Below, piece by piece: positions 1 through 53,288 of a stretch of DNA of 53,288 nucleotides (position 1 is its first letter; every line of letters begins with the position of its first letter). The DNA lies in IMG/VR virus record IMGVR_UViG_3300044499_000082, positions 1 to 53,288 of that record; one strand, 5' to 3'. Origin of the DNA: a virus. The notes under the pieces were generated by a model. The model saw only the letters and a list, made by a program, of their open reading frames with translations, searched no databases and was not told the origin of the DNA. Position numbers and translations under genes: made by a program.

Positions 1-449
1 CAGAAGCCCTCGTAGTCATGCGCCACCAGGCGCGCCTTATCTTTCTCGTCGTCATAGTCCGTATGGCAGAGCTCGTGAAAAACGATCGCTTCCACCTGAT
101 AGCGCGTGAGCCTGAGCGCGCGCACATGATCGGCGGAAAGAGAGACGATGAAATCGGCGTCGCAGAATTTGGCCAACAATCCCTTGGGGCGTTGGCAACG
201 GCCGAGCACGGCTTTGCCGTGCGACTGCCCGCCGGATTCCTTCCAGAGGTAGACGATCTTCAATTCTTTGAGGTAGCCGAAGCCGCCTTGCTTCTCGATC
301 AGAGCTTCGCCGATTACCTGCAAATCGTCGGCTTCGAGGTACTCCAAGCCGGCCTTCTCGAACTCCCCCGGGGCCGGCATCGGATAGATTTGCTCGGGAT
401 CGCCGCCGGTGATGAGCTTTTTGGTCGCTTTCGGTTGAGGTTTGGCCAT
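1..449 (-). CDS. putative phage metallopeptidase (HELCH), cut by window edge
   Basis: The minus-strand ATG at 449 opens a frame that runs off the left edge after 149 residues, so the gene is partial here. Residues 125-129 read HELCH, an HExxH zinc-protease motif, followed by an acidic stretch and LVAHDYEGF. This spacing resembles the putative phage metallopeptidase family, small cytosolic proteins of unknown substrate. The chain is soluble, with no signal peptide. It is the last gene of a closely packed minus-strand group behind the ParB-domain gene. If the contig ends were joined, the next codon would be TGA, but family members as I recall them usually continue further past the HD motif, so the true C-terminus is unknown. 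Confidence 0.7.
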   Translation of the reverse strand, partial: MAKPQPKATKKLITGGDPEQIYPMPAPGEFEKAGLEYLEADDLQVIGEALIEKQGGFGYLKELKIVYLWKESGGQSHGKAVLGRCQRPKGLLAKFCDADFIVSLSADHVRALRLTRYQVEAIVFHELCHTDYDDEKDKARLVAHDYEGF

Positions 450-453
450 GGGC

Positions 454-690
454 TCACTTCCTATAGCGGTCTTCCTGCAGCGCCATCGACGGAAAGAAGC
501 AACAGGCCTCCGAGAAAGTCATCTTGTTGCCGTATTTCCGGACCCAGTTCGGATCGCGGCCGGCGCCGATATAAGCGGCGTAATCGTTCACCGAACCTTC
601 AACTAGAATCACCGTGATATCGGTTCGCCGCAGGACCGATCCGGGTCCGGGAATACTGAGCTTTACGCTCGAGAGAATTTTGGCATCCAC
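454..690 (-). CDS. small hypothetical protein
   Basis: A 78-residue frame starts with GTG at 690, preceded five bases upstream by GAGG. This start fits better than the in-frame ATG at 774, which would overlap the upstream gene by 74 bases and add an Arg/Ser-rich leader typical of out-of-frame reading. The product has a beta-rich start, a central VNDYAAYIGAG segment and ends QEDRYRK. I recognise no family. It sits between two small phage genes with short spacing and is probably cotranscribed with them. Confidence 0.6.
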   Translation of the reverse strand: MDAKILSSVKLSIPGPGSVLRRTDITVILVEGSVNDYAAYIGAGRDPNWVRKYGNKMTFSEACCFFPSMALQEDRYRK

Positions 691-700
691 GATCGCCTCG

Positions 701-922
701 CTAGATGACCAGGCGCAGCGGGATCGCTGCGATTTCCGGCGACGGCGGACGGTGTTCCTGCAGCTCGCGTTCAAAGTCGGCTTGATCTTCGTCCCGTTCG
801 ACGCCGATGCGGGTGATGTAGCAATGGCAGCGAATGCCGCTATCGGTTTTCCCCTCCCAGATCCTGGCCGGCAGGCCGTTGAGCCATACCTCTTTGGTCG
901 TGCTTTCGATGGTGATTCTCAT
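701..922 (-). CDS. small hypothetical phage protein
   Basis: A 73-residue protein starts with ATG at 922, behind AGGGAG eight bases upstream and overlapping the ParB-gene stop by four bases (translational coupling). It begins MRITIESTTKEVWLNG and reads like the small beta-rich proteins of phage early regions that form one sheet with an acidic C-terminal helix. Function is unknown. Its placement next to the ParB-domain and replication genes suggests early expression. Confidence 0.65.
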   Translation of the reverse strand: MRITIESTTKEVWLNGLPARIWEGKTDSGIRCHCYITRIGVERDEDQADFERELQEHRPPSPEIAAIPLRLVI

Positions 923-2796
923 CGGTGCGTCTCCCTCTTCTTAGACGCTGGCTTCTTCTTCGATGCTTTTTTCTTCGCCTTCGTGGCCATCGCTTTCCCC
1001 TCCTTTCCTTCGGATGTGATTCGATTCAACTTGTGACCCATGGCGCTGCATGACGTGCAGAGACCTCGATTGGTTTGCTCTTCAAGTTCGGTCCACGAGC
1101 AGCCCATGTTCGTGCCCTCGACCTCTACGACGCAAGCCTTCCCTTCCGTGCAGCCGCAATGAATGCAGGTCGGCTCTTTGAACGTTCCACCATGCAGGGC
1201 GTGAACTACGGCGCCGCCCTTTTTCTCGCTCGCCTTTGCAGACGCCTGCGGTTTTTCCTTCGGCATAAACTCCTTGAGAATCGCGGGCACGTCGACGCCG
1301 AATTGCTTCATGCGCTTGGAAAAGTCGTCGATCTCCCCGCCCCTGTCGTTGGATTCCATCCGCGCCAAGAACATGGAGAGCACGAGCACGCGCCCGAGCG
1401 CCTCGGCGGACTTAGGTTCACCCATGAACTTGATCGCTTTCTTGAAATCATTCCTACTGATTTCAGAATAGAATTCCTCGAAGAATTCATCGACGACGGA
1501 CATCAGGTTGACGAGCTTCGCGGTCTTGAACTTGGCCGCGCACGCCTCGATGATCTTCGGCTGCGCCTTGTTCCAGGCGTCTTGTTGGGTCTGACGCACC
1601 AACTCCTCGTGCTTCTGCCGCGCCGCTTCGGCCTGACGTTTCAGGACCGCGGCCGGCGATTCGCCCTTTTTCGGTTCAGCGCTCGCCGGCGCACTATAGC
1701 TCGCCCGCATCCGCCGATACTCCGCGCGCTCTTTGCCCCAGTGGGGCTTGCAGTCCTTATTGGCGCAGACGACGAGCTTCTCGCCCCTTTGGGCTCCGAG
1801 CACGATCACGCCCAGCGCGCTCTTGTCGCATTGCGGGTGTCCCTTGGTGCCGTCGGCGAGCTTCCAGGTCCTGCCGGTGAAGATCCGCCCGGTCAATCCC
1901 TCCTTGGCGGCCGGCTGCACGTAGATTTCGTGCGTGATCTGGATGATCTTGGGCCGCTTCGGCGATTTCGCGAACGCCTCTTCGACGGCGGCCGCGGTTT
2001 CGGGGAACAGGTCGGGAACGATCGGCGCCTTGTAGTCCAGGCGGACGTGGGTGGCGATCCAGTGGTCGAACTCCCGCACCGAGGTGTGTTTGACTTCCGA
2101 GTACACTGCGTCGAATTCTTCTACCTTCGTTAGTTTCTTGCTTCCCCGCTTTTCCATATCTGCGGCCGATTCCCCGTCCATGCCCGAGTCGTCGAACAGC
2201 GTGTGCTCGACCGTAAACAGGCCGCCCGCGTCGGGATCGATCGCCCGCTTCTGATCGTCGGGGTACAACCGCGCCAGCAAGATCGCGTGGCCTGCGGTCA
2301 TCTTGCCGGCGAGCAACAGTCGCTTGGCCTCCGGGATAAGTTCAAGGAGCTTCACGCGGTCGTACACGAATTTTTCGGACTGACCGATCTTATGCGCCAG
2401 GCTCTTGACGTCGTAGGCGTCTTTGAAGCCAAGCAGCGCCTTGTAGCCCGCCGCCTGTTCGAGCGGGTTTGTGTCCTCGCTCTGGTCATTCTCTATGACC
2501 ATGATTTCGAGGACCTGTTGATCGCCAAGATCCCGAACGATGGTCGGCAGCTCAGCCAGCTCGGCGATCCCCGCGGCGCGATAGCGCCGGCTGCCGGCGA
2601 CGATCTCAAAGTCGCCAGGCTTTGATCCCCGGTGCGACGCTATGCGCACCACGATCGGCTGGATGATGCCAACACCCTTGATCGAGTCGGCCAGCTCCTG
2701 GAGCTTCTTCTGATCGTAATGTTTTCTCGGATTGAGCGGCGATTCGAGCAATCTTTCTCGCCGAACGAACTGTAATGCGTTTTCTTGTGGTTCCAT
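919..2796 (-). CDS. ParB/Spo0J-domain protein with C-terminal zinc motifs
   Basis: A 625-residue protein. Residues about 10-110 form a ParB N-terminal (ParBc) domain: NPRKHYD, GIIQPIVVR and the GSRRYRAA box, which in ParB proteins binds DNA and CTP. An HTH-rich section follows (SLAHKIGQSEKFVYDRVKLL). Further on come CANKDCKPHWG and a C-terminal Cys cluster (CIHCGC, then CTSC), both probable zinc sites, and a Lys-rich tail. ParB-family proteins act in partition, gene regulation or as nucleases. No ParA lies beside it, so partition is unproven and a phage regulatory or DNA-processing role is equally likely. AGGGAG precedes the ATG. The replication-initiator-like gene is immediately upstream. 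Confidence 0.85.
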   Translation of the reverse strand: MEPQENALQFVRRERLLESPLNPRKHYDQKKLQELADSIKGVGIIQPIVVRIASHRGSKPGDFEIVAGSRRYRAAGIAELAELPTIVRDLGDQQVLEIMVIENDQSEDTNPLEQAAGYKALLGFKDAYDVKSLAHKIGQSEKFVYDRVKLLELIPEAKRLLLAGKMTAGHAILLARLYPDDQKRAIDPDAGGLFTVEHTLFDDSGMDGESAADMEKRGSKKLTKVEEFDAVYSEVKHTSVREFDHWIATHVRLDYKAPIVPDLFPETAAAVEEAFAKSPKRPKIIQITHEIYVQPAAKEGLTGRIFTGRTWKLADGTKGHPQCDKSALGVIVLGAQRGEKLVVCANKDCKPHWGKERAEYRRMRASYSAPASAEPKKGESPAAVLKRQAEAARQKHEELVRQTQQDAWNKAQPKIIEACAAKFKTAKLVNLMSVVDEFFEEFYSEISRNDFKKAIKFMGEPKSAEALGRVLVLSMFLARMESNDRGGEIDDFSKRMKQFGVDVPAILKEFMPKEKPQASAKASEKKGGAVVHALHGGTFKEPTCIHCGCTEGKACVVEVEGTNMGCSWTELEEQTNRGLCTSCSAMGHKLNRITSEGKEGKAMATKAKKKASKKKPASKKRETHR

Positions 2797-2808
2797 CAGT
2801 TTCTCCCT

Positions 2809-3531
2809 CTAATGTGTTTTTCGAGACTGACTCATCATGTGATCCGGCCAGGATGCAAAAAACTGTCGGGCCTTGGACGGAGCCCCTTCGAAGCCCCTCC
2901 GAAGCCCCTCCCCTTCCTCTTCTCTCCCCAGACCCCTCTTAACTCTTTCAGGAACAGGATCAGGATCAGGACCAAGGCCCCTTCGGAGCCCCTTCGAAGC
3001 CCCTTGCTTATCCACAGGTTTATCCACAGAAGGACCGTCTATAAGGGGCTCTGAAGCCCCTTCCGACCCCTCCGAAGCCCCTCCGGTGCCCCTTCGGAGC
3101 CCCTTCGAAGCCCCATCGGAGGGGCTTAGGTGGAAGAGCTTCCCGTAGCGGTCCAAGAACTGTTTTTTGAACTCGACATGAAGGGTCTGATCGAGTTGCC
3201 GCTGCATCGCGTGGACCCGGTTGTCTTTGGGATTGAGAGCAGGCGCGACCTGAGTGGCCGCGTAACTGGGAATGTAAATCGTTTTTGCCGGCTCATCGTA
3301 AAAAGCGAATTCTGACTTTCTCAGAACTTCAAAGGCTTCACGGATCAACTCTTCGGAAAAGCCGGTGTCGTAGTGAACGTATTCGATCGGGAGATGATAG
3401 ATCCCGATCATATTGGAATGCGGGCTACTCATCAGGTAAGCAATCATCGCGATCGCGAGAGGGTTTCCCTTGATCAGCGCTCCCATGTCGTCCGGCCAAA
3501 AACTCGTTGGAATGGTGCCGTAACTCCGCAT
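2809..3531 (-). CDS. replication-initiator-like protein (HTH) carrying origin repeats
   Basis: A 240-residue protein. Residues 1-135 look like a winged-helix phage replication protein (YGTIPTSFW, then IGIYHLPIEYVHYDTGFSEE and IPSYAATQV). The segment after about residue 138 is low-complexity, with recurrent GASKGLRRG and GASEG pieces followed by acidic and proline runs. The DNA beneath this part is an array of an 11-bp unit plus two DnaA boxes, so the peptide repeats are a by-product of a DNA-level repeat. An initiator whose own gene holds the origin is the arrangement of lambda O. No helicase or primase gene is recognisable nearby. The start at 3531 follows a terminator, so expression probably has its own promoter. 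The initiator role is inferred. Confidence 0.65.
   Translation of the reverse strand: MRSYGTIPTSFWPDDMGALIKGNPLAIAMIAYLMSSPHSNMIGIYHLPIEYVHYDTGFSEELIREAFEVLRKSEFAFYDEPAKTIYIPSYAATQVAPALNPKDNRVHAMQRQLDQTLHVEFKKQFLDRYGKLFHLSPSDGASKGLRRGTGGASEGSEGASEPLIDGPSVDKPVDKQGASKGLRRGLGPDPDPVPERVKRGLGREEEGEGLRRGFEGAPSKARQFFASWPDHMMSQSRKTH
2879..3126 (-). repeat. iteron-like array of an 11-bp unit (candidate replication origin)
   Basis: On the plus strand AGCCCCT recurs at 2881, 2892, 2903, 2987, 2998, 3055, 3076 and 3098. Near-copies lie at 2976, 3065, 3087 and 3109, and inverted copies at 3044 and 3120. Within blocks the step is 11 bp, close to one helical turn, and 11 is not a multiple of three, so the coding frame rotates while the DNA unit is kept. 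That points to selection on DNA. The array sits inside the initiator-like gene. Confidence 0.7.
3008..3028 (+). other. two tandem perfect DnaA boxes
   Basis: TTATCCACA occurs at 3008-3016 and again at 3020-3028, a 12-bp step. Both match the bacterial DnaA box consensus exactly and sit between the two halves of the 11-bp repeat array. Host DnaA binding here would fit theta-type initiation. The boxes encode VDKPVDK in the overlapping gene. Confidence 0.75.
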
Positions 3532-3541
3532 CGCACTCTCG

Positions 3542-3582
3542 AAAAAAAAGATCCCCGGGACGGTGGCAACTCCGCCCCGGGG
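3542..3582 (-). terminator. intrinsic terminator after the RecA-like ATPase gene
   Basis: Read on the minus strand, a GC stem beginning CCCCGGG and closing CCCGGGG, extended by GCGG/CCGT (one G-U pair), encloses an 8-nt loop and is followed by ATC and eight T residues. It lies between the stop of the ATPase gene at 3607 and the initiator-like gene start at 3531, and would uncouple their transcription. Confidence 0.8.
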
Positions 3583-3606
3583 TCTGGGGCCTGACCGTAA
3601 TCGTCT

Positions 3607-5256
3607 TCAAGCAACGACCGACGATTCACCTCTGATCTTGCGGCCGTTGTTTGCGGCCCTCGCCTTTTTCTTACCCGATGGTTTTCTCGCGTTGGCTTCG
3701 GCAACGAGCACGTCGATCTCGGCGCGGCGATCTTCCGCAAGGGCGTTGATCTGCTCCTGCATTTCCGGAGCGAGCTTTTCCAAGACCGGCGCGAAGCCTT
3801 CCTCGATCTGCTCGAGCTCTTCGGTGTTAGTGGCGGCCGCGAACAATTCCGTCATGGCCTGGATCGGATCAGTCTTGACCTTCTCCATGGCCTCGGCGGC
3901 TTTGGCGGCAAGGTCCGTCGCCGACCCTTTCTCCGCGGCCGAACCAAACTCCGGGATCTGATCGTCCTCGCCGGGCGCAGCGGCCGGCGCCGGCGCGGCG
4001 GTATCGCCCTTGTCGAAGCGGTTCTTCTCCTCGGCCAGAAACGACGTGACGTTCTCGTAATCGCCCTTGTCGTACATCTTTTCCAAAAGCTCGTAGTTCT
4101 TGGCCACGTAGCGGGAAAGATATTCGATGCAATCGAGGCCGACTTTGAGCTCCGCCGGCGAACGTTCGGCCAGGGCGGATTTCGACCGGGTGTTGAACTG
4201 GAGATTGAAAATGATCGACTTCAGTTGCTTCTCCATCCCGCCGCTGCCAGGAATCCACTGCTGGTAAACGCCGTCGATCTCCTCGAGGAGAACATCCACC
4301 TGGCGGCGCCGTTCGTAATAACCCTCGGCGTTGCCCTTGCTAAAGAGCGGACCCATGGGCGTCGGCTCGGGAATCTGTTTCTGCTCGACGGGATTGCCGG
4401 CGGCGAGAAATTTCCAGACCGGCCGGAAAACTTTCCACACCGGTTCAAAGTCCCAGAGCTTGTCGTTGGTGGGATTCTGCGGCCGGAAGATGAACTGTTT
4501 GCCATCAATCAAACGAGAGCGATCCTTCAGGATCGACGCGCGCCGGTACGTGACGACTCCCCGTTTTTGGATATCCTGCAGCCGCTCCATCAACACAACG
4601 ACGTCGGGCTCGTAGGCAAGCTCGTTATCGCCGCGGAGCTTGACGGCGGTGGCGTGGAATTCTTTCTTCTGGGTCTCTTCGTTGATCTCCATCGTGTACT
4701 CCCAGGAAGCGCGTCCTGTGAAAAACACATGGCAGTTTTGCGCGTCGACGAACGGCGTGGTGAACTGCTTCTTCCATTCCGGCTTCAAAACCATCGCGTC
4801 GCCGGGATAAACGACGGGACGCTGTTTTTCCTCGCTGAACTGGCGCAGCATCTCCTCATACAGATGGGTCACCGTATCGATCATGAAGATGCCGTGCTCG
4901 CGGTTGCACAGCTCGAGAATTTTACCGAAGTCGATGAGACTGCGCGACGAGGTGACGAAAAGGTTTTTCCCTTCGACGAGGCCGTAGTGATTGAGAAACG
5001 GTACGATGAACTTCGCCGACTTCTCGGTATCCTGGAGGCAGACGATTTTTTTCTTCCCTTCTTCCGCCCAGATACCGACTATAGTCAGGATCATGGTGAG
5101 AGTTTTTCCACTGCCTGCGAAGCCTTGATAGGACATTTTGAGCGGCGTCCAGACGTCTGTGGTGGACTGAAATAGCCCGCTCGATGCGAACGAATTTGGC
5201 GCGTTAGTGTTTTTAAGAACCGGAGGCGCCCCGGTCGTGTTAGTATTTTCGTCCAT
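3607..5256 (-). CDS. RecA-like P-loop ATPase (AAA_24 / Sak4-like)
   Basis: A 549-residue protein with a Walker A motif GFAGSGKT at residues 45-52, then IVCLQDTEKSAKFI and a Walker B-like strand (HGIFMIDTVTHLYEE). Later come FFTGRASWEY and VVVLMERLQ. This order matches phage AAA_24 nucleotide-binding proteins, including Sak4-type ATPases that stimulate single-strand annealing. The family is usually shorter. Here an Ala/Glu-rich C-terminal extension of about 250 residues ends in a basic KPSGKKKARA tail. Function is probably DNA recombination or repair during replication. AAGGA precedes the ATG, and a strong terminator follows the stop. Confidence 0.75.
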   Translation of the reverse strand: MDENTNTTGAPPVLKNTNAPNSFASSGLFQSTTDVWTPLKMSYQGFAGSGKTLTMILTIVGIWAEEGKKKIVCLQDTEKSAKFIVPFLNHYGLVEGKNLFVTSSRSLIDFGKILELCNREHGIFMIDTVTHLYEEMLRQFSEEKQRPVVYPGDAMVLKPEWKKQFTTPFVDAQNCHVFFTGRASWEYTMEINEETQKKEFHATAVKLRGDNELAYEPDVVVLMERLQDIQKRGVVTYRRASILKDRSRLIDGKQFIFRPQNPTNDKLWDFEPVWKVFRPVWKFLAAGNPVEQKQIPEPTPMGPLFSKGNAEGYYERRRQVDVLLEEIDGVYQQWIPGSGGMEKQLKSIIFNLQFNTRSKSALAERSPAELKVGLDCIEYLSRYVAKNYELLEKMYDKGDYENVTSFLAEEKNRFDKGDTAAPAPAAAPGEDDQIPEFGSAAEKGSATDLAAKAAEAMEKVKTDPIQAMTELFAAATNTEELEQIEEGFAPVLEKLAPEMQEQINALAEDRRAEIDVLVAEANARKPSGKKKARAANNGRKIRGESSVVA

Positions 5257-5324
5257 GAGATTTTTCCTTTCCTTCGTTTTTGCCTGCCTATTCGGCAGAC
5301 AGATGGGTTGATAAGTGGCCTGCC

Positions 5325-5846
5325 TTAGCTGCCTCGATCCTCCTCGGGCGGCGCGCGGGCATTCTCCTTGCTCATTTGTTTTCTTTCAAGATACCTCAAG
5401 GACTTAGCTCTATTGCATGCCCTGCACGCTCTTTCACCATTAAGCTGTATGTACAAGTTTTCGCCGGAGTAAGGGTGTCCGTTGCGGCAGTGAGTTTTTC
5501 GCTTATTATGGCCGTTCGAATCGCCACGACTGTTATTTATGCGACCGGTTACTGGTTGGAGATGACCAGGATTAACACATCTTCGGTGAAGACAATTGAC
5601 TCCATCGGTGCACCCGCTCCCGTTATGGCACATATGATCTAATTCTAATCCGACAGGGATTGGGCCGTTGTACATCTCATATGAAACGCGGTGAGATTTC
5701 AGCATTTTACCGTCAAGCCAAAACTGGCCATAGCCGTCTTCGCTTATATAAGCGATCCATAACCAACAACCCGTATTAGGTTCGGGCATGTACTTCGCCT
5801 CGAACCTCTCGAGGATCGGTGCTCTTGCGTAAATGCCTTTAGGCAT
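5325..5846 (-). CDS. HNH endonuclease
   Basis: A 173-residue protein starting at ATG 5846, which overlaps the stop of the preceding small gene; the in-frame upstream ATG would lie inside that gene. It has GCWLW, GYGQFW and SHRVSYE, then the catalytic ELDHMCHN, paired cysteines (CTDGVNCLHRRC) and VNPGHLQPVT, the HNH_3 layout of phage-borne nucleases. A second zinc knuckle (CRNGH and CRACNRAKS) follows. Such genes are either free-standing homing endonucleases or packaging and recombination nucleases. The position between replication and small early genes gives no partner. A related enzyme lies at 42344-42769. Confidence 0.8.
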   Translation of the reverse strand: MPKGIYARAPILERFEAKYMPEPNTGCWLWIAYISEDGYGQFWLDGKMLKSHRVSYEMYNGPIPVGLELDHMCHNGSGCTDGVNCLHRRCVNPGHLQPVTGRINNSRGDSNGHNKRKTHCRNGHPYSGENLYIQLNGERACRACNRAKSLRYLERKQMSKENARAPPEEDRGS

Positions 5847-6006
5847 CGCGTTGCAATTCCCCCTGCGCGTCTTGCTCCCGACGCGCAGGTTCCACCGCCG
5901 CACGGATCGTCTCAGCGCATTCCGCGCATGCCTTGGCGCTGGTGAAGCCAGAGATGGGCACCAGTTCGCCTAGCGAGTAGCGATGGCAGAAGGCACAGAA
6001 ATTCAT
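5839..6006 (-). CDS. small Cys-rich protein
   Basis: A 55-residue protein from ATG 6006 behind AAGGA. It begins MNFCAFCHRYS and has a second CAEC pair, so it may fold as one four-cysteine zinc ribbon. It overlaps its upstream neighbour by four bases and the HNH gene by eight, as expected for coupled translation. Function unknown. An upstream in-frame ATG at 6036 lacks a good ribosome site. Confidence 0.55.
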   Translation of the reverse strand: MNFCAFCHRYSLGELVPISGFTSAKACAECAETIRAAVEPARREQDAQGELQRDA

Positions 6007-6191
6007 CGCACAATCCTTTCGAACTCCACGTCGCAATGCCGCCGCCCCCGGTCCGGTGGCTTGATCGCAACCAGCCGGTACCCGGCTTTCTTGCGGTCGT
6101 CGACGACCGCCTTGAGCACCAGCGCGCTGTTCGGCAACCCGGTGATCCGCTGGCGCGTGCGGCGCGGCGTGAGAGTGGTCTCGATCTTCAT
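6003..6191 (-). CDS. small basic hypothetical protein
   Basis: A 62-residue protein from ATG 6191, preceded by GGGGAAAAG. It is basic and beta-strand rich (MKIETTLTPRRTRQRITG, then LVAIKPPDRGRRHCDVEF), resembling short phage proteins that may bind nucleic acid. Its stop overlaps the next start (ATGA). No family recognised. Confidence 0.55.
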   Translation of the reverse strand: MKIETTLTPRRTRQRITGLPNSALVLKAVVDDRKKAGYRLVAIKPPDRGRRHCDVEFERIVR

Positions 6192-6214
6192 GATTTTTTC
6201 TTTTCCCCAGTGAT

Positions 6215-6397
6215 TCAATCCGGCTTCATGCCATTGGCCAGGCAACTGGCGATATTGGCAGTGCGGCGTTGTTCTGCCTCGATGGCGTCAATCCGTCTGC
6301 ACAACGCCAGTAAAATATCGAGGATAGCGTTGATTGCCTTCGGCGTCGGTGCCACTTCGCATTGCGAGATTAGATCTTCAATTGAAAATTGATCCAT
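6215..6397 (-). CDS. small helical hypothetical protein
   Basis: A 60-residue protein from ATG 6397 behind GAGGAGA. It begins MDQFSIEDLISQCEV and is almost wholly amphipathic helix (AINAILDILLALCRRIDAIE), so a dimeric coiled coil is plausible. It lies ten bases after the lipoprotein gene. Function unknown. Confidence 0.55.
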   Translation of the reverse strand: MDQFSIEDLISQCEVAPTPKAINAILDILLALCRRIDAIEAEQRRTANIASCLANGMKPD

Positions 6398-6792
6398 CGA
6401 TATCTCCTCAGTCGATGCAGATGTCCGGGCGGTGCATCCAGTAATGATTGCAATAGCGGAGGTACTCCAGCCGCGATTGAAACTGAGACTGGCGCACACG
6501 ATACGGCTGGGCCTGCGGCAGAGCGCAAGCGCTCAGAGCCAAAACACACAAAGCGAAAAACATCGATCTCTTCATGATTCTTCCTCCTCTGCCCTGTGGA
6601 TACTCCACGGGGCGGCTGTTCGAGAAAACGCAGCCCATCGAAGATGACTCGCCAGGAAACCTCGCTGGATTCTTTCTCCGACGTGTAGATGCCTTCCCGG
6701 GCGATGCGCGTGAGAAGATCTTCGACTGTCCTGGTGTCCGCGCCTGCCTGTGCTCTGGCAGACAGGCCGGCCTGATCGGTTTCGTTATTCAT
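6370..6792 (-). CDS. hypothetical protein; only the N-terminal half is credible
   Basis: A 140-codon frame starts at ATG 6792, overlapping the stop of the HTH gene by four bases. The first 60 or so residues (MNNETDQAGLSARAQ, then TVEDLLTRIAREGIYTSEKE) look like real protein. The rest overlaps the lipoprotein gene out of frame and has Arg/Pro/Leu-rich, shadow-like composition. The change occurs at the GTGGAGTA stem-loop at 6591-6613. In the gene at 12679-12882 a similar stem-loop ends the protein. I infer that the original C-terminus was replaced by read-through of this element. Confidence 0.4.
   Translation of the reverse strand: MNNETDQAGLSARAQAGADTRTVEDLLTRIAREGIYTSEKESSEVSWRVIFDGLRFLEQPPRGVSTGQRRKNHEEIDVFRFVCFGSERLRSAAGPAVSCAPVSVSIAAGVPPLLQSLLDAPPGHLHRLRRYRWINFQLKI
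6408..6575 (-). CDS. small phage lipoprotein
   Basis: A 55-residue protein starting at ATG 6575 behind GGAGGAAG. The N-terminus MKRSMFFALCVLALSAC is a complete type II signal peptide with lipobox LSAC, so the mature protein would be a lipid-anchored peptide of about 38 residues with several aromatic residues. Phages carry such small lipoproteins as outer spanins or as superinfection and cell-surface modifiers. No inner spanin is adjacent, so no specific role is claimed. It lies in a different frame inside the longer open frame 6370-6792. Confidence 0.6.
   Translation of the reverse strand: MKRSMFFALCVLALSACALPQAQPYRVRQSQFQSRLEYLRYCNHYWMHRPDICID
6591..6613 (-). repeat. GTGGAGTA-type stem-loop, copy 1 (short form)
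   Basis: A 23-base inverted repeat whose plus-strand arms are GCCCTGTGGA and TCCACGGGGC (overlapping at the centre). On the minus strand it sits directly before the SD of the lipoprotein gene. It shares its arms with longer copies at 12694-12727 and 13584-13617. Confidence 0.6.
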
Positions 6793-7028
6793 TCTCTTCG
6801 CTCCTCCAGTTCCGCAGTCTGTGTGTCATCTGCGCGTAGCTCTTCAATGGTAATTTCGAGCGCGCGAGCGAGCCGTTTTTCTAATCGCGCGCTGGTCATC
6901 TTGCGGTTTATAAAAAGAGCCATTGCGGCGCTCGATACGTGGCATGCACGCGCTAACTGCGCCTGAGTGATGCTTTTTGCCTTCAATCTCGTCTTGACTT
7001 CATCTGGCGTCATATGCATAAGTCCCAT
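6789..7028 (-). CDS. HTH (Cro/CI-type) transcriptional regulator
   Basis: A 79-residue protein with a clear helix-turn-helix (SITQAQLARACHVSSAAMALFINRK) in the Cro/CI or XRE style. ATGs at 7028, 7019 and 7013 are possible; none has a strong ribosome site. It is transcribed away from the plus-strand regulator at 7100, and the 70 bases between them hold overlapping palindromes. The pair is laid out like a phage repressor/antirepressor switch. It heads the minus-strand set of small early genes, coupled by a four-base overlap to the next one. Confidence 0.75.
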   Translation of the reverse strand: MGLMHMTPDEVKTRLKAKSITQAQLARACHVSSAAMALFINRKMTSARLEKRLARALEITIEELRADDTQTAELEERRE

Positions 7029-7038
7029 GCTAAGCTAG

Positions 7039-7060
7039 TAACTAAGTTAGCGGTAACTTA
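7039..7060. promoter_or_regulatory. overlapping operator palindromes in divergent promoter
   Basis: TAAGTTA and TAACTTA form perfect 7-bp arms around GCGG at 7043-7060. A second palindrome, TAACT-A-AGTTA, overlaps it at 7039-7049, giving three half-sites. They lie just upstream of the minus-strand HTH gene and are the expected kind of target for it or its divergent partner. Confidence 0.65.
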
Positions 7061-7071
7061 ATCCGAACTAA

Positions 7072-7088
7072 ATCACTTGTCAAGTGAT
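7072..7088. promoter_or_regulatory. 17-bp operator palindrome overlapping a -35 box
   Basis: ATCACTTG and CAAGTGAT are perfect 8-bp arms around one central base. On the minus strand the centre reads TTGACA, a consensus -35 box for the gene ending at 6789. The plus-strand regulator starts 12 bases away at 7100. A repressor bound here would block the minus promoter. Confidence 0.65.
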
Positions 7089-7099
7089 AAATTACAACG

Positions 7100-7552
7100 A
7101 TGGAAACAAATAACGGAACGCTCTTGCGGGAAATGGGCAACAAGTTGGCGAATTTTCGGAAGAAATTAGCCGTGGCGAGTGGTTTAAAAAAAATCACTCA
7201 GCCTCAATTTGGACAGATGTTCGGTGGATATACCAAGCGAGAAATCAATTCTTATGAAACCGGAGCCGTCGGCATTCCTGGACGATTGTTTTACCTGATA
7301 TGGAAAAGTGGCAACTCTATTGACGGGATTTTTGGTGAAAGGGATATAGGGGAAAAGGGACGGGATGTGGCACGGGAATTGAGTTATGAACCCCCGGTTA
7401 CTCCATCGGAATTGCTCGATGTTGCACACTCCAAAGGAAGATCGGGAACTTCTAAGGCGTTTGAGGAAGATGAATCTCGCGGACCTCACAGCGCTCAAAA
7501 GGAAGGTTTTGACACTGCTAAACCGGGCGCGGCTAAGAAGCGTCGTTCGTGA
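7100..7552 (+). CDS. XRE-like regulator of the plus-strand island
   Basis: A 150-residue protein. Residues 8-70 resemble an HTH domain with a long first turn (MGNKLANFRKKLAVASGLKK, ITQPQFGQMFGGYTKREINSYETG, then GIPGRLFYLIW), with spacing like short plant- and phage-type XRE regulators. It is the first gene after the palindromic divergent promoter and probably opposes the regulator at 6789-7028. After about residue 105 the composition becomes Gly/Ser/Lys-rich, and another frame (7419-7583) looks more protein-like, so the C-terminus may involve a frameshift. Confidence 0.6.
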   Translation: METNNGTLLREMGNKLANFRKKLAVASGLKKITQPQFGQMFGGYTKREINSYETGAVGIPGRLFYLIWKSGNSIDGIFGERDIGEKGRDVARELSYEPPVTPSELLDVAHSKGRSGTSKAFEEDESRGPHSAQKEGFDTAKPGAAKKRRS

Positions 7553-7583
7553 CAATAAAGCTGACCAAGAAGACGAACGATAA
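7419..7583 (+). CDS. possible small coiled-coil protein or frameshifted C-terminus
   Basis: A 54-residue frame overlaps the end of the preceding regulator in another frame. It starts MLHTPKEDRELLRRLRKMNL and continues as a basic amphipathic helix with regular Leu spacing. The heptad-like pattern is much more protein-like than the overlapped frame. It could be an overlapping gene or the true C-terminus of the regulator reached by a frameshift or through a sequencing indel. No clear ribosome site precedes the ATG. Confidence 0.35.
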   Translation: MLHTPKEDRELLRRLRKMNLADLTALKRKVLTLLNRARLRSVVRDNKADQEDER

Positions 7584-7612
7584 AAATTGTACTACCCAAG
7601 TAGAAACTACTG

Positions 7613-8119
7613 ATGGCCCGACGCCGCAAGCCCATGTCTCTCAAGAAAGCGCAACGCCTCTGTCGGCAGATCAGCGCCGAGCCTGCCGATTTTTCGCGCA
7701 TAGAAGCGGCGCTCGCCTCCCAGTGGTCCACGGTGCCAGCGCCGAGCGACGTGTTTTGGACGGTCGCGAATGAACGGCTATTGCGTTTGGCTCGAGAAGA
7801 AAAATGGCGCGAGCTGTCGACTGTCTATCGGATGATGGCGATGACGCTTTACGACGAAGAACGGCCCTTCGATCATGTATTGAAGGAAGCTCACAACGCC
7901 CAGATTCTCGAATACAAATCAATCTCGAAAACCTCTTATGGCGCGCATTACAAGGGTGTGCGCATTCTTTCAAGGGGTTGCTGCAACGAATGTGATCGGT
8001 TGAACGGAGGAACATATACCTTTGATCAGGCACTTACGGAAGCGACCTTGCCTCATGCGGAGTGCACGCGCGGTTGGTGTAACTGCTCTTGGGAAACGTG
8101 GATATCAAAAGGGAGGTAG
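7613..8119 (+). CDS. Cys/His-rich protein with MuF-tail-like zinc motif
   Basis: A 168-residue protein beginning MARRRKPMSLKKAQRL. The N-terminal two thirds are helical (WSTVPAPSDVFW, LAREEKWRELSTVYRMMA). The C-terminus has the spacing C-x2-C-x2-LNGG, a TLPH motif, then C-x4-C-x-C-x-W. That is the layout of the cysteine-rich end of Mu gpF-type head-morphogenesis domains, and the portal-MuF fusion of this phage (37759-40068) ends similarly. Here it is attached to an unrelated helical part and lies in the regulatory island, so a zinc-binding module reused elsewhere is more likely than a virion role. No enzyme motif seen. Confidence 0.6.
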   Translation: MARRRKPMSLKKAQRLCRQISAEPADFSRIEAALASQWSTVPAPSDVFWTVANERLLRLAREEKWRELSTVYRMMAMTLYDEERPFDHVLKEAHNAQILEYKSISKTSYGAHYKGVRILSRGCCNECDRLNGGTYTFDQALTEATLPHAECTRGWCNCSWETWISKGR

Positions 8120-8216
8120 CTGGCATCTGCTCCCGCGCGGATGATTTTTATCCTCATCCGACAACGCCAAGTCCTCGGCTTGAAAGATTCATACCGCAGT
8201 GATACCTTTGGTGATC

Positions 8217-8456
8217 ATGAAAGTCGCCATTTCCATTCCCAATCCGTTATTCAAGAGCGCGGAGAACCTGGCAAAAAAACTTAACAAGCCCCGCAGCCGG
8301 CTCTATGCCGAGGCGCTGGCCAATTACGTCTGGGCGCAAGATCCGCAGGCGATCACCGATAACCTCAATGAGGTTTATGGCAAGATCGAGTCCGGCGTCG
8401 ACCCCGTCCTTGAACGCTTGCAGGCCGAGACCCTGGACTCCAATGAAACGTGGTGA
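8217..8456 (+). CDS. MazE/RHH-type antitoxin
   Basis: A 79-residue protein starting MKVAISIPNPLFKSAENLAK, a ribbon-helix-helix start (beta strand then helix), followed by LNKPRSRLYAEALANYVW. The acidic C-terminal part would be the toxin-binding tail. It overlaps the MazF-like gene by 14 bases, the standard antitoxin-first order. The ATG at 8217 is preferred over the upstream GTG at 8199 because the RHH strand begins there. The antitoxin probably represses its own promoter in the about 100-bp gap upstream. Confidence 0.8.
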   Translation: MKVAISIPNPLFKSAENLAKKLNKPRSRLYAEALANYVWAQDPQAITDNLNEVYGKIESGVDPVLERLQAETLDSNETW

Positions 8457-8787
8457 GATCTGGTGGGGATCGCTGCCCGAGCCTGATGGCTCGGGCCCTG
8501 GCCTGCGCCGTCCCGTGCTCATCGTGCAGTCCAATCCGTTCAATGACAGCGCGATCGCGACCGTGATCATCGCCATCATCACGTCCAATATTTCGCTCGC
8601 CCGGGCGCGCGGCAACGTGCGCATCAGCCGCGCACAATCGGGTTTGCCAAAATTATCGGTCGTCAACGTGTCGCAGCTGTACACCGTGGATAAATGCCGT
8701 CTGACCGGGTGCGTGAAAGCGCTTCCTCCGCAGCTCATGCAGCGAGTGGACGAAGGAGTGAAGCTGGTATTGGGTCTAGCGGTTTGA
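8443..8787 (+). CDS. MazF/PemK-family mRNA interferase toxin
   Basis: A 114-residue protein starting MKRGEIWWGSLPEPDGSGPG, the MazF signature (RGEIWW, then LRRPVLIVQ). SNPFNDSAIATVIIAIITSN and the late QLYTVDKCRL segment follow in family order. MazF toxins cleave mRNA and are neutralised by the cognate antitoxin, here the overlapping upstream gene. Length is normal for the family (about 110). On a phage the pair could stabilise the lysogen or provide abortive defence against competitors. A longer in-frame extension upstream lies inside the antitoxin gene and is not used. Confidence 0.9.
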   Translation: MKRGEIWWGSLPEPDGSGPGLRRPVLIVQSNPFNDSAIATVIIAIITSNISLARARGNVRISRAQSGLPKLSVVNVSQLYTVDKCRLTGCVKALPPQLMQRVDEGVKLVLGLAV

Positions 8788-8800
8788 GTGTCGATGACTC

Positions 8801-9202
8801 ATGGCGCTCAGAAAATATCACGACGAGGGGATCGGCCGGCGCATCCGCGAGATACGAAACTCGATAGGTCTGTCCCAGGAGGAGTTCGGCAAAGCCGCCG
8901 GCAAATACTCCCAGGATACGGTGGCCAAGTGGGAGGCCGGGCAGATCCCGCCGGCCCTGGTGCTGAAAAAGATCGCGGCGCTGGCCGAACCGGCCGCCAG
9001 TGTCGACTGGCTGCTCGATGCCGGCGCGGAGCTGGATGAAGAAACGATCGTCAAATACGCCACGGCGCCGCAAGCCGCGCTGCTCAAAAAAGTCCTCGAG
9101 CTTGCCCGCGATCAGGACGCCGTTGCGCTCCTTGTCCGCCAGATCGATCTTGCCGGCGAAGTCATCGAGGCCCGCAAGCGCAAACGCCGTCATAAACCGT
9201 AG
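8801..9202 (+). CDS. XRE-family HTH regulator
   Basis: A 133-residue protein with an N-terminal HTH (IGRRIREIRNSIGLSQEEFG, KYSQDTVAKWEAGQIPP) followed by a helical C-terminal half and a basic end (EARKRKRRHKP). It starts 14 bases after the MazF-like stop and belongs to the same plus-strand unit. It may regulate the toxin-antitoxin region or the switch upstream. The C-terminal part resembles no peptidase-type repressor domain I recognise. Confidence 0.8.
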   Translation: MALRKYHDEGIGRRIREIRNSIGLSQEEFGKAAGKYSQDTVAKWEAGQIPPALVLKKIAALAEPAASVDWLLDAGAELDEETIVKYATAPQAALLKKVLELARDQDAVALLVRQIDLAGEVIEARKRKRRHKP

Positions 9203-9254
9203 GGGCGGACCTGCGTGTCCGCCCGTTCCGAGCGCGTTAATCTGCGGCCTCCCC

Positions 9255-9830
9255 ATGGCCAAGGGCCGGGCGCTGCGCCGCCGCGGCGAATACCACGTCT
9301 ACTGCGCCATGATGGAGGACCGGGCCTGGAACCGGTCGCTGACTGCTCTCTACGACACGCGATCTTATGAGGCCGGCCTCCAGGGCGCGCGGGATCTCGC
9401 CGCGCTCACGGAGAAATTCAAACGGAGACTTCAGGGCAGGCGTTACGAGCGCAACCTGATCCGGATCGCGTTGCTCGAACTCACCTGTCTGGATCGCCTG
9501 GACTGGCTGAGAGAATATCTGGATGTCTGGGAGCAATGGCGGCGCCGGCCGCTGGCGCTTTATTACCATCTCACGCGGCGGAACCGTCCGCGCATCGCCC
9601 CTTTCGTCCTTGGCGAAACGAAGGCGCATCTGTCGGCAGACGACGGTGGACGGCCGACGGTCGTCAGTCATCGGTCGTCGGTCGTTGAGGTGCATTTCCT
9701 CTATTTGACCTGGGCAAGAAAAGAATTGATCGAGGCAAAGCTCGGGAGGAATTTCCGTGGACACGCCAGGCAGGAAGATCTCACTGACGAAGAGATGCGG
9801 GAGAGGCTTTCGCGCCGCGCCGCCGGCTAG
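9255..9830 (+). CDS. hypothetical helical protein
   Basis: A 191-residue protein from ATG 9255. An upstream extension reads out of frame through the preceding HTH gene and is excluded. Residues 1-120 are strongly helical and Arg/Leu/Trp-rich (MAKGRALRRRGEYHVYC, RRPLALYYHLTRRNRP). A short low-complexity DNA tract of repeated CGGTCGTCGG-type units interrupts the reading around 9640-9690. The C-terminal LTDEEMRERLSRRAAG is basic. It ends four bases inside the convergent minus-strand gene. No family recognised. Confidence 0.5.
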   Translation: MAKGRALRRRGEYHVYCAMMEDRAWNRSLTALYDTRSYEAGLQGARDLAALTEKFKRRLQGRRYERNLIRIALLELTCLDRLDWLREYLDVWEQWRRRPLALYYHLTRRNRPRIAPFVLGETKAHLSADDGGRPTVVSHRSSVVEVHFLYLTWARKELIEAKLGRNFRGHARQEDLTDEEMRERLSRRAAG

Positions 9831-10117
9831 ACGGTCGGATGATCCGGGAACAAATACCCCTGCGCGAACAGCCCCTGCTCCAGCCCGCGCGCCCGCCGCG
9901 TATTGTAGAACCAGCCGTCGATATCGACAACACAATCCACCCGATCCTTGCGTTCACTATCGTAGACCATAGCTCTCAGATCGCCGAGCGTGATCGGGCG
10001 CAGCGCGAGGGAAATAGATTGGAGGCGGCGGGAAAGCTTGTCGCGAGTGTCGACGTACCAGATCTCCTTGGTGCGGGCGTCGTAGGCGCAGACCACGTAT
10101 AGTTTCGACTCGCTCAT
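9827..10117 (-). CDS. hypothetical protein
   Basis: A 96-residue protein from ATG 10117. It alternates strands and helices (KLYVVCAYDARTKEIWYVDT, DRVDCVVDIDGWFYNT) and has an aromatic C-terminus. It converges on the plus-strand gene ending at 9830. No catalytic motif or family is recognised. It stands alone, with 108 bases to its upstream neighbour. Confidence 0.55.
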   Translation of the reverse strand: MSESKLYVVCAYDARTKEIWYVDTRDKLSRRLQSISLALRPITLGDLRAMVYDSERKDRVDCVVDIDGWFYNTRRARGLEQGLFAQGYLFPDHPTV

Positions 10118-10225
10118 ATTTGACTTCTATATCACTCCGATATGGAATCGTCAAGCGACGCCGTGACGGCGTAGCCCGGAACGCAGCTATCAATAAGTGT
10201 CGATCTGATGGGACGGATTGGCGGA

Positions 10226-10456
10226 TCAGGGAAAAAACTTCATCAGCGCGAACAGCACGCCGACTTGAGCGATCAGCATGGTGGCGATGCGCCAGGTCAA
10301 ACGGATCTCCATATCCTTGAGATCGTTCTTCGTGGCGATATCGCCGCTCTCCAGTTCTTCGTTCAGAGCAATGACCATCTGATCGGCTTTCCCCGATTCC
10401 AGTCCAGTCTCGCGCCACTTCCGGGCGAGCTTCAGAGTATCGCGAATCATGGTCAT
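10226..10456 (-). CDS. small coiled-coil membrane protein (DUF1640-like)
   Basis: A 76-residue protein from ATG 10456 behind a GGGGAA ribosome site. The middle (ATKNDLKDMEIRLTWR) is the coiled-coil segment found before the membrane anchor of DUF1640-type proteins. The end (IATMLIAQVGVLFALMKFFP) is one transmembrane helix. The family role is unclear. It could equally be a phage membrane accessory. It faces away from the plus-strand gene at 10566, with an inverted repeat between them. Confidence 0.65.
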   Translation of the reverse strand: MTMIRDTLKLARKWRETGLESGKADQMVIALNEELESGDIATKNDLKDMEIRLTWRIATMLIAQVGVLFALMKFFP

Positions 10457-10501
10457 AAATTCCCCTTCAGTGTAAATTCGTTCCTACGACAATTCAAGGA
10501 T

Positions 10502-10549
10502 CAAGTCCACCGCGGCCGGCGCGCGATTGTGTATCCTATGGTGGACTTG
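10502..10549. promoter_or_regulatory. spaced 10-bp inverted repeat in divergent intergenic region
   Basis: CAAGTCCACC at 10502-10511 and GGTGGACTTG at 10540-10549 are perfect inverted arms 28 bp apart, lying between divergent starts at 10456 and 10566. The spacing suits paired operator half-sites or an RNA stem with a long loop. Confidence 0.5.
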
Positions 10550-10565
10550 TCTATTGCTTTCCTAT

Positions 10566-10922
10566 ATGAAAACAGGCGTCATGCCGGTCGATCAGAGCGT
10601 GCTCATCTCGCTGCAGCATAAGAAGCGCCAGGGACGCGCGCTCAAGATCGTGAAGTCGTGCAGCTTGCCCGTGCGCGGCTTCGCGCTGGACGAAGTCTTC
10701 GACCGCCTTCAGCAAACCTTCGAAGCCGAACTGCACAATCGCGCCGCTGCCGGGATCTATGAGCGGCCGAAGGAGCAGGTTCTCGCCCAGGTCCAGCACT
10801 TCACTCGCAACGGCGCCGCCGGCACGCTCAAATATGCCGGCTCGCACTCGATGACGATCGCTCATATCGACCTCGCCAAAGCGCTCAAGCGGATCAAAGC
10901 CGCGTTCGGCGCGGGGAAATAA
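10566..10922 (+). CDS. hypothetical protein
   Basis: A 118-residue protein; ATG 10566 or 10581 is possible, the latter behind AGGCG. Segments include LISLQHKKRQGRALKIVKSC, then FALDEVFDRLQQTFEAELHN and a C-terminal helix LAKALKRIKAAFGAGK. Mixed alpha/beta, no recognised motif. It is the only plus-strand gene between 9.8 and 40.8 kb, convergent with the DUF2130 gene eight bases away, which suggests separate regulation. Confidence 0.5.
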   Translation: MKTGVMPVDQSVLISLQHKKRQGRALKIVKSCSLPVRGFALDEVFDRLQQTFEAELHNRAAAGIYERPKEQVLAQVQHFTRNGAAGTLKYAGSHSMTIAHIDLAKALKRIKAAFGAGK

Positions 10923-10929
10923 CCGGCGA

Positions 10930-12141
10930 TTAATTATCGCCTTCGCGCGCATCCTTCACCACATCCGGCAGCGCCAGGAATTCCATCCCTTCGATCTCCT
11001 GGAGCGTCTTGCCGGCGATCCCCTGCAGGTCGCCGTACATGCCGACGGTCGCCATCATCACCCGGTCAATCTGCTCGTCGCGCTTGGCCCATTGCTTCAT
11101 GATCGCTTTCCGCTCGCGGTCGAGATCCTCCTTCATCGAGGTGAACGCCTCGACGATCGCCTGCACGCGCTGGCGAAAGCGCGGGCCGGTGAGATAGCCG
11201 TAGACCATTTCCATTTTCGTCTGTTGGCCTTCGGACGATTGCCGCGCGGCGGCAAGCTCGATGAGGCTCTGGCGCAATGTCATAGCCACGGCCAGGGCGG
11301 TGCGCGAATGGGTCACATAAACGCCGTCGATCAGATCGAACGTGTCTATTTCCTTCGGCAACGCCTGGCTGACAATGACCGCGATCTCCGCCTTCGCCGC
11401 GCGTTGATCGGCGCGGAGCTTGGGCAGCCAGTCGTCATTCCAGTGCTTGGTCCGTTTGGACTCCCAGACGATCGTGCCGCAGGCCTGGCCGAAGGGGCCC
11501 ATCACGCGCTGCGAGATGTCGGCGCCGAACTCTCCCTTACCCACCGGTGTGATCTCATCCTGGGGAAAGCGCGCGCGCAGCGTAGCTTCCAGTTCCAGTT
11601 CCTGGACTTCACCCTGGAGCTGCTGGGATCCCTGTTCCGCGCGGCGCTTCAAGTCCTCGATCTGGCTTTGCATGGCCGTGATCGTGTGCTCTTTTTCCAG
11701 GACCTTGAGCTTCATCTCCTCCTCGGCGTCCCGTTTCGCCCGGTCGCGCGCTGCGCCGATATCCGACTGCACCCGTTTTTCGATCGTTAGCTCCAGCTCG
11801 CGGCGGGCATCATCGAGATCGCGCTCCTTGCGCAGCATCTCGGCCTGCTGTTTCTGCGCTTCGGCGAGCTTGGCCTCCCGCTCCTGAAGGAGCCGGCGGA
11901 GTTCGGCGGCATCTTGTTTTTGCCGCTGGAGATCATCGTCGACTATTTGTCTGGCTCTGGCGCCGGCCTCGGCCTCGATCCTCTTGGTCTCTTGCTCGAG
12001 CTTGCGCGCGGCCTCCTGGTCTTTTTGCTGCATGCGCGATTCGAAATCGCGCCGCACGGCATCGATCATCGGCGCGGCGAGGGACTCTGTCAGTTTGATT
12101 TCCGTCTTGCATTTCGGACAGACGATCGTCGGTTCAGCCAT
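10930..12141 (-). CDS. DUF2130 protein (zinc ribbon, coiled coil, nuclease-like C-domain)
   Basis: A 403-residue protein. CPKCKTEI at residues 8-15 is half a zinc ribbon. Residues about 40-190 are continuous charged coiled coil. The C-terminal domain contains GEFGADISQRVMG and GTIVWESKRTKHWNDDWLPK, then DFESR-type acidic and lysine pairs that in DUF2130 proteins suggest a restriction-endonuclease-like fold, reminiscent of RmuC. DUF2130 is usually chromosomal, sometimes in mobile elements; its role is undefined, with DNA repair or defence proposed. Length fits the family. A six-bp hairpin overlaps its stop codon. It lies between the regulatory island and a set of tiny genes. Confidence 0.8.
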   Translation of the reverse strand: MAEPTIVCPKCKTEIKLTESLAAPMIDAVRRDFESRMQQKDQEAARKLEQETKRIEAEAGARARQIVDDDLQRQKQDAAELRRLLQEREAKLAEAQKQQAEMLRKERDLDDARRELELTIEKRVQSDIGAARDRAKRDAEEEMKLKVLEKEHTITAMQSQIEDLKRRAEQGSQQLQGEVQELELEATLRARFPQDEITPVGKGEFGADISQRVMGPFGQACGTIVWESKRTKHWNDDWLPKLRADQRAAKAEIAVIVSQALPKEIDTFDLIDGVYVTHSRTALAVAMTLRQSLIELAAARQSSEGQQTKMEMVYGYLTGPRFRQRVQAIVEAFTSMKEDLDRERKAIMKQWAKRDEQIDRVMMATVGMYGDLQGIAGKTLQEIEGMEFLALPDVVKDAREGDN

Positions 12142-12186
12142 GTCAATTTCTCCTTTTCGCGTTGGGAATGTTTATTGCGCTAACTC

Positions 12187-12209
12187 CCCGGTCCGGAGTC
12201 CGGACCGGG
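12187..12209. promoter_or_regulatory. 23-bp perfect GC palindrome
   Basis: CCCGGTCCGGA and TCCGGACCGGG are perfect 11-bp arms around a single G. The site lies 46-68 bases upstream of the DUF2130 start in a 191-base intergenic region, with no T-run on either side. A protein-binding operator is more likely than a terminator. Confidence 0.55.
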
Positions 12210-12332
12210 CCGGGGATGCGGGATCTCAGGAGCGGCCGGGAGGCGCCGGGCACAATGAATTGCGCCCTTACCGTGGGCCTGACACGAAGCGCGTGCCCCG
12301 CGGCCGCGTCCATGATCCCTGGCAAATGGTAA

Positions 12333-12431
12333 CTAGCCGTCGCAGATCTCGATCAGCGCATAGAGCAAGACGCCAAAGCTAATGAAGATCCCGATTGCCT
12401 GCATCAGTCCTGTTGGATCAACGTAGATCAT
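12333..12431 (-). CDS. 32-residue membrane peptide
   Basis: ATG at 12431 is preceded by AAGGAG seven bases upstream. The frame encodes MIYVDPTGLMQAIGIFISFG followed by VLLYALIEICDG and TAG. It is one hydrophobic helix with a short polar N-terminus. The good ribosome site and clean composition support a real micro-protein. Phage micro-peptides of this type can act as antiholins or membrane modulators, but nothing here shows which. Confidence 0.55.
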   Translation of the reverse strand: MIYVDPTGLMQAIGIFISFGVLLYALIEICDG

Positions 12432-12445
12432 GTTCGTTCTCCTTT

Positions 12446-12682
12446 TCACGCGGCATTCTTGGCCGCTTCCTCGATCCTCGCCAGCGCGCTGAGCGCGTCG
12501 CTGAGCACGTCCTCGGCCAGGCGCAGATGATCGAGCTGGGTCTTGAGCGCGACGAGCTCATGATAGGCGGCCACGGTCGGCCCGCCTTTGAGCAGCTCGC
12601 GCTTGCAGCGCTCCATCGATGCGCGCCGCGTCTCGATAGCTGCGATCAGTTGTTCGAGACCGTCCGCAATGTCCGGCGTCAT
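12446..12682 (-). CDS. small helical hypothetical protein
   Basis: A 78-residue protein from ATG 12682 behind AAGGAGG. It begins MTPDIADGLEQLIAAIETRR and is almost entirely charged helix with coiled-coil periodicity. Its start overlaps the stop of the upstream gene by four bases. The GTGGAGTA stem-loop copy 2 ends a few bases before its SD and may modulate translation. No family recognised. Confidence 0.6.
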   Translation of the reverse strand: MTPDIADGLEQLIAAIETRRASMERCKRELLKGGPTVAAYHELVALKTQLDHLRLAEDVLSDALSALARIEEAAKNAA

Positions 12683-12882
12683 GATGCCTCCTTGCCCCGT
12701 GGAGTTGAGGCCCATACTCCATGGGGCGCGCCCGGTTGCAAAGAAGCGAAGGGATCGAGCACGACGATCAAACCGGCGGGCTTCTTCGTCTCGATCAATC
12801 TCAACAGATACTCGGCGCAGGCCTTCTCGGCCGCGCGCTTGAGCGACTCGATCTTCTTCAGTTCGGCTAACGTGTTTTCCAT
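12679..12882 (-). CDS. small helical hypothetical protein ending in a stem-loop
   Basis: A 67-residue protein from ATG 12882, eight bases after AGGGG. The helical first half (MENTLAELKKIESLKRAAEK) is followed by GLIVVLDPFASLQPGAPHGV. The last residues are encoded by the GTGGAGTA stem-loop and look acquired with it. An ATG two codons upstream is also possible. Function unknown. It is coupled to its downstream neighbour by a four-base overlap. Confidence 0.5.
   Translation of the reverse strand: MENTLAELKKIESLKRAAEKACAEYLLRLIETKKPAGLIVVLDPFASLQPGAPHGVWASTPRGKEAS
12694..12727 (-). repeat. GTGGAGTA-type stem-loop, copy 2
   Basis: A 34-base imperfect inverted repeat. Plus-strand arms are GCCCCGTGGAGT and ACTCCATGGGGC around a ten-base middle containing GGCCC. 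On the minus strand it lies inside the 3' end of the gene at 12679-12882 and directly before AAGGAGG of the next gene. Confidence 0.65.
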
Positions 12883-12907
12883 GATCATTCCCCTTTTAAT
12901 TTTTTCG

Positions 12908-13138
12908 TTAAGCAGCAATTTCGGCTTCCGCGTTGTAGTCGGCGACGTAGAGTGTGTGGCCCTGGCCGGCGCGGGCGCAGTGGTCGTACTCGGACGCGCG
13001 CGCGTGGTACCAGTCGTCGCCGATCCAGACGATCTCGCCGTCGCAGATCCCGCAGGTCGGGATCTTCAAGACCGCCGCGGCCCCGTACACGTGGATTTCG
13101 TGAGCGGCTTGATTCTGGTTTCTGGTTTTCGTTTTCAT
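12908..13138 (-). CDS. small protein with Cys pairs, under repressor control
   Basis: A 76-residue protein from ATG 13138 behind AGGAGA. It begins MKTKTRNQNQAAHEIHVYGA, then has CGICDGEIVWIGDDWYHA and DHCARAGQGH, a possible single zinc site (two Cys pairs with His). The palindrome at 13154-13172 lies immediately before its ribosome site and matches the operator upstream of the XRE gene, so this gene is probably repressed by it. Function unknown. Confidence 0.6.
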   Translation of the reverse strand: MKTKTRNQNQAAHEIHVYGAAAVLKIPTCGICDGEIVWIGDDWYHARASEYDHCARAGQGHTLYVADYNAEAEIAA

Positions 13139-13153
13139 CTGGTTTCTCCTTTG

Positions 13154-13172
13154 TGTAGGTCAATGACCTACA
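13154..13172. promoter_or_regulatory. operator palindrome 1 of the small XRE repressor
   Basis: TGTAGGTCA and TGACCTACA are perfect 9-bp arms around one base. The same core, TAGGTCA/TGACCTA, occurs at 13377-13395. Together they flank the XRE gene at 13195-13368. Confidence 0.75.
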
Positions 13173-13194
13173 GTTGAGACAAAAAATTTTCAGC

Positions 13195-13368
13195 CTACTT
13201 ATTTTCGCGTTCGATTTCTCTGAGCGCGAGATCTAAGAATTCTGGGATGCGGCGCTTATCACGTTCCCAGTTGCTCACTGTCATCACATCAACCTTCAAT
13301 CGTTTCGCCAATTCCGCCTGAGTCATTTCCAGTTTCTCCCGCCACCTCTTCAACTCCTCTCCAACCAT
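13195..13368 (-). CDS. compact XRE-family repressor
   Basis: A 57-residue protein starting MVGEELKRWREKLEMTQAEL, a minimal XRE helix-turn-helix (AKRLKVDVMTVSNWERDKRR). ATG 13368 is preferred because the upstream ATG at 13386 lies inside the operator palindrome; neither has an SD sequence, so leaderless translation is possible. Matching palindromes sit before this gene and before the next gene downstream, so autoregulation plus control of 12908-13138 is a direct inference from the sequence. Confidence 0.8.
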   Translation of the reverse strand: MVGEELKRWREKLEMTQAELAKRLKVDVMTVSNWERDKRRIPEFLDLALREIERENK

Positions 13369-13376
13369 GACGCTAA

Positions 13377-13395
13377 TATAGGTCATTGACCTATA
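13377..13395. promoter_or_regulatory. operator palindrome 2 of the small XRE repressor
   Basis: TATAGGTCA and TGACCTATA are perfect 9-bp arms around one base, nine bases upstream of the XRE gene start. They share the TAGGTCA core with the site at 13154-13172. Confidence 0.75.
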
Positions 13396-13583
13396 AGAGT
13401 CAACCCCCCTGCAATCTATTTTCGATAATTCTTTTACCGGGCGGGCCCCTCGGCCCATCCCCCGCCAGATAGGGGGTCCTGCTGGCCGGGATAGGGGCGC
13501 CCTGGCCTTTATCGGCCTCGGTCAAGGGGACGGTAGCCGTATCCCGCAGGCACCGAATCAGGCCATCCAGGGAAGTTTATCGC

Positions 13584-13617
13584 GCCCCGTGGAGTAACGG
13601 GCCTGTACTCCACAGGG
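13584..13617 (-). repeat. GTGGAGTA-type stem-loop, copy 3
   Basis: A 34-base inverted repeat with plus-strand arms GCCCCGTGGAGTA and TACTCCACAGGG around a nine-base middle containing GGGCC. It begins directly after the stop codon of the gene at 13618-14643 in transcription order. The 200-odd bases from here to the XRE operator hold GC-rich sequence in which I see no gene. Confidence 0.65.
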
Positions 13618-14643
13618 TCAGTTTTGGGAATCGAGGCTAGGCGTAGGAGAGGGGCCGGAACGAGAAATCCGAGGCCTTTGCAGCCATGCGAAAGGATTGG
13701 GCGTCCCCGTCCGGTTCCCGCAGTTCGCGCAGGCTGGCTCAGTCGTCAGCACCCTGATGAAAAACCTTTTATCGACGTGGCGGACATATACTTCGTCCGG
13801 GTTTGCCCTGATGAAATCGCGGAGATCTAGCGGATCGATATAATAGTAGTCCCCATTCTGCCCGCCGTGCCGGCCCGTCTCCCGGCGCGAGGCGCGAAGC
13901 TTTCCCGATTGTATCCAGCGGACAACTTTGTGATCGTCGACGCCCAGGCCGATGGCGACGCCCCGCGCCGTGTAACCGGCGCCGCTTTTGCTGATCTTCA
14001 GACGCTTGGCCTTCAGCACCACGGCGCAGCGCGTGCGCTTCAGCTTTAATGCGATCCACTCCAGCGATCGGTGTGGCAGCCAGTCCGTGAGCAACTTCTT
14101 TTCTCTATTTGACCACTCCCGTTCCTTGGTCCGCGCCAGGCCCATCAAGTGCGCCCGCCTGGTAATATTCCAACGCGGATATCCGATCGTCTTCACCAGT
14201 TCGTCGATGCGCTTGGGCTGCCCATTGTACCGATCGCGCAGGAGTTGTTCTTGCTCCGGGGTCCATGGATATTTACAGTGGCGGGCCGTCCGATAGAGCT
14301 TCAGTTGCGCAAATTTTTGAGAAACGCTCGAAAGTGAGCGCCCGATAGCGCCGGCGATTTCCGCGTTCGATTTCCCCTCTTCGAACATTTCCCGCAGCGT
14401 GATCTCTTCTCCCCGCGTCCAAAACCGTCGATTATTTTGCGGCAGCGATAAGAGGGCGCGGGCCTCCGGTCGCTTCTGGCATCCCAGGCAAAGCCGGGGC
14501 TTGCCCGGTTCCAGGAGCATCGTGCAGAGTTTGCACGGATGGATCGATGGGACCGCCCGGAGAATCCAGGGGATGGACGTAGGGGCGCGATTAATCGCGC
14601 CCGTTCTGATTCCTGAGTGCCCAGTCACAGCGGCATTCTTCAT
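13618..14643 (-). CDS. DNA-binding protein with tandem Myb/SANT-like HTHs
   Basis: A 341-residue protein. A Cys pair set (CKLC and CLGC) near residues 37-55 is a likely zinc ribbon. Three tandem Trp-headed HTH repeats follow: WTRGEEITLREMFEEGKSNA, WTPEQEQLLRDRYNGQPKRI and WSNREKKLLTDWLPHRSLEW, each about 50 residues. Next come a MerR-like HTH (VAIGLGVDDHKVVRWIQSGK) and a C-terminal CANCGN motif. Myb/GcrA-type repeats bind DNA, so this is probably a regulator or DNA-organising protein. ATG 14643 overlaps the upstream stop (ATGA) and has GGGA before it; ATGs at 14691 and 14658 are less likely. Confidence 0.7.
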   Translation of the reverse strand: MKNAAVTGHSGIRTGAINRAPTSIPWILRAVPSIHPCKLCTMLLEPGKPRLCLGCQKRPEARALLSLPQNNRRFWTRGEEITLREMFEEGKSNAEIAGAIGRSLSSVSQKFAQLKLYRTARHCKYPWTPEQEQLLRDRYNGQPKRIDELVKTIGYPRWNITRRAHLMGLARTKEREWSNREKKLLTDWLPHRSLEWIALKLKRTRCAVVLKAKRLKISKSGAGYTARGVAIGLGVDDHKVVRWIQSGKLRASRRETGRHGGQNGDYYYIDPLDLRDFIRANPDEVYVRHVDKRFFIRVLTTEPACANCGNRTGTPNPFAWLQRPRISRSGPSPTPSLDSQN

Positions 14644-15320
14644 CGCGGCAATTCCCATCTCCACCACTCCGCCTCGTCGCAACCCCGGCAAAGCGGAAGC
14701 AGACGCCCGCCCCTCTCACTGCCAAATCCCGCGACTCCGGTATAAATCGCGCTCGGTCCGCACGGCTCTTGTCTCGCGGGTCCATCGCGCCACAGCGAAA
14801 TCGATGCGGGCATTTCCTTGAGGTGATGGAGTTCAGCTTCGATTTCTGCCGCAGTCATCGCCAAAGAAAACCCCAGCGCGTGAGCACATTCGTGGAGCGC
14901 AATGCGATTAGAGTCGAGCAGATAGATTTCGCCGATCCGATTTCCGGGGACCCATTTAACGCAGCCGTCATAGCCTGCGCACGCGGCGCGGACAATCTCT
15001 GGTCGATCGTCAACATTCCAGAGCCAAACATGGCCTGTTTCAGTGACCCAGACGCCTTGACGCGGGTTGCCGGTGCGGATCTCCGGCACGCCGCCGGGCA
15101 CAAAGATCGGGATCGGCACGATGCAGCCGCTAAAGATAGTGAGTAGCAAGAAGTAAGGAGTAAGGAGCGAAAAAATCCGGGAACCCTTTACCCCTAATTT
15201 CTTATTTTTCAATCCTAACTTGTTAAAGCCAGTCGCTTGTTTTCGGCAGCTCAAATGCCGTCCCGACGAGACGCAAGCCGTGCGGCGTTTTCTTTTCCGT
15301 TTGATCATTGGCTCGTTCAT
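14640..15320 (-). CDS. exported HExxH metalloprotease-like protein
   Basis: A 226-residue frame from ATG 15320, overlapping the upstream stop by four bases. After a basic N-terminus comes a hydrophobic stretch (IFSLLTPYFLLLTIFSGC) that could act as a lipoprotein signal with FSGC as lipobox. In the mature part SNRIALHECAHALGFSLAMT holds an HExxH zinc motif, as in M48-like or matrixin-like peptidases. The DNA under residues 28-65 is AT-richer and contains repeated AGTAAGGAGTAAGGAG-like sequence, unlike its neighbours, so the signal region may be an insertion. A substrate in the envelope is plausible but unproven. Confidence 0.55.
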   Translation of the reverse strand: MNEPMIKRKRKRRTACVSSGRHLSCRKQATGFNKLGLKNKKLGVKGSRIFSLLTPYFLLLTIFSGCIVPIPIFVPGGVPEIRTGNPRQGVWVTETGHVWLWNVDDRPEIVRAACAGYDGCVKWVPGNRIGEIYLLDSNRIALHECAHALGFSLAMTAAEIEAELHHLKEMPASISLWRDGPARQEPCGPSAIYTGVAGFGSERGGRLLPLCRGCDEAEWWRWELPR

Positions 15321-16102
15321 ACCTCCAGCCCGTCGACGTCCTGGCGGTGCGCTGAGAATTTCTCCCGCCTCGTGACATTGGTCACTACCAAGCGCGTGAT
15401 GCCGCCGACCTTTTTTTCCTCGATATAATCGCCCCACTTTTGCTTCAGGTGGCGGCGATCGCGGGCCCATAGCGCTTTGTCCGGCGCCGTCGAGCTGGCC
15501 GGCGCGCCTGTCCGCAGCCCCGCCGGCGCGCGGCGCTCGAAGACGAAGCGCGTGTCCTGCCAGACGATGCGGTCCTTCAGCAGCGCCTGGAGATTGAGAT
15601 CCGTTGCCACAGCGTGATTGAGCGCCGGATCCGGGAGGACCTTGCGACCGACAAAGCCGACGGCGCCGCCAGCAACCTTCATCATGCCGAACGGATCATA
15701 GGGCGTGAAGTGCACGATGTTGGAGCTGGCGGCGAAAGAAAAAAGACTCGCGCCGATGCCTTCCGCGATCGCCGCGGCGTTAAGCAGAATGCGCCGGATC
15801 GCCTCCGGATCCGCGATCGCGCGCGGCCGGCGGCCCACAAGGCACAGCGCTCGGAAGACGTCTTCCTCCAGGATGACAATGCATTGCTGCTTGTAATGCT
15901 CGATTATCCAGCGGCGGAGTGCGCCGGCGGCGGTGATCTCGTTGGGATAGGTAATGACGGCCTTGCCGAACGGCGCATAGCGCGATTTTACGCTGGCCGG
16001 CACACAAATATCGGTGAAGGGGCGGACGAGCTTATAGGCGTCGCGAGCGGCGGATGGCGATCGCCCGCCGGCAATCACGACGCGGAGATCCTTGTCCTTC
16101 AT
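15317..16102 (-). CDS. TAGT-like (GT-A type) glycosyltransferase candidate
   Basis: A 261-residue protein with the motif order of TET-associated (phage DNA) glycosyltransferases as I know the family: a first strand DLRVVIAGGRSPSAARDAYK, FTDICVPASVKSRYAPFGKA (donor-side strand), ALRRWIIEHYKQQCIVILEE with an acidic EED in the DxD position, GASLFSFA, then GGAVGFVGR, LNLQALLKDRIVWQDTRFVF and a late RHLKQKWGDY. Such enzymes add sugars to modified bases in phage DNA. The assignment rests on motif spacing only. No TET/JBP oxygenase is visible in this window. It is coupled to the ParB-domain gene by a four-base overlap. Confidence 0.5.
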   Translation of the reverse strand: MKDKDLRVVIAGGRSPSAARDAYKLVRPFTDICVPASVKSRYAPFGKAVITYPNEITAAGALRRWIIEHYKQQCIVILEEDVFRALCLVGRRPRAIADPEAIRRILLNAAAIAEGIGASLFSFAASSNIVHFTPYDPFGMMKVAGGAVGFVGRKVLPDPALNHAVATDLNLQALLKDRIVWQDTRFVFERRAPAGLRTGAPASSTAPDKALWARDRRHLKQKWGDYIEEKKVGGITRLVVTNVTRREKFSAHRQDVDGLEV

Positions 16103-16791
16103 GGCTGAGCTTTTTTGGCCGCGCGCGCCGCGCTATTGGCGGCCCGCAGGCGGCGGAGATAGCCGGCGCCGTCGATCACACGGCCCAGACCGATCGTCTT
16201 TTTGCCGACGTAACCGGGCACTTTGGTTTCGGCCAGGCCGAAATGCTCAGCCGCGGCTTCAAACTCGCGCGCGTCTTTGAAAAACAGGACAAAATAATTA
16301 TAGGACTCAAACGGCAGCAGCTCCATTTCCGGCGGGCCGATTCCTTCTTCCAGTTCGAGCTCCTCGTCATCCGCTCCGCCGGCTAGATCGATTTCTTGAT
16401 TGAGCGGCGCCATGTCGAGGCCGTCGTAGAGATCGGGCATCCCTTGCTCGATCTCGCGCAGCAGCGCGGCGAGTCCCACATCATCCCACTTCCCGGCGAC
16501 GTGGGGATTGTTGAGAGTGATGTTGAGGGCCTTCTCCCGGTCCGCCGGCAGATCGACGACGACGCAAGGAGCACTCTTCTCGCCGTCGGCCTTGAGGATG
16601 TCCAGCCGGGTATGACCGGCGACGAGATTGCCGGTCCGCTTGTTCCAGACCGGCAGCTCTACCAGACTGAATTCGTGGATCGAGTTTTTGATCGTCTGGT
16701 ATTCGTGATCGGCAGGGGTTAAGCGCTGGCGCGGATTGTAGGGCGCGGGATTGATCTTCGAGAACTGGATCTCCTGGATGGTTGGCTTCAT
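16099..16791 (-). CDS. phage ParB-domain protein coupled to glycosyltransferase
   Basis: A 230-residue protein. Residues 1-105 form a ParB/Srx-like N-terminal domain (INPAPYNPRQRLTP, VELPVWNKRTGNLVAGHTRL, ALNITLNNPHVAGKW). An acidic linker (DDEELELEEGIGPPE) leads to a second domain (LPFESYNYFVLFFKDAREFE, KKTIGLGRVIDGAGYLRRLR). ParB-like proteins of this two-part form occur in phages beside DNA-modification genes and may guide or nick DNA. AAGGAG precedes the ATG by eight bases, but most of that SD lies in the 3' arm of a hairpin at 16802-16824, which suggests translational control. Confidence 0.75.
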   Translation of the reverse strand: MKPTIQEIQFSKINPAPYNPRQRLTPADHEYQTIKNSIHEFSLVELPVWNKRTGNLVAGHTRLDILKADGEKSAPCVVVDLPADREKALNITLNNPHVAGKWDDVGLAALLREIEQGMPDLYDGLDMAPLNQEIDLAGGADDEELELEEGIGPPEMELLPFESYNYFVLFFKDAREFEAAAEHFGLAETKVPGYVGKKTIGLGRVIDGAGYLRRLRAANSAARAAKKAQP

Positions 16792-16801
16792 GAAAGCGTC
16801 T

Positions 16802-16824
16802 CCTTACGAAATCACTTCGTAAGG
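16802..16824 (-). promoter_or_regulatory. hairpin masking the SD of the ParB-domain gene
   Basis: CCTTACGAA and TTCGTAAGG are perfect 9-bp arms around a 5-base loop. In the minus-strand RNA the second arm contains AAGG of the AAGGAG ribosome site for the gene starting at 16791. Folding would hide the site. Confidence 0.65.
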
Positions 16825-16826
16825 CA

Positions 16827-16931
16827 TTACCACACAGGAAACGGAAAAAGCAATGCTCGCGGCCACAGTGGGGTGAAGCCGCAATGGGTGCAATAAAATC
16901 CATCCGCGATCGGATGACCGCAGCGCAGGCA
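16827..16931 (-). other. zinc-ribbon reading frame without a start codon
   Basis: Between the lipoprotein stop and the hairpin an open frame reads CLRCGHPIADGFYCTHCGFT, then PLWPRALLFPFPVW and TAA, a four-Cys zinc ribbon. No ATG, GTG or TTG lies in frame between the preceding stop and the first Cys. It may be a remnant, or be reached by a frameshift from the lipoprotein gene. Confidence 0.35.
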
Positions 16932-16936
16932 GGTCG

Positions 16937-17254
16937 TTAACGGACTGAGGCCTTGGCAGCCTCGGCTTCTATAGCTTCCTCCATGGCACCGCCGGTGATC
17001 TCAATCGAATGTACATCGCAACCCGTGAATACCACTTTGGCATTGCGCCCTTTTGGGATCGTCACGGTGGACACGTTCCCGCTCGGCGGCGGCCCTTTGA
17101 CGTTGGCGCAGCGCACGGCATCGTATCCAAGGTCTTTGAACGATTCCAATTGCTCCGGTGTGTAATCCTTGATGTTGGGTAGAAAAAGGCCGCCCGGGCC
17201 GCAGCCGGTTAGAACGAAAACGCTACACAACAAGAGATTGCTGAATCGTTTCAT
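16937..17254 (-). CDS. small lipoprotein downstream of the endolysin
   Basis: A 105-residue protein from ATG 17254 behind GGAGG. MKRFSNLLLCSVFVLTGC is a lipoprotein signal with lipobox LTGC. The mature part has DYTPEQLESFKDLGYDAVRC and a beta-rich middle, then an Ala/Glu helix. It overlaps the endolysin end by 32 bases. Lysis cassettes often end with an outer-membrane spanin lipoprotein, but this one lacks a Pro-rich stalk and there is no clear inner partner, so spanin is only a possibility. Confidence 0.65.
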   Translation of the reverse strand: MKRFSNLLLCSVFVLTGCGPGGLFLPNIKDYTPEQLESFKDLGYDAVRCANVKGPPPSGNVSTVTIPKGRNAKVVFTGCDVHSIEITGGAMEEAIEAEAAKASVR

Positions 17255-17795
17255 GGTAGTCCTCCACTCCTTGAGCAATGGTTTCGGCCATAGCCGTCTG
17301 CACGATCGGATCGGCCATGCGGCGCGAGGTCTCGCTGTGATCGATAAAGCCCATCTCGATCAGGACGGCCGGCATAGACGTCATCACAAGCACGCCGAAC
17401 TCTTCCTCTTTGACGCCGCGCCAAGGTTCGTCGGGAAACTTCTCGACGATCCGCGCGCCGATCGCTTGCGCCAACGTCCCGCCGAGCCGGCTCTTCGGAT
17501 AAATCCAAATCTCGTCGCCGCGCGCCTCCCTCATTCCGGGAAGATCCTCGTCCGGATCCGCGTTCATGTGGAGGCAGATAAAGAGATCGGCCTTCATGAG
17601 ATTGGCGAAGCGCGCCCGAGCCCCGATCGAGACATAGACGTCCTCCTCGCGCGTGAGCCGGATTTCGTGTCCTCTGGCGACCAGGCGATCGCGCAGGCGC
17701 AGGGATACTTCTAAGGCGATAGTTTTTTCCAGGACGCCGTGAAACGTGGCGCCCGGGTCATGGCCACCATGGCCGGGGTCGATACAGATGATCAT
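17223..17795 (-). CDS. endolysin: N-acetylmuramoyl-L-alanine amidase (Amidase_3)
   Basis: A 190-residue protein from ATG 17795 behind AAGGAGG. It begins MIICIDPGHGGHDPGATFHG with the first zinc ligand His9, continues VLEKTIALEVSLRLRDRL with the Glu ligand, LFICLHMNADPDED with the second His, and ends with AVLIEMGFIDHSE, the catalytic Glu motif. These are the full Amidase_3 set. The enzyme cleaves the amide bond between MurNAc and the peptide stem. It has no signal peptide, so it needs a holin, and the gene directly upstream encodes a small membrane protein. Confidence 0.9.
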   Translation of the reverse strand: MIICIDPGHGGHDPGATFHGVLEKTIALEVSLRLRDRLVARGHEIRLTREEDVYVSIGARARFANLMKADLFICLHMNADPDEDLPGMREARGDEIWIYPKSRLGGTLAQAIGARIVEKFPDEPWRGVKEEEFGVLVMTSMPAVLIEMGFIDHSETSRRMADPIVQTAMAETIAQGVEDYHETIQQSLVV

Positions 17796-17809
17796 AACGT
17801 TCCTCCTTC

Positions 17810-18079
17810 CTACTGCGTTGGGTCTTTCCACGGCTCGCAGTCGACGCGCTCCTGGGCTCCCTGCGACAATCGATAACAGATAGCTCGTAGAATCCGGCTT
17901 TGCTGCCAGCCCTGATATTCCATCCGCCCCATGGCCTGCATCATCGGACTGGGTATCCATCCAAGCAGGGCACCGAGCAGCATGATGGCCACGGCGGTCG
18001 GAAAGCCGACGTGGAGAAACAGCCGCGCCCATTGGGGCAACGGCAGTTTGATCTCTTCCAGTTTTGATTCGTCAGACAT
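17810..18079 (-). CDS. holin candidate (small membrane protein)
   Basis: An 89-residue protein from ATG 18079. A charged N-terminus (MSDESKLEEIKLPLPQWARL) precedes one clear hydrophobic helix (VGFPTAVAIMLLGALLGW) and a polar C-terminal domain with two cysteines. Its size, membrane helix and position 14 bases before the endolysin start make it the best holin candidate, but holins are too diverse to assign by sequence alone. Confidence 0.6.
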   Translation of the reverse strand: MSDESKLEEIKLPLPQWARLFLHVGFPTAVAIMLLGALLGWIPSPMMQAMGRMEYQGWQQSRILRAICYRLSQGAQERVDCEPWKDPTQ

Positions 18080-18129
18080 GATGCCTCCTTATCCCTGTCC
18101 CGGTCCGACCACACGGTTCTTTACCGTCT

Positions 18130-19323
18130 CTACACGGTCGCCGAACTCGCAAAGCCGCGCCCGATCATCGCGCTCATCTGGTAGATCACAATGTTCACCG
18201 ATGCGGGCGGCGAGCCAAAATCCACCGATTGCTGCGCGGCCGTGTACACTACGGATGGGCTCGCGGACGTCAGAGTCCGGAGAACCGCGGTTTTGGCCGA
18301 GTTCAAAATATCGATCTCATAGGATTGGGTTGCCTCGCCGATCGGGACATCCACATAATCGGCCCAGTGGCCGCCGATCCGCGTCCGGCGAATCCAGGTG
18401 ATGGTGAGATTGTTCGATCCGTCCCGCGTCCCCTTGATGTGAACGGCGGTGTAGGGCCGCAGCGTGTTCCCCGTATGTGTGAAACGCTTGACCACGGCGA
18501 GCTCGAACGGCGTGTTGATCGAAACGGCGCGGTAGAGCCGCTCGAGATTAACCTCGCTCGCCGATGCTTCGGCGAAGACCGAAGCGGTGGGCGTTACCCA
18601 GGCGCAGATTTCATTGTTCACGTGGGTTCCGACAGCATACTCGGTGCCGCGCCGGCCGCGCAGCAAGGTCGACAGCCGCCAGGTCGAGTTGCCGAGGTCC
18701 GTGGCGTTTAAGTACTGGATGATTTCCCGTCCCACGACGACGGCGTTAGCGCCGTTCAGCACGTTAATTTCGCTATCGCTCAGCGGCACGCCGGCGCCGA
18801 AGATCTGCACGTCCAGAGTATTGACGCGGTCCCAGGTTTCCGGCCTCGATGTCGTGGCGAGTTTCACCGGCGCCGTGCCGCGGATCGCGCTCACCGTGAG
18901 CGTGAGAATCGGATCGTAGGTGGCGCCGCCGTCCCCGGACCGGAACAGCACCGCGCCGCGCCATTTTGAGCCGATCCCGGTCATCGCCACGTAGTAGCCC
19001 GGGGCATCGTCCTGGTCCCGGAGCATGGGGATATCCATGAGCGAGAGCTGCGTCGAACCGATCACTCCGATCTGGCTCGTCTCCCCGGCGGCCGGCACTC
19101 CGGCGATGGCGTCCGAGACGTAGATCTGCGGGTCGTCGTCGAGCAGCGTCAGGGCGATCAAGCCGGGCGGACCGTAATGCGCCTCGACGACCCGCAATAA
19201 AAGATTTCTGAGCGCGGCTGGCGGCGGCGCCGGCAGCGTCGAGAAGCTCTGGATCGGCGTTACAGCGGTGAAGTACGAGCGCCCGCTGATCTGCCGAGAC
19301 TGAAAATCTTGGTCGAGAATCAT
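18130..19323 (-). CDS. tail hub protein, C-terminal half (GTA gp15-like)
   Basis: A 397-residue protein matching the C-terminal part of large GTA-type hub proteins: LMDIPMLRDQDDAPGYYVAM, WRGAVLFRSGDGGATYDPIL, then WRLSTLLRGRRGTEYAVGTH, which is the most conserved stretch in that family. It ends with fibronectin-like strands (WADYVDVPIGEATQSYEID). In relatives this sequence follows directly after the domain encoded at 22360-24489 in one chain. Here it is a separate gene, its ATG overlapping the last fibre-cassette gene by four bases. The hub probably assembles from two chains at the tail tip. Confidence 0.7.
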   Translation of the reverse strand: MILDQDFQSRQISGRSYFTAVTPIQSFSTLPAPPPAALRNLLLRVVEAHYGPPGLIALTLLDDDPQIYVSDAIAGVPAAGETSQIGVIGSTQLSLMDIPMLRDQDDAPGYYVAMTGIGSKWRGAVLFRSGDGGATYDPILTLTVSAIRGTAPVKLATTSRPETWDRVNTLDVQIFGAGVPLSDSEINVLNGANAVVVGREIIQYLNATDLGNSTWRLSTLLRGRRGTEYAVGTHVNNEICAWVTPTASVFAEASASEVNLERLYRAVSINTPFELAVVKRFTHTGNTLRPYTAVHIKGTRDGSNNLTITWIRRTRIGGHWADYVDVPIGEATQSYEIDILNSAKTAVLRTLTSASPSVVYTAAQQSVDFGSPPASVNIVIYQMSAMIGRGFASSATV

Positions 19324-20180
19324 GGTTCCGTGATGATGCCGATGTTCCTCTGGTCCGCGCCCGTGGCCGTGAATTTGAGCGCGATGAAGTCCCCGTTCAG
19401 GTCGGTCGCCGCGAGATTGACTTTGTACCAGCCATTGCCGATCTCGGTGACGCCGTTGGCGAGATTCGCAAACAGGCCGCCATCGATGGACCGCTGCCCG
19501 GAGACGCTGAGCCCGGTGGCCGGCGTGCGCCCGTCCGTCGCGCTCACCATCAAAAAAGCGAAATTATTGAACGGCGCGTTCTTCTGAATTCCCGGCGCGC
19601 TCAGCAGCGAGTACCCGGTCTTGTCGGCGACCACCTGCGCGTTGGCGTCGACGCGGCCGCCGATGAGATCCGCGGGCACGATATTTTTCCAACGCACCGC
19701 GTTGGCGTCCACCACGCCGGCGATGCTGAAACTCAAACTGTCGGTTTTGGTTTTGACCGCTTGCAACTGGCCGCTGACAGCCGCGGTTTTGGTCCCGTTT
19801 ATTCCCAGCGCGTCGCGGATCTGTTCGACTTCCGCAGCGCTGAAAGCAAACTTTAATTTGTCGATGGTGAAATGGGCGACCACGTAACCGACGATGCTCA
19901 CGCCGTTGACGGTGCCCGATGTAATGACGACTCCGTAATCGCTCCCGGCCGCGTAGAATATAGCATCGGCGCTGAGATTGATGGCGACGTGGTGGAGTCC
20001 GGTGCGAGCATCGAAATTGTTGTCGATGGTGATGCCCGCCGTCGACTCCACTGTCCCCCCGTCCTTATAGACGCTGATCGCCGGGGTGCCGGCCCAGGCA
20101 AAGGGCGTCCCGGCGGCCTCCACGGTCGTAAAGTGCAGATGGATCGTGCTGCCGGCGGCGCGGTCTCCGAGGTTGATCAT
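19320..20180 (-). CDS. tail fibre / tip structural protein
   Basis: A 286-residue protein from ATG 20180 (an upstream in-frame extension lies inside the previous gene). It starts MINLGDRAAGSTIHLHFTTV and is beta-rich with Ala/Val/Gly repeats (YGVVITSGTVNGVSIVGYVV), then a helix (VEQIRDALGINGTKTAAVS) and a C-terminal beta domain. This style is common in baseplate and fibre proteins of metagenomic siphoviruses. It overlaps both neighbours by four bases. Confidence 0.6.
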   Translation of the reverse strand: MINLGDRAAGSTIHLHFTTVEAAGTPFAWAGTPAISVYKDGGTVESTAGITIDNNFDARTGLHHVAINLSADAIFYAAGSDYGVVITSGTVNGVSIVGYVVAHFTIDKLKFAFSAAEVEQIRDALGINGTKTAAVSGQLQAVKTKTDSLSFSIAGVVDANAVRWKNIVPADLIGGRVDANAQVVADKTGYSLLSAPGIQKNAPFNNFAFLMVSATDGRTPATGLSVSGQRSIDGGLFANLANGVTEIGNGWYKVNLAATDLNGDFIALKFTATGADQRNIGIITEP

Positions 20181-20965
20181 ATATAAACCCTTTGATTCCT
20201 TTCGTCGCTCAGCATACGCCCCCATCCGGTGTTGGGCACGGCTTGGGCGGTATAGAGCAAATCGAAAAACGGCGCGCGGAAAAACGCCCAGGGATGAGTC
20301 GAGAGATATTTGATGTCGGCCCGCTCGAGCTGGCGCCGCCACAAATGAAAGCCGCCGAACTGCGCCAGGTCGGAGGCCTGGCCCCCGTGGGTCCCTAGCT
20401 GATAGGCGTTAGCGCTCGAGATGCGTGTGGGATTGTTGGAATTCGCAGCGGCTAAAATACCATTCTGCCAGATCTCCATCCCCCGGGCTCCGGTCGTGAA
20501 AAACCATACGTCGTTTCCGAACGTGAGCCCGCTAACCGAGAGCCGCTGCGCTGCCGCAGTGCCACCGAAATCCCAATAGACGATGCCATCCGAGAACGGC
20601 AGACTCACGCCGCAGCGATTGCTCGACACACCACCGGCGACGCCGAAGGCCCCGGAGCCTCGAAGCGTTGCATCCGTTTTTCGATACAGGAGCATCGCCG
20701 TCAAAACTTGGGTCGGAAGCACGAAACTCTCCACGCTGGCCAACGTCGATCTGTCCGCCGTCGAGGTATGCGCGAGCGCCAGGCCGAAGGGACTGTCGAC
20801 GAACTTTCCGCCGCGCAGATCGGTGATCTCGAACTTCCGCCCAAAATCCCTGACCACGCCGGTCTCGGTGAGCGGCCAGGATTCATCGGGCACCAGGGGA
20901 TGCTGAACATTCAACAGCGTGCCGGCGGGGGGTTTTCGAAACCCGACTCTTCCGCGAAAGGGCAT
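20177..20965 (-). CDS. tail protein with lectin-like (LamG/concanavalin) fold
   Basis: A 262-residue protein. The central part (VLTAMLLYRKTDATLRGSGA, GVSLPFSDGIVYWDFGGT, VWFFTTGARGMEIWQNGILA) has the strand and loop pattern of LamG/concanavalin-like domains, which bind glycans. The C-terminus HLWRRQLERADIKYLSTHPW is typical of phage structural proteins carrying such domains. It is a receptor-binding candidate in the four-gene cassette between the two hub genes. Confidence 0.65.
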   Translation of the reverse strand: MPFRGRVGFRKPPAGTLLNVQHPLVPDESWPLTETGVVRDFGRKFEITDLRGGKFVDSPFGLALAHTSTADRSTLASVESFVLPTQVLTAMLLYRKTDATLRGSGAFGVAGGVSSNRCGVSLPFSDGIVYWDFGGTAAAQRLSVSGLTFGNDVWFFTTGARGMEIWQNGILAAANSNNPTRISSANAYQLGTHGGQASDLAQFGGFHLWRRQLERADIKYLSTHPWAFFRAPFFDLLYTAQAVPNTGWGRMLSDERNQRVYI

Positions 20966-20974
20966 GGTTGTTTC

Positions 20975-21586
20975 CTACGTCGTCGTCAGTACATCCAGGG
21001 TCGTCATGCGCGCGTAACCCACCACGCTCCGCCCGGTCTGCGAGCAGTCGTACACCACGCGGATGCGCGACATCGAAGCGAGGTCGAGTTGCGCGTTGAA
21101 AAATTCCGCCTGGTTGTAGATCGTCGAGCCGGTCTGCGCGTTCTTGATCGCATCCATCACCGTGATCGAGACATTCGCCACCAGGGCGATGATGCGCGCG
21201 AACTCCGAGTTTGCGAGCGTGGTGTTTTTAAACAAAATTTCTTGCCCGGCGGCCAGGTTGGTTGTCGACGCAACGCCGATAACGGTTTCGCCCGCGGCCT
21301 CCGTTCCAGAAACGGCTTCGGCTTCCGGCAGGGTGACGCCGCTCGCAAACGTCGCCAGGTCCTGCCACGTGTCATCGCCGGACGATTCCGGCGAGCCCTG
21401 GATCAGGATCAGGGCCGCAGCGGCGAGCACTCCGCCGACGTCGTCGCGGCCGAGCCAGCAAAAAATGCTCGCGGCGAATTTTCCGGAGACATCGATGGCG
21501 CTCGACTTGACGACCGTGTTCGAGGCGATCGCGGTCATCGCGAGAATTGAAACGTTGCTGGTTTTACTCGGAGCAATGGTTCCCAT
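20975..21586 (-). CDS. tail-associated structural protein, unknown
   Basis: A 203-residue protein starting MGTIAPSKTSNVSILAMTAI. It is beta-rich and Ala/Val/Thr-rich, with SGKFAASIFCWLGRDDVGGV and a late DLASMSRIRVVYDCSQTGRS. The composition matches virion accessory proteins. It lies nine bases from each cassette neighbour. No family recognised. Confidence 0.55.
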   Translation of the reverse strand: MGTIAPSKTSNVSILAMTAIASNTVVKSSAIDVSGKFAASIFCWLGRDDVGGVLAAAALILIQGSPESSGDDTWQDLATFASGVTLPEAEAVSGTEAAGETVIGVASTTNLAAGQEILFKNTTLANSEFARIIALVANVSITVMDAIKNAQTGSTIYNQAEFFNAQLDLASMSRIRVVYDCSQTGRSVVGYARMTTLDVLTTT

Positions 21587-21594
21587 GGTTCTCC

Positions 21595-22356
21595 TTAAGC
21601 CGCCGTCGGCTCGTATTCGACGAGCAGCATGAACGGCGGCGGGTTGGCGGTGACTCCGTTGACCACGTCGATGCGCAGATCCTCGCCGGCCGCGAACACA
21701 TTGGCGCTAAGCGCCCCGAGGTCGGATTCCGCGTGATTGGCGGGGAACGGCGTTGCCGTGTTGTACGTTTTCGTGACGATCGTGGTGGTTCCCCGGTAGC
21801 ATTTAACGGCGCAGGTGTTGGTATCGTCGATCCCGGCCGGCGTCCCCTGAGATAAAATCGAAATTTTATGAATCGTCAGCGCGTGCTGCGCCATGAAAAT
21901 CGAGCGCGCGTTGGCCGCGGTACCGTCGCCAATATCGGCGCCCGCCGCCAGATCCTCGACCTGGTATCCGAAGCTTTTCCGGTTGGCGATCGCCAGGATG
22001 ACATTGGTCCCATCGCAATAGAGGAGCGCCTTCTGCGGAAACAGGAGCGGGATGCCGCCGCCGGCGGGCGTCTTCACTGTGATCTGGAATCCCCCCGACG
22101 AGCCGTGCTCGAACATGAATAATTTCTTCCGGGCGGGAACGATCAGGTTGCGGGCGGCGCTCAATGTCCCGGACGATTGAAAATGAATATTCTGGTTATA
22201 CTGGTCATCCGTCAGCGTCACATCGGCGCCGGAAATCGATGTCACCAGGCGCGCTGTCAAGGCCGCGTCGAAGCGATCGAACGCATCGTTCGCCGTTACT
22301 TCTTTTTGCGCCTGGCTCGCGGAGATATACGGGACTTGAAGATTGGTTGTCGGCAT
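21595..22356 (-). CDS. tail fibre protein (DUF2793-like N-terminus)
   Basis: A 253-residue protein. The start NLQVPYISASQAQKEVTAND followed by AFDRFDAALTA matches the DUF2793-type motif of tail fibre and baseplate proteins. The rest alternates strands: FMFEHGSSGGFQITVKTPAG and YCDGTNVILAIANRKS, ending with a jelly-roll-like region. Its ATG is three bases after the stop of the first hub half, so it is the first gene of the inserted fibre cassette. Confidence 0.65.
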   Translation of the reverse strand: MPTTNLQVPYISASQAQKEVTANDAFDRFDAALTARLVTSISGADVTLTDDQYNQNIHFQSSGTLSAARNLIVPARKKLFMFEHGSSGGFQITVKTPAGGGIPLLFPQKALLYCDGTNVILAIANRKSFGYQVEDLAAGADIGDGTAANARSIFMAQHALTIHKISILSQGTPAGIDDTNTCAVKCYRGTTTIVTKTYNTATPFPANHAESDLGALSANVFAAGEDLRIDVVNGVTANPPPFMLLVEYEPTAA

Positions 22357-22359
22357 AGA

Positions 22360-24489
22360 TCAATCCACCTGTAAGGTGACCACGTCGGTGGGCTCCAGCT
22401 CGATATACTTTCGCGTGAGCGAGATCTCGCGCTGGTTGCGCGTGAGCCATGACTCGGTCAAGAGGACCACCGCTGTTTGCTTGGCCGCGTTGTCGGACAT
22501 CGAGATGGCCAGCGGCACTGTGAGGATGTTGCGCGACTGGGTAATCAGCCGCTCGTCGTATTGGTTCCCCTGCTCGTAGCTCTTGTCTCTTTGCAAGTAA
22601 TTGACTTCGAGCCGCGCCGGCAGCTCCCGCTCCTGCACCTGCGTCGTCGTGACGAATTGCGGGACATCGGACCCCACCTCGTGCGCTCCGAGCTCGCTTT
22701 TCGGAATCGTGAGAGCAGGGCTCCTGCCGCGCTTGCGAAATTTCAATTTGCCGTCCGACTCCACCGTGTCGAAAAAGAAGCGCATCTGGAGCTGCGCGAT
22801 CAAATCGCGCGGTGTCATGGGCCGCCCCCGGGCATAGCCGTCGACGATATCGAGCAGCTCCGCAACGTCGATCTGGCTGGTTTTGAGACCGACCATCTGG
22901 CAAATTTCGGAGACCACGATGGAGAGCGGGATCCCCGCCACCGCCAGGCCGCCGCCGTAGACATAGATGTCGATCTCGCCGCCGCCGATATTCCCGGTGA
23001 CTCCCCAGAAAAAGAGGCCGTTCTTATAAATCAACGTGTGATCGTTTGACAAAAACATCGGGGTCGCAGGCGCTTCGCCGATCTGCGTGATCGTGGAGAA
23101 ATTGTCCACCCGCCAGAATTTTGAGTTCTGCCCTGCGCCGGCCTGGGAGACAAAATATATTTCGTCGTCGGATACTACCGAGATGTTCATCACCGAATTG
23201 AGCCCGGTGTCCAGGCTGCCCACCAGGGCAAACGAAGCCTTGTCGAATTTTTTAATGAAATGGTTGCCGCCGGTAATGCTCAGCGCATAGAGGTATTGCG
23301 TGCCGATGCCGTCGAGATCGTCCGTCAACCAGGTCGTGAGCGCGCTGGTGGATTTGACGAACGTATTGGGGAACTGGAAATGCACCAGTTCGCCGAAGGG
23401 TGGCGCAAGCTCAAAGGGGTAATTGTTGATGATCATATAGACATCGTCATCCTCGACCACGATCCGGTCGGCGATCATGGACGCGAACGCCGGCGGGCGA
23501 GCGAGATGGTAGACGAGGCCGTTCAGGTAATCGAATAGGGTCACGCTCGGATTATCCGCCCGCGTGGTGAAATACATCGGACGGTCCGCATGACCGCCGA
23601 CGGGAGCGAAACCAGTCTGTGTCGGGTCTGGATCTAAGAGTTTTTCCTCGCGTATGATGCCGGCGAAAGTAAAACGCGCCGCCCAGAAGGCGTCGTCCTC
23701 ATAGGCGTCGAACGGCTGGCCGGCGTCACGGTTAAGACACACAATCTCGCCGTTATCGTCGACGTGGCTCCATGATGCTCTGAGATTTCCCGCAAGAATG
23801 GGTGGAAACGTCCCCAACAGCGCGAATTGGCTTTGGCCGTTGCGGAATACTTCGAATTGAAAATTGGGAATGCGATTGCCGAAGTCGGTCAACTTAAAAT
23901 TATCGGTGACCGCGGTCACGACGCCACGGTAGGCGGGAACTTCGCCAACGCCGTGCAGCGCCTCCATCACCGGGTTGGGGAGTTGGTTCTCGGCGCCCAA
24001 GTAAAAAACAAATCTCCCCCCTTTTACTTTGGACTCGCTTGCGAAAAGTTCCTCGAGGGTGGCATCCGCCGAAACGTCGCGGATCAATTTCGTGTCGGCC
24101 CAGATCCGCCGGATGCCATCGGCGGGCGCGCGGCAGATTAGAAACTGCGCGTCCACCGTGTAAAAATAAGTCACCTGCGTCCCCGACGATCCGCCCATGC
24201 CTTTGCCCCCCTCCACCTCCTGTTCGACGCGGTGCTCTTTTATATCCTGGGAATCCACCAGATGGCCGGCGATTCGCATCGTGCCCCAATTATCCGCGAT
24301 CGGTTCCCCGAAAGCCGAGGTCACCACTTTAAGATCGTTCAACCGCGGGCCTTCGATAACGGGTCCCGGCGTCGGAAAGAGCATCCCGCCGATGAACGAG
24401 CCGATGGTCCAGCCGATCGACGCCCCGACGGGTCCCCCGAACCACCCGCCGATCGCGGCGCCGACGATCCCTATCGCCAACCGCGCCAT
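22360..24489 (-). CDS. tail hub protein, N-terminal half (Phage-tail_3)
   Basis: A 709-residue protein from ATG 24489; the preceding stop shares one base with it. Residues 1-35 are a hydrophobic Gly-rich segment (AIGIVGAAIGGWFGGPVGAS). MRIAGHLVDSQDIKEHR, ALHGVGEVPAYRGVV and FGNRIPNFQFEVFRNG are typical of siphovirus hub and tip-attachment proteins, and the last 150 residues (PARLEVNYLQRDKSYEQGNQ to IELEPTDVVTLQVD) match PF13550. In relatives the chain continues with the sequence found at 18130-19323. Here it stops at QVD and a fibre gene starts three bases later. Confidence 0.75.
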   Translation of the reverse strand: MARLAIGIVGAAIGGWFGGPVGASIGWTIGSFIGGMLFPTPGPVIEGPRLNDLKVVTSAFGEPIADNWGTMRIAGHLVDSQDIKEHRVEQEVEGGKGMGGSSGTQVTYFYTVDAQFLICRAPADGIRRIWADTKLIRDVSADATLEELFASESKVKGGRFVFYLGAENQLPNPVMEALHGVGEVPAYRGVVTAVTDNFKLTDFGNRIPNFQFEVFRNGQSQFALLGTFPPILAGNLRASWSHVDDNGEIVCLNRDAGQPFDAYEDDAFWAARFTFAGIIREEKLLDPDPTQTGFAPVGGHADRPMYFTTRADNPSVTLFDYLNGLVYHLARPPAFASMIADRIVVEDDDVYMIINNYPFELAPPFGELVHFQFPNTFVKSTSALTTWLTDDLDGIGTQYLYALSITGGNHFIKKFDKASFALVGSLDTGLNSVMNISVVSDDEIYFVSQAGAGQNSKFWRVDNFSTITQIGEAPATPMFLSNDHTLIYKNGLFFWGVTGNIGGGEIDIYVYGGGLAVAGIPLSIVVSEICQMVGLKTSQIDVAELLDIVDGYARGRPMTPRDLIAQLQMRFFFDTVESDGKLKFRKRGRSPALTIPKSELGAHEVGSDVPQFVTTTQVQERELPARLEVNYLQRDKSYEQGNQYDERLITQSRNILTVPLAISMSDNAAKQTAVVLLTESWLTRNQREISLTRKYIELEPTDVVTLQVD

Positions 24490-24914
24490 CAGTCTACGAG
24501 CCCCCGGAAGCGGTGATAGCTCAGAAAAAAACGGCGCTGTTCGGGCAACAGCGCGTGCTCGACGCATTTTCCCCGGCGCATATCGGCGTGGATGATCGTG
24601 CCGGCGGGAGTAAAAAAACCGAAGTGCCGCGGCGCGCCGCCGATCAGAAAATCCCGGCTGTAAAAAAAATCCCCCGGTTTTACGTCCTCAGCAGCGACTC
24701 GATCGAAATACTCCTCGAGCACCGGCTTGAGCCACTGGGGCATGGGAAAGCGGCCGTAATTCGTTTGCTGCGGCACGTTAAAGCCGAGCGCGCGGCCAAC
24801 CTCCACGATCAGGCCGGCGCAATCCACGCGGAGACCCTTAGCCCGTCCCTGATGGCAAAAGGGTGTGCCCACCCAACTGCGGGCCTCGGCGACTATGTCA
24901 GCGCGCGTTGCCAT
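24489..24914 (-). CDS. NlpC/P60 family tail peptidase
   Basis: A 141-residue protein from ATG 24914. IVAEARSWVGTPFCHQGRAK and GLRVDCAGLIVEVGRALGF carry the NlpC/P60 catalytic Cys32, and GGAPRHFGFFTPAGTIIHAD the catalytic His. In GTA-type tails this is the gp14 peptidase that cleaves peptidoglycan cross-peptides during DNA entry. Gene order (DUF2460, DUF2163, NlpC, hub) is conserved in that tail type. Confidence 0.85.
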   Translation of the reverse strand: MATRADIVAEARSWVGTPFCHQGRAKGLRVDCAGLIVEVGRALGFNVPQQTNYGRFPMPQWLKPVLEEYFDRVAAEDVKPGDFFYSRDFLIGGAPRHFGFFTPAGTIIHADMRRGKCVEHALLPEQRRFFLSYHRFRGLVD

Positions 24915-25210
24915 GGAAGATCCTTTTCGCGCATCATAAATTGTGCCACGGTCGTGAATTCTTTTTTCTCTTCGAAGCGATAGCACTCCCGGCCGGCCAG
25001 GTAGTGGCCATTTTGCCAGTGGAGTTCGACCGTCCCCAACAATCCAAACTTTTCTCCGACCAGCGGCCGGTACTCCCAATCCCAGCGCTCTTTATAGTAA
25101 TGCGATCCCATGTGCCCGCGCGGTTTCTGGCAGCGGCACAAACTGGAGAGCGGGAAATCGCGCGCCGCCACTTCCACGAATCGATCGCAACTCTCATCCG
25201 GTGGGGGCAT
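24893..25210 (-). CDS. small tail-region protein
   Basis: A 105-residue protein overlapping DUF2163 by 17 bases and the NlpC gene by 22. MPPPDESCDRFVEVAARDFP, SSLCRCQKPRGHMGSHYY and WEYRPLVGEKFGLLGTVELH give it two cysteines and a beta-rich middle. The tight overlaps on both sides and sensible composition favour this frame over the alternative 24934-25248. Function unknown. Probably a minor tail-tip or assembly factor. Confidence 0.55.
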   Translation of the reverse strand: MPPPDESCDRFVEVAARDFPLSSLCRCQKPRGHMGSHYYKERWDWEYRPLVGEKFGLLGTVELHWQNGHYLAGRECYRFEEKKEFTTVAQFMMREKDLPWQRALT

Positions 25211-26738
25211 CGGGATATAAAAGCGCCTTGTCGAATCCCGGCAGCCACGGCTCGCCGCGGAAATTATAAATATTTTTGAATTTCTTGCACGTCTCCAATC
25301 GCTTGTCGCAGCCGGCCTCGATCTCGTAAGTGTCGCCCGGCTGGATGATCTCCGGCATCTTGTCCCTGAGCTCGAACCGCGCCGGCTTCCAGGAAATCAC
25401 CCCGTTCGCTGCGGCGCTTGGGATCGCCTCGAGCACGACGATTTCCGTGTGGTTGGAGCCGGCGTTGTACACGTCGGTGTTGACGGTATAAAAACCGTCG
25501 TTGCCGGTAGAACCCTTCACTTCGAACACGTCCCCGGGGGAGAAAAACGCCGTGCCGTCGCCGATGAACTCGAAGCGCTTGGCGCCCTGGTTTACCGCCA
25601 CGATCGCGCGATCGGTGAGCGCATATTTTTTCACCTCGGTCTCCACCCCTTTGTTGTCGCCGGTGAGCCAGGTCAAAAGGCCGAAGGTGAATCGGCCAGT
25701 CGATTCCGCGGGCGTATGATCTTCGAAATTGCGGTTGTCGATCGGTAGGGATACGACTCCGGTCTTGGTCGTCGCGTCGACCGTGGTCCACTGCGCGGCG
25801 CCGTCAACGGTCACGGCGCCGATCGCCGTGTTCCAGACCGGCTCGGTCGCGCCCGACGTGCCCGCGACTGTGCATTGAAAATGCCGGCCATTGTAAGTCG
25901 CCGGCTTCACCACGGACCCCAGCGCTGCGTCGTTGGGATCGACGACCGTATACGCCGCCGACGCCTGCCAGAGCGGCGGATTGAGCCTGACCTTGCAGCC
26001 AAAGCGTTCATTGAGGAAATCCGTCACTTTATTGCCGAACTCCGCGCGGCAGGTGACCGAAATCAACGGTCCGAAGGTCACATGCATTTTATTCGCGAGT
26101 CCAAGACCCTCGGCGAAAAAAACCAGGTCCTGGCTGCGGATCTCGCCGATCTCGCCGGTGCGAAGGACGAGCGATCCCATGGCGGGATTGGCGTAATTGA
26201 CCTCGAAGATCTCGTAACTCGCGCCGGAGAAAAGCCCGCGCTCGATGTCGACATGTTTGATGCGATCGCTGTCGATAAACGCCTGCACGTCGATATTGTC
26301 GAGCGACAGGTTGAGCCGGCTGGCCACCGCCGAGCGTTCGAAGCCGGCGGCCGGCTCGTAGGTGATATTCCCGATCACGATCTCGTCTTGATGGTCCGTA
26401 AACGCGAAAACTTCGTGCGCCCGGCCGTACCACGTCCCCGCCAGGAAGGCGGTGAACGCGCTCGTGTCCTGATCGATGGAAAAGGTTGTCGAGGTCAAAA
26501 AAGTCACGGCGTAAAAATTGTCATTGACCTGCGACATGCCCTCGACGCCGGCGAGCTGGACGATGTCGCCCGTCACCAGGCCGTGCTGCCAAAGCGTGGT
26601 GACGACCCCAGGATTGGCTTTCGTGATGTTGGTGATCCGCGGCTGGAAGCGGCGCAGCACCACGCGCACGCAGGTTGCGATCCTCGTGAACGGCCCGGCA
26701 TAATGATCTTTCAGCGCGGTAGGAATAGAACGAGTCAT
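25194..26738 (-). CDS. DUF2163 / BR0599 tail-tip protein (GTA gp13-like)
   Basis: A 514-residue protein from ATG 26738 (an in-frame extension upstream covers the DUF2460 gene and is spurious). The N-terminal part (MTRSIPTALKDHYAGPFTRI, FTDHQDEIVIGNITYEPAAG) is DUF2163. The C-terminus (YEIEAGCDKRLETCKKFKNI, YNFRGEPWLPG) is the BR0599 signature with the conserved cysteine pair. A central insertion (residues about 40-90 and 270-330) makes it longer than the usual about 300 residues. It caps the distal tail in GTA-like particles. Confidence 0.85.
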   Translation of the reverse strand: MTRSIPTALKDHYAGPFTRIATCVRVVLRRFQPRITNITKANPGVVTTLWQHGLVTGDIVQLAGVEGMSQVNDNFYAVTFLTSTTFSIDQDTSAFTAFLAGTWYGRAHEVFAFTDHQDEIVIGNITYEPAAGFERSAVASRLNLSLDNIDVQAFIDSDRIKHVDIERGLFSGASYEIFEVNYANPAMGSLVLRTGEIGEIRSQDLVFFAEGLGLANKMHVTFGPLISVTCRAEFGNKVTDFLNERFGCKVRLNPPLWQASAAYTVVDPNDAALGSVVKPATYNGRHFQCTVAGTSGATEPVWNTAIGAVTVDGAAQWTTVDATTKTGVVSLPIDNRNFEDHTPAESTGRFTFGLLTWLTGDNKGVETEVKKYALTDRAIVAVNQGAKRFEFIGDGTAFFSPGDVFEVKGSTGNDGFYTVNTDVYNAGSNHTEIVVLEAIPSAAANGVISWKPARFELRDKMPEIIQPGDTYEIEAGCDKRLETCKKFKNIYNFRGEPWLPGFDKALLYPDAPTG

Positions 26739-27361
26739 TGGAGCAGCACCTCGCGCACCCGCACGTCGACCGTGCCGACTTTCCATGCAGCAAAAGATCC
26801 GTTCCACTTGTCGATGGCGAACCTGACGGGGAAAAAATATTCGTATCCGGCTTTGACCGTCTGACCGCCGGAGAGCGCCGGCGTGCGCGTGATGACCCCG
26901 CTCGTGCTGTTCATCACCCAGCCGGTTGTCTCCTCCACGTTGTTGACCGAAACGCGGAGCGTCCCGGCTTTGGGCTTCTTGATCGTGCGCGTGTAGATCG
27001 CGCTGCCGATCTGATATTTTTTGATCAACTGGAAGGCGCTCTGGCCAGCGCTCGCCACCGCGATCACCTGGTCCAGGGGTGTGACGGCAGCCTCCGGAAC
27101 GCCGCTCTTGTAATCGAGCCAAAATTTGAACAAAAATTGATGCCCCTGTCCGGCCACCGCGAGGAATAGTTGGTAAAGATCGTAAATTTTTCCAATCTTG
27201 CGCGCCCCGTAGCCGACGTCCCATTCGTAGATCGGGTTGGGCCGGTCGATGTTGCTGATCTCGAATCCGGATTTCGTGGACACGATCGTAGTCAGAAATT
27301 CCGGGCCGCCTGGGGAATTGAAAGAGATATCGGTCGGAAAAATCACATCCTCGAAGAGCAT
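26735..27361 (-). CDS. DUF2460 distal tail protein (GTA gp12-like)
   Basis: A 208-residue protein with the DUF2460 pattern: FPTDISFNSPGGPEFLTTIV at the start, RPNPIYEWDVGYGARKIGKI, FLFKFWLDYKSGVPEAAVTP and the late VKAGYEYFFPVRFAID. This protein is the distal-tail ring between tube and tip. Length equals the family norm. It overlaps the tape-measure start by one base and the DUF2163 start by four. Confidence 0.9.
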   Translation of the reverse strand: MLFEDVIFPTDISFNSPGGPEFLTTIVSTKSGFEISNIDRPNPIYEWDVGYGARKIGKIYDLYQLFLAVAGQGHQFLFKFWLDYKSGVPEAAVTPLDQVIAVASAGQSAFQLIKKYQIGSAIYTRTIKKPKAGTLRVSVNNVEETTGWVMNSTSGVITRTPALSGGQTVKAGYEYFFPVRFAIDKWNGSFAAWKVGTVDVRVREVLLQ

Positions 27362-29841
27362 CAGTATCCTCGACTGAGCGCCCGCTGCGTGGCGGTGGCG
27401 AGCGTGGCGACGATATGCCCCTGGGATCGCCGAAAGGAGCCGGGGTCGTTGGCTTGGATGATGACGCTCCCGGGACCGAAGACAACGCCGCGCCCGCCCA
27501 TCCTTTGATCGTTCGGCACAACGCGCCCGGCCATGTCGGGAACGAATAATTCGGGACCCGCTTCGCCGACGATTGCCGGCTCGGCCGCCATCAGGTGCCC
27601 GCCGTGCTGGTACCCCATGCCTTCCACCAAGTCGCCGATTCCCGATTCCCCGCTACTTGAGTCGAAAATGTCGAAAAGTCCGCTGAGGCCTCCTGCCGAT
27701 CCGCCGCCGGCCGCGGCTGCCTGAATCGCCGCAATCGCGGCGGCCTCTACAGCCTGGATGCCGGCGATCGCCGTGGCGCTCTCGGTTTCCAGTCCGGCCA
27801 TGCTGGTTGCGGAAATAGTTTCAATGGCGCCCGTGGCCGCCGCTGAAGCGGTCTCTATGGCAGCCGTGGCGGTGGCGCCGGCCGTTTCGATCGTCGCAAC
27901 ACCGGTGGTCGACAGCGCTTGGATCGCGGCGGGCGTGAGATCGGCGACTTTCCCCAGTCCGACCTGCGCCGCGGCATCGCTTACATCGAGGTCAACCCCA
28001 GGAAGTTTGGGCGCCTCTTTTTTGGTCTTTCCAAGCAGTATATCCAGTAGCCCCCCGCCTTCACCGCCGACTCCGAATATTTGGTCCTTGATCGCCTTGG
28101 TAAGGATATCGGCGAAAACCTTATTGAGAGTTTTACGGATATTCTCGGCGAAGTCTTCAAGCGATGTGAATCCCTTGTCGAGAAACTCCCCCAGCGCATC
28201 CGCGACGCTATCGAACACGCGCTCGAATACATGCTGCATCAACTGGCTCGTGTCTTCGGCGGATTTTTTCATTTTCTCGCCGGCGGATTCCCAGGCGAGC
28301 GCCGTGAGCTCGGCCGCCCGGGCGTTGACCTGCTCGACGTCCTGATTGGCAGCAATCATCGTAGAGCGCCAGGCCTCGATCACCTTCAGCCGATCAGCCA
28401 GCTCGATCTTGATGGCGGCAACGCGCTTGTCCGCCTCGTTCATGACATCGAGAGTCATCTGCCGTTCGAGTTGGAGCATCGTCTGCGCCGCCGTTTCAGC
28501 CCCTTTAATCTGATCGACCCGGACCTGATCGAGCTCGCTTCGAGTTGGCGGCCGCGCTTCGGCGAGATCGTCGATCAGCGGGCGGGTGCGCTCGATTTCC
28601 TGTTGCATGTTGCGCAGATGAACTGCCGCACTGTCGATCCTTTCGTTCCACTGCCTCTGTTTTTCCGCCGCGGCCTCGATCGCGGGGGTGAGACTTTTAA
28701 GCCCGGTATCCTGGAGCTGGTACTGGAGCGCCAATTCACGCCCCGCCCTGGCGCCCTGGGTCATGGTGACGAATTGCACCTCCAGGGCGCGCGATTGTTT
28801 CTCCAGCGCGTCGACGACGTTGGCCTGGGCGAGCGCCAGTTGGCGTTCTGCTAAAACAGCAATCTCTTTCTTGATGGCGTCGGTCAGCCCAACCTCGGAG
28901 GCTTTCACGCGCAGCAAGGCGGCGCTTTGCGCGATGGCGGCTTCGGTCCCGGAAACCAGGGCGATCCGCTGGATGCCAAGTTGATCGTTTTGCTCTCTCA
29001 GGCCCTTGGCAAATTCCAGCTGCGCGCCGCTGATCTGCGCCGCGGTCAGCTCCCGAACGGCGCTCGCAGCGGTTTGGATTTGCTGGCTGGAAGCACCAAG
29101 GTCGCCGAATTTCTTAATCAGATCCTCTGTGGCCTGGCGTCCCTCGATAAGAAATTTGGCAACCTGGTTGTCGCCGGCGCCGAGAATCTCGGTTTGCCGT
29201 TTGAACTGATCGGTAACGTCTTTCACCCGGTCCGCGCGGATCGCAGTGAGCCTTTCCTGGTAGACCTCCAGTTGCTCGTTGGTCTTTGAATTCAAGATGG
29301 ACTGCCCGCTCAACAGATCGCCGATCGCCATTGCGCCGCGCATGAAAATCCCGGCCCCAGCCCGATCGGAGAGCGTCTGCTGGAGCCGCTCCACCTCGGT
29401 TCGGAAAAACTCCAGATCGTTGCTGCGGACCGCTCGGTTGAAAGCCTCTTTCTCCGCTTTGACATTGCGGATCGCGGAGGCCATGGCCACGATCCCGATG
29501 GTCGCTGCGGCCATAGCCAAGGTGAATTTAGAAATCCCTGCGGAAAGGCCGAGCATGACGTTACCCGCCAGATTCCCGATCGGTCCTATCGCCCCGAGCT
29601 CGCCAACCAATAGCCCGATCGCGGAAGCGGCGGGTCTGACCGAACCGCTGAGTTTCTTACTTGCATTACCGACTCCCTCAAGGGACTTGCTGGTCTTGTC
29701 GCCCGCTTGACCGACGGCGCCGGCCGTGCGGTTGGCCGCACTCTCAACCTGCTGCAGGCTGGAGATACCCTGCGCCGCGCCACTATCCATGTCCGCGGCA
29801 TCTATTCCTAGTCTAACAACAGCGTCGCCAATCAGAGCCAT
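27361..29841 (-). CDS. tail tape measure protein
   Basis: An 826-residue protein. After an N-terminal helical part there is a hydrophobic region at about 70-125 (IGNLAGNVMLGLSAGISKFT), long charged coiled coil from about 130 to 560, and an unusual run of about 70 residues of ATxxIET/SA-type repeats (GVATIETAGATATAAIETAS). The end, GYQHGGHLMAAEPAIVGEAG followed by PELFVPDMAG, is the standard tape-measure C-terminus. Size predicts a moderately long tail. It follows the frameshifted chaperone pair, the canonical order. Confidence 0.9.
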   Translation of the reverse strand: MALIGDAVVRLGIDAADMDSGAAQGISSLQQVESAANRTAGAVGQAGDKTSKSLEGVGNASKKLSGSVRPAASAIGLLVGELGAIGPIGNLAGNVMLGLSAGISKFTLAMAAATIGIVAMASAIRNVKAEKEAFNRAVRSNDLEFFRTEVERLQQTLSDRAGAGIFMRGAMAIGDLLSGQSILNSKTNEQLEVYQERLTAIRADRVKDVTDQFKRQTEILGAGDNQVAKFLIEGRQATEDLIKKFGDLGASSQQIQTAASAVRELTAAQISGAQLEFAKGLREQNDQLGIQRIALVSGTEAAIAQSAALLRVKASEVGLTDAIKKEIAVLAERQLALAQANVVDALEKQSRALEVQFVTMTQGARAGRELALQYQLQDTGLKSLTPAIEAAAEKQRQWNERIDSAAVHLRNMQQEIERTRPLIDDLAEARPPTRSELDQVRVDQIKGAETAAQTMLQLERQMTLDVMNEADKRVAAIKIELADRLKVIEAWRSTMIAANQDVEQVNARAAELTALAWESAGEKMKKSAEDTSQLMQHVFERVFDSVADALGEFLDKGFTSLEDFAENIRKTLNKVFADILTKAIKDQIFGVGGEGGGLLDILLGKTKKEAPKLPGVDLDVSDAAAQVGLGKVADLTPAAIQALSTTGVATIETAGATATAAIETASAAATGAIETISATSMAGLETESATAIAGIQAVEAAAIAAIQAAAAGGGSAGGLSGLFDIFDSSSGESGIGDLVEGMGYQHGGHLMAAEPAIVGEAGPELFVPDMAGRVVPNDQRMGGRGVVFGPGSVIIQANDPGSFRRSQGHIVATLATATQRALSRGY

Positions 29842-29842
29842 G

Positions 29843-30184
29843 TCACTGCACCTTCCTAAAAACGCCAGGCATCATGTGCGTCAGAGCCAGAAACTTTGCC
29901 GCCACACCCGATCGGTCCTCTCCGTCCTGGATTTGCTGGAACTGGGGGAGCCAATCCGCCGCGTCGGTCTGCTTGCGATAAACATAATGGGCGAGCAGCC
30001 GCGTCTGGATGGCAACCGTCTTGTTGGAATAATCCGAGCCCCACGGTTCCAGTCTGAAATAAGTTTCCCACTCGGTCAGCATGCGAGCGGGAATCTGGCG
30101 CAGGAACTCGTCGACGTCGGGAAAGCCCAACTGGAGAGCTAGGCGGAAATAGAACCGCCGACGCGCTCCGGCTGGGCCTGCAAG
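29843..30184 (-). CDS. tail assembly chaperone, -1 frameshift extension (T part)
   Basis: This frame is open from the slippery site at 30184-30190 and has no good start of its own apart from a TTG at 30130. Read after a -1 shift it gives RRFYFRLALQLGFPDVDEFL, RQIPARMLTEWETYFRLEPW and continues to the stop at 29843. The FRLAL...EW..Y..LEPW pattern is that of lambda-T-like or gpGT extensions. The fused product would be 242 residues (129 from the upstream frame plus 113). It feeds the tape measure protein during tail assembly. Confidence 0.8.
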   Translation of the reverse strand, partial: LAGPAGARRRFYFRLALQLGFPDVDEFLRQIPARMLTEWETYFRLEPWGSDYSNKTVAIQTRLLAHYVYRKQTDAADWLPQFQQIQDGEDRSGVAAKFLALTHMMPGVFRKVQ

Positions 30185-30570
30185 TTTTTTTCGAGACGCG
30201 CTCGTTCTTCCTTGGTCATCCCGGAGAGCCGCAGCGTCACCGTGAATATCCGATCCAACGCCGCCGCGCTCCTCTGCCCGAGGGTCTCGGCATCGTCGTC
30301 CGAAAAAAGCCTGAGCCCGCTGTCATCGACGATCGCTTTGGCGGCAACCTTGCCCCGCACGTTTTCGAAACGGTTGACCGGAATCCCCTCTTCGCCGTCG
30401 ACCGTCTTGCGGGTAATCCACGACTCCACCTCATCGCGCTCCGCCCCGGTGAGCTCGCGCACGTTGACAGCCCCGTCCCACTCCGGAATTTCCACGCGCT
30501 CAGTTCTGAGGATTTTCTTGCCGATAATTTCGTCGCGCGTCAGCATCGCGCTTTTGCCATTGAGGGTCAT
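30139..30570 (-). CDS. tail assembly chaperone (G part)
   Basis: A 143-residue protein starting MTLNGKSAMLTRDEIIGKKI, with REKVEIPEW-like WDGAVNVRELTGAERDEVES and LFSDDDAETLGQRSAAALDR, the pattern of gpG-type chaperones of siphoviruses. At codons 127-129 the RNA reads GAA AAA AAC, placing A AAA AAC in the exact slippery register. A fraction of ribosomes would shift into the T frame. The unshifted product ends 14 residues later. Confidence 0.85.
   Translation of the reverse strand: MTLNGKSAMLTRDEIIGKKILRTERVEIPEWDGAVNVRELTGAERDEVESWITRKTVDGEEGIPVNRFENVRGKVAAKAIVDDSGLRLFSDDDAETLGQRSAAALDRIFTVTLRLSGMTKEERARLEKNLQAQPERVGGSISA
30184..30190 (-). other. -1 ribosomal frameshift heptamer A AAA AAC
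   Basis: On the minus strand the seven bases AAAAAAC are read in the zero frame as the last A of GAA, AAA, AAC. This is the X XXY YYZ form used by tail chaperone genes. The frame entered after a -1 shift encodes a recognisable T extension. Confidence 0.85.
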
Positions 30571-30600
30571 GAATAAACCTCCAGCCGATTGTTTACGTCC

Positions 30601-31035
30601 TTATGGGATCGCCACGGAGCCCGTTGGTTTCAAGGTGATGTCGGCCTCCAGGAGTCCGGCCACCGCGCCCAAGATACTCACACCCACGACGTAAGCGGCG
30701 AAGGCGTAAGTTGGGGTCCCCGAGAATTGCGGCATCGCAAGTTTCCAATTTCTCAGCGTCTTCGTCTGGGCTACGCTCTGATAGCCGGTGGCGCCATTGT
30801 GAGTTGCAGCGTTGGGCAAGAAATTCACCTTGAACGTTATTTCAGGATGCCGGAGAATCGTCGGAATGATTTCTTCCCAGTCGTTAGGGCTGTCATGGTT
30901 GGTTCCGTCGAGCTGGTCGACGCTCAACAGGGGGAAAGTGAGATCCTTAACCTCCGCGATCGTGGTGAACTGTTCGGGTCCCCCGCCATCGCCCATTTGC
31001 AGCCGCAATCCTTTCGCCCATTTGCCAAGTGACAT
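30601..31035 (-). CDS. major tail (tube) protein
   Basis: A 144-residue protein starting MSLGKWAKGLRLQMGDGGGP, with PEQFTTIAEVKDLTFPLLSV and DQLDGTNHDSPNDWEEIIPT, then ITFKVNFLPNAATHNG and a C-terminal FAAYVVGVSILGAVAGL strand. The opening and the VDQLDGTNHDSP stretch are typical of tail tube proteins in this phage type. It lies directly upstream of the chaperone pair. Highest virion copy number after capsid is expected. Confidence 0.85.
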   Translation of the reverse strand: MSLGKWAKGLRLQMGDGGGPEQFTTIAEVKDLTFPLLSVDQLDGTNHDSPNDWEEIIPTILRHPEITFKVNFLPNAATHNGATGYQSVAQTKTLRNWKLAMPQFSGTPTYAFAAYVVGVSILGAVAGLLEADITLKPTGSVAIP

Positions 31036-31039
31036 GGTT

Positions 31040-31258
31040 TTATTCCTCCCTGATTCTTAATGGTTCGCCGCGCGCATTCAGGATGCCGGTCTCCCGCTCC
31101 TTGGGGGTTTGCAGGACATGATCGTCTTCCAGGTGATCCGTGAGCGTAGATAGTTCAGTGGAACTGTAGCCGCAGCCGGCCGGACAATGGTAATTGTCGA
31201 GCCCAGCCCACTTCGTCACGTTGACCTCTCCAAGCTTTTCGAATCCTTTGATCCTCAT
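31040..31258 (-). CDS. small C2H2 zinc-finger-like protein
   Basis: A 72-residue protein with YHCPAGCGYSSTELSTLTDH followed by LEDDH, a C-x3-C and H-x4-H zinc finger spacing. It sits between the tail terminator and tube genes, overlapping the former by four bases, an unusual place for such a protein. Could be a structural zinc knuckle in tail completion or a regulator carried in the operon. Confidence 0.6.
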   Translation of the reverse strand: MRIKGFEKLGEVNVTKWAGLDNYHCPAGCGYSSTELSTLTDHLEDDHVLQTPKERETGILNARGEPLRIREE

Positions 31259-31650
31259 ATTTTTTTGTATGGCACCAGCACGTCGAAATTCACCGAGAAC
31301 ATTTGCCGCTCGTTTTCATCCGGGCCGATATGGAACGGGGACTGCCGCGGGCTAACGGCGAGGAAATCCGTCGCTCCAATCACGACGTTTTTGAGCGGCA
31401 CCAAAGCATCGAACGCTTGGCGGATCAGCAGCGCTGCGCGGTTATAGTCGAGCGCGCGGCTCAAAACCTGCAGGCCGCGTTGCTCATACGCAACGCCATT
31501 GTCATCGTGGGTTTCCAGCGGCGCCAGGCCGGAGGACTCCAGGAGCGCCACCCCTTCGGCCTCGACGGCGAGCGGGAAGCCGCCGGCGAACAGCGTTTGC
31601 GCTTGGATGCCGACGCCCCGTTGCTCCAAATAGGCGAGCAAATCGCTCAT
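31255..31650 (-). CDS. tail terminator / minor structural protein
   Basis: A 131-residue protein from ATG 31650 starting MSDLLAYLEQRGVGIQAQTL. The pattern of short N-terminal helix, strand and LIRQAFDALVPLKN, plus its place between the gp10-like protein and the tube protein, matches tail terminators. It ends with a beta hairpin (QMFSVNFDVLVPYKKI). Its start overlaps the preceding stop by one base. Specific family not certain. Confidence 0.6.
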   Translation of the reverse strand: MSDLLAYLEQRGVGIQAQTLFAGGFPLAVEAEGVALLESSGLAPLETHDDNGVAYEQRGLQVLSRALDYNRAALLIRQAFDALVPLKNVVIGATDFLAVSPRQSPFHIGPDENERQMFSVNFDVLVPYKKI

Positions 31651-32081
31651 CACAAACCGATCTCCTCCTTGACCGCTAAGGCGACGCGCTGATCCATCCC
31701 CTTGATCTTCAGGTTGTAGGGCTTCTCCAAATACTTCCAACCACCGACTTTCGCCCAGTGCTTGTACTTTTTTCCCGAGGGCGACACGCCTCCGGTTTTT
31801 CCGGCTCTGGGATTTTCATGGACCGCGAGCGCGTAGGGAGCGGCCGGACCGCCGAACCCAAGATCGAATCCGAAGTGCTTGGGTCCGCCGATCGGAAGCA
31901 CAAAGCCACTCGATCTCAGGTTTCCCAAATCGATGGGAACGTATTTTTCTTTCGCATCGCCGATAATTTCTTCCGCTTCCATGAACAGTTGCTGCTTGGC
32001 CGCGATCGCGGCTTTCGCAGGCATCCGTTTGATGAGCGCTTTCACTTCCGTGAACTCGGTTTTTTTAAAGTTGGTCGCCAT
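31650..32081 (-). CDS. HK97 gp10-like head-tail protein
   Basis: A 143-residue protein. EVKALIKRMPAKAAIAAKQQ, then YVPIDLGNLRSSGFVLPIGG and APYALAVHENPRAGKTGGVS match gp10-like minor proteins (the PxDxGxLxxS and Y...VHE motifs). A C-terminal basic part KYLEKPYNLKIKGMD follows. Members sit between head and tail in HK97-like phages. Confidence 0.8.
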   Translation of the reverse strand: MATNFKKTEFTEVKALIKRMPAKAAIAAKQQLFMEAEEIIGDAKEKYVPIDLGNLRSSGFVLPIGGPKHFGFDLGFGGPAAPYALAVHENPRAGKTGGVSPSGKKYKHWAKVGGWKYLEKPYNLKIKGMDQRVALAVKEEIGL

Positions 32082-32408
32082 CTAAACCAACAGCGCCACA
32101 TGATGCGCGCCGCTCTCATCCCGGACCGGCGAGACGGACAGGATCGGCGGCTGTCGCGGGCTGAAAGTGTCCGGCAGCGTCACCTGGTCCTCGACGTTGA
32201 TCACGTCGGTCGTAGCCAAGATGATTTTCCTCGAGCTCCCCACCTCTACACCTTGGGCCGTAGTCACACGCCGGTTGCTTCCCATGATCCTGGCGCGGTA
32301 GGACTTCGCCGGCCCATAAGCCGGCTTGCGAAAGGCATCCAGGCCCGTCCGTGGCGCGATCGTCACGGTATCGGCCATCATATCCGCCCAGGCTTCGATG
32401 TCGGACAT
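32082..32408 (-). CDS. head-tail joining / minor capsid protein
   Basis: A 108-residue protein from ATG 32408 (a GTG one codon upstream is possible). DTVTIAPRTGLDAFRKPAYG and YRARIMGSNRRVTTAQGVEV resemble head-closure proteins (small beta barrel). The order connector, this gene, gp10-like, terminator is standard. It overlaps its upstream neighbour by three bases. Confidence 0.7.
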   Translation of the reverse strand: MSDIEAWADMMADTVTIAPRTGLDAFRKPAYGPAKSYRARIMGSNRRVTTAQGVEVGSSRKIILATTDVINVEDQVTLPDTFSPRQPPILSVSPVRDESGAHHVALLV

Positions 32409-32737
32409 CACACCCTGATGACCGCAACGGTCAGGTTGGTCACCGCGTCATAGGTCATCTGCACCTTTCCATTGACGTCGTTGAACCGGCTCGGAGAAAA
32501 GGGACCGATGATCCGTTCTCCGGTGGTCAGGGGCACATTGACGACGATGTTGTGATCGGTGCCCTGATCGCAGAGTTTGACGGAATCGATGGTCACGTTT
32601 CGGGCGGCGGCGTTGGTGTTCCGGAAATGGAGCAGGATGCGCCCATCGTTGGCGAACGCATCGCCGGCCACGTCGCAGGCGACGTTGGTCGGAGCCGCTG
32701 GAGTCAGGCCCGGTTGCTGTGGGGTAATTTCAGCCAT
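32408..32737 (-). CDS. structural protein, immunoglobulin-like strand pattern
   Basis: A 109-residue beta-rich protein (DGRILLHFRNTNAAARNVTI, KLCDQGTDHNIVVNVPLTTG, FSPSRFNDVNGKVQMTYD). The VTI...V.VP...G...GPF pattern resembles small head-decoration or accessory proteins found next to connector genes. No lysine-rich or catalytic motif. Confidence 0.6.
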   Translation of the reverse strand: MAEITPQQPGLTPAAPTNVACDVAGDAFANDGRILLHFRNTNAAARNVTIDSVKLCDQGTDHNIVVNVPLTTGERIIGPFSPSRFNDVNGKVQMTYDAVTNLTVAVIRV

Positions 32738-32775
32738 AAAAAAACCTCCTCGTTAATCGGATTCAAAAACAATGT

Positions 32776-33417
32776 TCATGCAAGCCTATTCCACTTTTGG
32801 AGCCGGCTCATCGCCCGCGGCGGGATGAAAAACTTCGCCGCGTCGCCGGTGACGTAGGTAATCGAAAGATCGCCAACCGATTTCGATTGAACGTCGGCGG
32901 CGCGCCCGGCCGACTTGAACCAATCGATCACGGTCTCCCGGGCGGCGCGCTGGACTTCCGGCGGCATATTGGTATTGGCCTGGTCCGCGGCGAGATAGCC
33001 GGCGACGTAATCCACGGTAAAGTCGGGATGCTCGCTGTTGGGGATCACATAGGCGGTCATCTTCCAGCCCACCGACGCCGTCCAACACCATCCGAGACGG
33101 CGGTACAGATGACCGGCCTCTTTGTCCTCTATCGTGTAGTCGGTGATCGGCTCAGAGTTGTGTGTCACCGACGACACGCTGACGATGGGCGTGCGCTTGA
33201 GCTGGAGAATGGCGTTCCCGTAGCCGGGCAGCGTCTCGCGATAGGTTTGCCGGCAGAGAAACTGGTATTCGCGCTGGATCGAGTCGGAGGCGTCGCGGAT
33301 AAGGTCGTTTAGGGTCGCATCCTTGGAGGTATCGCTATCCGGGATGCCGAGATCCAATTTAACGGACGCCAGCATCGTGAGCAGCACCGAGATGGCCGGA
33401 GTGACGACTTCGAGCAT
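32776..33417 (-). CDS. head-tail connector (gp6-like)
   Basis: A 213-residue protein. LASVKLDLGIPDSDTSKDAT and LNDLIRDASDSIQREYQFLC form the N-terminal helices of HK97 gp6-like connectors; FTVDYVAGYLAADQANTNMP and VQRAARETVIDWFKSAGRAA are also typical. It forms the ring beneath the portal. An upstream gap of 71 bases shows no gene. Confidence 0.85.
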   Translation of the reverse strand: MLEVVTPAISVLLTMLASVKLDLGIPDSDTSKDATLNDLIRDASDSIQREYQFLCRQTYRETLPGYGNAILQLKRTPIVSVSSVTHNSEPITDYTIEDKEAGHLYRRLGWCWTASVGWKMTAYVIPNSEHPDFTVDYVAGYLAADQANTNMPPEVQRAARETVIDWFKSAGRAADVQSKSVGDLSITYVTGDAAKFFIPPRAMSRLQKWNRLA

Positions 33418-33488
33418 GACACGCTTACTTCTCCCTCACGGCGCCGCGCACCATCTTGTCGGCGCGTGGCCCCTTGAGATCTTTCTCC

Positions 33489-34031
33489 TTATTTCCGGCC
33501 GGTTTTTTTACCGGAGCCGGCTGGGGCTGCTTCGGTTCCACCTAAGACCTCCTGGGCGCCCGAGCTCGCAGCCGGTTCATTTGCAGCGGATGGCTGCAAA
33601 TTAGCGGAGGTATCCGCGCCGGCGGCGGGTTCGTTTCCAGCCGGTTTCTCGCCTTCCGCTTTGGCGGTCACGTCGATCGGCGCGCCGTCCGGACCGCGGG
33701 GACCGTCGCCGGCGGCAGGTACAGACGTCTGCGGGGTGAGCTGGCTTTCAAGCTCGATCACGCGACCCTTCAGGCCATCGCGTTCCGTTTTCACCTCGGC
33801 CAGAAGAACCTGCAGATCTTTGATTCGCTTCTCATGGTGGTCAACACAGTCTCTCAGCAGTTGCTCCCATTCAGCCGGATTCTTGGGCATTTCGGCCTCA
33901 CTCGCGGCCAGGGAAGAAACAAATTCGGCGAGCTTGGCGTTCACGTACCTGTCCGCGAGCTCGTCGGGAAATCCGGCGATCTCGCCGGCGTTGTAGGGCG
34001 ACTGCTTGGTTAAAAAGCGGACAGCTTTCAT
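33489..34031 (-). CDS. hypothetical structural protein with coiled coil and Ala/Pro-rich tail
   Basis: A 180-residue protein. The N-terminus MKAVRFLTKQSPYNAGEIAG (the PYNAGEIAGF motif of small phage head proteins) is followed by a coiled coil (HEKRIKDLQVLLAEVKTERD) and a long disordered Ala/Gly/Pro/Glu tail ending KKTGRK. Located between the capsid-side protein and the connector. Probably a minor head component. Confidence 0.55.
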   Translation of the reverse strand: MKAVRFLTKQSPYNAGEIAGFPDELADRYVNAKLAEFVSSLAASEAEMPKNPAEWEQLLRDCVDHHEKRIKDLQVLLAEVKTERDGLKGRVIELESQLTPQTSVPAAGDGPRGPDGAPIDVTAKAEGEKPAGNEPAAGADTSANLQPSAANEPAASSGAQEVLGGTEAAPAGSGKKTGRK

Positions 34032-34066
34032 CGATCACCTACCTCCGGACTGTTGTTCGCCAATCT

Positions 34067-34501
34067 TTAGACCGGCAGTTCCATTGCCGGCCCGAGCACC
34101 ACTTCAGCGGCGACGGGCAGCGTGGGAGTCGTACCGCCGGTGAACGCCACCGTGACCACCGAGCGGATGAACCGCTTCACGCCGGTGAGATCGACGTTCA
34201 CTTGGGATTCCGTATTGTCGGCAGCCAACTGAGCGACGGCAGCGCCGGCAATATCGGCCCATCCGGCGGAGCCGTCCGCGCTGTCCTGCAGTTTCCCATC
34301 CGCCGTGTGAGCGCTCGGGGCGCCGGCGACGGCGCCGCGACTCAGCTTGAGGACGGAGGACTGAAAATAATTAGCACCGCCGACGCCGGCTCGATCGATA
34401 GCGGCACCGTTGATCGCGCCGGCCGCGGCATTGGCCGGATTGATGCCTTTGACGACTTTCAGATAGGCGCCAATGTTCCTGGTAAAAGCGGGACCGTTCA
34501 T
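34067..34501 (-). CDS. head decoration-like protein
   Basis: A 144-residue beta-rich protein starting MNGPAFTRNIGAYLKVVKGI, with AAIDRAGVGGANYFQSSVLK and DLTGVKRFIRSVVTVAFTGG. The motif RxGxxNYxSxVL... with AxDNTxSQ is common in small capsid-adjacent proteins of tailed phages. Directly follows the major capsid gene. Decoration or capsid-stabilising role inferred. Confidence 0.6.
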   Translation of the reverse strand: MNGPAFTRNIGAYLKVVKGINPANAAAGAINGAAIDRAGVGGANYFQSSVLKLSRGAVAGAPSAHTADGKLQDSADGSAGWADIAGAAVAQLAADNTESQVNVDLTGVKRFIRSVVTVAFTGGTTPTLPVAAEVVLGPAMELPV

Positions 34502-34553
34502 GATTCTTCCCTCCTATGGATAAGAAATCTGCCTCAGCGCCTAAGCGCTTCGA

Positions 34554-35741
34554 TTAGGGAGCCCACTTGACTGCGCTCAACACCGCGACCGATGCGTCAT
34601 GGCGCATGCCGCAGTCGTGCTGCACGATGGCCCGTACCACGGTTTGATCCTGCGAGTACGCGGCGACGACATTGGTTCCGTCGTGATAAGCGGCCTCCGT
34701 CGAAGCGTCGATGATGATCGAGGTAGCATCGGCGATGACGAAGTCGGCGAAATCGACGAAATACACTTCGCTCTCGTCGGTGCCGCCGCCGAGGTTGATC
34801 GGGATCTGCGTGGTGACCCCAAACGCGAAATTCCACAGCCTGCCGGTCAGCATCTCGTCGCGGTACGCAAAATTCCCGTTAGCATCGCGCACGGTCATGA
34901 GATACATCATCGTGCGCGGCGCCATCATCCATCCGGGCCGGAGCATGCGCACGTTGGCGTTCATCAGAGCGAGCATGAGCTTGCCGAGGTCGGTGGTGAC
35001 GTTGGCCAGGTTCACCGTGCCGTTGGCGGGAATGACGTTGGCGGCTGGCGCCCAGTAACGGAGCCCCTTGGGCGTGAACTGGCTGCCGTCGTCGCGGATG
35101 AAGGCGATGTCTTCCCGCATGGCGATGCCGGAGACAAGGTCATCCCGGACGATGGCATCGACGCCGTAGGCGTTATAGCGCAGCAGATCGTTGGAGACCG
35201 GAACCAGGGCGGCGAGCTTCTTGTAGGTCAAGCGCAGCGCGCCGAAAGAAGGCTGACCCTTCGGGATATTGACGTTCTCGCCGATATACTGCGCGGTGAC
35301 GCCGCCGGTGATCTTCGGGAGCGTGATCGTTCCCATTGGCATCGGCACCTGCAGGGGATTGAGCCTGCGCACGATCGACTGGGCGCGCAGGAGCTCGATG
35401 ATCTCGGCGGAATACTGGTCCGGGATCAAAAACCCGCCGGCCGCGGCATCGCCAGCAGCCAGGGCTTTCGACACCACCTCGTCCCCCCACTGCTTCTGGG
35501 CCCAGGCGGCGGCTCGCTGCGGATCGTTATGGCCGGCAGCCAGGGCACGGATGATTCGCGCGACCACCTGCCCCTTTTCGTAACCGGGCTTTTCTTCCCT
35601 ATGGCCGCCGGAAATCAGACTTTTGAAAAAGTCCTGACTCGCGATCTGCTGAGCTTTCCACTGGGGCTCGATCTCCTTCAGGGTGTAATCCTTCAGGATC
35701 TCGGTGATGAAAGCCTTCAACTGGGTTGAGGTCATTTCCAT
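34554..35741 (-). CDS. HK97-family major capsid protein
   Basis: A 395-residue protein. The N-terminal 100 residues are helical and would be the scaffolding delta domain removed by the protease. The mature part has GGFLIPDQYSAEIIELLRAQ, SIVRRLNPLQVPMPMGTITL, ITGGVTAQYIGENVNIPKGQ and DIAFIRDDGSQFTPKGLRYW, all HK97-fold hallmarks. Late AIVQHDCGMRHDASVAVL is the conserved end. Immediately downstream of the prohead protease. Confidence 0.95.
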   Translation of the reverse strand: MEMTSTQLKAFITEILKDYTLKEIEPQWKAQQIASQDFFKSLISGGHREEKPGYEKGQVVARIIRALAAGHNDPQRAAAWAQKQWGDEVVSKALAAGDAAAGGFLIPDQYSAEIIELLRAQSIVRRLNPLQVPMPMGTITLPKITGGVTAQYIGENVNIPKGQPSFGALRLTYKKLAALVPVSNDLLRYNAYGVDAIVRDDLVSGIAMREDIAFIRDDGSQFTPKGLRYWAPAANVIPANGTVNLANVTTDLGKLMLALMNANVRMLRPGWMMAPRTMMYLMTVRDANGNFAYRDEMLTGRLWNFAFGVTTQIPINLGGGTDESEVYFVDFADFVIADATSIIIDASTEAAYHDGTNVVAAYSQDQTVVRAIVQHDCGMRHDASVAVLSAVKWAP

Positions 35742-35802
35742 GGACGATTCCTCCTTTACGTCGTTTCAAAACGCTTTCACAGCGTAATTCAAGACAAAAA
35801 AA

Positions 35803-36870
35803 TTAAATCACTCTGCCGGTCTGCTGCATGATGACCGGCGCCAACGCTTCGCGGATCCCCTGGCGAATGGCTTCGGGGTCCACCTCAAAGGACTGTTCGT
35901 CAACATCCTCGCTACCGTCGTCGAGCAACGTAAGCGTGAGGGCGGCACCTTCCTCGTTGATCACAGCTTGATCTGCCGGCGGCTTAGCGGGACCGGCATC
36001 TTCCGATTTGGCCAACCGTTTGCAGACGGGACAATTCTCGGCGGCGCCCGTGAATGATTCGGTTTTCGTCCGGTCGTCAACACCGTGGGTCAACGAGTGG
36101 GAATGGAGCGCGGGAATTTTAGGCTCGGCGTCATCTTCCTTCTCGCTCTTCGGCGTGCCGGCCAGCATCTCGTCGAGCTGGCTCTTCTCGAAGATTACAA
36201 ATACGCGATCGCTATCGCCGACCTTGGCGGCCTTTTCTAGGAGCGACCTTGGAACGTACACGCCCTTCTCTTCGCTCCATTCATCGAGCGCGCGGATCGC
36301 CCACTGCTTGATCGGATCGAGGTCGAGATTGAGAGATTTGGCGAGCTGGAGGGCTTCGGGATGGGCGGGAACCGGAACGATCGACCACTCGAGCAATTCC
36401 TGCTCGACGAAGTCGTAGCCGCGGCGCTCCTCGTTATACATCCACTTCAGCGGATCGAAGCCAACGGATGAAGCGCGCAGCACCTTCGCCTTGACGTACT
36501 GGCGCACCGTCTCGGCAAAGGCATCGACGCGCGAGGCGGCAAAATCGGCATTGGAGAGAACTTTTTCGCCTTCAACAGAGGGGGGAGAGCCCGTGGCAAC
36601 AGGGAGAGCACGGTAATTGTGGCCGAACAAAACGACGGGGTTCTTGTTGTAGTTTTCGAACCGCCAGCCGTCGACGTGGATCACGTCCTTGTCGCGGTCG
36701 GGATTCTGAGTAGAGATGACGAAGCGGTAGACGTTGCCATCCTCGTCGATCTGCTTGGTCTCTTCGATATCGGCGCTGACCAGAACCAAACAGTCCTTGG
36801 GCGTTTCGCCCTTGGTGGCGAGTTCTTTCCATTGCTTGAGGGAGAAGATTTTTCGCTGGGTGAGTTCCAC
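35803..36870 (-). CDS. HK97 prohead protease with long C-terminal extension
   Basis: A 355-residue protein. RFVISTQNPDRDKDVIHVDG, NYNKNPVVLFGHNYRALPVA (catalytic His), LRASSVGFDPLKWMY (catalytic Ser) and LLEWSIVPVPAHPEAL match the U35/S78-type prohead protease. The GTG at 36870 has AGGAG eight bases upstream and is preferred to ATG 36939, which has a weak site. The C-terminal third (CPVCKRL pair, acidic end) exceeds the usual about 200 residues and may act as scaffold. Confidence 0.85.
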   Translation of the reverse strand: MELTQRKIFSLKQWKELATKGETPKDCLVLVSADIEETKQIDEDGNVYRFVISTQNPDRDKDVIHVDGWRFENYNKNPVVLFGHNYRALPVATGSPPSVEGEKVLSNADFAASRVDAFAETVRQYVKAKVLRASSVGFDPLKWMYNEERRGYDFVEQELLEWSIVPVPAHPEALQLAKSLNLDLDPIKQWAIRALDEWSEEKGVYVPRSLLEKAAKVGDSDRVFVIFEKSQLDEMLAGTPKSEKEDDAEPKIPALHSHSLTHGVDDRTKTESFTGAAENCPVCKRLAKSEDAGPAKPPADQAVINEEGAALTLTLLDDGSEDVDEQSFEVDPEAIRQGIREALAPVIMQQTGRVI

Positions 36871-36995
36871 GCGCCTGACTCCTCGGCGCGGGGCTGAAAA
36901 CGACAAAAGCCCCACGCAAAAACCTTTCGGTCTCCACATGAGGCCCTTACCGATGAGGCAGGCCGCCTCACAAAAACGAAGGAAACGATTCCTTA

Positions 36996-37379
36996 TTACG
37001 GCGATTCGGGGAGTTTGTCAACTCCTTTTTTGCGCTCGGGGCTGAGACGCACGTAAAAGCGAACGGCGGCGATCATCCCTTGCTCGAACAAAAGGGTCAC
37101 CCGGCCGTTTTTTTTCTGCGCCATGATCCAGCGCACTTTGCGTGTGGCGAATAGCGCAGATCGCTGGGGCGCAAACGCTCCGACCTCATGCCCCGGCGAA
37201 CAATTATCGCAATTCTCACTGACCTCCACGCTGGCCAGCGCGCCCTGGGAAAAATGGAGGTCGATCTGGCCGTTCTTCTTCTCCTCGCGGAAATCGCGGA
37301 CGCAAAATTCAGTCTCCTCGGAGAGGAGTTCGAGAAAACCGGTGCCTTTGCCGGGGTCGATGGTTTCCGCGCGGGTCAA
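36996..37379 (-). CDS. hypothetical protein in head cluster
   Basis: A 127-residue protein starting MTRAETIDPGKGTGFLELLS. It contains a duplicated strand element (KKNGQIDLHFSQGALASVEV and QKKNGRVTLLFEQGMIAAVR), so it may have arisen by internal duplication of a small beta unit. Two cysteines (CDNC) lie between. It overlaps the DUF6527 gene by four bases. Its place between portal and protease is not occupied in typical HK97-like maps. Confidence 0.55.
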   Translation of the reverse strand: MTRAETIDPGKGTGFLELLSEETEFCVRDFREEKKNGQIDLHFSQGALASVEVSENCDNCSPGHEVGAFAPQRSALFATRKVRWIMAQKKNGRVTLLFEQGMIAAVRFYVRLSPERKKGVDKLPESP

Positions 37380-37762
37380 GTTGCGTCTCCATTGGTAACA
37401 AACCCATGCCAGCCGCAGAGATTATCCTGCTCCAAAATCGATGGCTTGAGTGTAAGATTTTCAAGAGATGTACCGCTCGCATCCCAACGCACCGTTTGCC
37501 CGTCTTTGTTACGCCCGATCTCCGGTGGCACCGGACTTCCTGAGAACCAGACAAGAACGTGATGCGTTCCGACCGGGCCATTGTTCTTGGCGAAACTCTT
37601 CGGGCAAAGAAACGTAACGCCGTGTGCCTCTGCTATCGTTTTCACATGATGAAAAACGTCGCGGATTCCGGACGGGTGCATTATGCCATCGACGAATTGA
37701 TCCTTCGGCACAGTATCGCGCTCGTGGCGCAGGAAGCAGGCTTCCAGAGCAGTCAAGTTCAT
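37376..37762 (-). CDS. DUF6527-like protein
   Basis: A 128-residue protein whose C-terminal 70 residues (HHVLVWFSGSPVPPEIGRNK, QTVRWDASGTSLENLTLKPS, DNLCGWHGFVTNGDAT) match my recollection of the DUF6527 core: VRWDASGTSLDDLTL and CGWHGF. Function unknown; the family is scattered in mobile elements and phages. It lies inside the head operon, with four-base overlaps on both sides, so it is expressed with virion genes. Confidence 0.7.
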   Translation of the reverse strand: MNLTALEACFLRHERDTVPKDQFVDGIMHPSGIRDVFHHVKTIAEAHGVTFLCPKSFAKNNGPVGTHHVLVWFSGSPVPPEIGRNKDGQTVRWDASGTSLENLTLKPSILEQDNLCGWHGFVTNGDAT

Positions 37763-40068
37763 TTCTTAAAGCGCAACCTCATCGAGCAACGGCATTGCGG
37801 ATGCGCCGTCGGATGCTGGACGCTGCGGCCGTCACCTGTGGTAAACGGCTCCTCGAGGCCGCGCTGCTGCCCGTCCATGGGCTCGCACACGCTGAGATCG
37901 AGACGGTCGTCGTCGGTGACCAGCCACTCGCGCAGCGTCTTATCTGGATTGAGATAGCCGGCGTCCTTCGCTTCGAGCCAGAGCGTTTGCTGACCGCCGT
38001 TGGAAGCGTTGAGGGTTTCAGTCCTAGCGATATTAAGCGATCGCTGGCGCTCCAGCGCCTTGGCATACTTGGCAACCCGGTCCTCGATGTTCGAAGCCTC
38101 TTCTTCGATCAACTTCTTCTGAAACGCGGCCAGGGCTTTCTCCTGCTGCTTATTGAGACCGATCTGGAGATTTCTGAGATCCCGGGCTGCCTGCTCCGGC
38201 GGGCGCCCCTCGATGATGGCGCGCTCGATCGCCTGCACGATGGCGGCGCGGGTCTGCTCGGTCACGTTAGTGACCAGTTCGGCGCCGTAGCGCCGGATCC
38301 ACGATACAGCCCGGATGTTGGTGAGATCGAAGGCGACCGGCAGCCCGGTTTCTTTGGCGAGAAGTTTGGCGGCGTACTCGCCGGCGAGCGTCAACGTCTG
38401 CTTCAAGACTTTCTCACCCTTCTCGCCGAACTCGGTTTCGAATTGCGCCAAGGGAATTTTGGAGAGCACCACGGATGTCGATCGCGTCTCGAACGCGGCA
38501 GCGATCTCATCGATCGACATCTTCTTCTTCGCGCTATTGACGGCGAACAGAAACGCCTTGCGCATCTCCGGAGTCATCCGGCGCGCAATCCTCTGGATCA
38601 TCACCAGGGCGTCGATCTCGCCGGCCTTGAGCCCCTTCTCATGGAGCCGGTGGCGCGTGATCGCTTCCTCCACGGCGCCGGTATCTTCCGTGGTGTCATC
38701 AGTTCCATCCCCCACGTCGGGCAGCTCGATCTCGGGAAGAACAAATGTGTCGTTTTCCTGGAGGGGTATGGGATTTAAACCGAACGGCACCATGAAAACT
38801 TTCCCCTGATCGTTGGGAAGCGGCTCTTCCTCGCGCAGCGCGCGCCACTCATCGACCATCGTCGACCACGGCGCCGCGGTGGCAACCTTCAAGTTGAATT
38901 CTTTGTCCTCTTGCACCGGCGAGACGTAGTCGAGAATCAAGCGTTCGTCGAAGTCGGGCACCAGCCGCTCTTGCATCGTGGCGCGGAGAAATTCCAGCCG
39001 GGGCACGAGCACCCACCGGGCGGCGAGATAGTCAGCGCTATCGATAGTCGCGCGGTTGGAGTTTTCGATCACGCCGAAGATCTCCGGAGGCATGCCCTCG
39101 GTCTGCATGACCGTATCGCGCACGTGCTTTCGGAGCTCCATCAGTTGCAGATGCTCGAAATTTTGGGCGATGACGTCGACCTTCACTTCGCCGGAAATAA
39201 AGTACGGCTTGAACGTCCGCCAGAATCCCTGAAGCTTGCTCACCCAGTCTTGCTCCAGGCGCTTGGTCTCGGTCTCCCGCAGTCCCTTGCCCGAGACGAT
39301 AATGTCGGGGCGCGCGCGATTATAGAAGAACGCCTTCATGTGCTTGGCGGCGTACTCGTCGGTCTCGAGCTCATCGGCGAGAGATTTGGCCACGCCGACG
39401 CCGCGGCCGTAGGGATTGCTGGGGTCTGGATGGATGAACCATACGATTTCGCTGGTGGGAATCTTTCCCTGCCAGCCCATGAATTTGACCTCGAAATAGG
39501 GTTTCGCCGGCGTGGGCGTGGCCAACACCCAGTGAGGCGGCAAAGGCCATAGGCCGATCGGCATGCCGAAGTCGTTTCGCTCCTTGATCCAATAGGCTTC
39601 GCCGACGAGCTCGAGATAGATCTGAGTCAAACGCTTGGTCGAAAGGCCGAGCACGAAGGAATTGGAGGCCTCCATTACCTGCGGCAGCGGATGGTCGACC
39701 ACCTCTTCAAGCTGGCGCTCTTTCTTGAGGAGCTTGAAGATCCGCTGGCGGGTATCGAAGTCAGCGCGCTGGAGATCCCGGCGCCACTTCACATCGCCGG
39801 TATCGGAGCGCACCACGAAGACTTTCCACTCCACGCAGGCAATGCTCGAGGCGATCTTGCCGACCACGGCATTGACCCATGGCATGTCGGCATAGCTCTT
39901 GATGAGTTCGGCGATCCCTCGAGGCGGCGGCGACCCCGGGCCGCCGGGAAACAGCCCGGCATAGACGCCGAGGATGTCCTGGGGCGTCGGTGACTTGAAG
40001 AGGCCGCGGATCGCGCGGCCGGCGAGACGCAGGCGATCGCCAAGAGCGATTTGGAGTGAGCCTTCCAT
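37759..40068 (-). CDS. portal protein fused to MuF-type head morphogenesis domain
   Basis: A 769-residue protein. Residues about 1-440 are an HK97-type portal (ADMPWVNAVVGKIASSIACV, LVGEAYWIKERNDFGMP, WFIHPDPSNPYGRGVGVAKS, MQTEGMPPEIFGVIENSNRA). Residues about 460-769 are helical and end with NIARTETLNASNGGQQTLWL and VCEPMDG followed by a late HPQCRCSMRL, the MuF/SPP1-gp7-like signature. Usually these are two genes. The fusion gives one chain covering portal and internal minor head protein. It follows a 63-residue gene by two bases. Confidence 0.9.
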   Translation of the reverse strand: MEGSLQIALGDRLRLAGRAIRGLFKSPTPQDILGVYAGLFPGGPGSPPPRGIAELIKSYADMPWVNAVVGKIASSIACVEWKVFVVRSDTGDVKWRRDLQRADFDTRQRIFKLLKKERQLEEVVDHPLPQVMEASNSFVLGLSTKRLTQIYLELVGEAYWIKERNDFGMPIGLWPLPPHWVLATPTPAKPYFEVKFMGWQGKIPTSEIVWFIHPDPSNPYGRGVGVAKSLADELETDEYAAKHMKAFFYNRARPDIIVSGKGLRETETKRLEQDWVSKLQGFWRTFKPYFISGEVKVDVIAQNFEHLQLMELRKHVRDTVMQTEGMPPEIFGVIENSNRATIDSADYLAARWVLVPRLEFLRATMQERLVPDFDERLILDYVSPVQEDKEFNLKVATAAPWSTMVDEWRALREEEPLPNDQGKVFMVPFGLNPIPLQENDTFVLPEIELPDVGDGTDDTTEDTGAVEEAITRHRLHEKGLKAGEIDALVMIQRIARRMTPEMRKAFLFAVNSAKKKMSIDEIAAAFETRSTSVVLSKIPLAQFETEFGEKGEKVLKQTLTLAGEYAAKLLAKETGLPVAFDLTNIRAVSWIRRYGAELVTNVTEQTRAAIVQAIERAIIEGRPPEQAARDLRNLQIGLNKQQEKALAAFQKKLIEEEASNIEDRVAKYAKALERQRSLNIARTETLNASNGGQQTLWLEAKDAGYLNPDKTLREWLVTDDDRLDLSVCEPMDGQQRGLEEPFTTGDGRSVQHPTAHPQCRCSMRLRFKK

Positions 40069-40070
40069 AT

Positions 40071-40262
40071 TTATGCCGCCTTTCTCAACGCCGATCGCGC
40101 CCGCCTTGTCTCGGCAGCCTTTTTTCCGCCCTCTTTGCGATGCCGCTGGACGATCTCGACGCGGTCGCGGAGCGCGACCCAGTGCGCCGCGGCCTGACCG
40201 TTGATTACGTCGATCTGCCGGCGCACCTGATGCATCCTCGTTAGTGCTTCAGCGTCGGTCAT
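40071..40262 (-). CDS. small basic helical protein
   Basis: A 63-residue protein starting MTDAEALTRMHQVRRQIDVI, wholly helical with a basic end (EGGKKAAETRRARSALRKAA). It lies two bases before the portal gene. Small basic proteins at this place can bind DNA or help packaging, but no family is recognised. Confidence 0.55.
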   Translation of the reverse strand: MTDAEALTRMHQVRRQIDVINGQAAAHWVALRDRVEIVQRHRKEGGKKAAETRRARSALRKAA

Positions 40263-40280
40263 CGGCTTATTTTTTCGTCG

Positions 40281-40703
40281 TCACTGTGCAAGTAAGCCTA
40301 AGCCGGCTGGCGCTCCTGGCACAGTTCCAGCGAAAAAACTTATCTCGTTCGTCGGTGCCGATTCGCCGACGGGATTGCCGGCCAGCACGACGCAAAAGTA
40401 AGTCCCCGGCGAGCTCGCCGTCGCGGCGCTGACCGGGATCGTGTATAGGTCGGTGCTCGACTGAGCGAAGCCCTGACTGAACGACGTGACATAGTTTCCC
40501 GACGACACTCCGCACTTCGATTTAAAATACGTCGGTAATCCCCCCGAACCCTGAACCCACGAGAACTGGAGCTTGGCTTTAGTGATGTCGACCGCGGTGA
40601 CCGTCTGCGCCTGCGCCACCGCCGGCAGCAAACCGAGCAGAAACAGCACGATGACGGCAGCCGAGCCGAATAACTTCATCAAGCCGATCGATTTGAATTG
40701 CAT
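40281..40703 (-). CDS. secreted immunoglobulin/FnIII-like domain protein
   Basis: A 140-residue protein from ATG 40703 behind AGGAGGG. MQFKSIGLMKLFGSAAVIVL then LLPAVAQAQ is a standard Sec signal with an AQA cleavage site. The mature part is one beta domain (KAKLQFSWVQGSGGLPTYFK, TYFCVVLAGNPVGESAPTNE) with strand order and TYFC...N...S.PT.E pattern of a fibronectin III/Ig-like fold, with two cysteines that could bridge. No virion signal. A cell-surface role in the lysogen is plausible. It is divergent from the restriction enzyme gene and has a stem-loop just 5' of its SD. Confidence 0.65.
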   Translation of the reverse strand: MQFKSIGLMKLFGSAAVIVLFLLGLLPAVAQAQTVTAVDITKAKLQFSWVQGSGGLPTYFKSKCGVSSGNYVTSFSQGFAQSSTDLYTIPVSAATASSPGTYFCVVLAGNPVGESAPTNEISFFAGTVPGAPAGLGLLAQ

Positions 40704-40716
40704 CTGTGACCCTCCT

Positions 40717-40744
40717 ATGCCTAACGCTGTCATAGCGTGGGCAT
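40717..40744 (-). promoter_or_regulatory. stem-loop before SD of the secreted protein
   Basis: ATGCC/GGCAT and ACGCT/AGCGT form a nested stem with a GTCAT loop. In the minus-strand RNA it ends just before AGGAGGG of the gene starting at 40703, the same hairpin-then-SD layout seen elsewhere in the window. Confidence 0.5.
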
Positions 40745-40834
40745 CATACATGATTTCGTAGCAAAGGCCAAAAAAAGGCCGTTCAGTAAAAATTCCTTCT
40801 GTCGCCCCAAATTTTCTGATAGATACGGACCTAA

Positions 40835-41446
40835 ATGGTCCTGGAATTAATTCCGCAGAAAATTTCCGCGAGGTTTCATGTCGAAGAACGACGACATGCG
40901 ATAGCGATTCTCGCAACAGATCATCGCCAGGAATTTGAGGACATTTTGAATTGCCTCGATCAGTTTGAGCTCCTCAGAAGTGAGATCGAGGTGGGCGGGG
41001 GTAGAAAATCGAAAATCGCAAGTCGGTTCGATAAATTCCTCGAAGCGAGGGGTTGGCAGGAAAAAGCCATCAAGGTTTCAAGAACCATTGGAGACAAAAC
41101 TGTCGATTCCGAAACCCATAAGGTGGATTTTTGCAAAGGTCGGATCGCAGTTGAAGTCGAATGGAACAATAAGGACCCGTTTTACTCGCGCGACCTGAAT
41201 GCTTTCAGGCTTCTTCACGAGCTCGATGTGATATCGGTAGGCGTCATCATCACCCGGATGGATGAGTTGCAGGAAATTTTTAACAAGCTTACGGACAGTG
41301 ACGGAGAGCCATGCGGGAGAAAATACGGCGCCTCAACGACCCACTGGAGTAAATTGATGCCGCGCGTAGACGCCGGCGGCGCAGGAATGTGCCCGCTCCT
41401 ACTTGTTGGAATTAGCAAGCGCTGCTATCGCGACGACGTCCGTTGA
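40835..41446 (+). CDS. BglII/BstYI-like type II restriction endonuclease
   Basis: A 203-residue protein. The core ETHKVDFCKGRIAVEVEWNN has Asp98 and the ExE pair 107/109, the spacing of the PD-(D/E)XK centre in the BglII/BstYI family, followed by FYSRDLNAFRLLHELDVISV and GVIITRMDELQEIFNKL, also typical. Such enzymes cut short palindromes containing GATC. Length matches (about 200). Its 3' end overlaps the convergent MT-A70 methyltransferase gene by 48 bases, the expected partner. Recognition sequence cannot be read from sequence. Confidence 0.75.
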   Translation: MVLELIPQKISARFHVEERRHAIAILATDHRQEFEDILNCLDQFELLRSEIEVGGGRKSKIASRFDKFLEARGWQEKAIKVSRTIGDKTVDSETHKVDFCKGRIAVEVEWNNKDPFYSRDLNAFRLLHELDVISVGVIITRMDELQEIFNKLTDSDGEPCGRKYGASTTHWSKLMPRVDAGGAGMCPLLLVGISKRCYRDDVR

Positions 41447-42052
41447 GCCACCCCCATATCCTTTGTAAATCAGCCGGCGGCTTTCATAGCTGTCCACTTC
41501 ATCCCCCCACTGCTTCCAGCCGGAAACCCGCTTTCGCGCGAACAGTTCAAGGCGGGGCCCCGGACTGCACCGCTCGATGACATCGTAAATCGATTCGGGC
41601 TTGCGCGAATGTTCTTGTTTTCGGCTTACCATTATATTGACTTGGCTCCGGCCGGGCGCCAGTGTTCGAAGCTTCCCTTTCACCCCAAAGAGCACGAGCT
41701 CAGTGACATTTCTAAAATAAAACCCGACGCCGCGGCCGTCCGGACCGCCATCCTTTCTCACCTTGTACCAGACCAAATTGGTCTTGTAGGTAAAGCCCCA
41801 CGCCTTCATGACGTTGAGCGCTTCCGGGAGGAGCGCATTGGGACACCAGAGATACACATGACTTTGCGGGAGTGTGAGATCGTTGATGGGAAGAGCCGCG
41901 ATTTCATCGAAGCTCATCGTGTTGTAGCGACGAAGCCGTTTGTGTTCCGGCGCAATCTTGCCGGTGGAGTTCAAGAAGCGCCATGGAGGATCGATCAAAA
42001 TGGTTCCGAACTGACCTGATATTTCGCCCAGCTTATGCTCGATTCTGGTCAT
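41399..42052 (-). CDS. MT-A70 family adenine methyltransferase
   Basis: A 217-residue protein with DPPW at residues 21-24 (TILIDPPWRFLNSTG), the catalytic motif of N6-adenine methyltransferases of the MT-A70 type. SHVYLWCPNALLPEALNVMK, GFTYKTNLVWYKVRKDGGPD, FRNVTELVLFGVKG and SRKPESIYDVIERCSPGPRL appear in family order. It would protect DNA against the adjacent restriction enzyme. The RHH gene four bases upstream probably regulates it. Confidence 0.85.
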   Translation of the reverse strand: MTRIEHKLGEISGQFGTILIDPPWRFLNSTGKIAPEHKRLRRYNTMSFDEIAALPINDLTLPQSHVYLWCPNALLPEALNVMKAWGFTYKTNLVWYKVRKDGGPDGRGVGFYFRNVTELVLFGVKGKLRTLAPGRSQVNIMVSRKQEHSRKPESIYDVIERCSPGPRLELFARKRVSGWKQWGDEVDSYESRRLIYKGYGGGSTDVVAIAALANSNK

Positions 42053-42055
42053 GCC

Positions 42056-42256
42056 TCATTCTTCCTTGGGCATCTCGAGACTCAAGGGCAACTGTTTTTC
42101 TGCATAATCATCTAAGAGCCTTCTGACTGCATATCTTCCGAGCCAACTCATAGAGCGTTCCGACTTGGTCGCCATTTTCTCCAGTTGGGTGTATTCTGGG
42201 CTGGAAAGCAGGACACTCACCCGGGGCGGCTTCTTTTTATTACCTCTTTGCTTCAT
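42056..42256 (-). CDS. ribbon-helix-helix regulator of the R-M cassette
   Basis: A 66-residue protein (ATG 42256, or ATG 42286 for a ten-residue longer form). After a basic leader, PRVSVLLSSPEYTQLEKMAT then SMSWLGRYAVRRLLDDY is the strand-helix-helix pattern of RHH repressors. It lies directly before the methyltransferase gene, with a palindrome at its 5' end. A controller role for restriction-modification balance is inferred. Confidence 0.7.
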   Translation of the reverse strand: MKQRGNKKKPPRVSVLLSSPEYTQLEKMATKSERSMSWLGRYAVRRLLDDYAEKQLPLSLEMPKEE

Positions 42257-42266
42257 GCTGCGATGT

Positions 42267-42281
42267 GCTGCACTATGCAGC
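42267..42281. promoter_or_regulatory. palindrome at the 5' end of the RHH gene
   Basis: GCTGCA and TGCAGC are perfect arms around CTA. Further TGCTGC copies lie within 20 bases. The site overlaps the alternative start region of the RHH gene and is a candidate operator for its product. Confidence 0.5.
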
Positions 42282-42343
42282 TTCATCTAATATCACTACG
42301 CGAATTCGTATGTCAAGCCCCTTATGTTCGATAGTCGCCTCTC

Positions 42344-42769
42344 GTGACCCTCTGGCAAAAACTCATCCGCAACTGCGTCAAAACGCCGACCGGCTGCTGG
42401 CGCTGGCAAGGCGCCCTCGACAAAGACGGCTATGCGATCGTGCGCGTCGGAAAGAAGGTCCGCCGCGGCCACGACGTCACCTGGGAGATCCGCAACGGTC
42501 GGCCGATCCCGCCCGGGCACCAGCCGGATCACACCTGCCGGCTGACTTCCTGCATCCGGCCGCATCATTTGGAGCTCGTGACCTGCGGCGAGAACAAGAA
42601 GCGCGCCTGGCTCTATCAGAAGCGGGCGACTCATTGTCCGCAGGGGCACGCGATGACGCTGGCGAACACGTACCGGAGGCCGGGGAGAAAATTCCGGGAG
42701 TGCCGGAAATGCCAAGTGCTTTCGCGCGAGGCCGACGAGCCGCTATATAGACAGCGATCGAGCACGTGA
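42344..42769 (+). CDS. HNH endonuclease
   Basis: A 141-residue protein from a GTG at 42344. GCWRWQGALDKDGYAIVRVG, GHDVTWEIRNGRPIPPGHQP, DHTCRLTSCIRPHHLELVTC and a second zinc knuckle (CPQGHAMTLANTYRRPGRKF, then CRKC) are the HNH_3 architecture. It shares domain order with the enzyme at 5325-5846 but is on the other strand. A fragment of its 3' end is repeated at 43635-43708. Probably a free-standing homing-type nuclease. Confidence 0.8.
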   Translation: MTLWQKLIRNCVKTPTGCWRWQGALDKDGYAIVRVGKKVRRGHDVTWEIRNGRPIPPGHQPDHTCRLTSCIRPHHLELVTCGENKKRAWLYQKRATHCPQGHAMTLANTYRRPGRKFRECRKCQVLSREADEPLYRQRSST

Positions 42770-42804
42770 AGTAATATAGGCCATCGCACATTAAGGAGGC
42801 ATCG

Positions 42805-43209
42805 ATGATCTTTCTAGCGCTAGCGCTCGCCGCAACAACTTATGCCATGCCAGATCCATCGCTGACCCCGGGCACGATTCGACCCCTGGCGGTACAGCAA
42901 ATATGCACAATCAAGTGGGGCAAGGATCGACGGCATGTTACGGCAAAAATGAAAAAGCAGGTTTGCGAAGCGTACAAAGCCGAGAACTGCCCGGGCAAGG
43001 AATGGGAAATCGATCACTTGATCTCACGCGAGCTCGGCGGTGCCGATGATGTCAAAAACCTATTTCCGCAGCCCATCAAAGAGGCCCACGAGAAGGACCG
43101 TATTGAAAACTGGCTTCATCGGCAGGTATGCGCTGGAAAGATTTCGCTCGAGGACGCCCAGAAAGGCATCGCCGGTGACTGGACGCAATACCTGACAGGA
43201 ATAAAATAG
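42805..43209 (+). CDS. exported HNH-family nuclease
   Basis: A 134-residue protein with AGGAGG before the ATG. MIFLALALAATTYAMP looks like a short signal peptide. KEWEIDHLISRELGGADDVK followed by NLFPQP is an HNH-type centre (EIDH at 68-71, Asn and Pro after), and cysteines at 34, 54, 62 and 109 could bridge in the periplasm. Similar small secreted HNH proteins occur scattered in genomes and phages; substrates are unknown. Export would let it attack DNA in the periplasm or outside. Confidence 0.7.
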   Translation: MIFLALALAATTYAMPDPSLTPGTIRPLAVQQICTIKWGKDRRHVTAKMKKQVCEAYKAENCPGKEWEIDHLISRELGGADDVKNLFPQPIKEAHEKDRIENWLHRQVCAGKISLEDAQKGIAGDWTQYLTGIK

Positions 43210-43256
43210 AGGCTACGCAGCTCGTCGCCGATACCTGGTTGATCGTCGTACGCACG

Positions 43257-43646
43257 ATGACTGAACGAGAGCAGATCACGAAACTCTTCTCGCTGCTCGA
43301 TACGCAGCCGATACTGCCATTCCCGAAGGCGCGTGATCGGCTGGATGCGCCAGATGTGCATGGCGTTTATGTAATCAGAGATCCCATGCGACGAGTGGTC
43401 CATGTCGGCCGGACTTATCGTGGGCAAGCAGGACTATTCCAGCGACTTCGGAATCATCTCTCCGCCCAGTCTTCATTTGTCCTTGTCTATTTGAAGGGTG
43501 ACAGCAGCAAACTGAGAGATGGATTCACCTTTCAATATCTCGAAGTGCCAAACGATCGCGAACGGGCGCTCCTCGAACACTTCGCTACCGCGTGGCACTG
43601 CCCAGCGCACTTGGGTTTGGGCGCTCGCCGAAGAGCCATGCCATGA
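43257..43646 (+). CDS. GIY-YIG-like nuclease
   Basis: A 129-residue protein from ATG 43257. HGVYVIRDPMRRVVHVGRTY shows the degenerate GVYVI and HVGR forms of the GIY and YIG motifs, followed by LFQRLRNHLSAQ (conserved Arg and His) and ERALLEHFATAWHCPAHLG (catalytic Glu). Free-standing phage GIY-YIG proteins are usually homing or restriction-related nucleases. Its last codons run into the copied HNH tail fragment, which probably changed its C-terminus. Confidence 0.65.
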   Translation: MTEREQITKLFSLLDTQPILPFPKARDRLDAPDVHGVYVIRDPMRRVVHVGRTYRGQAGLFQRLRNHLSAQSSFVLVYLKGDSSKLRDGFTFQYLEVPNDRERALLEHFATAWHCPAHLGLGARRRAMP

Positions 43647-43708
43647 AGCCGGCCAACACCTACGGGAGGCCGGGGCGGAAGTTTCGGGAGTGCAGGAAAT
43701 GCCGTTAA
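43635..43708 (+). pseudogene. copied fragment of an HNH gene 3' end
   Basis: In frame it reads HAMKPANTYGRPGRKFREC then RKCR and TAA, closely matching the zinc-knuckle end of the HNH gene at 42344-42769 (HAMTLANTYRRPGRKFREC). The DNA match covers about 70 bases with scattered differences. It has lost the rest of the gene and overlaps the GIY-YIG stop. It marks a past recombination or a related second HNH gene now deleted. Confidence 0.7.
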
Positions 43709-43731
43709 GCGATTACCTCGAAAGGGTCGGC

Positions 43732-43947
43732 TTAGCCGTCGATCATCCACTTTCGGTGTCCGCATCGTGGGCAGTACCATTCCGATTGCGTCACGGGCGG
43801 CACATTTTCCGGGTAATCAATCGCCGTTATTTCTGGCTTTATTCTACCCTGAAGGGGTAATCTGACTCCGCCCTCGGTCCGCTTATATTCTGCATGCGGA
43901 GCGCCTCGTAAACATTGCCTTTCGTTGACTTCCGGCGATCTATCCAT
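43732..43947 (-). CDS. small zinc-ribbon protein
   Basis: A 71-residue protein from ATG 43947, overlapping the upstream stop by eight bases. The C-terminus VPPVTQSEWYCPRCGHRKWM carries a Cys pair, and an earlier CLRGAPHAEYKR adds another ligand. Short phage proteins ending in this way are common and uncharacterised. It is the last gene of the packaging-side minus-strand group before the nuclease island. Confidence 0.5.
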   Translation of the reverse strand: MDRSPEVNERQCLRGAPHAEYKRTEGGVRLPLQGRIKPEITAIDYPENVPPVTQSEWYCPRCGHRKWMIDG

Positions 43948-44260
43948 TGGCGGCTTCCCGACGAACCTCGACGATCCAGACCAAGCAATTAATGTGAAAC
44001 CGCAGCTCTAACGTCTTCCCAAGATCGGTTTTCCACATGCGAATGGGCATATCGCAAACGTCGCAGCCACCGCAATATTCGATGTGATCCTCCCAGAAAG
44101 GGTCCCGCTCATCCCTGCCGATCATCTTCCCGCACCAGGAGCAGACGCATTCCTCGGTCCCCTCCTTGGGCGACAGATCGGACCAGCGCTCCTCCAAAAT
44201 CTTCATCGCCTCCGGATTGATCATATACGTCATCGGTTGAAATTCTTTCACGCGACCCAT
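43940..44260 (-). CDS. zinc-binding hypothetical protein
   Basis: A 106-residue protein from ATG 44260 behind AGGA (ATG 44275 is possible). CVCSWCGKMIGRDERDPFWE and IEYCGGCDVCDMPIRMWKTD provide six cysteines, then FHINCLVW with His and Cys, likely two zinc sites in a LIM- or treble-clef-like arrangement. No DNA-binding helix is evident. Function unknown. Confidence 0.6.
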   Translation of the reverse strand: MGRVKEFQPMTYMINPEAMKILEERWSDLSPKEGTEECVCSWCGKMIGRDERDPFWEDHIEYCGGCDVCDMPIRMWKTDLGKTLELRFHINCLVWIVEVRREAANG

Positions 44261-44303
44261 TTTCCTGCCTTTCATGCCCCAAACGGCAACCCCTATGCCC
44301 ATC

Positions 44304-44726
44304 TCAGATGAAATGCGGCAGATCGCCGAGATCGACGCCCATACGTCTGAGATCGGCCAATCTCATATCGAAGGCAGCTTCCAGGCGCTTCGCGGCGACC
44401 AGCAGCGATTGCTTGCCCTGCTTGGCAGAATAGTATTCCTTCTGCGCCTGGCGCATCTGATAACCGACCTTGATGGTGCTCTCTAGCTCGAGGAGAAGCT
44501 TCGCCTTGGCGTCGGTGATCGATTCGTGGAGCTTGGCGGCAGCCTCAAGAATTTTTTCCGAGGAGTCTTTGACGAGCGAAGGATCGCTCTGCAGCGCGAG
44601 GCCGTCGAGATCGATCACCCCCTCCCGGTCGTCGATCGCGTGCTCGTACCCGGCGGCTATCAGCGTGGCTTTGACCTCGTCGTAGACCGACGGGGAGACT
44701 TCAACGATCGCATAGGTGTGAGTCAT
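44304..44726 (-). CDS. two-part hypothetical phage protein
   Basis: A 140-residue protein. The first 60 residues (MTHTYAIVEVSPSVYDEVKA, AGYEHAIDDREGVIDLDGLA) are a small alpha/beta module commonly seen in phage accessory proteins. The rest is coiled coil (KILEAAAKLHESITDAKAKL) ending RRMGVDLGDLPHFI. One-base overlap with the preceding gene. No enzymatic motif. Confidence 0.6.
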   Translation of the reverse strand: MTHTYAIVEVSPSVYDEVKATLIAAGYEHAIDDREGVIDLDGLALQSDPSLVKDSSEKILEAAAKLHESITDAKAKLLLELESTIKVGYQMRQAQKEYYSAKQGKQSLLVAAKRLEAAFDMRLADLRRMGVDLGDLPHFI

Positions 44727-44920
44727 CATCTCTCCATTCTCGGCCGCTTGGATTTTTTGATGTTGCGCACGGCTTCTTTCTGCCGATCGGTGGCGTGCTG
44801 CACGAGCTTGACGCGGTCATGGATGCCGGTCAGCGGCCGGTCCGCGAACTCATAACCGCCGGCGGCGCACATCTCTTCGATCTCGGCCAGGAGATCGGAC
44901 CACTTGCAAGTGTCACACAT
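44726..44920 (-). CDS. small CxxC protein
   Basis: A 64-residue protein from ATG 44920 behind GGAG (a GTG six bases upstream is in frame). MCDTCKWSDLLAEIEEMCAA and a basic end (NIKKSKRPRMER). The N-terminal CxxC with a later Cys may bind zinc or form a disulfide. Function unknown. Confidence 0.55.
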   Translation of the reverse strand: MCDTCKWSDLLAEIEEMCAAGGYEFADRPLTGIHDRVKLVQHATDRQKEAVRNIKKSKRPRMER

Positions 44921-44922
44921 GT

Positions 44923-45498
44923 TCACTCCTGCCGTAGAAATTCGATGTATTCTTTGAACCGCGCGGGCTCGACGTGCTGGCAGTGCAGGAGTGTCGTTTG
45001 CTTCGACTCCACCCGCGGATGCGTCATCAACGCCCCGACCTTCCCCATCCTTCCATAGGGCGCCAGGCCGATGATCTCGTCGCGCGGCGACCAGTAGACT
45101 CTCACACGGTTGAACTTATCCTCGAAGTAGCGCCAGTCCGTAGCTTCCGGCGCCGCCGGCGCGAGGAGGATGACGTTGTGGCACTTCACTCTCCGCTCCG
45201 CCATGAGCGACCAGGCAACGTATCCTCCGAAGCTATGCGCGATGACGTTGGGCGCCGGCTCGTCCGCGAGAATCCGCCGCACATAATTCTCTTCGCTGCT
45301 CACAATCCGGTCTCGATACCAGCCGAAGGCGGACAAAACGCCCGACACAAAGCCATACTCGCGAGGCCGCACGTCAAGCTCATATCTCGCCATGTCTTCA
45401 AACACTTCGATCCAGGCCAAATCCCTTGACCTCGTCCAGATCCCATGAATCGCCAGCGTCGCTCGCTTCACTTCTTGCTCCACTCGCGGCGTTTCCAT
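44923..45498 (-). CDS. alpha/beta-hydrolase fold protein
   Basis: A 191-residue protein. LAIHGIWTRSRDLAWIE gives the oxyanion-side HG motif, VIAHSFGGYVAW the nucleophile elbow with Ser89, VYWSPRDEIIG the acid (Asp140), and LLHCQHVEPARF the His. These are the triad positions of small esterases/lipases. The elbow is A-H-S-F-G, a variant of GxSxG. Such a gene in a packaging operon is unusual. It may deacylate cell-surface or phage structures. Substrate unknown. Confidence 0.65.
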   Translation of the reverse strand: METPRVEQEVKRATLAIHGIWTRSRDLAWIEVFEDMARYELDVRPREYGFVSGVLSAFGWYRDRIVSSEENYVRRILADEPAPNVIAHSFGGYVAWSLMAERRVKCHNVILLAPAAPEATDWRYFEDKFNRVRVYWSPRDEIIGLAPYGRMGKVGALMTHPRVESKQTTLLHCQHVEPARFKEYIEFLRQE

Positions 45499-45510
45499 CG
45501 GGGGGTTCCT

Positions 45511-46050
45511 TCAGTCTCCATAACTCCTGCAGGTTTCACACAGACACCCGGGACAACCGGAGGCATCCGGCCACCACTCAGGGCATTCGTCCCACTGCTC
45601 GGTGGCCAGGAGGACGCTGCGTGCCGGCACGTCGAAGAACCTCTGGCGGCCTTTCCAAAAAAACGGTTCGTTGAAGCGCACGGCATCCGGGCATTCCCAA
45701 GCGACGCGACCGTTGCGGTAATCACCGAAGGCCTCCTCGTGCGGGCGGCCTGCGAGAATCTCTTCCTTGACGCCATCGAGAAGGAGATGCGTTTTGGACA
45801 GATTCACGGCGCCGAGGACATGCCCGCGGCGGATCGACCAGAGAGGGTCGTCTTTGAGCGCGGTCTCGAACGGCTCCTCCCTGGCCAGTTTCAATGATTG
45901 CGGCGGCATGCGCATGGCCGAATGAATGAGCAGAATTCCGCGGTAGCTGGTGTCCCACCTGCGGGTCTCGAACATCTTGCGGTACCCGGTCGAGAGAAGC
46001 ATTAGCGACGCCCAGGGCTGCCAGAGGGAGATGGCTTTGACGAATTCCAT
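45511..46050 (-). CDS. ASCH-domain (PUA-like) protein
   Basis: A 179-residue protein from ATG 46050: MEFVKAISLWQPWASLMLLS, KMFETRRWDTSYRGILLIHS and HVLGAVNLSKTHLL follow the ASCH motif order (SLWQPWA, ETRxW, RG.LLIHA, G..VG.V.L). ASCH/PUA-like domains bind RNA or modified bases. The C-terminus has a Cys cluster (CPGCLCETC). ATG 46086 has GAGGG before it but would overlap the upstream gene by 23 bases, so both starts remain possible. Confidence 0.75.
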   Translation of the reverse strand: MEFVKAISLWQPWASLMLLSTGYRKMFETRRWDTSYRGILLIHSAMRMPPQSLKLAREEPFETALKDDPLWSIRRGHVLGAVNLSKTHLLLDGVKEEILAGRPHEEAFGDYRNGRVAWECPDAVRFNEPFFWKGRQRFFDVPARSVLLATEQWDECPEWWPDASGCPGCLCETCRSYGD

Positions 46051-46063
46051 ATTTACGTCGCCA

Positions 46064-46492
46064 TCAAATCGACTCTTCAATCCCATGGTCCCTCTTCACA
46101 TGCTTGTCGCGCCAACCGCGAAGCTTGAAGCTTTTTACGCAATTCTTGACCGGACAGAAAAATTCTTTTCCGCTCGCCGCCTTCCCGTGGGAAGCTTCCT
46201 TCGCCTTTTTTGATTTCGGGTGTCTAAAACGACTGTGGACGGCGAGTGCATAGCGATTTTTTTGAGGTTCACCGCAGCGCGGGCATTCGACGCGCTCACT
46301 CGGCCCGGGATCGTGAGATCTAGCTTGCGCTGACGCCGCCAGCGCCGCAGTGACAGCCCGGGGACCCCCAGGCGGTTCCGGATCTGCATTGCCGTCGCTT
46401 CGATTGAGGAAGTTCGTCGCCATCTTCAGCGCTTCGGCAATTGCGGTGTCATCCCCTTCGACGTTCACGGCTACGACTTGGATTTTGCCCAT
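46064..46492 (-). CDS. double C2H2 zinc-finger protein
   Basis: A 142-residue protein. The first half is Ala/Pro/Asp-rich. The second half has VECPRCGEPQKNRYALAVHS followed by RFRH (C-x2-C, H-x4-H) and FFCPVKNCVKSFKLRGWRDK then HVKRDH, two classical C2H2 fingers. Phage-encoded fingers of this type can bind DNA near packaging or replication genes. Located between the ASCH and large terminase genes. Confidence 0.65.
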   Translation of the reverse strand: MGKIQVVAVNVEGDDTAIAEALKMATNFLNRSDGNADPEPPGGPRAVTAALAASAQARSHDPGPSERVECPRCGEPQKNRYALAVHSRFRHPKSKKAKEASHGKAASGKEFFCPVKNCVKSFKLRGWRDKHVKRDHGIEESI

Positions 46493-46508
46493 GATCTATT
46501 CCTTTCAA

Positions 46509-47870
46509 TCACCAGATTTTGATTCCGCTGTTTTTTGACGCCTTGTACGCCATGGCGCCGGCGACGATGGAATCCGGCGCATGGCCGCTCCCGTACAGAT
46601 CGTCGACGGTCGCATACTTGTGCTCGCCCTCCATGAAGGTGATGAACGGGGCTTCGATCTCGCCCTTCTCGATCGCCAGAATGTAATCGGTGAACAATGA
46701 ATCTCGATCCCTGCCGGTCATCACCACGCCCTCGGCGTCGCTCTTGATGTAATCGTCGATGACCGTCCCCAGGCCGGTCGCGTCATGGCAGGACGTTCCA
46801 CCGTAGCGATCCACCTGGTCGTCGAAATTCTTAATCATGAACGGCCACGGTCGCCGGCCGGTTCTGAGGAAGGCGACCACCCGATACGGAAAAACGTCGG
46901 TGCGCAGCGTGACGATGATGGTCCAGTCCACGTCGCGGGCCCAGTCCGCTCCGGTGGCATAGGTCGCGCCTTCCACCGGCGCTTCGATCTCGATGTACTG
47001 ATTGACTCCTCCTTCGAAGATCCCGAGCTGCTTGTCGAACATCGCCTCGACGGCTTCGGTCATGATCGCGCGGGATTCGTGCGACGGTTCGCCAAGCTCG
47101 TATTCGACGTCCCACTGGAGCTGGGTCGTTTCGTTCTTCTTGCGCGCTATCTCGTCCGGATCGAGCCACCCGTGCGGCCGCATGGTCTCCCGGTAGCACC
47201 ATTTGTAGACCGGCCAGCCTTTCTCGGCCGAGCGCTTGAGCACCTCGGTCATGGTGCCGATTGCGTTGTGATGCGTGGAGCTCGCCACGGTCTGGGCGCG
47301 GCAGCCCTCGATCGCCATCGTTTGCCCCATGGCGGCGTCGAAGATGTCCAATGCCATTTCGTCCACTTCGTCGAGCCGAAGCCGCGGGACGTGCGGACCG
47401 CGCACGCTGTTCTGGGAGGCGAGCAATGCTTGAATCGAATTCCCCCAGGAGAGATCGGTCTTCATCTTCTGGGGATCGGTTAGCAAAAGATTTTTCGGCG
47501 ACGACTTGCGCAACCAGAAGCGGTGCTGATAGTCGTGAACGCGCTTCGATTGCAGACCGCTCCCGCCCAGGATGTTGACATCGCCCTTCAGCGTCACTGC
47601 TTCGGTGAGTCCGAGCGTCGCCAGGAGAAACGACTTGCCGGCAAAGCCGCGGCTGCCATGCCACACCGCCATCGAATGGCGAGCGAAGTAGGCGTCGGCG
47701 AACGCGCGCCAGGGCGTCGTATGATCCGGGCAGACCTGGATCTCCGGGATCTTCACGCCCCAGGTCTTGCGGACAAAAAGCTTGAGCGTCGACTCCTTGC
47801 GAATCGGGAGATGAAAGTCGATCTGCTTCGGTTTTCGCGGTTGCGGTGGCGCAGTTTGTGAGGTGGCCAA
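46509..47870 (-). CDS. terL: terminase large subunit
   Basis: A 453-residue protein. HGSRGFAGKS at residues 71-80 is a Walker A variant, RLRLDEVDEMA (about 163-172) the Walker B with catalytic Glu. The C-terminal nuclease domain has GADWARDVDWT (first Asp), SCHDATGLGTVIDDYI and a late GSGHAPDSIVAGAMA (final acid). All are terminase hallmarks. It packages DNA at the portal. Start at ATG 47870, 13 bases after the preceding gene. Confidence 0.9.
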   Translation of the reverse strand: MATSQTAPPQPRKPKQIDFHLPIRKESTLKLFVRKTWGVKIPEIQVCPDHTTPWRAFADAYFARHSMAVWHGSRGFAGKSFLLATLGLTEAVTLKGDVNILGGSGLQSKRVHDYQHRFWLRKSSPKNLLLTDPQKMKTDLSWGNSIQALLASQNSVRGPHVPRLRLDEVDEMALDIFDAAMGQTMAIEGCRAQTVASSTHHNAIGTMTEVLKRSAEKGWPVYKWCYRETMRPHGWLDPDEIARKKNETTQLQWDVEYELGEPSHESRAIMTEAVEAMFDKQLGIFEGGVNQYIEIEAPVEGATYATGADWARDVDWTIIVTLRTDVFPYRVVAFLRTGRRPWPFMIKNFDDQVDRYGGTSCHDATGLGTVIDDYIKSDAEGVVMTGRDRDSLFTDYILAIEKGEIEAPFITFMEGEHKYATVDDLYGSGHAPDSIVAGAMAYKASKNSGIKIW

Positions 47871-47883
47871 TCACGAAATCCTC

Positions 47884-48147
47884 TTACTCAAGGCTGTTGA
47901 TGAACGCGCTCATTTTGTCCTGGGTGTCGAGCTTGCCTTGCATCCACAAGTTGAGGGCGTAATCAGGCCTCCAACAAAACATAAAAGGAAACGGATCAGG
48001 AAAGTTGACATCCTTCGTCTCCGGATGCTTGACGAGATCTGAGATCAACGAATCCAGCGCATGCTGCAGCTCGCCGCGATCGCAGCACTCGAGAGCGCGC
48101 TTCTTGGCCCAGGCGAGGTGCTCTTGGCGGGTCATTCGTTCATCCAT
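47884..48147 (-). CDS. small phage protein next to terminase
   Basis: An 87-residue protein from ATG 48147 behind AAGGAAG. MDERMTRQEHLAWAKKRALE, then LQHALDSLISDLVKHPET and MQGKLDTQDKMSAFINSL. This helical protein with a TRQEHLAWAKKRALE start is familiar from many phage terminase neighbourhoods and uncharacterised. It overlaps the preceding gene by 16 bases. Confidence 0.65.
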   Translation of the reverse strand: MDERMTRQEHLAWAKKRALECCDRGELQHALDSLISDLVKHPETKDVNFPDPFPFMFCWRPDYALNLWMQGKLDTQDKMSAFINSLE

Positions 48148-48314
48148 TGTTTTCTTCCTTCTTCGTCGAGGGGCTCAGTCTCGGCGAAACACGCATACTT
48201 CATCGCGTCGCCCTTCATATGGGCGATGCACGCTTTGTCGGCTTCCGTGAGTTCCACCATGATCGGTAACCCGGGCACGACGTCGTACCACCAATGGCCC
48301 ACCTTGACTCTCAT
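48132..48314 (-). CDS. small hypothetical protein
   Basis: A 60-residue protein from ATG 48314, one base shared with the small-terminase stop. MRVKVGHWWYDVVPGLPIMV, then ELTEADKACIAHMKGDAMKY and ACFAETEPLDEEGRKQWMNE. A longer in-frame extension lies inside the small-terminase gene and is excluded. Function unknown. Confidence 0.6.
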   Translation of the reverse strand: MRVKVGHWWYDVVPGLPIMVELTEADKACIAHMKGDAMKYACFAETEPLDEEGRKQWMNE

Positions 48315-48739
48315 CAATCGTCCTCCTCTCCATCGTCGACAATCGAAATCACGTCTCGCACCGGGATCGGCTTCCCGTCCGGGCCGCTCAACTCGTGCTG
48401 TTGTTTGAAGCCGTAGCGATGAGCCTGCAGGAGAAATTTCATCAAGCCGTCGGAGATTCTTTTCGCGCGCTGCCATCCGGTGTATTCGAGAATATCGACG
48501 GCGTCCTCCATGGTGGCTTCCCACTCCTTCGCGAATTCCGGATTCTCTTCCTTCCAAAGGTACGCCGTCTTGCGCGTGATGCCGGCCTGGCGGCAGGAGA
48601 GGTAAACGTTTCCGGTCGTGCGCAGGGTGGCGAGGAACGCAGGGATCCACTCGCCGGCGTCTGCACGCGGTTCCTTCTCGCCGTTAGTCTGCGGTTCGAG
48701 CTTAAAATCCTTCCCTGTTTCTTTTTCCCTTTGAGCCAT
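48314..48739 (-). CDS. terS: terminase small subunit
   Basis: A 141-residue protein. WIPAFLATLRTTGNVYLSCR, QAGITRKTAYLWKEENPEFA (HTH) and SDGLMKFLLQAHRYGFKQQH follow the pattern of HTH-type small terminases. It recognises packaging sites on phage DNA. Upstream of the large subunit with two small genes between. Confidence 0.8.
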   Translation of the reverse strand: MAQREKETGKDFKLEPQTNGEKEPRADAGEWIPAFLATLRTTGNVYLSCRQAGITRKTAYLWKEENPEFAKEWEATMEDAVDILEYTGWQRAKRISDGLMKFLLQAHRYGFKQQHELSGPDGKPIPVRDVISIVDDGEEDD

Positions 48740-48801
48740 ACTCTTCCTATATCAACTCCATACCCATATTTTCCGGGGGGTGTCACCTTTAGGAGAAGAA
48801 A

Positions 48802-48990
48802 TCATAGCAAGTTCCACAGCTTGGAGAGCGCGGACGTTGCCAGTCCTCCATTAACCGCTGTCATGACGATATGAGCTGAGCACCAGGCATAAAATCCGGC
48901 GTCCAGCGCATCCAATGCGATCACGAAAAAAACGATCGCAAAAGCAATATTCGTTGCGATCAACATGGCCGCCAGCAGCGGTTTAATCAT
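48802..48990 (-). CDS. small two-helix membrane protein
   Basis: A 62-residue protein starting MIKPLLAAMLIATNIAFAIV, continuing FFVIALDALDAGFYAWCSAH and a second hydrophobic helix (IVMTAVNGGLATSAL). It could be a second holin or antiholin, or a superinfection-exclusion peptide. No charge pattern decides. It overlaps the RMF-like gene by eight bases. Confidence 0.6.
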   Translation of the reverse strand: MIKPLLAAMLIATNIAFAIVFFVIALDALDAGFYAWCSAHIVMTAVNGGLATSALSKLWNLL

Positions 48991-49186
48991 TGCGATTCAG
49001 CTCTCCGACCGAATGGCCGGACAGCCATGCCTCGCCAAGCTCAAAGTCCTCGTAGGGACAGTCCTCGGCCTGTTTACCAGCCTCTCCTGCGGCGAGACCG
49101 GAGTCGAAGGCGATGTGCTCGTCATCGGTATGGTCGCAGCCGCCCGGGCAGGCCTCCGGCGGCGAAGTTAGACTTTGCGAGTTCAT
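48983..49186 (-). CDS. RMF-like small protein
   Basis: A 67-residue protein. HIAFDSGLAAGEAGKQAEDC then PYEDFELGEAWLSGHSVG follows the ribosome modulation factor pattern (GxxAGxxGxxxxxCPY...AWLxGW). RMF inactivates ribosomes by dimerisation; phage relatives may modulate host translation. A cysteine pair (CPGGC) precedes. Its 5' end lies in one copy of a 27-bp direct repeat. Confidence 0.6.
   Translation of the reverse strand: MNSQSLTSPPEACPGGCDHTDDEHIAFDSGLAAGEAGKQAEDCPYEDFELGEAWLSGHSVGELNRND
49155..49181. repeat. 27-bp direct repeat, copy A
   Basis: TCCGGC, one variable base, then GCGAAGTTAGACTTTGCGAG. It lies over the start of the RMF-like gene. Copy B is at 49656-49682 with one mismatch. 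Confidence 0.7.
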
Positions 49187-49449
49187 ATTCCTTGCGACTC
49201 CACTTTTTCATAATCCCAGTACCCGCCGGCCGGTCCTCCCTGCTTGAACGTGATCACACCGAGATCGCCAGCCTTTGCGTCGGGCAATCCTCGACGGACC
49301 AGGATGAACCCTTCGCTGGTCAGATCTTCTTTGCACGCGAGAATGTGGGTGTTGCCGCTGTTGGCAACCGGCTCGATGCTGATAACGGTGACTCTTTTTC
49401 GCGTGTCATAGGGCCAGGTGCGCCGGGGCAGATTCGCTAGACAGTTCAT
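49183..49449 (-). CDS. small beta-rich hypothetical protein
   Basis: An 88-residue protein from ATG 49449, overlapping the preceding stop by one base. MNCLANLPRRTWPYDTRKRV, TVISIEPVANSGNTHILACK and LGVITFKQGGPAGGYWDYEK suggest a small barrel. Function unknown. Confidence 0.6.
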   Translation of the reverse strand: MNCLANLPRRTWPYDTRKRVTVISIEPVANSGNTHILACKEDLTSEGFILVRRGLPDAKAGDLGVITFKQGGPAGGYWDYEKVESQGI

Positions 49450-49601
49450 CACGTCCTCTTTTTCTCGGTGATCTTCGTAGTGATTCTTTCGATTTCGCGG
49501 TCGAAGGCGCGCCGGATCACCCACTCCCGCGTAAAGCAATGCCGGAGATCGTCCAGGCCCAGGTCGCGCGGCTCGGCCGGCACGCTAATGATGTTGCTCA
49601 T
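49449..49601 (-). CDS. 50-residue hypothetical protein
   Basis: ATG 49601 is preceded by GGAGGAAA. The frame encodes MSNIISVPAEPRDLGLDDLR, HCFTREWVIRRAFDREIERI and TTKITEKKRT, then TGA sharing one base with the next ATG. Good ribosome site and helix-forming composition support a real small gene, probably the first of the minus-strand packaging operon. Confidence 0.6.
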   Translation of the reverse strand: MSNIISVPAEPRDLGLDDLRHCFTREWVIRRAFDREIERITTKITEKKRT

Positions 49602-49655
49602 TGCCTGCTTTCCTCCCTCAACTGAGGCGCAAAAAGACGCAACGATGCGAAGGCG

Positions 49656-49682
49656 TCCGGCCGCGAAGTTAGACTTTGCGAG
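49656..49682. repeat. 27-bp direct repeat, copy B
   Basis: The second copy, in the non-coding attP region, ends three bases before an inverted repeat. Identity with copy A except for one base suggests recent duplication or recombination. Confidence 0.7.
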
Positions 49683-49898
49683 CTGTCAAAATACGAGGTC
49701 ACTTCGTGCTCTTATCGCTCAATCGAGACATTCCGTCAATCCGTATGGTTTGCCGGTCATTTCGTATTTTGACGGAGAGGTCACCGTTTTGGGGGGCTCG
49801 GGCGGGATAAGATCAACTACTTACGAGCTTGCCCAAAAAGGAAGCAACGCCGCAAAATTTAGGGAGTTTCTCCTATGAAAAGTGCATGTCCGGGGGGC

Positions 49899-49907
49899 TG
49901 TGGATAA
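49899..49907 (-). other. DnaA-box match beside the att core
   Basis: TGTGGATAA, the exact reverse complement of TTATCCACA, lies 11 bases before the att core. It may be chance, or a host-factor site influencing integration. Confidence 0.35.
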
Positions 49908-49918
49908 AGGATATAGAA

Positions 49919-49946
49919 ACGGGTTCAAATCCCGTCGGGGACGCCA
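49919..49946 (+). other. att core: 3' end of tRNA-Glu
   Basis: ACGGG TTCAAAT CCCGT is a complete T-arm, followed by CGGGGAC, a discriminator G and CCA, the 3' acceptor strand of a tRNA. A 5' acceptor of GTCCCCG would pair, as in tRNA-Glu. No D-arm or anticodon arm precedes it, so this is only the fragment a phage carries to restore the host gene on integration. Confidence 0.8.
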
Positions 49947-50002
49947 CAACCTCCCGGATTCCCGCCAGTTTTTTTCGACCCATTTTAAGGTCACCGTCAA
50001 GG

Positions 50003-51178
50003 TCACCGTCGCCGTGTCCCCTTCTTGCTGATTTTGGTCGCTGCTTTGAGCCGCGCGATCATCGGCGCCATGCCGTCATGTCGTATGTATTTGGCGTAAT
50101 CTTTCTCGATCATCTCCAGCGACGTGCCGCAGTAATCAGCGACAAATTTCCCGCTGCAGCCCGCGCTCAACATCGCGGTGATGAACGTGTGCTTGGTGCA
50201 GTAAAATTTTCTCGGCCGGATCTTCAGCGCCGAAAGGACGCCATACCAATAGCGTTTGCGAATTTCGTTCGGATCGATCGGCCCGCCTTTGCTGTTGGTG
50301 AAGAAATATTCCTCGTCCGAGCCGTGCAGCCGCGCCGGCATCGCTGTCAACACGTCGAGCAAATTCGGCAACAGCTCTTTCGTGCGCGTGCTGCCGGGCG
50401 TCTTGGGTGCATTCTCTTCGCCCAGGTGGCGCGACCGGCGAATGGTGAACGTGCCGGAGGTCAGATCCACGTCGCCGAGTCGGAGCGCCGCGGCTTCCGA
50501 CGGCCGCGCGCCGGTCCAAAAAAGAAAATACATCGGCTCGTAGAGCCGCGGATAGCTCTTCCGAAACTTCTCGAGGATGCGATCGCGCTCCTCTTCGGTG
50601 AACGGATCGGGCGGCGGGACCAGGCGGTCCGGCCATTCGAGGACCTCGAAGGGATTGTTCGCCGGCGCGCCACCGGCCCAGACGCTGCGGTACATGGCCC
50701 TGAGCGAACCGTCGATGACGTTGCGGCAGGTTTTGACCTTGAGCTCTAGCTCATCGATCATCCACGTCCTGAACTTCACCAGGTGCTTGTATTGCAGGCT
50801 TTCGACGGGTGTGACCTCTTTGCCGAGCTTGGGCAGGATGTAAGCCTTGAAGTGCTGGCGATAGTCGCGCGCCTGGCTCTTGCGAACCAGCGGCGGTTTC
50901 TTGTCTTCCACCCAGTCGAGATAGAACGCTTCGAGGGACACGCTATTGGATGTCTTAGCATGTTCCGATCTCGTCGCGCGATTGCCTTCGGGAAACCATT
51001 TCGAGTAATCGAACGTGCCGTGCTCCACCTCGAAGTTCATCACCAGACATTTCTTCTCGTACTGGACGCGATTGTCGGGCGTGTCCTTCTCGCCGGTACC
51101 CTCCCAGTACTGCTCGCCGTCGATATCGCCGCGGATTGCGAGCGTGCCGTGGCGAGTTTTGGTCACTCGAAAAGCCAT
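50003..51178 (-). CDS. int: tyrosine recombinase (phage integrase)
   Basis: A 391-residue protein. An N-terminal arm-binding region is followed by a SAM-like core-binding domain (about 80-165) and the catalytic domain: WTGARPSEAAALRLGDVDLT (Arg225), KFYCTKHTFITAMLSAG (Lys at 329 in the HxxR-box Arg position, with Tyr in the His position) and MIEKDYAKY (Tyr361). The HxxR box is thus a YxxK variant, which I have seen in some phage integrases. It ends within the last AGGTCACCGT repeat. Targets tRNA-Glu through the adjacent att core. Confidence 0.9.
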   Translation of the reverse strand: MAFRVTKTRHGTLAIRGDIDGEQYWEGTGEKDTPDNRVQYEKKCLVMNFEVEHGTFDYSKWFPEGNRATRSEHAKTSNSVSLEAFYLDWVEDKKPPLVRKSQARDYRQHFKAYILPKLGKEVTPVESLQYKHLVKFRTWMIDELELKVKTCRNVIDGSLRAMYRSVWAGGAPANNPFEVLEWPDRLVPPPDPFTEEERDRILEKFRKSYPRLYEPMYFLFWTGARPSEAAALRLGDVDLTSGTFTIRRSRHLGEENAPKTPGSTRTKELLPNLLDVLTAMPARLHGSDEEYFFTNSKGGPIDPNEIRKRYWYGVLSALKIRPRKFYCTKHTFITAMLSAGCSGKFVADYCGTSLEMIEKDYAKYIRHDGMAPMIARLKAATKISKKGTRRR

Positions 51179-51208
51179 GAGGTTCCTATACGGTGCGCGC
51201 CAAGATTG

Positions 51209-51484
51209 TCAACTCTGCCCGCGGCCGCTGCCGAGAATATAGCCACGGAACATGGGCAGCGGCGGGTCCATCGGAAGTAACAATTCCGCTGCTCGCGGGT
51301 CTTTGCCTTCCATCCAGGCGCTGAGCGCGGATTTCTTAAACCGCGTGCCCATGCCCGGCGGCCGGAAGTAGTGAACGCCCTTACGCAGGATGCGACGGGT
51401 CATCTTGTTGCGCAGCGTCTTCTTGTTCAACCGGAGATATTCGGCGGCTTCGTCCACGGTGAGCCAAACATCCTCCTCGGCCAT
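51209..51484 (-). CDS. excisionase-like HTH protein
   Basis: A 91-residue protein. WLTVDEAAEYLRLNKKTLRN then KMTRRILRKGVHYFRPPGMG is the winged HTH of excisionase/MerR-type (HTH_17) proteins. It lies 30 bases upstream of the integrase in the same orientation, the usual place for a directionality factor. Confidence 0.75.
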   Translation of the reverse strand: MAEEDVWLTVDEAAEYLRLNKKTLRNKMTRRILRKGVHYFRPPGMGTRFKKSALSAWMEGKDPRAAELLLPMDPPLPMFRGYILGSGRGQS

Positions 51485-51490
51485 CTCTCA

Positions 51491-51766
51491 TCACCTCTTC
51501 AGCGAATCGGCCGTGGCGTCGGCGTGAATGATCCGGTGCCGATAGTCGCGACTGACATCGATCATCAATTCGTGGTAGGCCCTCGTATACGTGAGCACCT
51601 TCTTCGCCATCTCCACGTCGGCGCGCTTCAGGCTGTAATCCGGTTCGCCGGGAGGAGGAAGATTTTTCTCGGCGGCTTCGATCGCTGCCTCGAGATCTTC
51701 GATATCGAGTAGAATCGCCTGGCCGGCGAAGTCGAGAAGTTTTTTTACGGTCGATTCAGGCGTCAT
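51491..51766 (-). CDS. small helical hypothetical protein
   Basis: A 91-residue protein starting MTPESTVKKLLDFAGQAILL. Helices with DLEAAIEAAEKNLPPPGEPD and RADVEMAKKVLTYTRAYHEL. It overlaps the RusA-like gene by 11 bases. No family recognised. Confidence 0.55.
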   Translation of the reverse strand: MTPESTVKKLLDFAGQAILLDIEDLEAAIEAAEKNLPPPGEPDYSLKRADVEMAKKVLTYTRAYHELMIDVSRDYRHRIIHADATADSLKR

Positions 51767-52223
51767 CCCTTCCCTCGTCCTGGAGCGGCAGCCGGTCGAT
51801 TTTAATTTCCACGCGCGGAAAGGATTTCACATGCTCCATTTCGACGGCGCCGGTGACGTGCTTATCACCATAGGCGAACAGCGCGTCCTGAATTCCTTTC
51901 CTCACGTTCTCCGGATCCCCATGGCCTTCGCCGACAAAGAAACATTTCACGTCGAGCCGGTACCCACCGTCGGCGTCGCAGGGAAATCCCTGGCGGGCCT
52001 GCTCGGTGAAGCACTGCAGCACATAGAGCTTCCAGGCTTTGTAACGCAGCGCTCGGAGATCCTTTCTCTTGCTTCGCTGGGTCATGCGCTCATAGGGAAC
52101 GGCGTTGCCGTTCGGATCCTCATGATTGCCCTTGATCACGAATGAGACCGGATAGGCGTTCAGGTCCTGGAGCTGCGCCAGGCCTTTGACCTGGTTCGGT
52201 TGCCAGCGCCGGCCGTTACGCAT
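51756..52223 (-). CDS. RusA-family Holliday junction resolvase
   Basis: A 155-residue protein from ATG 52223 behind AGGAGA. FVIKGNHEDPNGNAVPYERM, WKLYVLQCFTEQARQGFPCD, YRLDVKCFFVGEGHGDPENV and RKGIQDALFAYGDKHVTGAV match RusA: the DPENVRKGIQDALF stretch holds the conserved catalytic acids and lysine. It resolves branched DNA during replication or packaging. Confidence 0.85.
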   Translation of the reverse strand: MRNGRRWQPNQVKGLAQLQDLNAYPVSFVIKGNHEDPNGNAVPYERMTQRSKRKDLRALRYKAWKLYVLQCFTEQARQGFPCDADGGYRLDVKCFFVGEGHGDPENVRKGIQDALFAYGDKHVTGAVEMEHVKSFPRVEIKIDRLPLQDEGRDDA

Positions 52224-52443
52224 GGTCTCTCCTGGCAACGTAACGGTGGCGTGGCACCCCTTCCCTACCGTACTCAATGATCTTCTGCATCAACCAGGCA
52301 GCTTTGCAGGTAAACTTGCGCCGCGTGCCCTTTTCTCGAACCGAGATAAGGTCCGGCGGCTCGATCTCGATGATCATGCGCCGGCCATGATGATCCCAGC
52401 TCTCGGAGGTTTCCCGGATAACTTTTTTTCTCAGCGGGGTCAC
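52216..52443 (-). CDS. small conserved phage protein
   Basis: A 75-residue protein starting MTPLRKKVIRETSESWDHHG, then RRMIIEIEPPDLISVREKGT and RRKFTCKAAWLMQKIIE. The pattern is seen in many phage early regions before RusA-like genes and has no assigned function. It overlaps RusA by eight bases. Confidence 0.65.
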   Translation of the reverse strand: MTPLRKKVIRETSESWDHHGRRMIIEIEPPDLISVREKGTRRKFTCKAAWLMQKIIEYGREGVPRHRYVARRDHA

Positions 52444-52674
52444 TTATACTTCCGTCGGCTTCACAGCGGTTCCCCTGGGCGCGGGCCCCATATCTTCGAA
52501 CCAGTGATACGGAAGGGCGTTGTACTCATCCACCAACATCGGGACAGGAGGCGTTTCATCATCGCTCATAAGGAAAACGAGTACGGTGCCACTCGCTCCG
52601 GTACCCATCGCATGGCTCACGAGAAACTCGCGGCCGTCCTTCACGTATTTTTTGCATTTCAATCGGAAGGCCAT
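52444..52674 (-). CDS. hypothetical protein
   Basis: A 76-residue protein from ATG 52674, sharing one base with the preceding stop. MAFRLKCKKYVKDGREFLVS, GASGTVLVFLMSDDETPPVP. Small alpha/beta, no motif. Function unknown. Confidence 0.55.
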   Translation of the reverse strand: MAFRLKCKKYVKDGREFLVSHAMGTGASGTVLVFLMSDDETPPVPMLVDEYNALPYHWFEDMGPAPRGTAVKPTEV

Positions 52675-52979
52675 CACTCCACCTCCGGATGCTTGCTCAT
52701 ATCGTGCTTGTGCTCGGCCCCGAGACTTTCGATCGGCACACGCTTTTTGTCTTTGGCTGGGCCGGCGATCGCAAATTTAATCGGCCGGCCGAGACTCATG
52801 CAGTCGTCGCACAGCACAGCGGCGGCGCCGTCGCACGGCAAACCGCACTGCACGCAGCCCCAGCCCGAGCCAGGCACCGTCCCTTTCTGTTCGAGCATGA
52901 CGATGTTGCGGACGTTCAGATCGTCCCCTTCCCTACCGCATGAACAGCATGGGCCGAAGTCTACCGTTTCAAGTTCCAT
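52674..52979 (-). CDS. zinc-binding hypothetical protein
   Basis: A 101-residue protein from ATG 52979. PCCSCGREGDDLNVRNIVML, WGCVQCGLPCDGAAAVLCDD, then C provide eight cysteines, two zinc ribbons in series. A basic and acidic C-terminus follows. Similar small phage zinc proteins are uncharacterised. An upstream in-frame extension is Arg/Ser-rich and not credible. Confidence 0.65.
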   Translation of the reverse strand: MELETVDFGPCCSCGREGDDLNVRNIVMLEQKGTVPGSGWGCVQCGLPCDGAAAVLCDDCMSLGRPIKFAIAGPAKDKKRVPIESLGAEHKHDMSKHPEVE

Positions 52980-52990
52980 CGCCTCACCTT

Positions 52991-53221
52991 TCAATCTTTG
53001 AATCCCAGCAGCTTGTGATGAATGATCCGACGCGCGATCCGCTCCCACACAAAAAGACCGACAGCATAGAGCGCTGCGGCAGCGAGAGCGATGAGCAGCG
53101 GATTCCGGAGCCATAGAACCATTCCGATGACGCCGGCCAGCGAACCCACTACCAGGAAAAGAACCCGGGTCATCCGGCAAAGTTGGATCTCGCGCGCGGA
53201 CATAAAATATTCGGCTTTCAC
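52991..53221 (-). CDS. small membrane protein (two helices)
   Basis: A 76-residue protein from GTG 53221, with AAAGGAG nine bases upstream; an ATG at 53203 is the alternative. Hydrophobic helices VLFLVVGSLAGVIGMVLWL and LLIALAAAALYAVGLFVW follow, then a basic end. Function unknown. The last 67 bases of the window hold only the tail of an unidentified frame (ending TGA at 53236). Confidence 0.6.
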   Translation of the reverse strand: MKAEYFMSAREIQLCRMTRVLFLVVGSLAGVIGMVLWLRNPLLIALAAAALYAVGLFVWERIARRIIHHKLLGFKD

Positions 53222-53288
53222 GGAACAGACTCCTTTCACTCGAAAAATAATATCGACGACGCCACGGAATGCCGGGGCTGCGGATACT

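Follow-up and report, generated by a model that had tools for sequence, protein, structure and literature searches.

The window, which is the whole 53,288-bp stretch of viral DNA analysed here, contains a gene on the minus strand (2809–3531) in which an array of short repeats encodes the C-terminal half of the protein, and this raises the question of whether the repeats serve the protein or the DNA that encodes it. The first-pass annotation proposed a replication origin embedded in an initiator-like gene, and the evidence below points the same way, since the repeat unit is retained in relatives and the host gene encodes a winged-helix protein of initiator type. The array is very probably the initiator-binding part of a phage replication origin, embedded in the initiator gene itself, in the stretch that encodes the linker.

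The array (2879–3128, described on the plus strand) is built of thirteen 11-bp units with the consensus GAAG-CCC/GGG-CTTC, arranged in three blocks. Block I (2879–2911) has three units, which start at 2879, 2890 and 2901, and is followed by a tract of 86% pyrimidine (2912–2947) and by a 6-bp array, (TCAGGA)x4, at 2948–2971; the tract and the 6-bp array had escaped the first-pass annotation. Block II (2974–3006) has three units, starting at 2974, 2985 and 2996. Two perfect DnaA boxes, TTATCCACA, are found at 3008–3016 and 3020–3028, and their starts are 12 bp apart. Block III (3042–3128) has seven units, which start at 3042, 3053, 3074, 3085, 3096, 3107 and 3118, and includes in addition a damaged 10-bp unit near 3064. 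These positions agree with the earlier description of about a dozen units in blocks with two DnaA boxes in the middle, while the inverted copies that it placed at the flanks (the units at 3042 and 3118) border block III only and not the array as a whole.

The window has 16 exact copies of the core AGCCCCT, a count reached by none of 100 shuffles, and 10 of these copies lie within 2881–3126. The 300-nt linker has 10 exact AGCCCCT/AGGGGCT cores. Dinucleotide shuffling and synonymous recoding of its peptide, with 2000 trials each, gave no more than 3 and never reproduced the array. The self-identity of the linker at lag 11 is 0.46, compared with maxima of 0.36 in the dinucleotide shuffles and 0.42 in the synonymous recodings, and the chance of at least two DnaA boxes in 248 bp is about 1.6e-7 under a first-order Markov model. 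The array thus exceeds chance and also exceeds the demands of its peptide. Searches for near-identical DNA in phages returned matches of 22–30 nt fragments only. Cumulative GC skew, which had been suggested as a check, was rejected as support, because the array itself creates the minimum at 3117, which shifts to 1903 once the array is masked; the window has no significant turning point, and its skew amplitude is equalled in 176 of 1000 block shuffles.

The protein encoded by this gene, which has 240 residues, matches the PHROGs family phrog_1701, named “DnaD-like helicase loader” (E=4.9e-27, residues 1–154), and weakly a “replisome organizer” family. No Pfam family, Phage_rep_O and RepA_N included, matches it at E up to 1. 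With the phrog_1701 members of Klebsiella, E. coli and Acinetobacter prophages it shares the homologous N-terminal domain (residues 1–150), the 11-bp units in the linker (13 in the window) and a strand-biased 6-bp array beside them (2948–2971 in the window). The AlphaFold2 model has a winged-helix domain at about residues 17–130, with pLDDT above 90 over most of residues 20–130, which contains helices 49–56 and 60–72, the second being the predicted recognition helix (encoded at 3316–3354, minus strand), and wing strands 77–79 and 84–86. The array is encoded in a disordered linker at about residues 140–207 (pLDDT mostly below 60), and the protein ends in a short helical C-terminus, lacking the more extended C-terminal region found in most relatives. 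Structural neighbours of the modelled domain include phage replisome organizers and the N-terminal domains of the RepA_N initiators 4pql, 5kbj and 4pt7 (Z 6.8–6.9), which are tied with CRP-family and generic wHTH proteins. A Foldseek search of the PDB gave no match at E up to 0.001, the sequence search of solved structures gave none that was convincing, and exact peptide patterns found no close relatives of the protein.

The window has the setting of a temperate tailed phage, with an integrase gene (50,003–51,178), portal, capsid and tail genes, and a Cro/C1-type HTH gene (6,789–7,028). Downstream of the initiator, annotated relatives encode either a DnaC-like loader or a primase/helicase; the scan of window ORFs recognised neither a helicase nor a loader gene. 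A ParB-like protein of 625 residues (919–2796, minus strand) is encoded directly downstream of the initiator, and in Klebsiella phage MK422450 a gene of the ParB family lies immediately upstream of that for a related initiator. The scanned window ORFs included no ParA. This phage genome also encodes a DUF2130 protein (10930–12141, minus strand, E=4.7e-77).

Relatives were collected by protein similarity only and reduced to 55 non-redundant members; loci L089–L206, which came from a 17-mer DNA scan and were therefore selected through the motif itself, are excluded from every conservation count. The first-pass annotation had asked whether relatives keep the protein and lose the repeats, and 45 of the 55 retain a linker unit of the same AAGCCCCTT type, while five more, all of one clade, have the sister type AAACCCTTT (GAAA-GGG-TTTC). 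A further scan of this clade added 17 distinct members with the same layout. Pooled linker units (124) give the consensus GAAG-NNN-CTTC with the centre CCC in 102 and GGG in 22, and they are spaced by 11 bp in the great majority of relatives, mostly with 2–4 units each. Both orientations occur and, since the arms are palindromic, they differ in the central triplet only, which switches the encoded peptide between EAPSKPL and EGASKGL. Six orientation changes are placed on the conserved-domain tree, at least two of them forced by well-supported branches, and the sister pair L002/L004 differs in orientation. Relatives at about 25–40% protein identity therefore retain the unit and its step but have different linker peptides according to orientation, as expected from the earlier proposal that selection acts on the DNA: the DNA unit is kept and the peptide is not. 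Two nonsense-truncated members with arrays past the stop codon, L225 and L257, were dropped as proof, because the reading frame continues beyond it and the genes may have decayed. Just past its stop codon, L257 has 11-bp units GATA-NNN-TA(T/C)C, a further unit type of the same arm-centre-arm design, followed by a CAGAGA array. In L255 (Marichromatium), a 12-bp unit, AAGGGTTCGGCA, is repeated head to tail about eight times in the linker. Perfect DnaA boxes are not shared by the family as a whole, and among the relatives inspected they are found in two type-3 members only, L252 and L254, at gene nt 250 in both and also at 395 in L252.

The 6-bp array is likewise conserved at the DNA level. Of 56 linkers, 51 have it, whereas two control stretches taken from these genes yielded 1 and 0 of 56. 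Its commonest form is CAGGAN, read as QEQE, and its frame and strand vary among relatives, so that it encodes QE, TG, SV, EK or PD; frame-shifted arrays are read as TGTGTE or, from CAGTAT, as SVSV. In the window the array lies on the strand opposite to that of most relatives and for this reason encodes PDPDPVP instead of QEQEQ.

Most relatives have two more units, 11 bp apart, in the recognition-helix codons themselves (EGASKGL, residues 61–67). The codon choice is frozen there: GAA in 40 of 41, GGG in 37 of 39, GCT in 37 of 42, AAG in 33 of 33, GGG in 31 of 37 and CTT in 39 of 43, unlike conserved codons elsewhere, which vary widely. For glycine, GGG is used in 48 of 52 codons of the helix and in 56 of 246 elsewhere in the same genes (p 1e-21, an optimistic value, as are all these codon p-values, because related genes were treated as independent), and leucine is CTT in 26 of 28 compared with 36 of 276. 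The serine codon on the junction between the two helix units is free in its synonymous choice. Helix and linker units are of the same type in all 44 members where both are present (40 of type 4 and four of type 3), and in distant members, whose unit sequences are different, helix and linker again have DNA in common, 20 bp in L258 and 12 bp, inverted, in L255. The helix units are absent in the window and in L020, L058, L074, L222 and L224, so they are not essential in every lineage and do not define the family.

These observations make it an evenly balanced proposition that in this large phage initiator family the recognition-helix codons hold part of the origin, and that the helix and linker clusters may be bridged by the initiator. 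If so, the helix-coding DNA is a pair of initiator-binding units, type-matched to linker units some 250 bp away, which would tie protein recognition and site sequence together in one stretch of DNA, and bridging of the two clusters, by looping or handcuffing, could control initiation. The synonymous freeze is a clean example of codons for a DNA-binding domain being constrained by a function of the DNA itself, and is relevant to how evolving initiators and their sites stay matched.

As an embedded origin, the array would work as follows. Each turn of DNA would present one quasi-palindromic 11-bp unit to a protomer of the winged-helix initiator, and the bound protomers would form a regular origin complex. 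The strand-biased 6-bp array, by its place beside the iterons, is a natural candidate for the site of melting or single-strand capture, after which a loader or the host would supply the helicase. The two DnaA boxes of the window probably recruit host DnaA for opening or loading, as in iteron plasmids, and may in this way compensate for a helicase or loader gene, given that the ORF scan recognised neither. The window is an expanded variant, in which the helix units are lost, the linker array is enlarged and DnaA boxes are added; within phrog_1701 it is set apart by these features (13 linker units, where its relatives mostly have 2–4) and by its short C-terminus, and so displays how the origin varies within one family. 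The embedded-origin reading would place the predicted origin of a widespread phage initiator family, which has no Pfam model, at a precise spot, and provides a candidate 11-bp origin unit together with its partner 6-bp array.

Other explanations account for parts of this pattern. The linker peptide itself could be selected as a flexible charged spacer, with DNA repeats produced by slippage; linkers are of low complexity in all relatives, and the 6-bp arrays grow and shrink in a slippage-like manner, with QEQE stretches of very different lengths. This is highly improbable, however, because synonymous recoding never yields the array, changes of orientation alter the peptide while the DNA unit stays, the helix codons are frozen at synonymous sites and neither the frame nor the strand in which the 6-bp array is read is constant. 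Gene conversion, by which linker units would be copies of the helix codons kept alike without any binding function, fits the perfect match of helix and linker types and the sharing of DNA in distant members (L258 and L255), but is just as improbable: in the window and five relatives the linker units have retained their sequence despite the loss of the helix units, and conversion would not maintain CCC-type linker units against GGG-type helix units, a combination seen in most relatives.

An operator for self-regulation is unlikely, though less so than these two. Here the initiator would bind units in its own gene and block transcription or translation of the operon, and replication would start elsewhere; autoregulation is common among initiators, and units within the coding region, those in the helix codons included, could be roadblocks. 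A large array with an attached 6-bp array and DnaA boxes nevertheless exceeds the needs of an operator, where phage initiators with embedded arrays have been studied functionally the arrays are origins (PMC8965321, PMC6316719, PMC7466680), and operator and origin functions can coexist.

By analogy with characterised systems, the best reading is that the window array works like the origins of lambda O, SPP1 gp38, TP901-1 ORF13 and pSK41 RepA. In lambda, the origin lies inside the initiator gene with iterons in mid-gene, and in lambda and Stx phages extra iterons lengthen the O protein (PMC7466680). The description of the window as lambda-O-like holds for this layout, with iterons in the middle of an initiator gene, but not for homology: the protein belongs to a different family by sequence and has no Phage_rep_O match in Pfam. 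The window iterons, of 11 bp, are also shorter than those of lambda, no AT-rich unwinding tract adjoins the array (its lowest-GC segment, which holds the DnaA boxes, has 46% GC), and lambda ori differs further from the DnaA boxes within the window array and from the recognition-helix units of the window's relatives. The organizers of SPP1 (gp38, oriL; PMC6316719) and of TP901-1 (ORF13) and Tuc2009 (PMC8965321) bind direct repeats in their own genes, which are phage origins; these are by description alike, but the hosts differ and sequence homology to the window initiator was not detected. The pSK41 rep gene has its origin centrally within the gene (PMC5703833), and RepA_N initiators (pSK41, pTZ2162 and PLE RepA) have a DnaD-like wHTH N-terminal domain and semi-palindromic direct repeats (PMC5703833, PMC7145576). 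The window units differ from the latter in a GC centre in place of an A-tract and in their 11-bp step, and PF06970 (RepA_N) has no match in the window protein or in six relatives. With DnaA-assisted iteron replicons the window shares DnaA boxes placed beside iterons. As far as the open-access literature shows, in which no description of the 11-bp unit or of the helix-codon units was found, the unit, its use in two orientations, the family-wide 6-bp partner array and the units in helix codons are new.

The ydaU gene of the E. coli K-12 Rac prophage was considered as a studied member of the family and rejected, its protein being of a different family (DUF1376), which makes oriJ an analogy only. 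The ydaU linker (L339, 5012–5077) has three exact copies of TGTTCAAACA, two direct and one inverted, within 66 bp, and these repeats are a candidate place for the iterons of the Rac origin oriJ.
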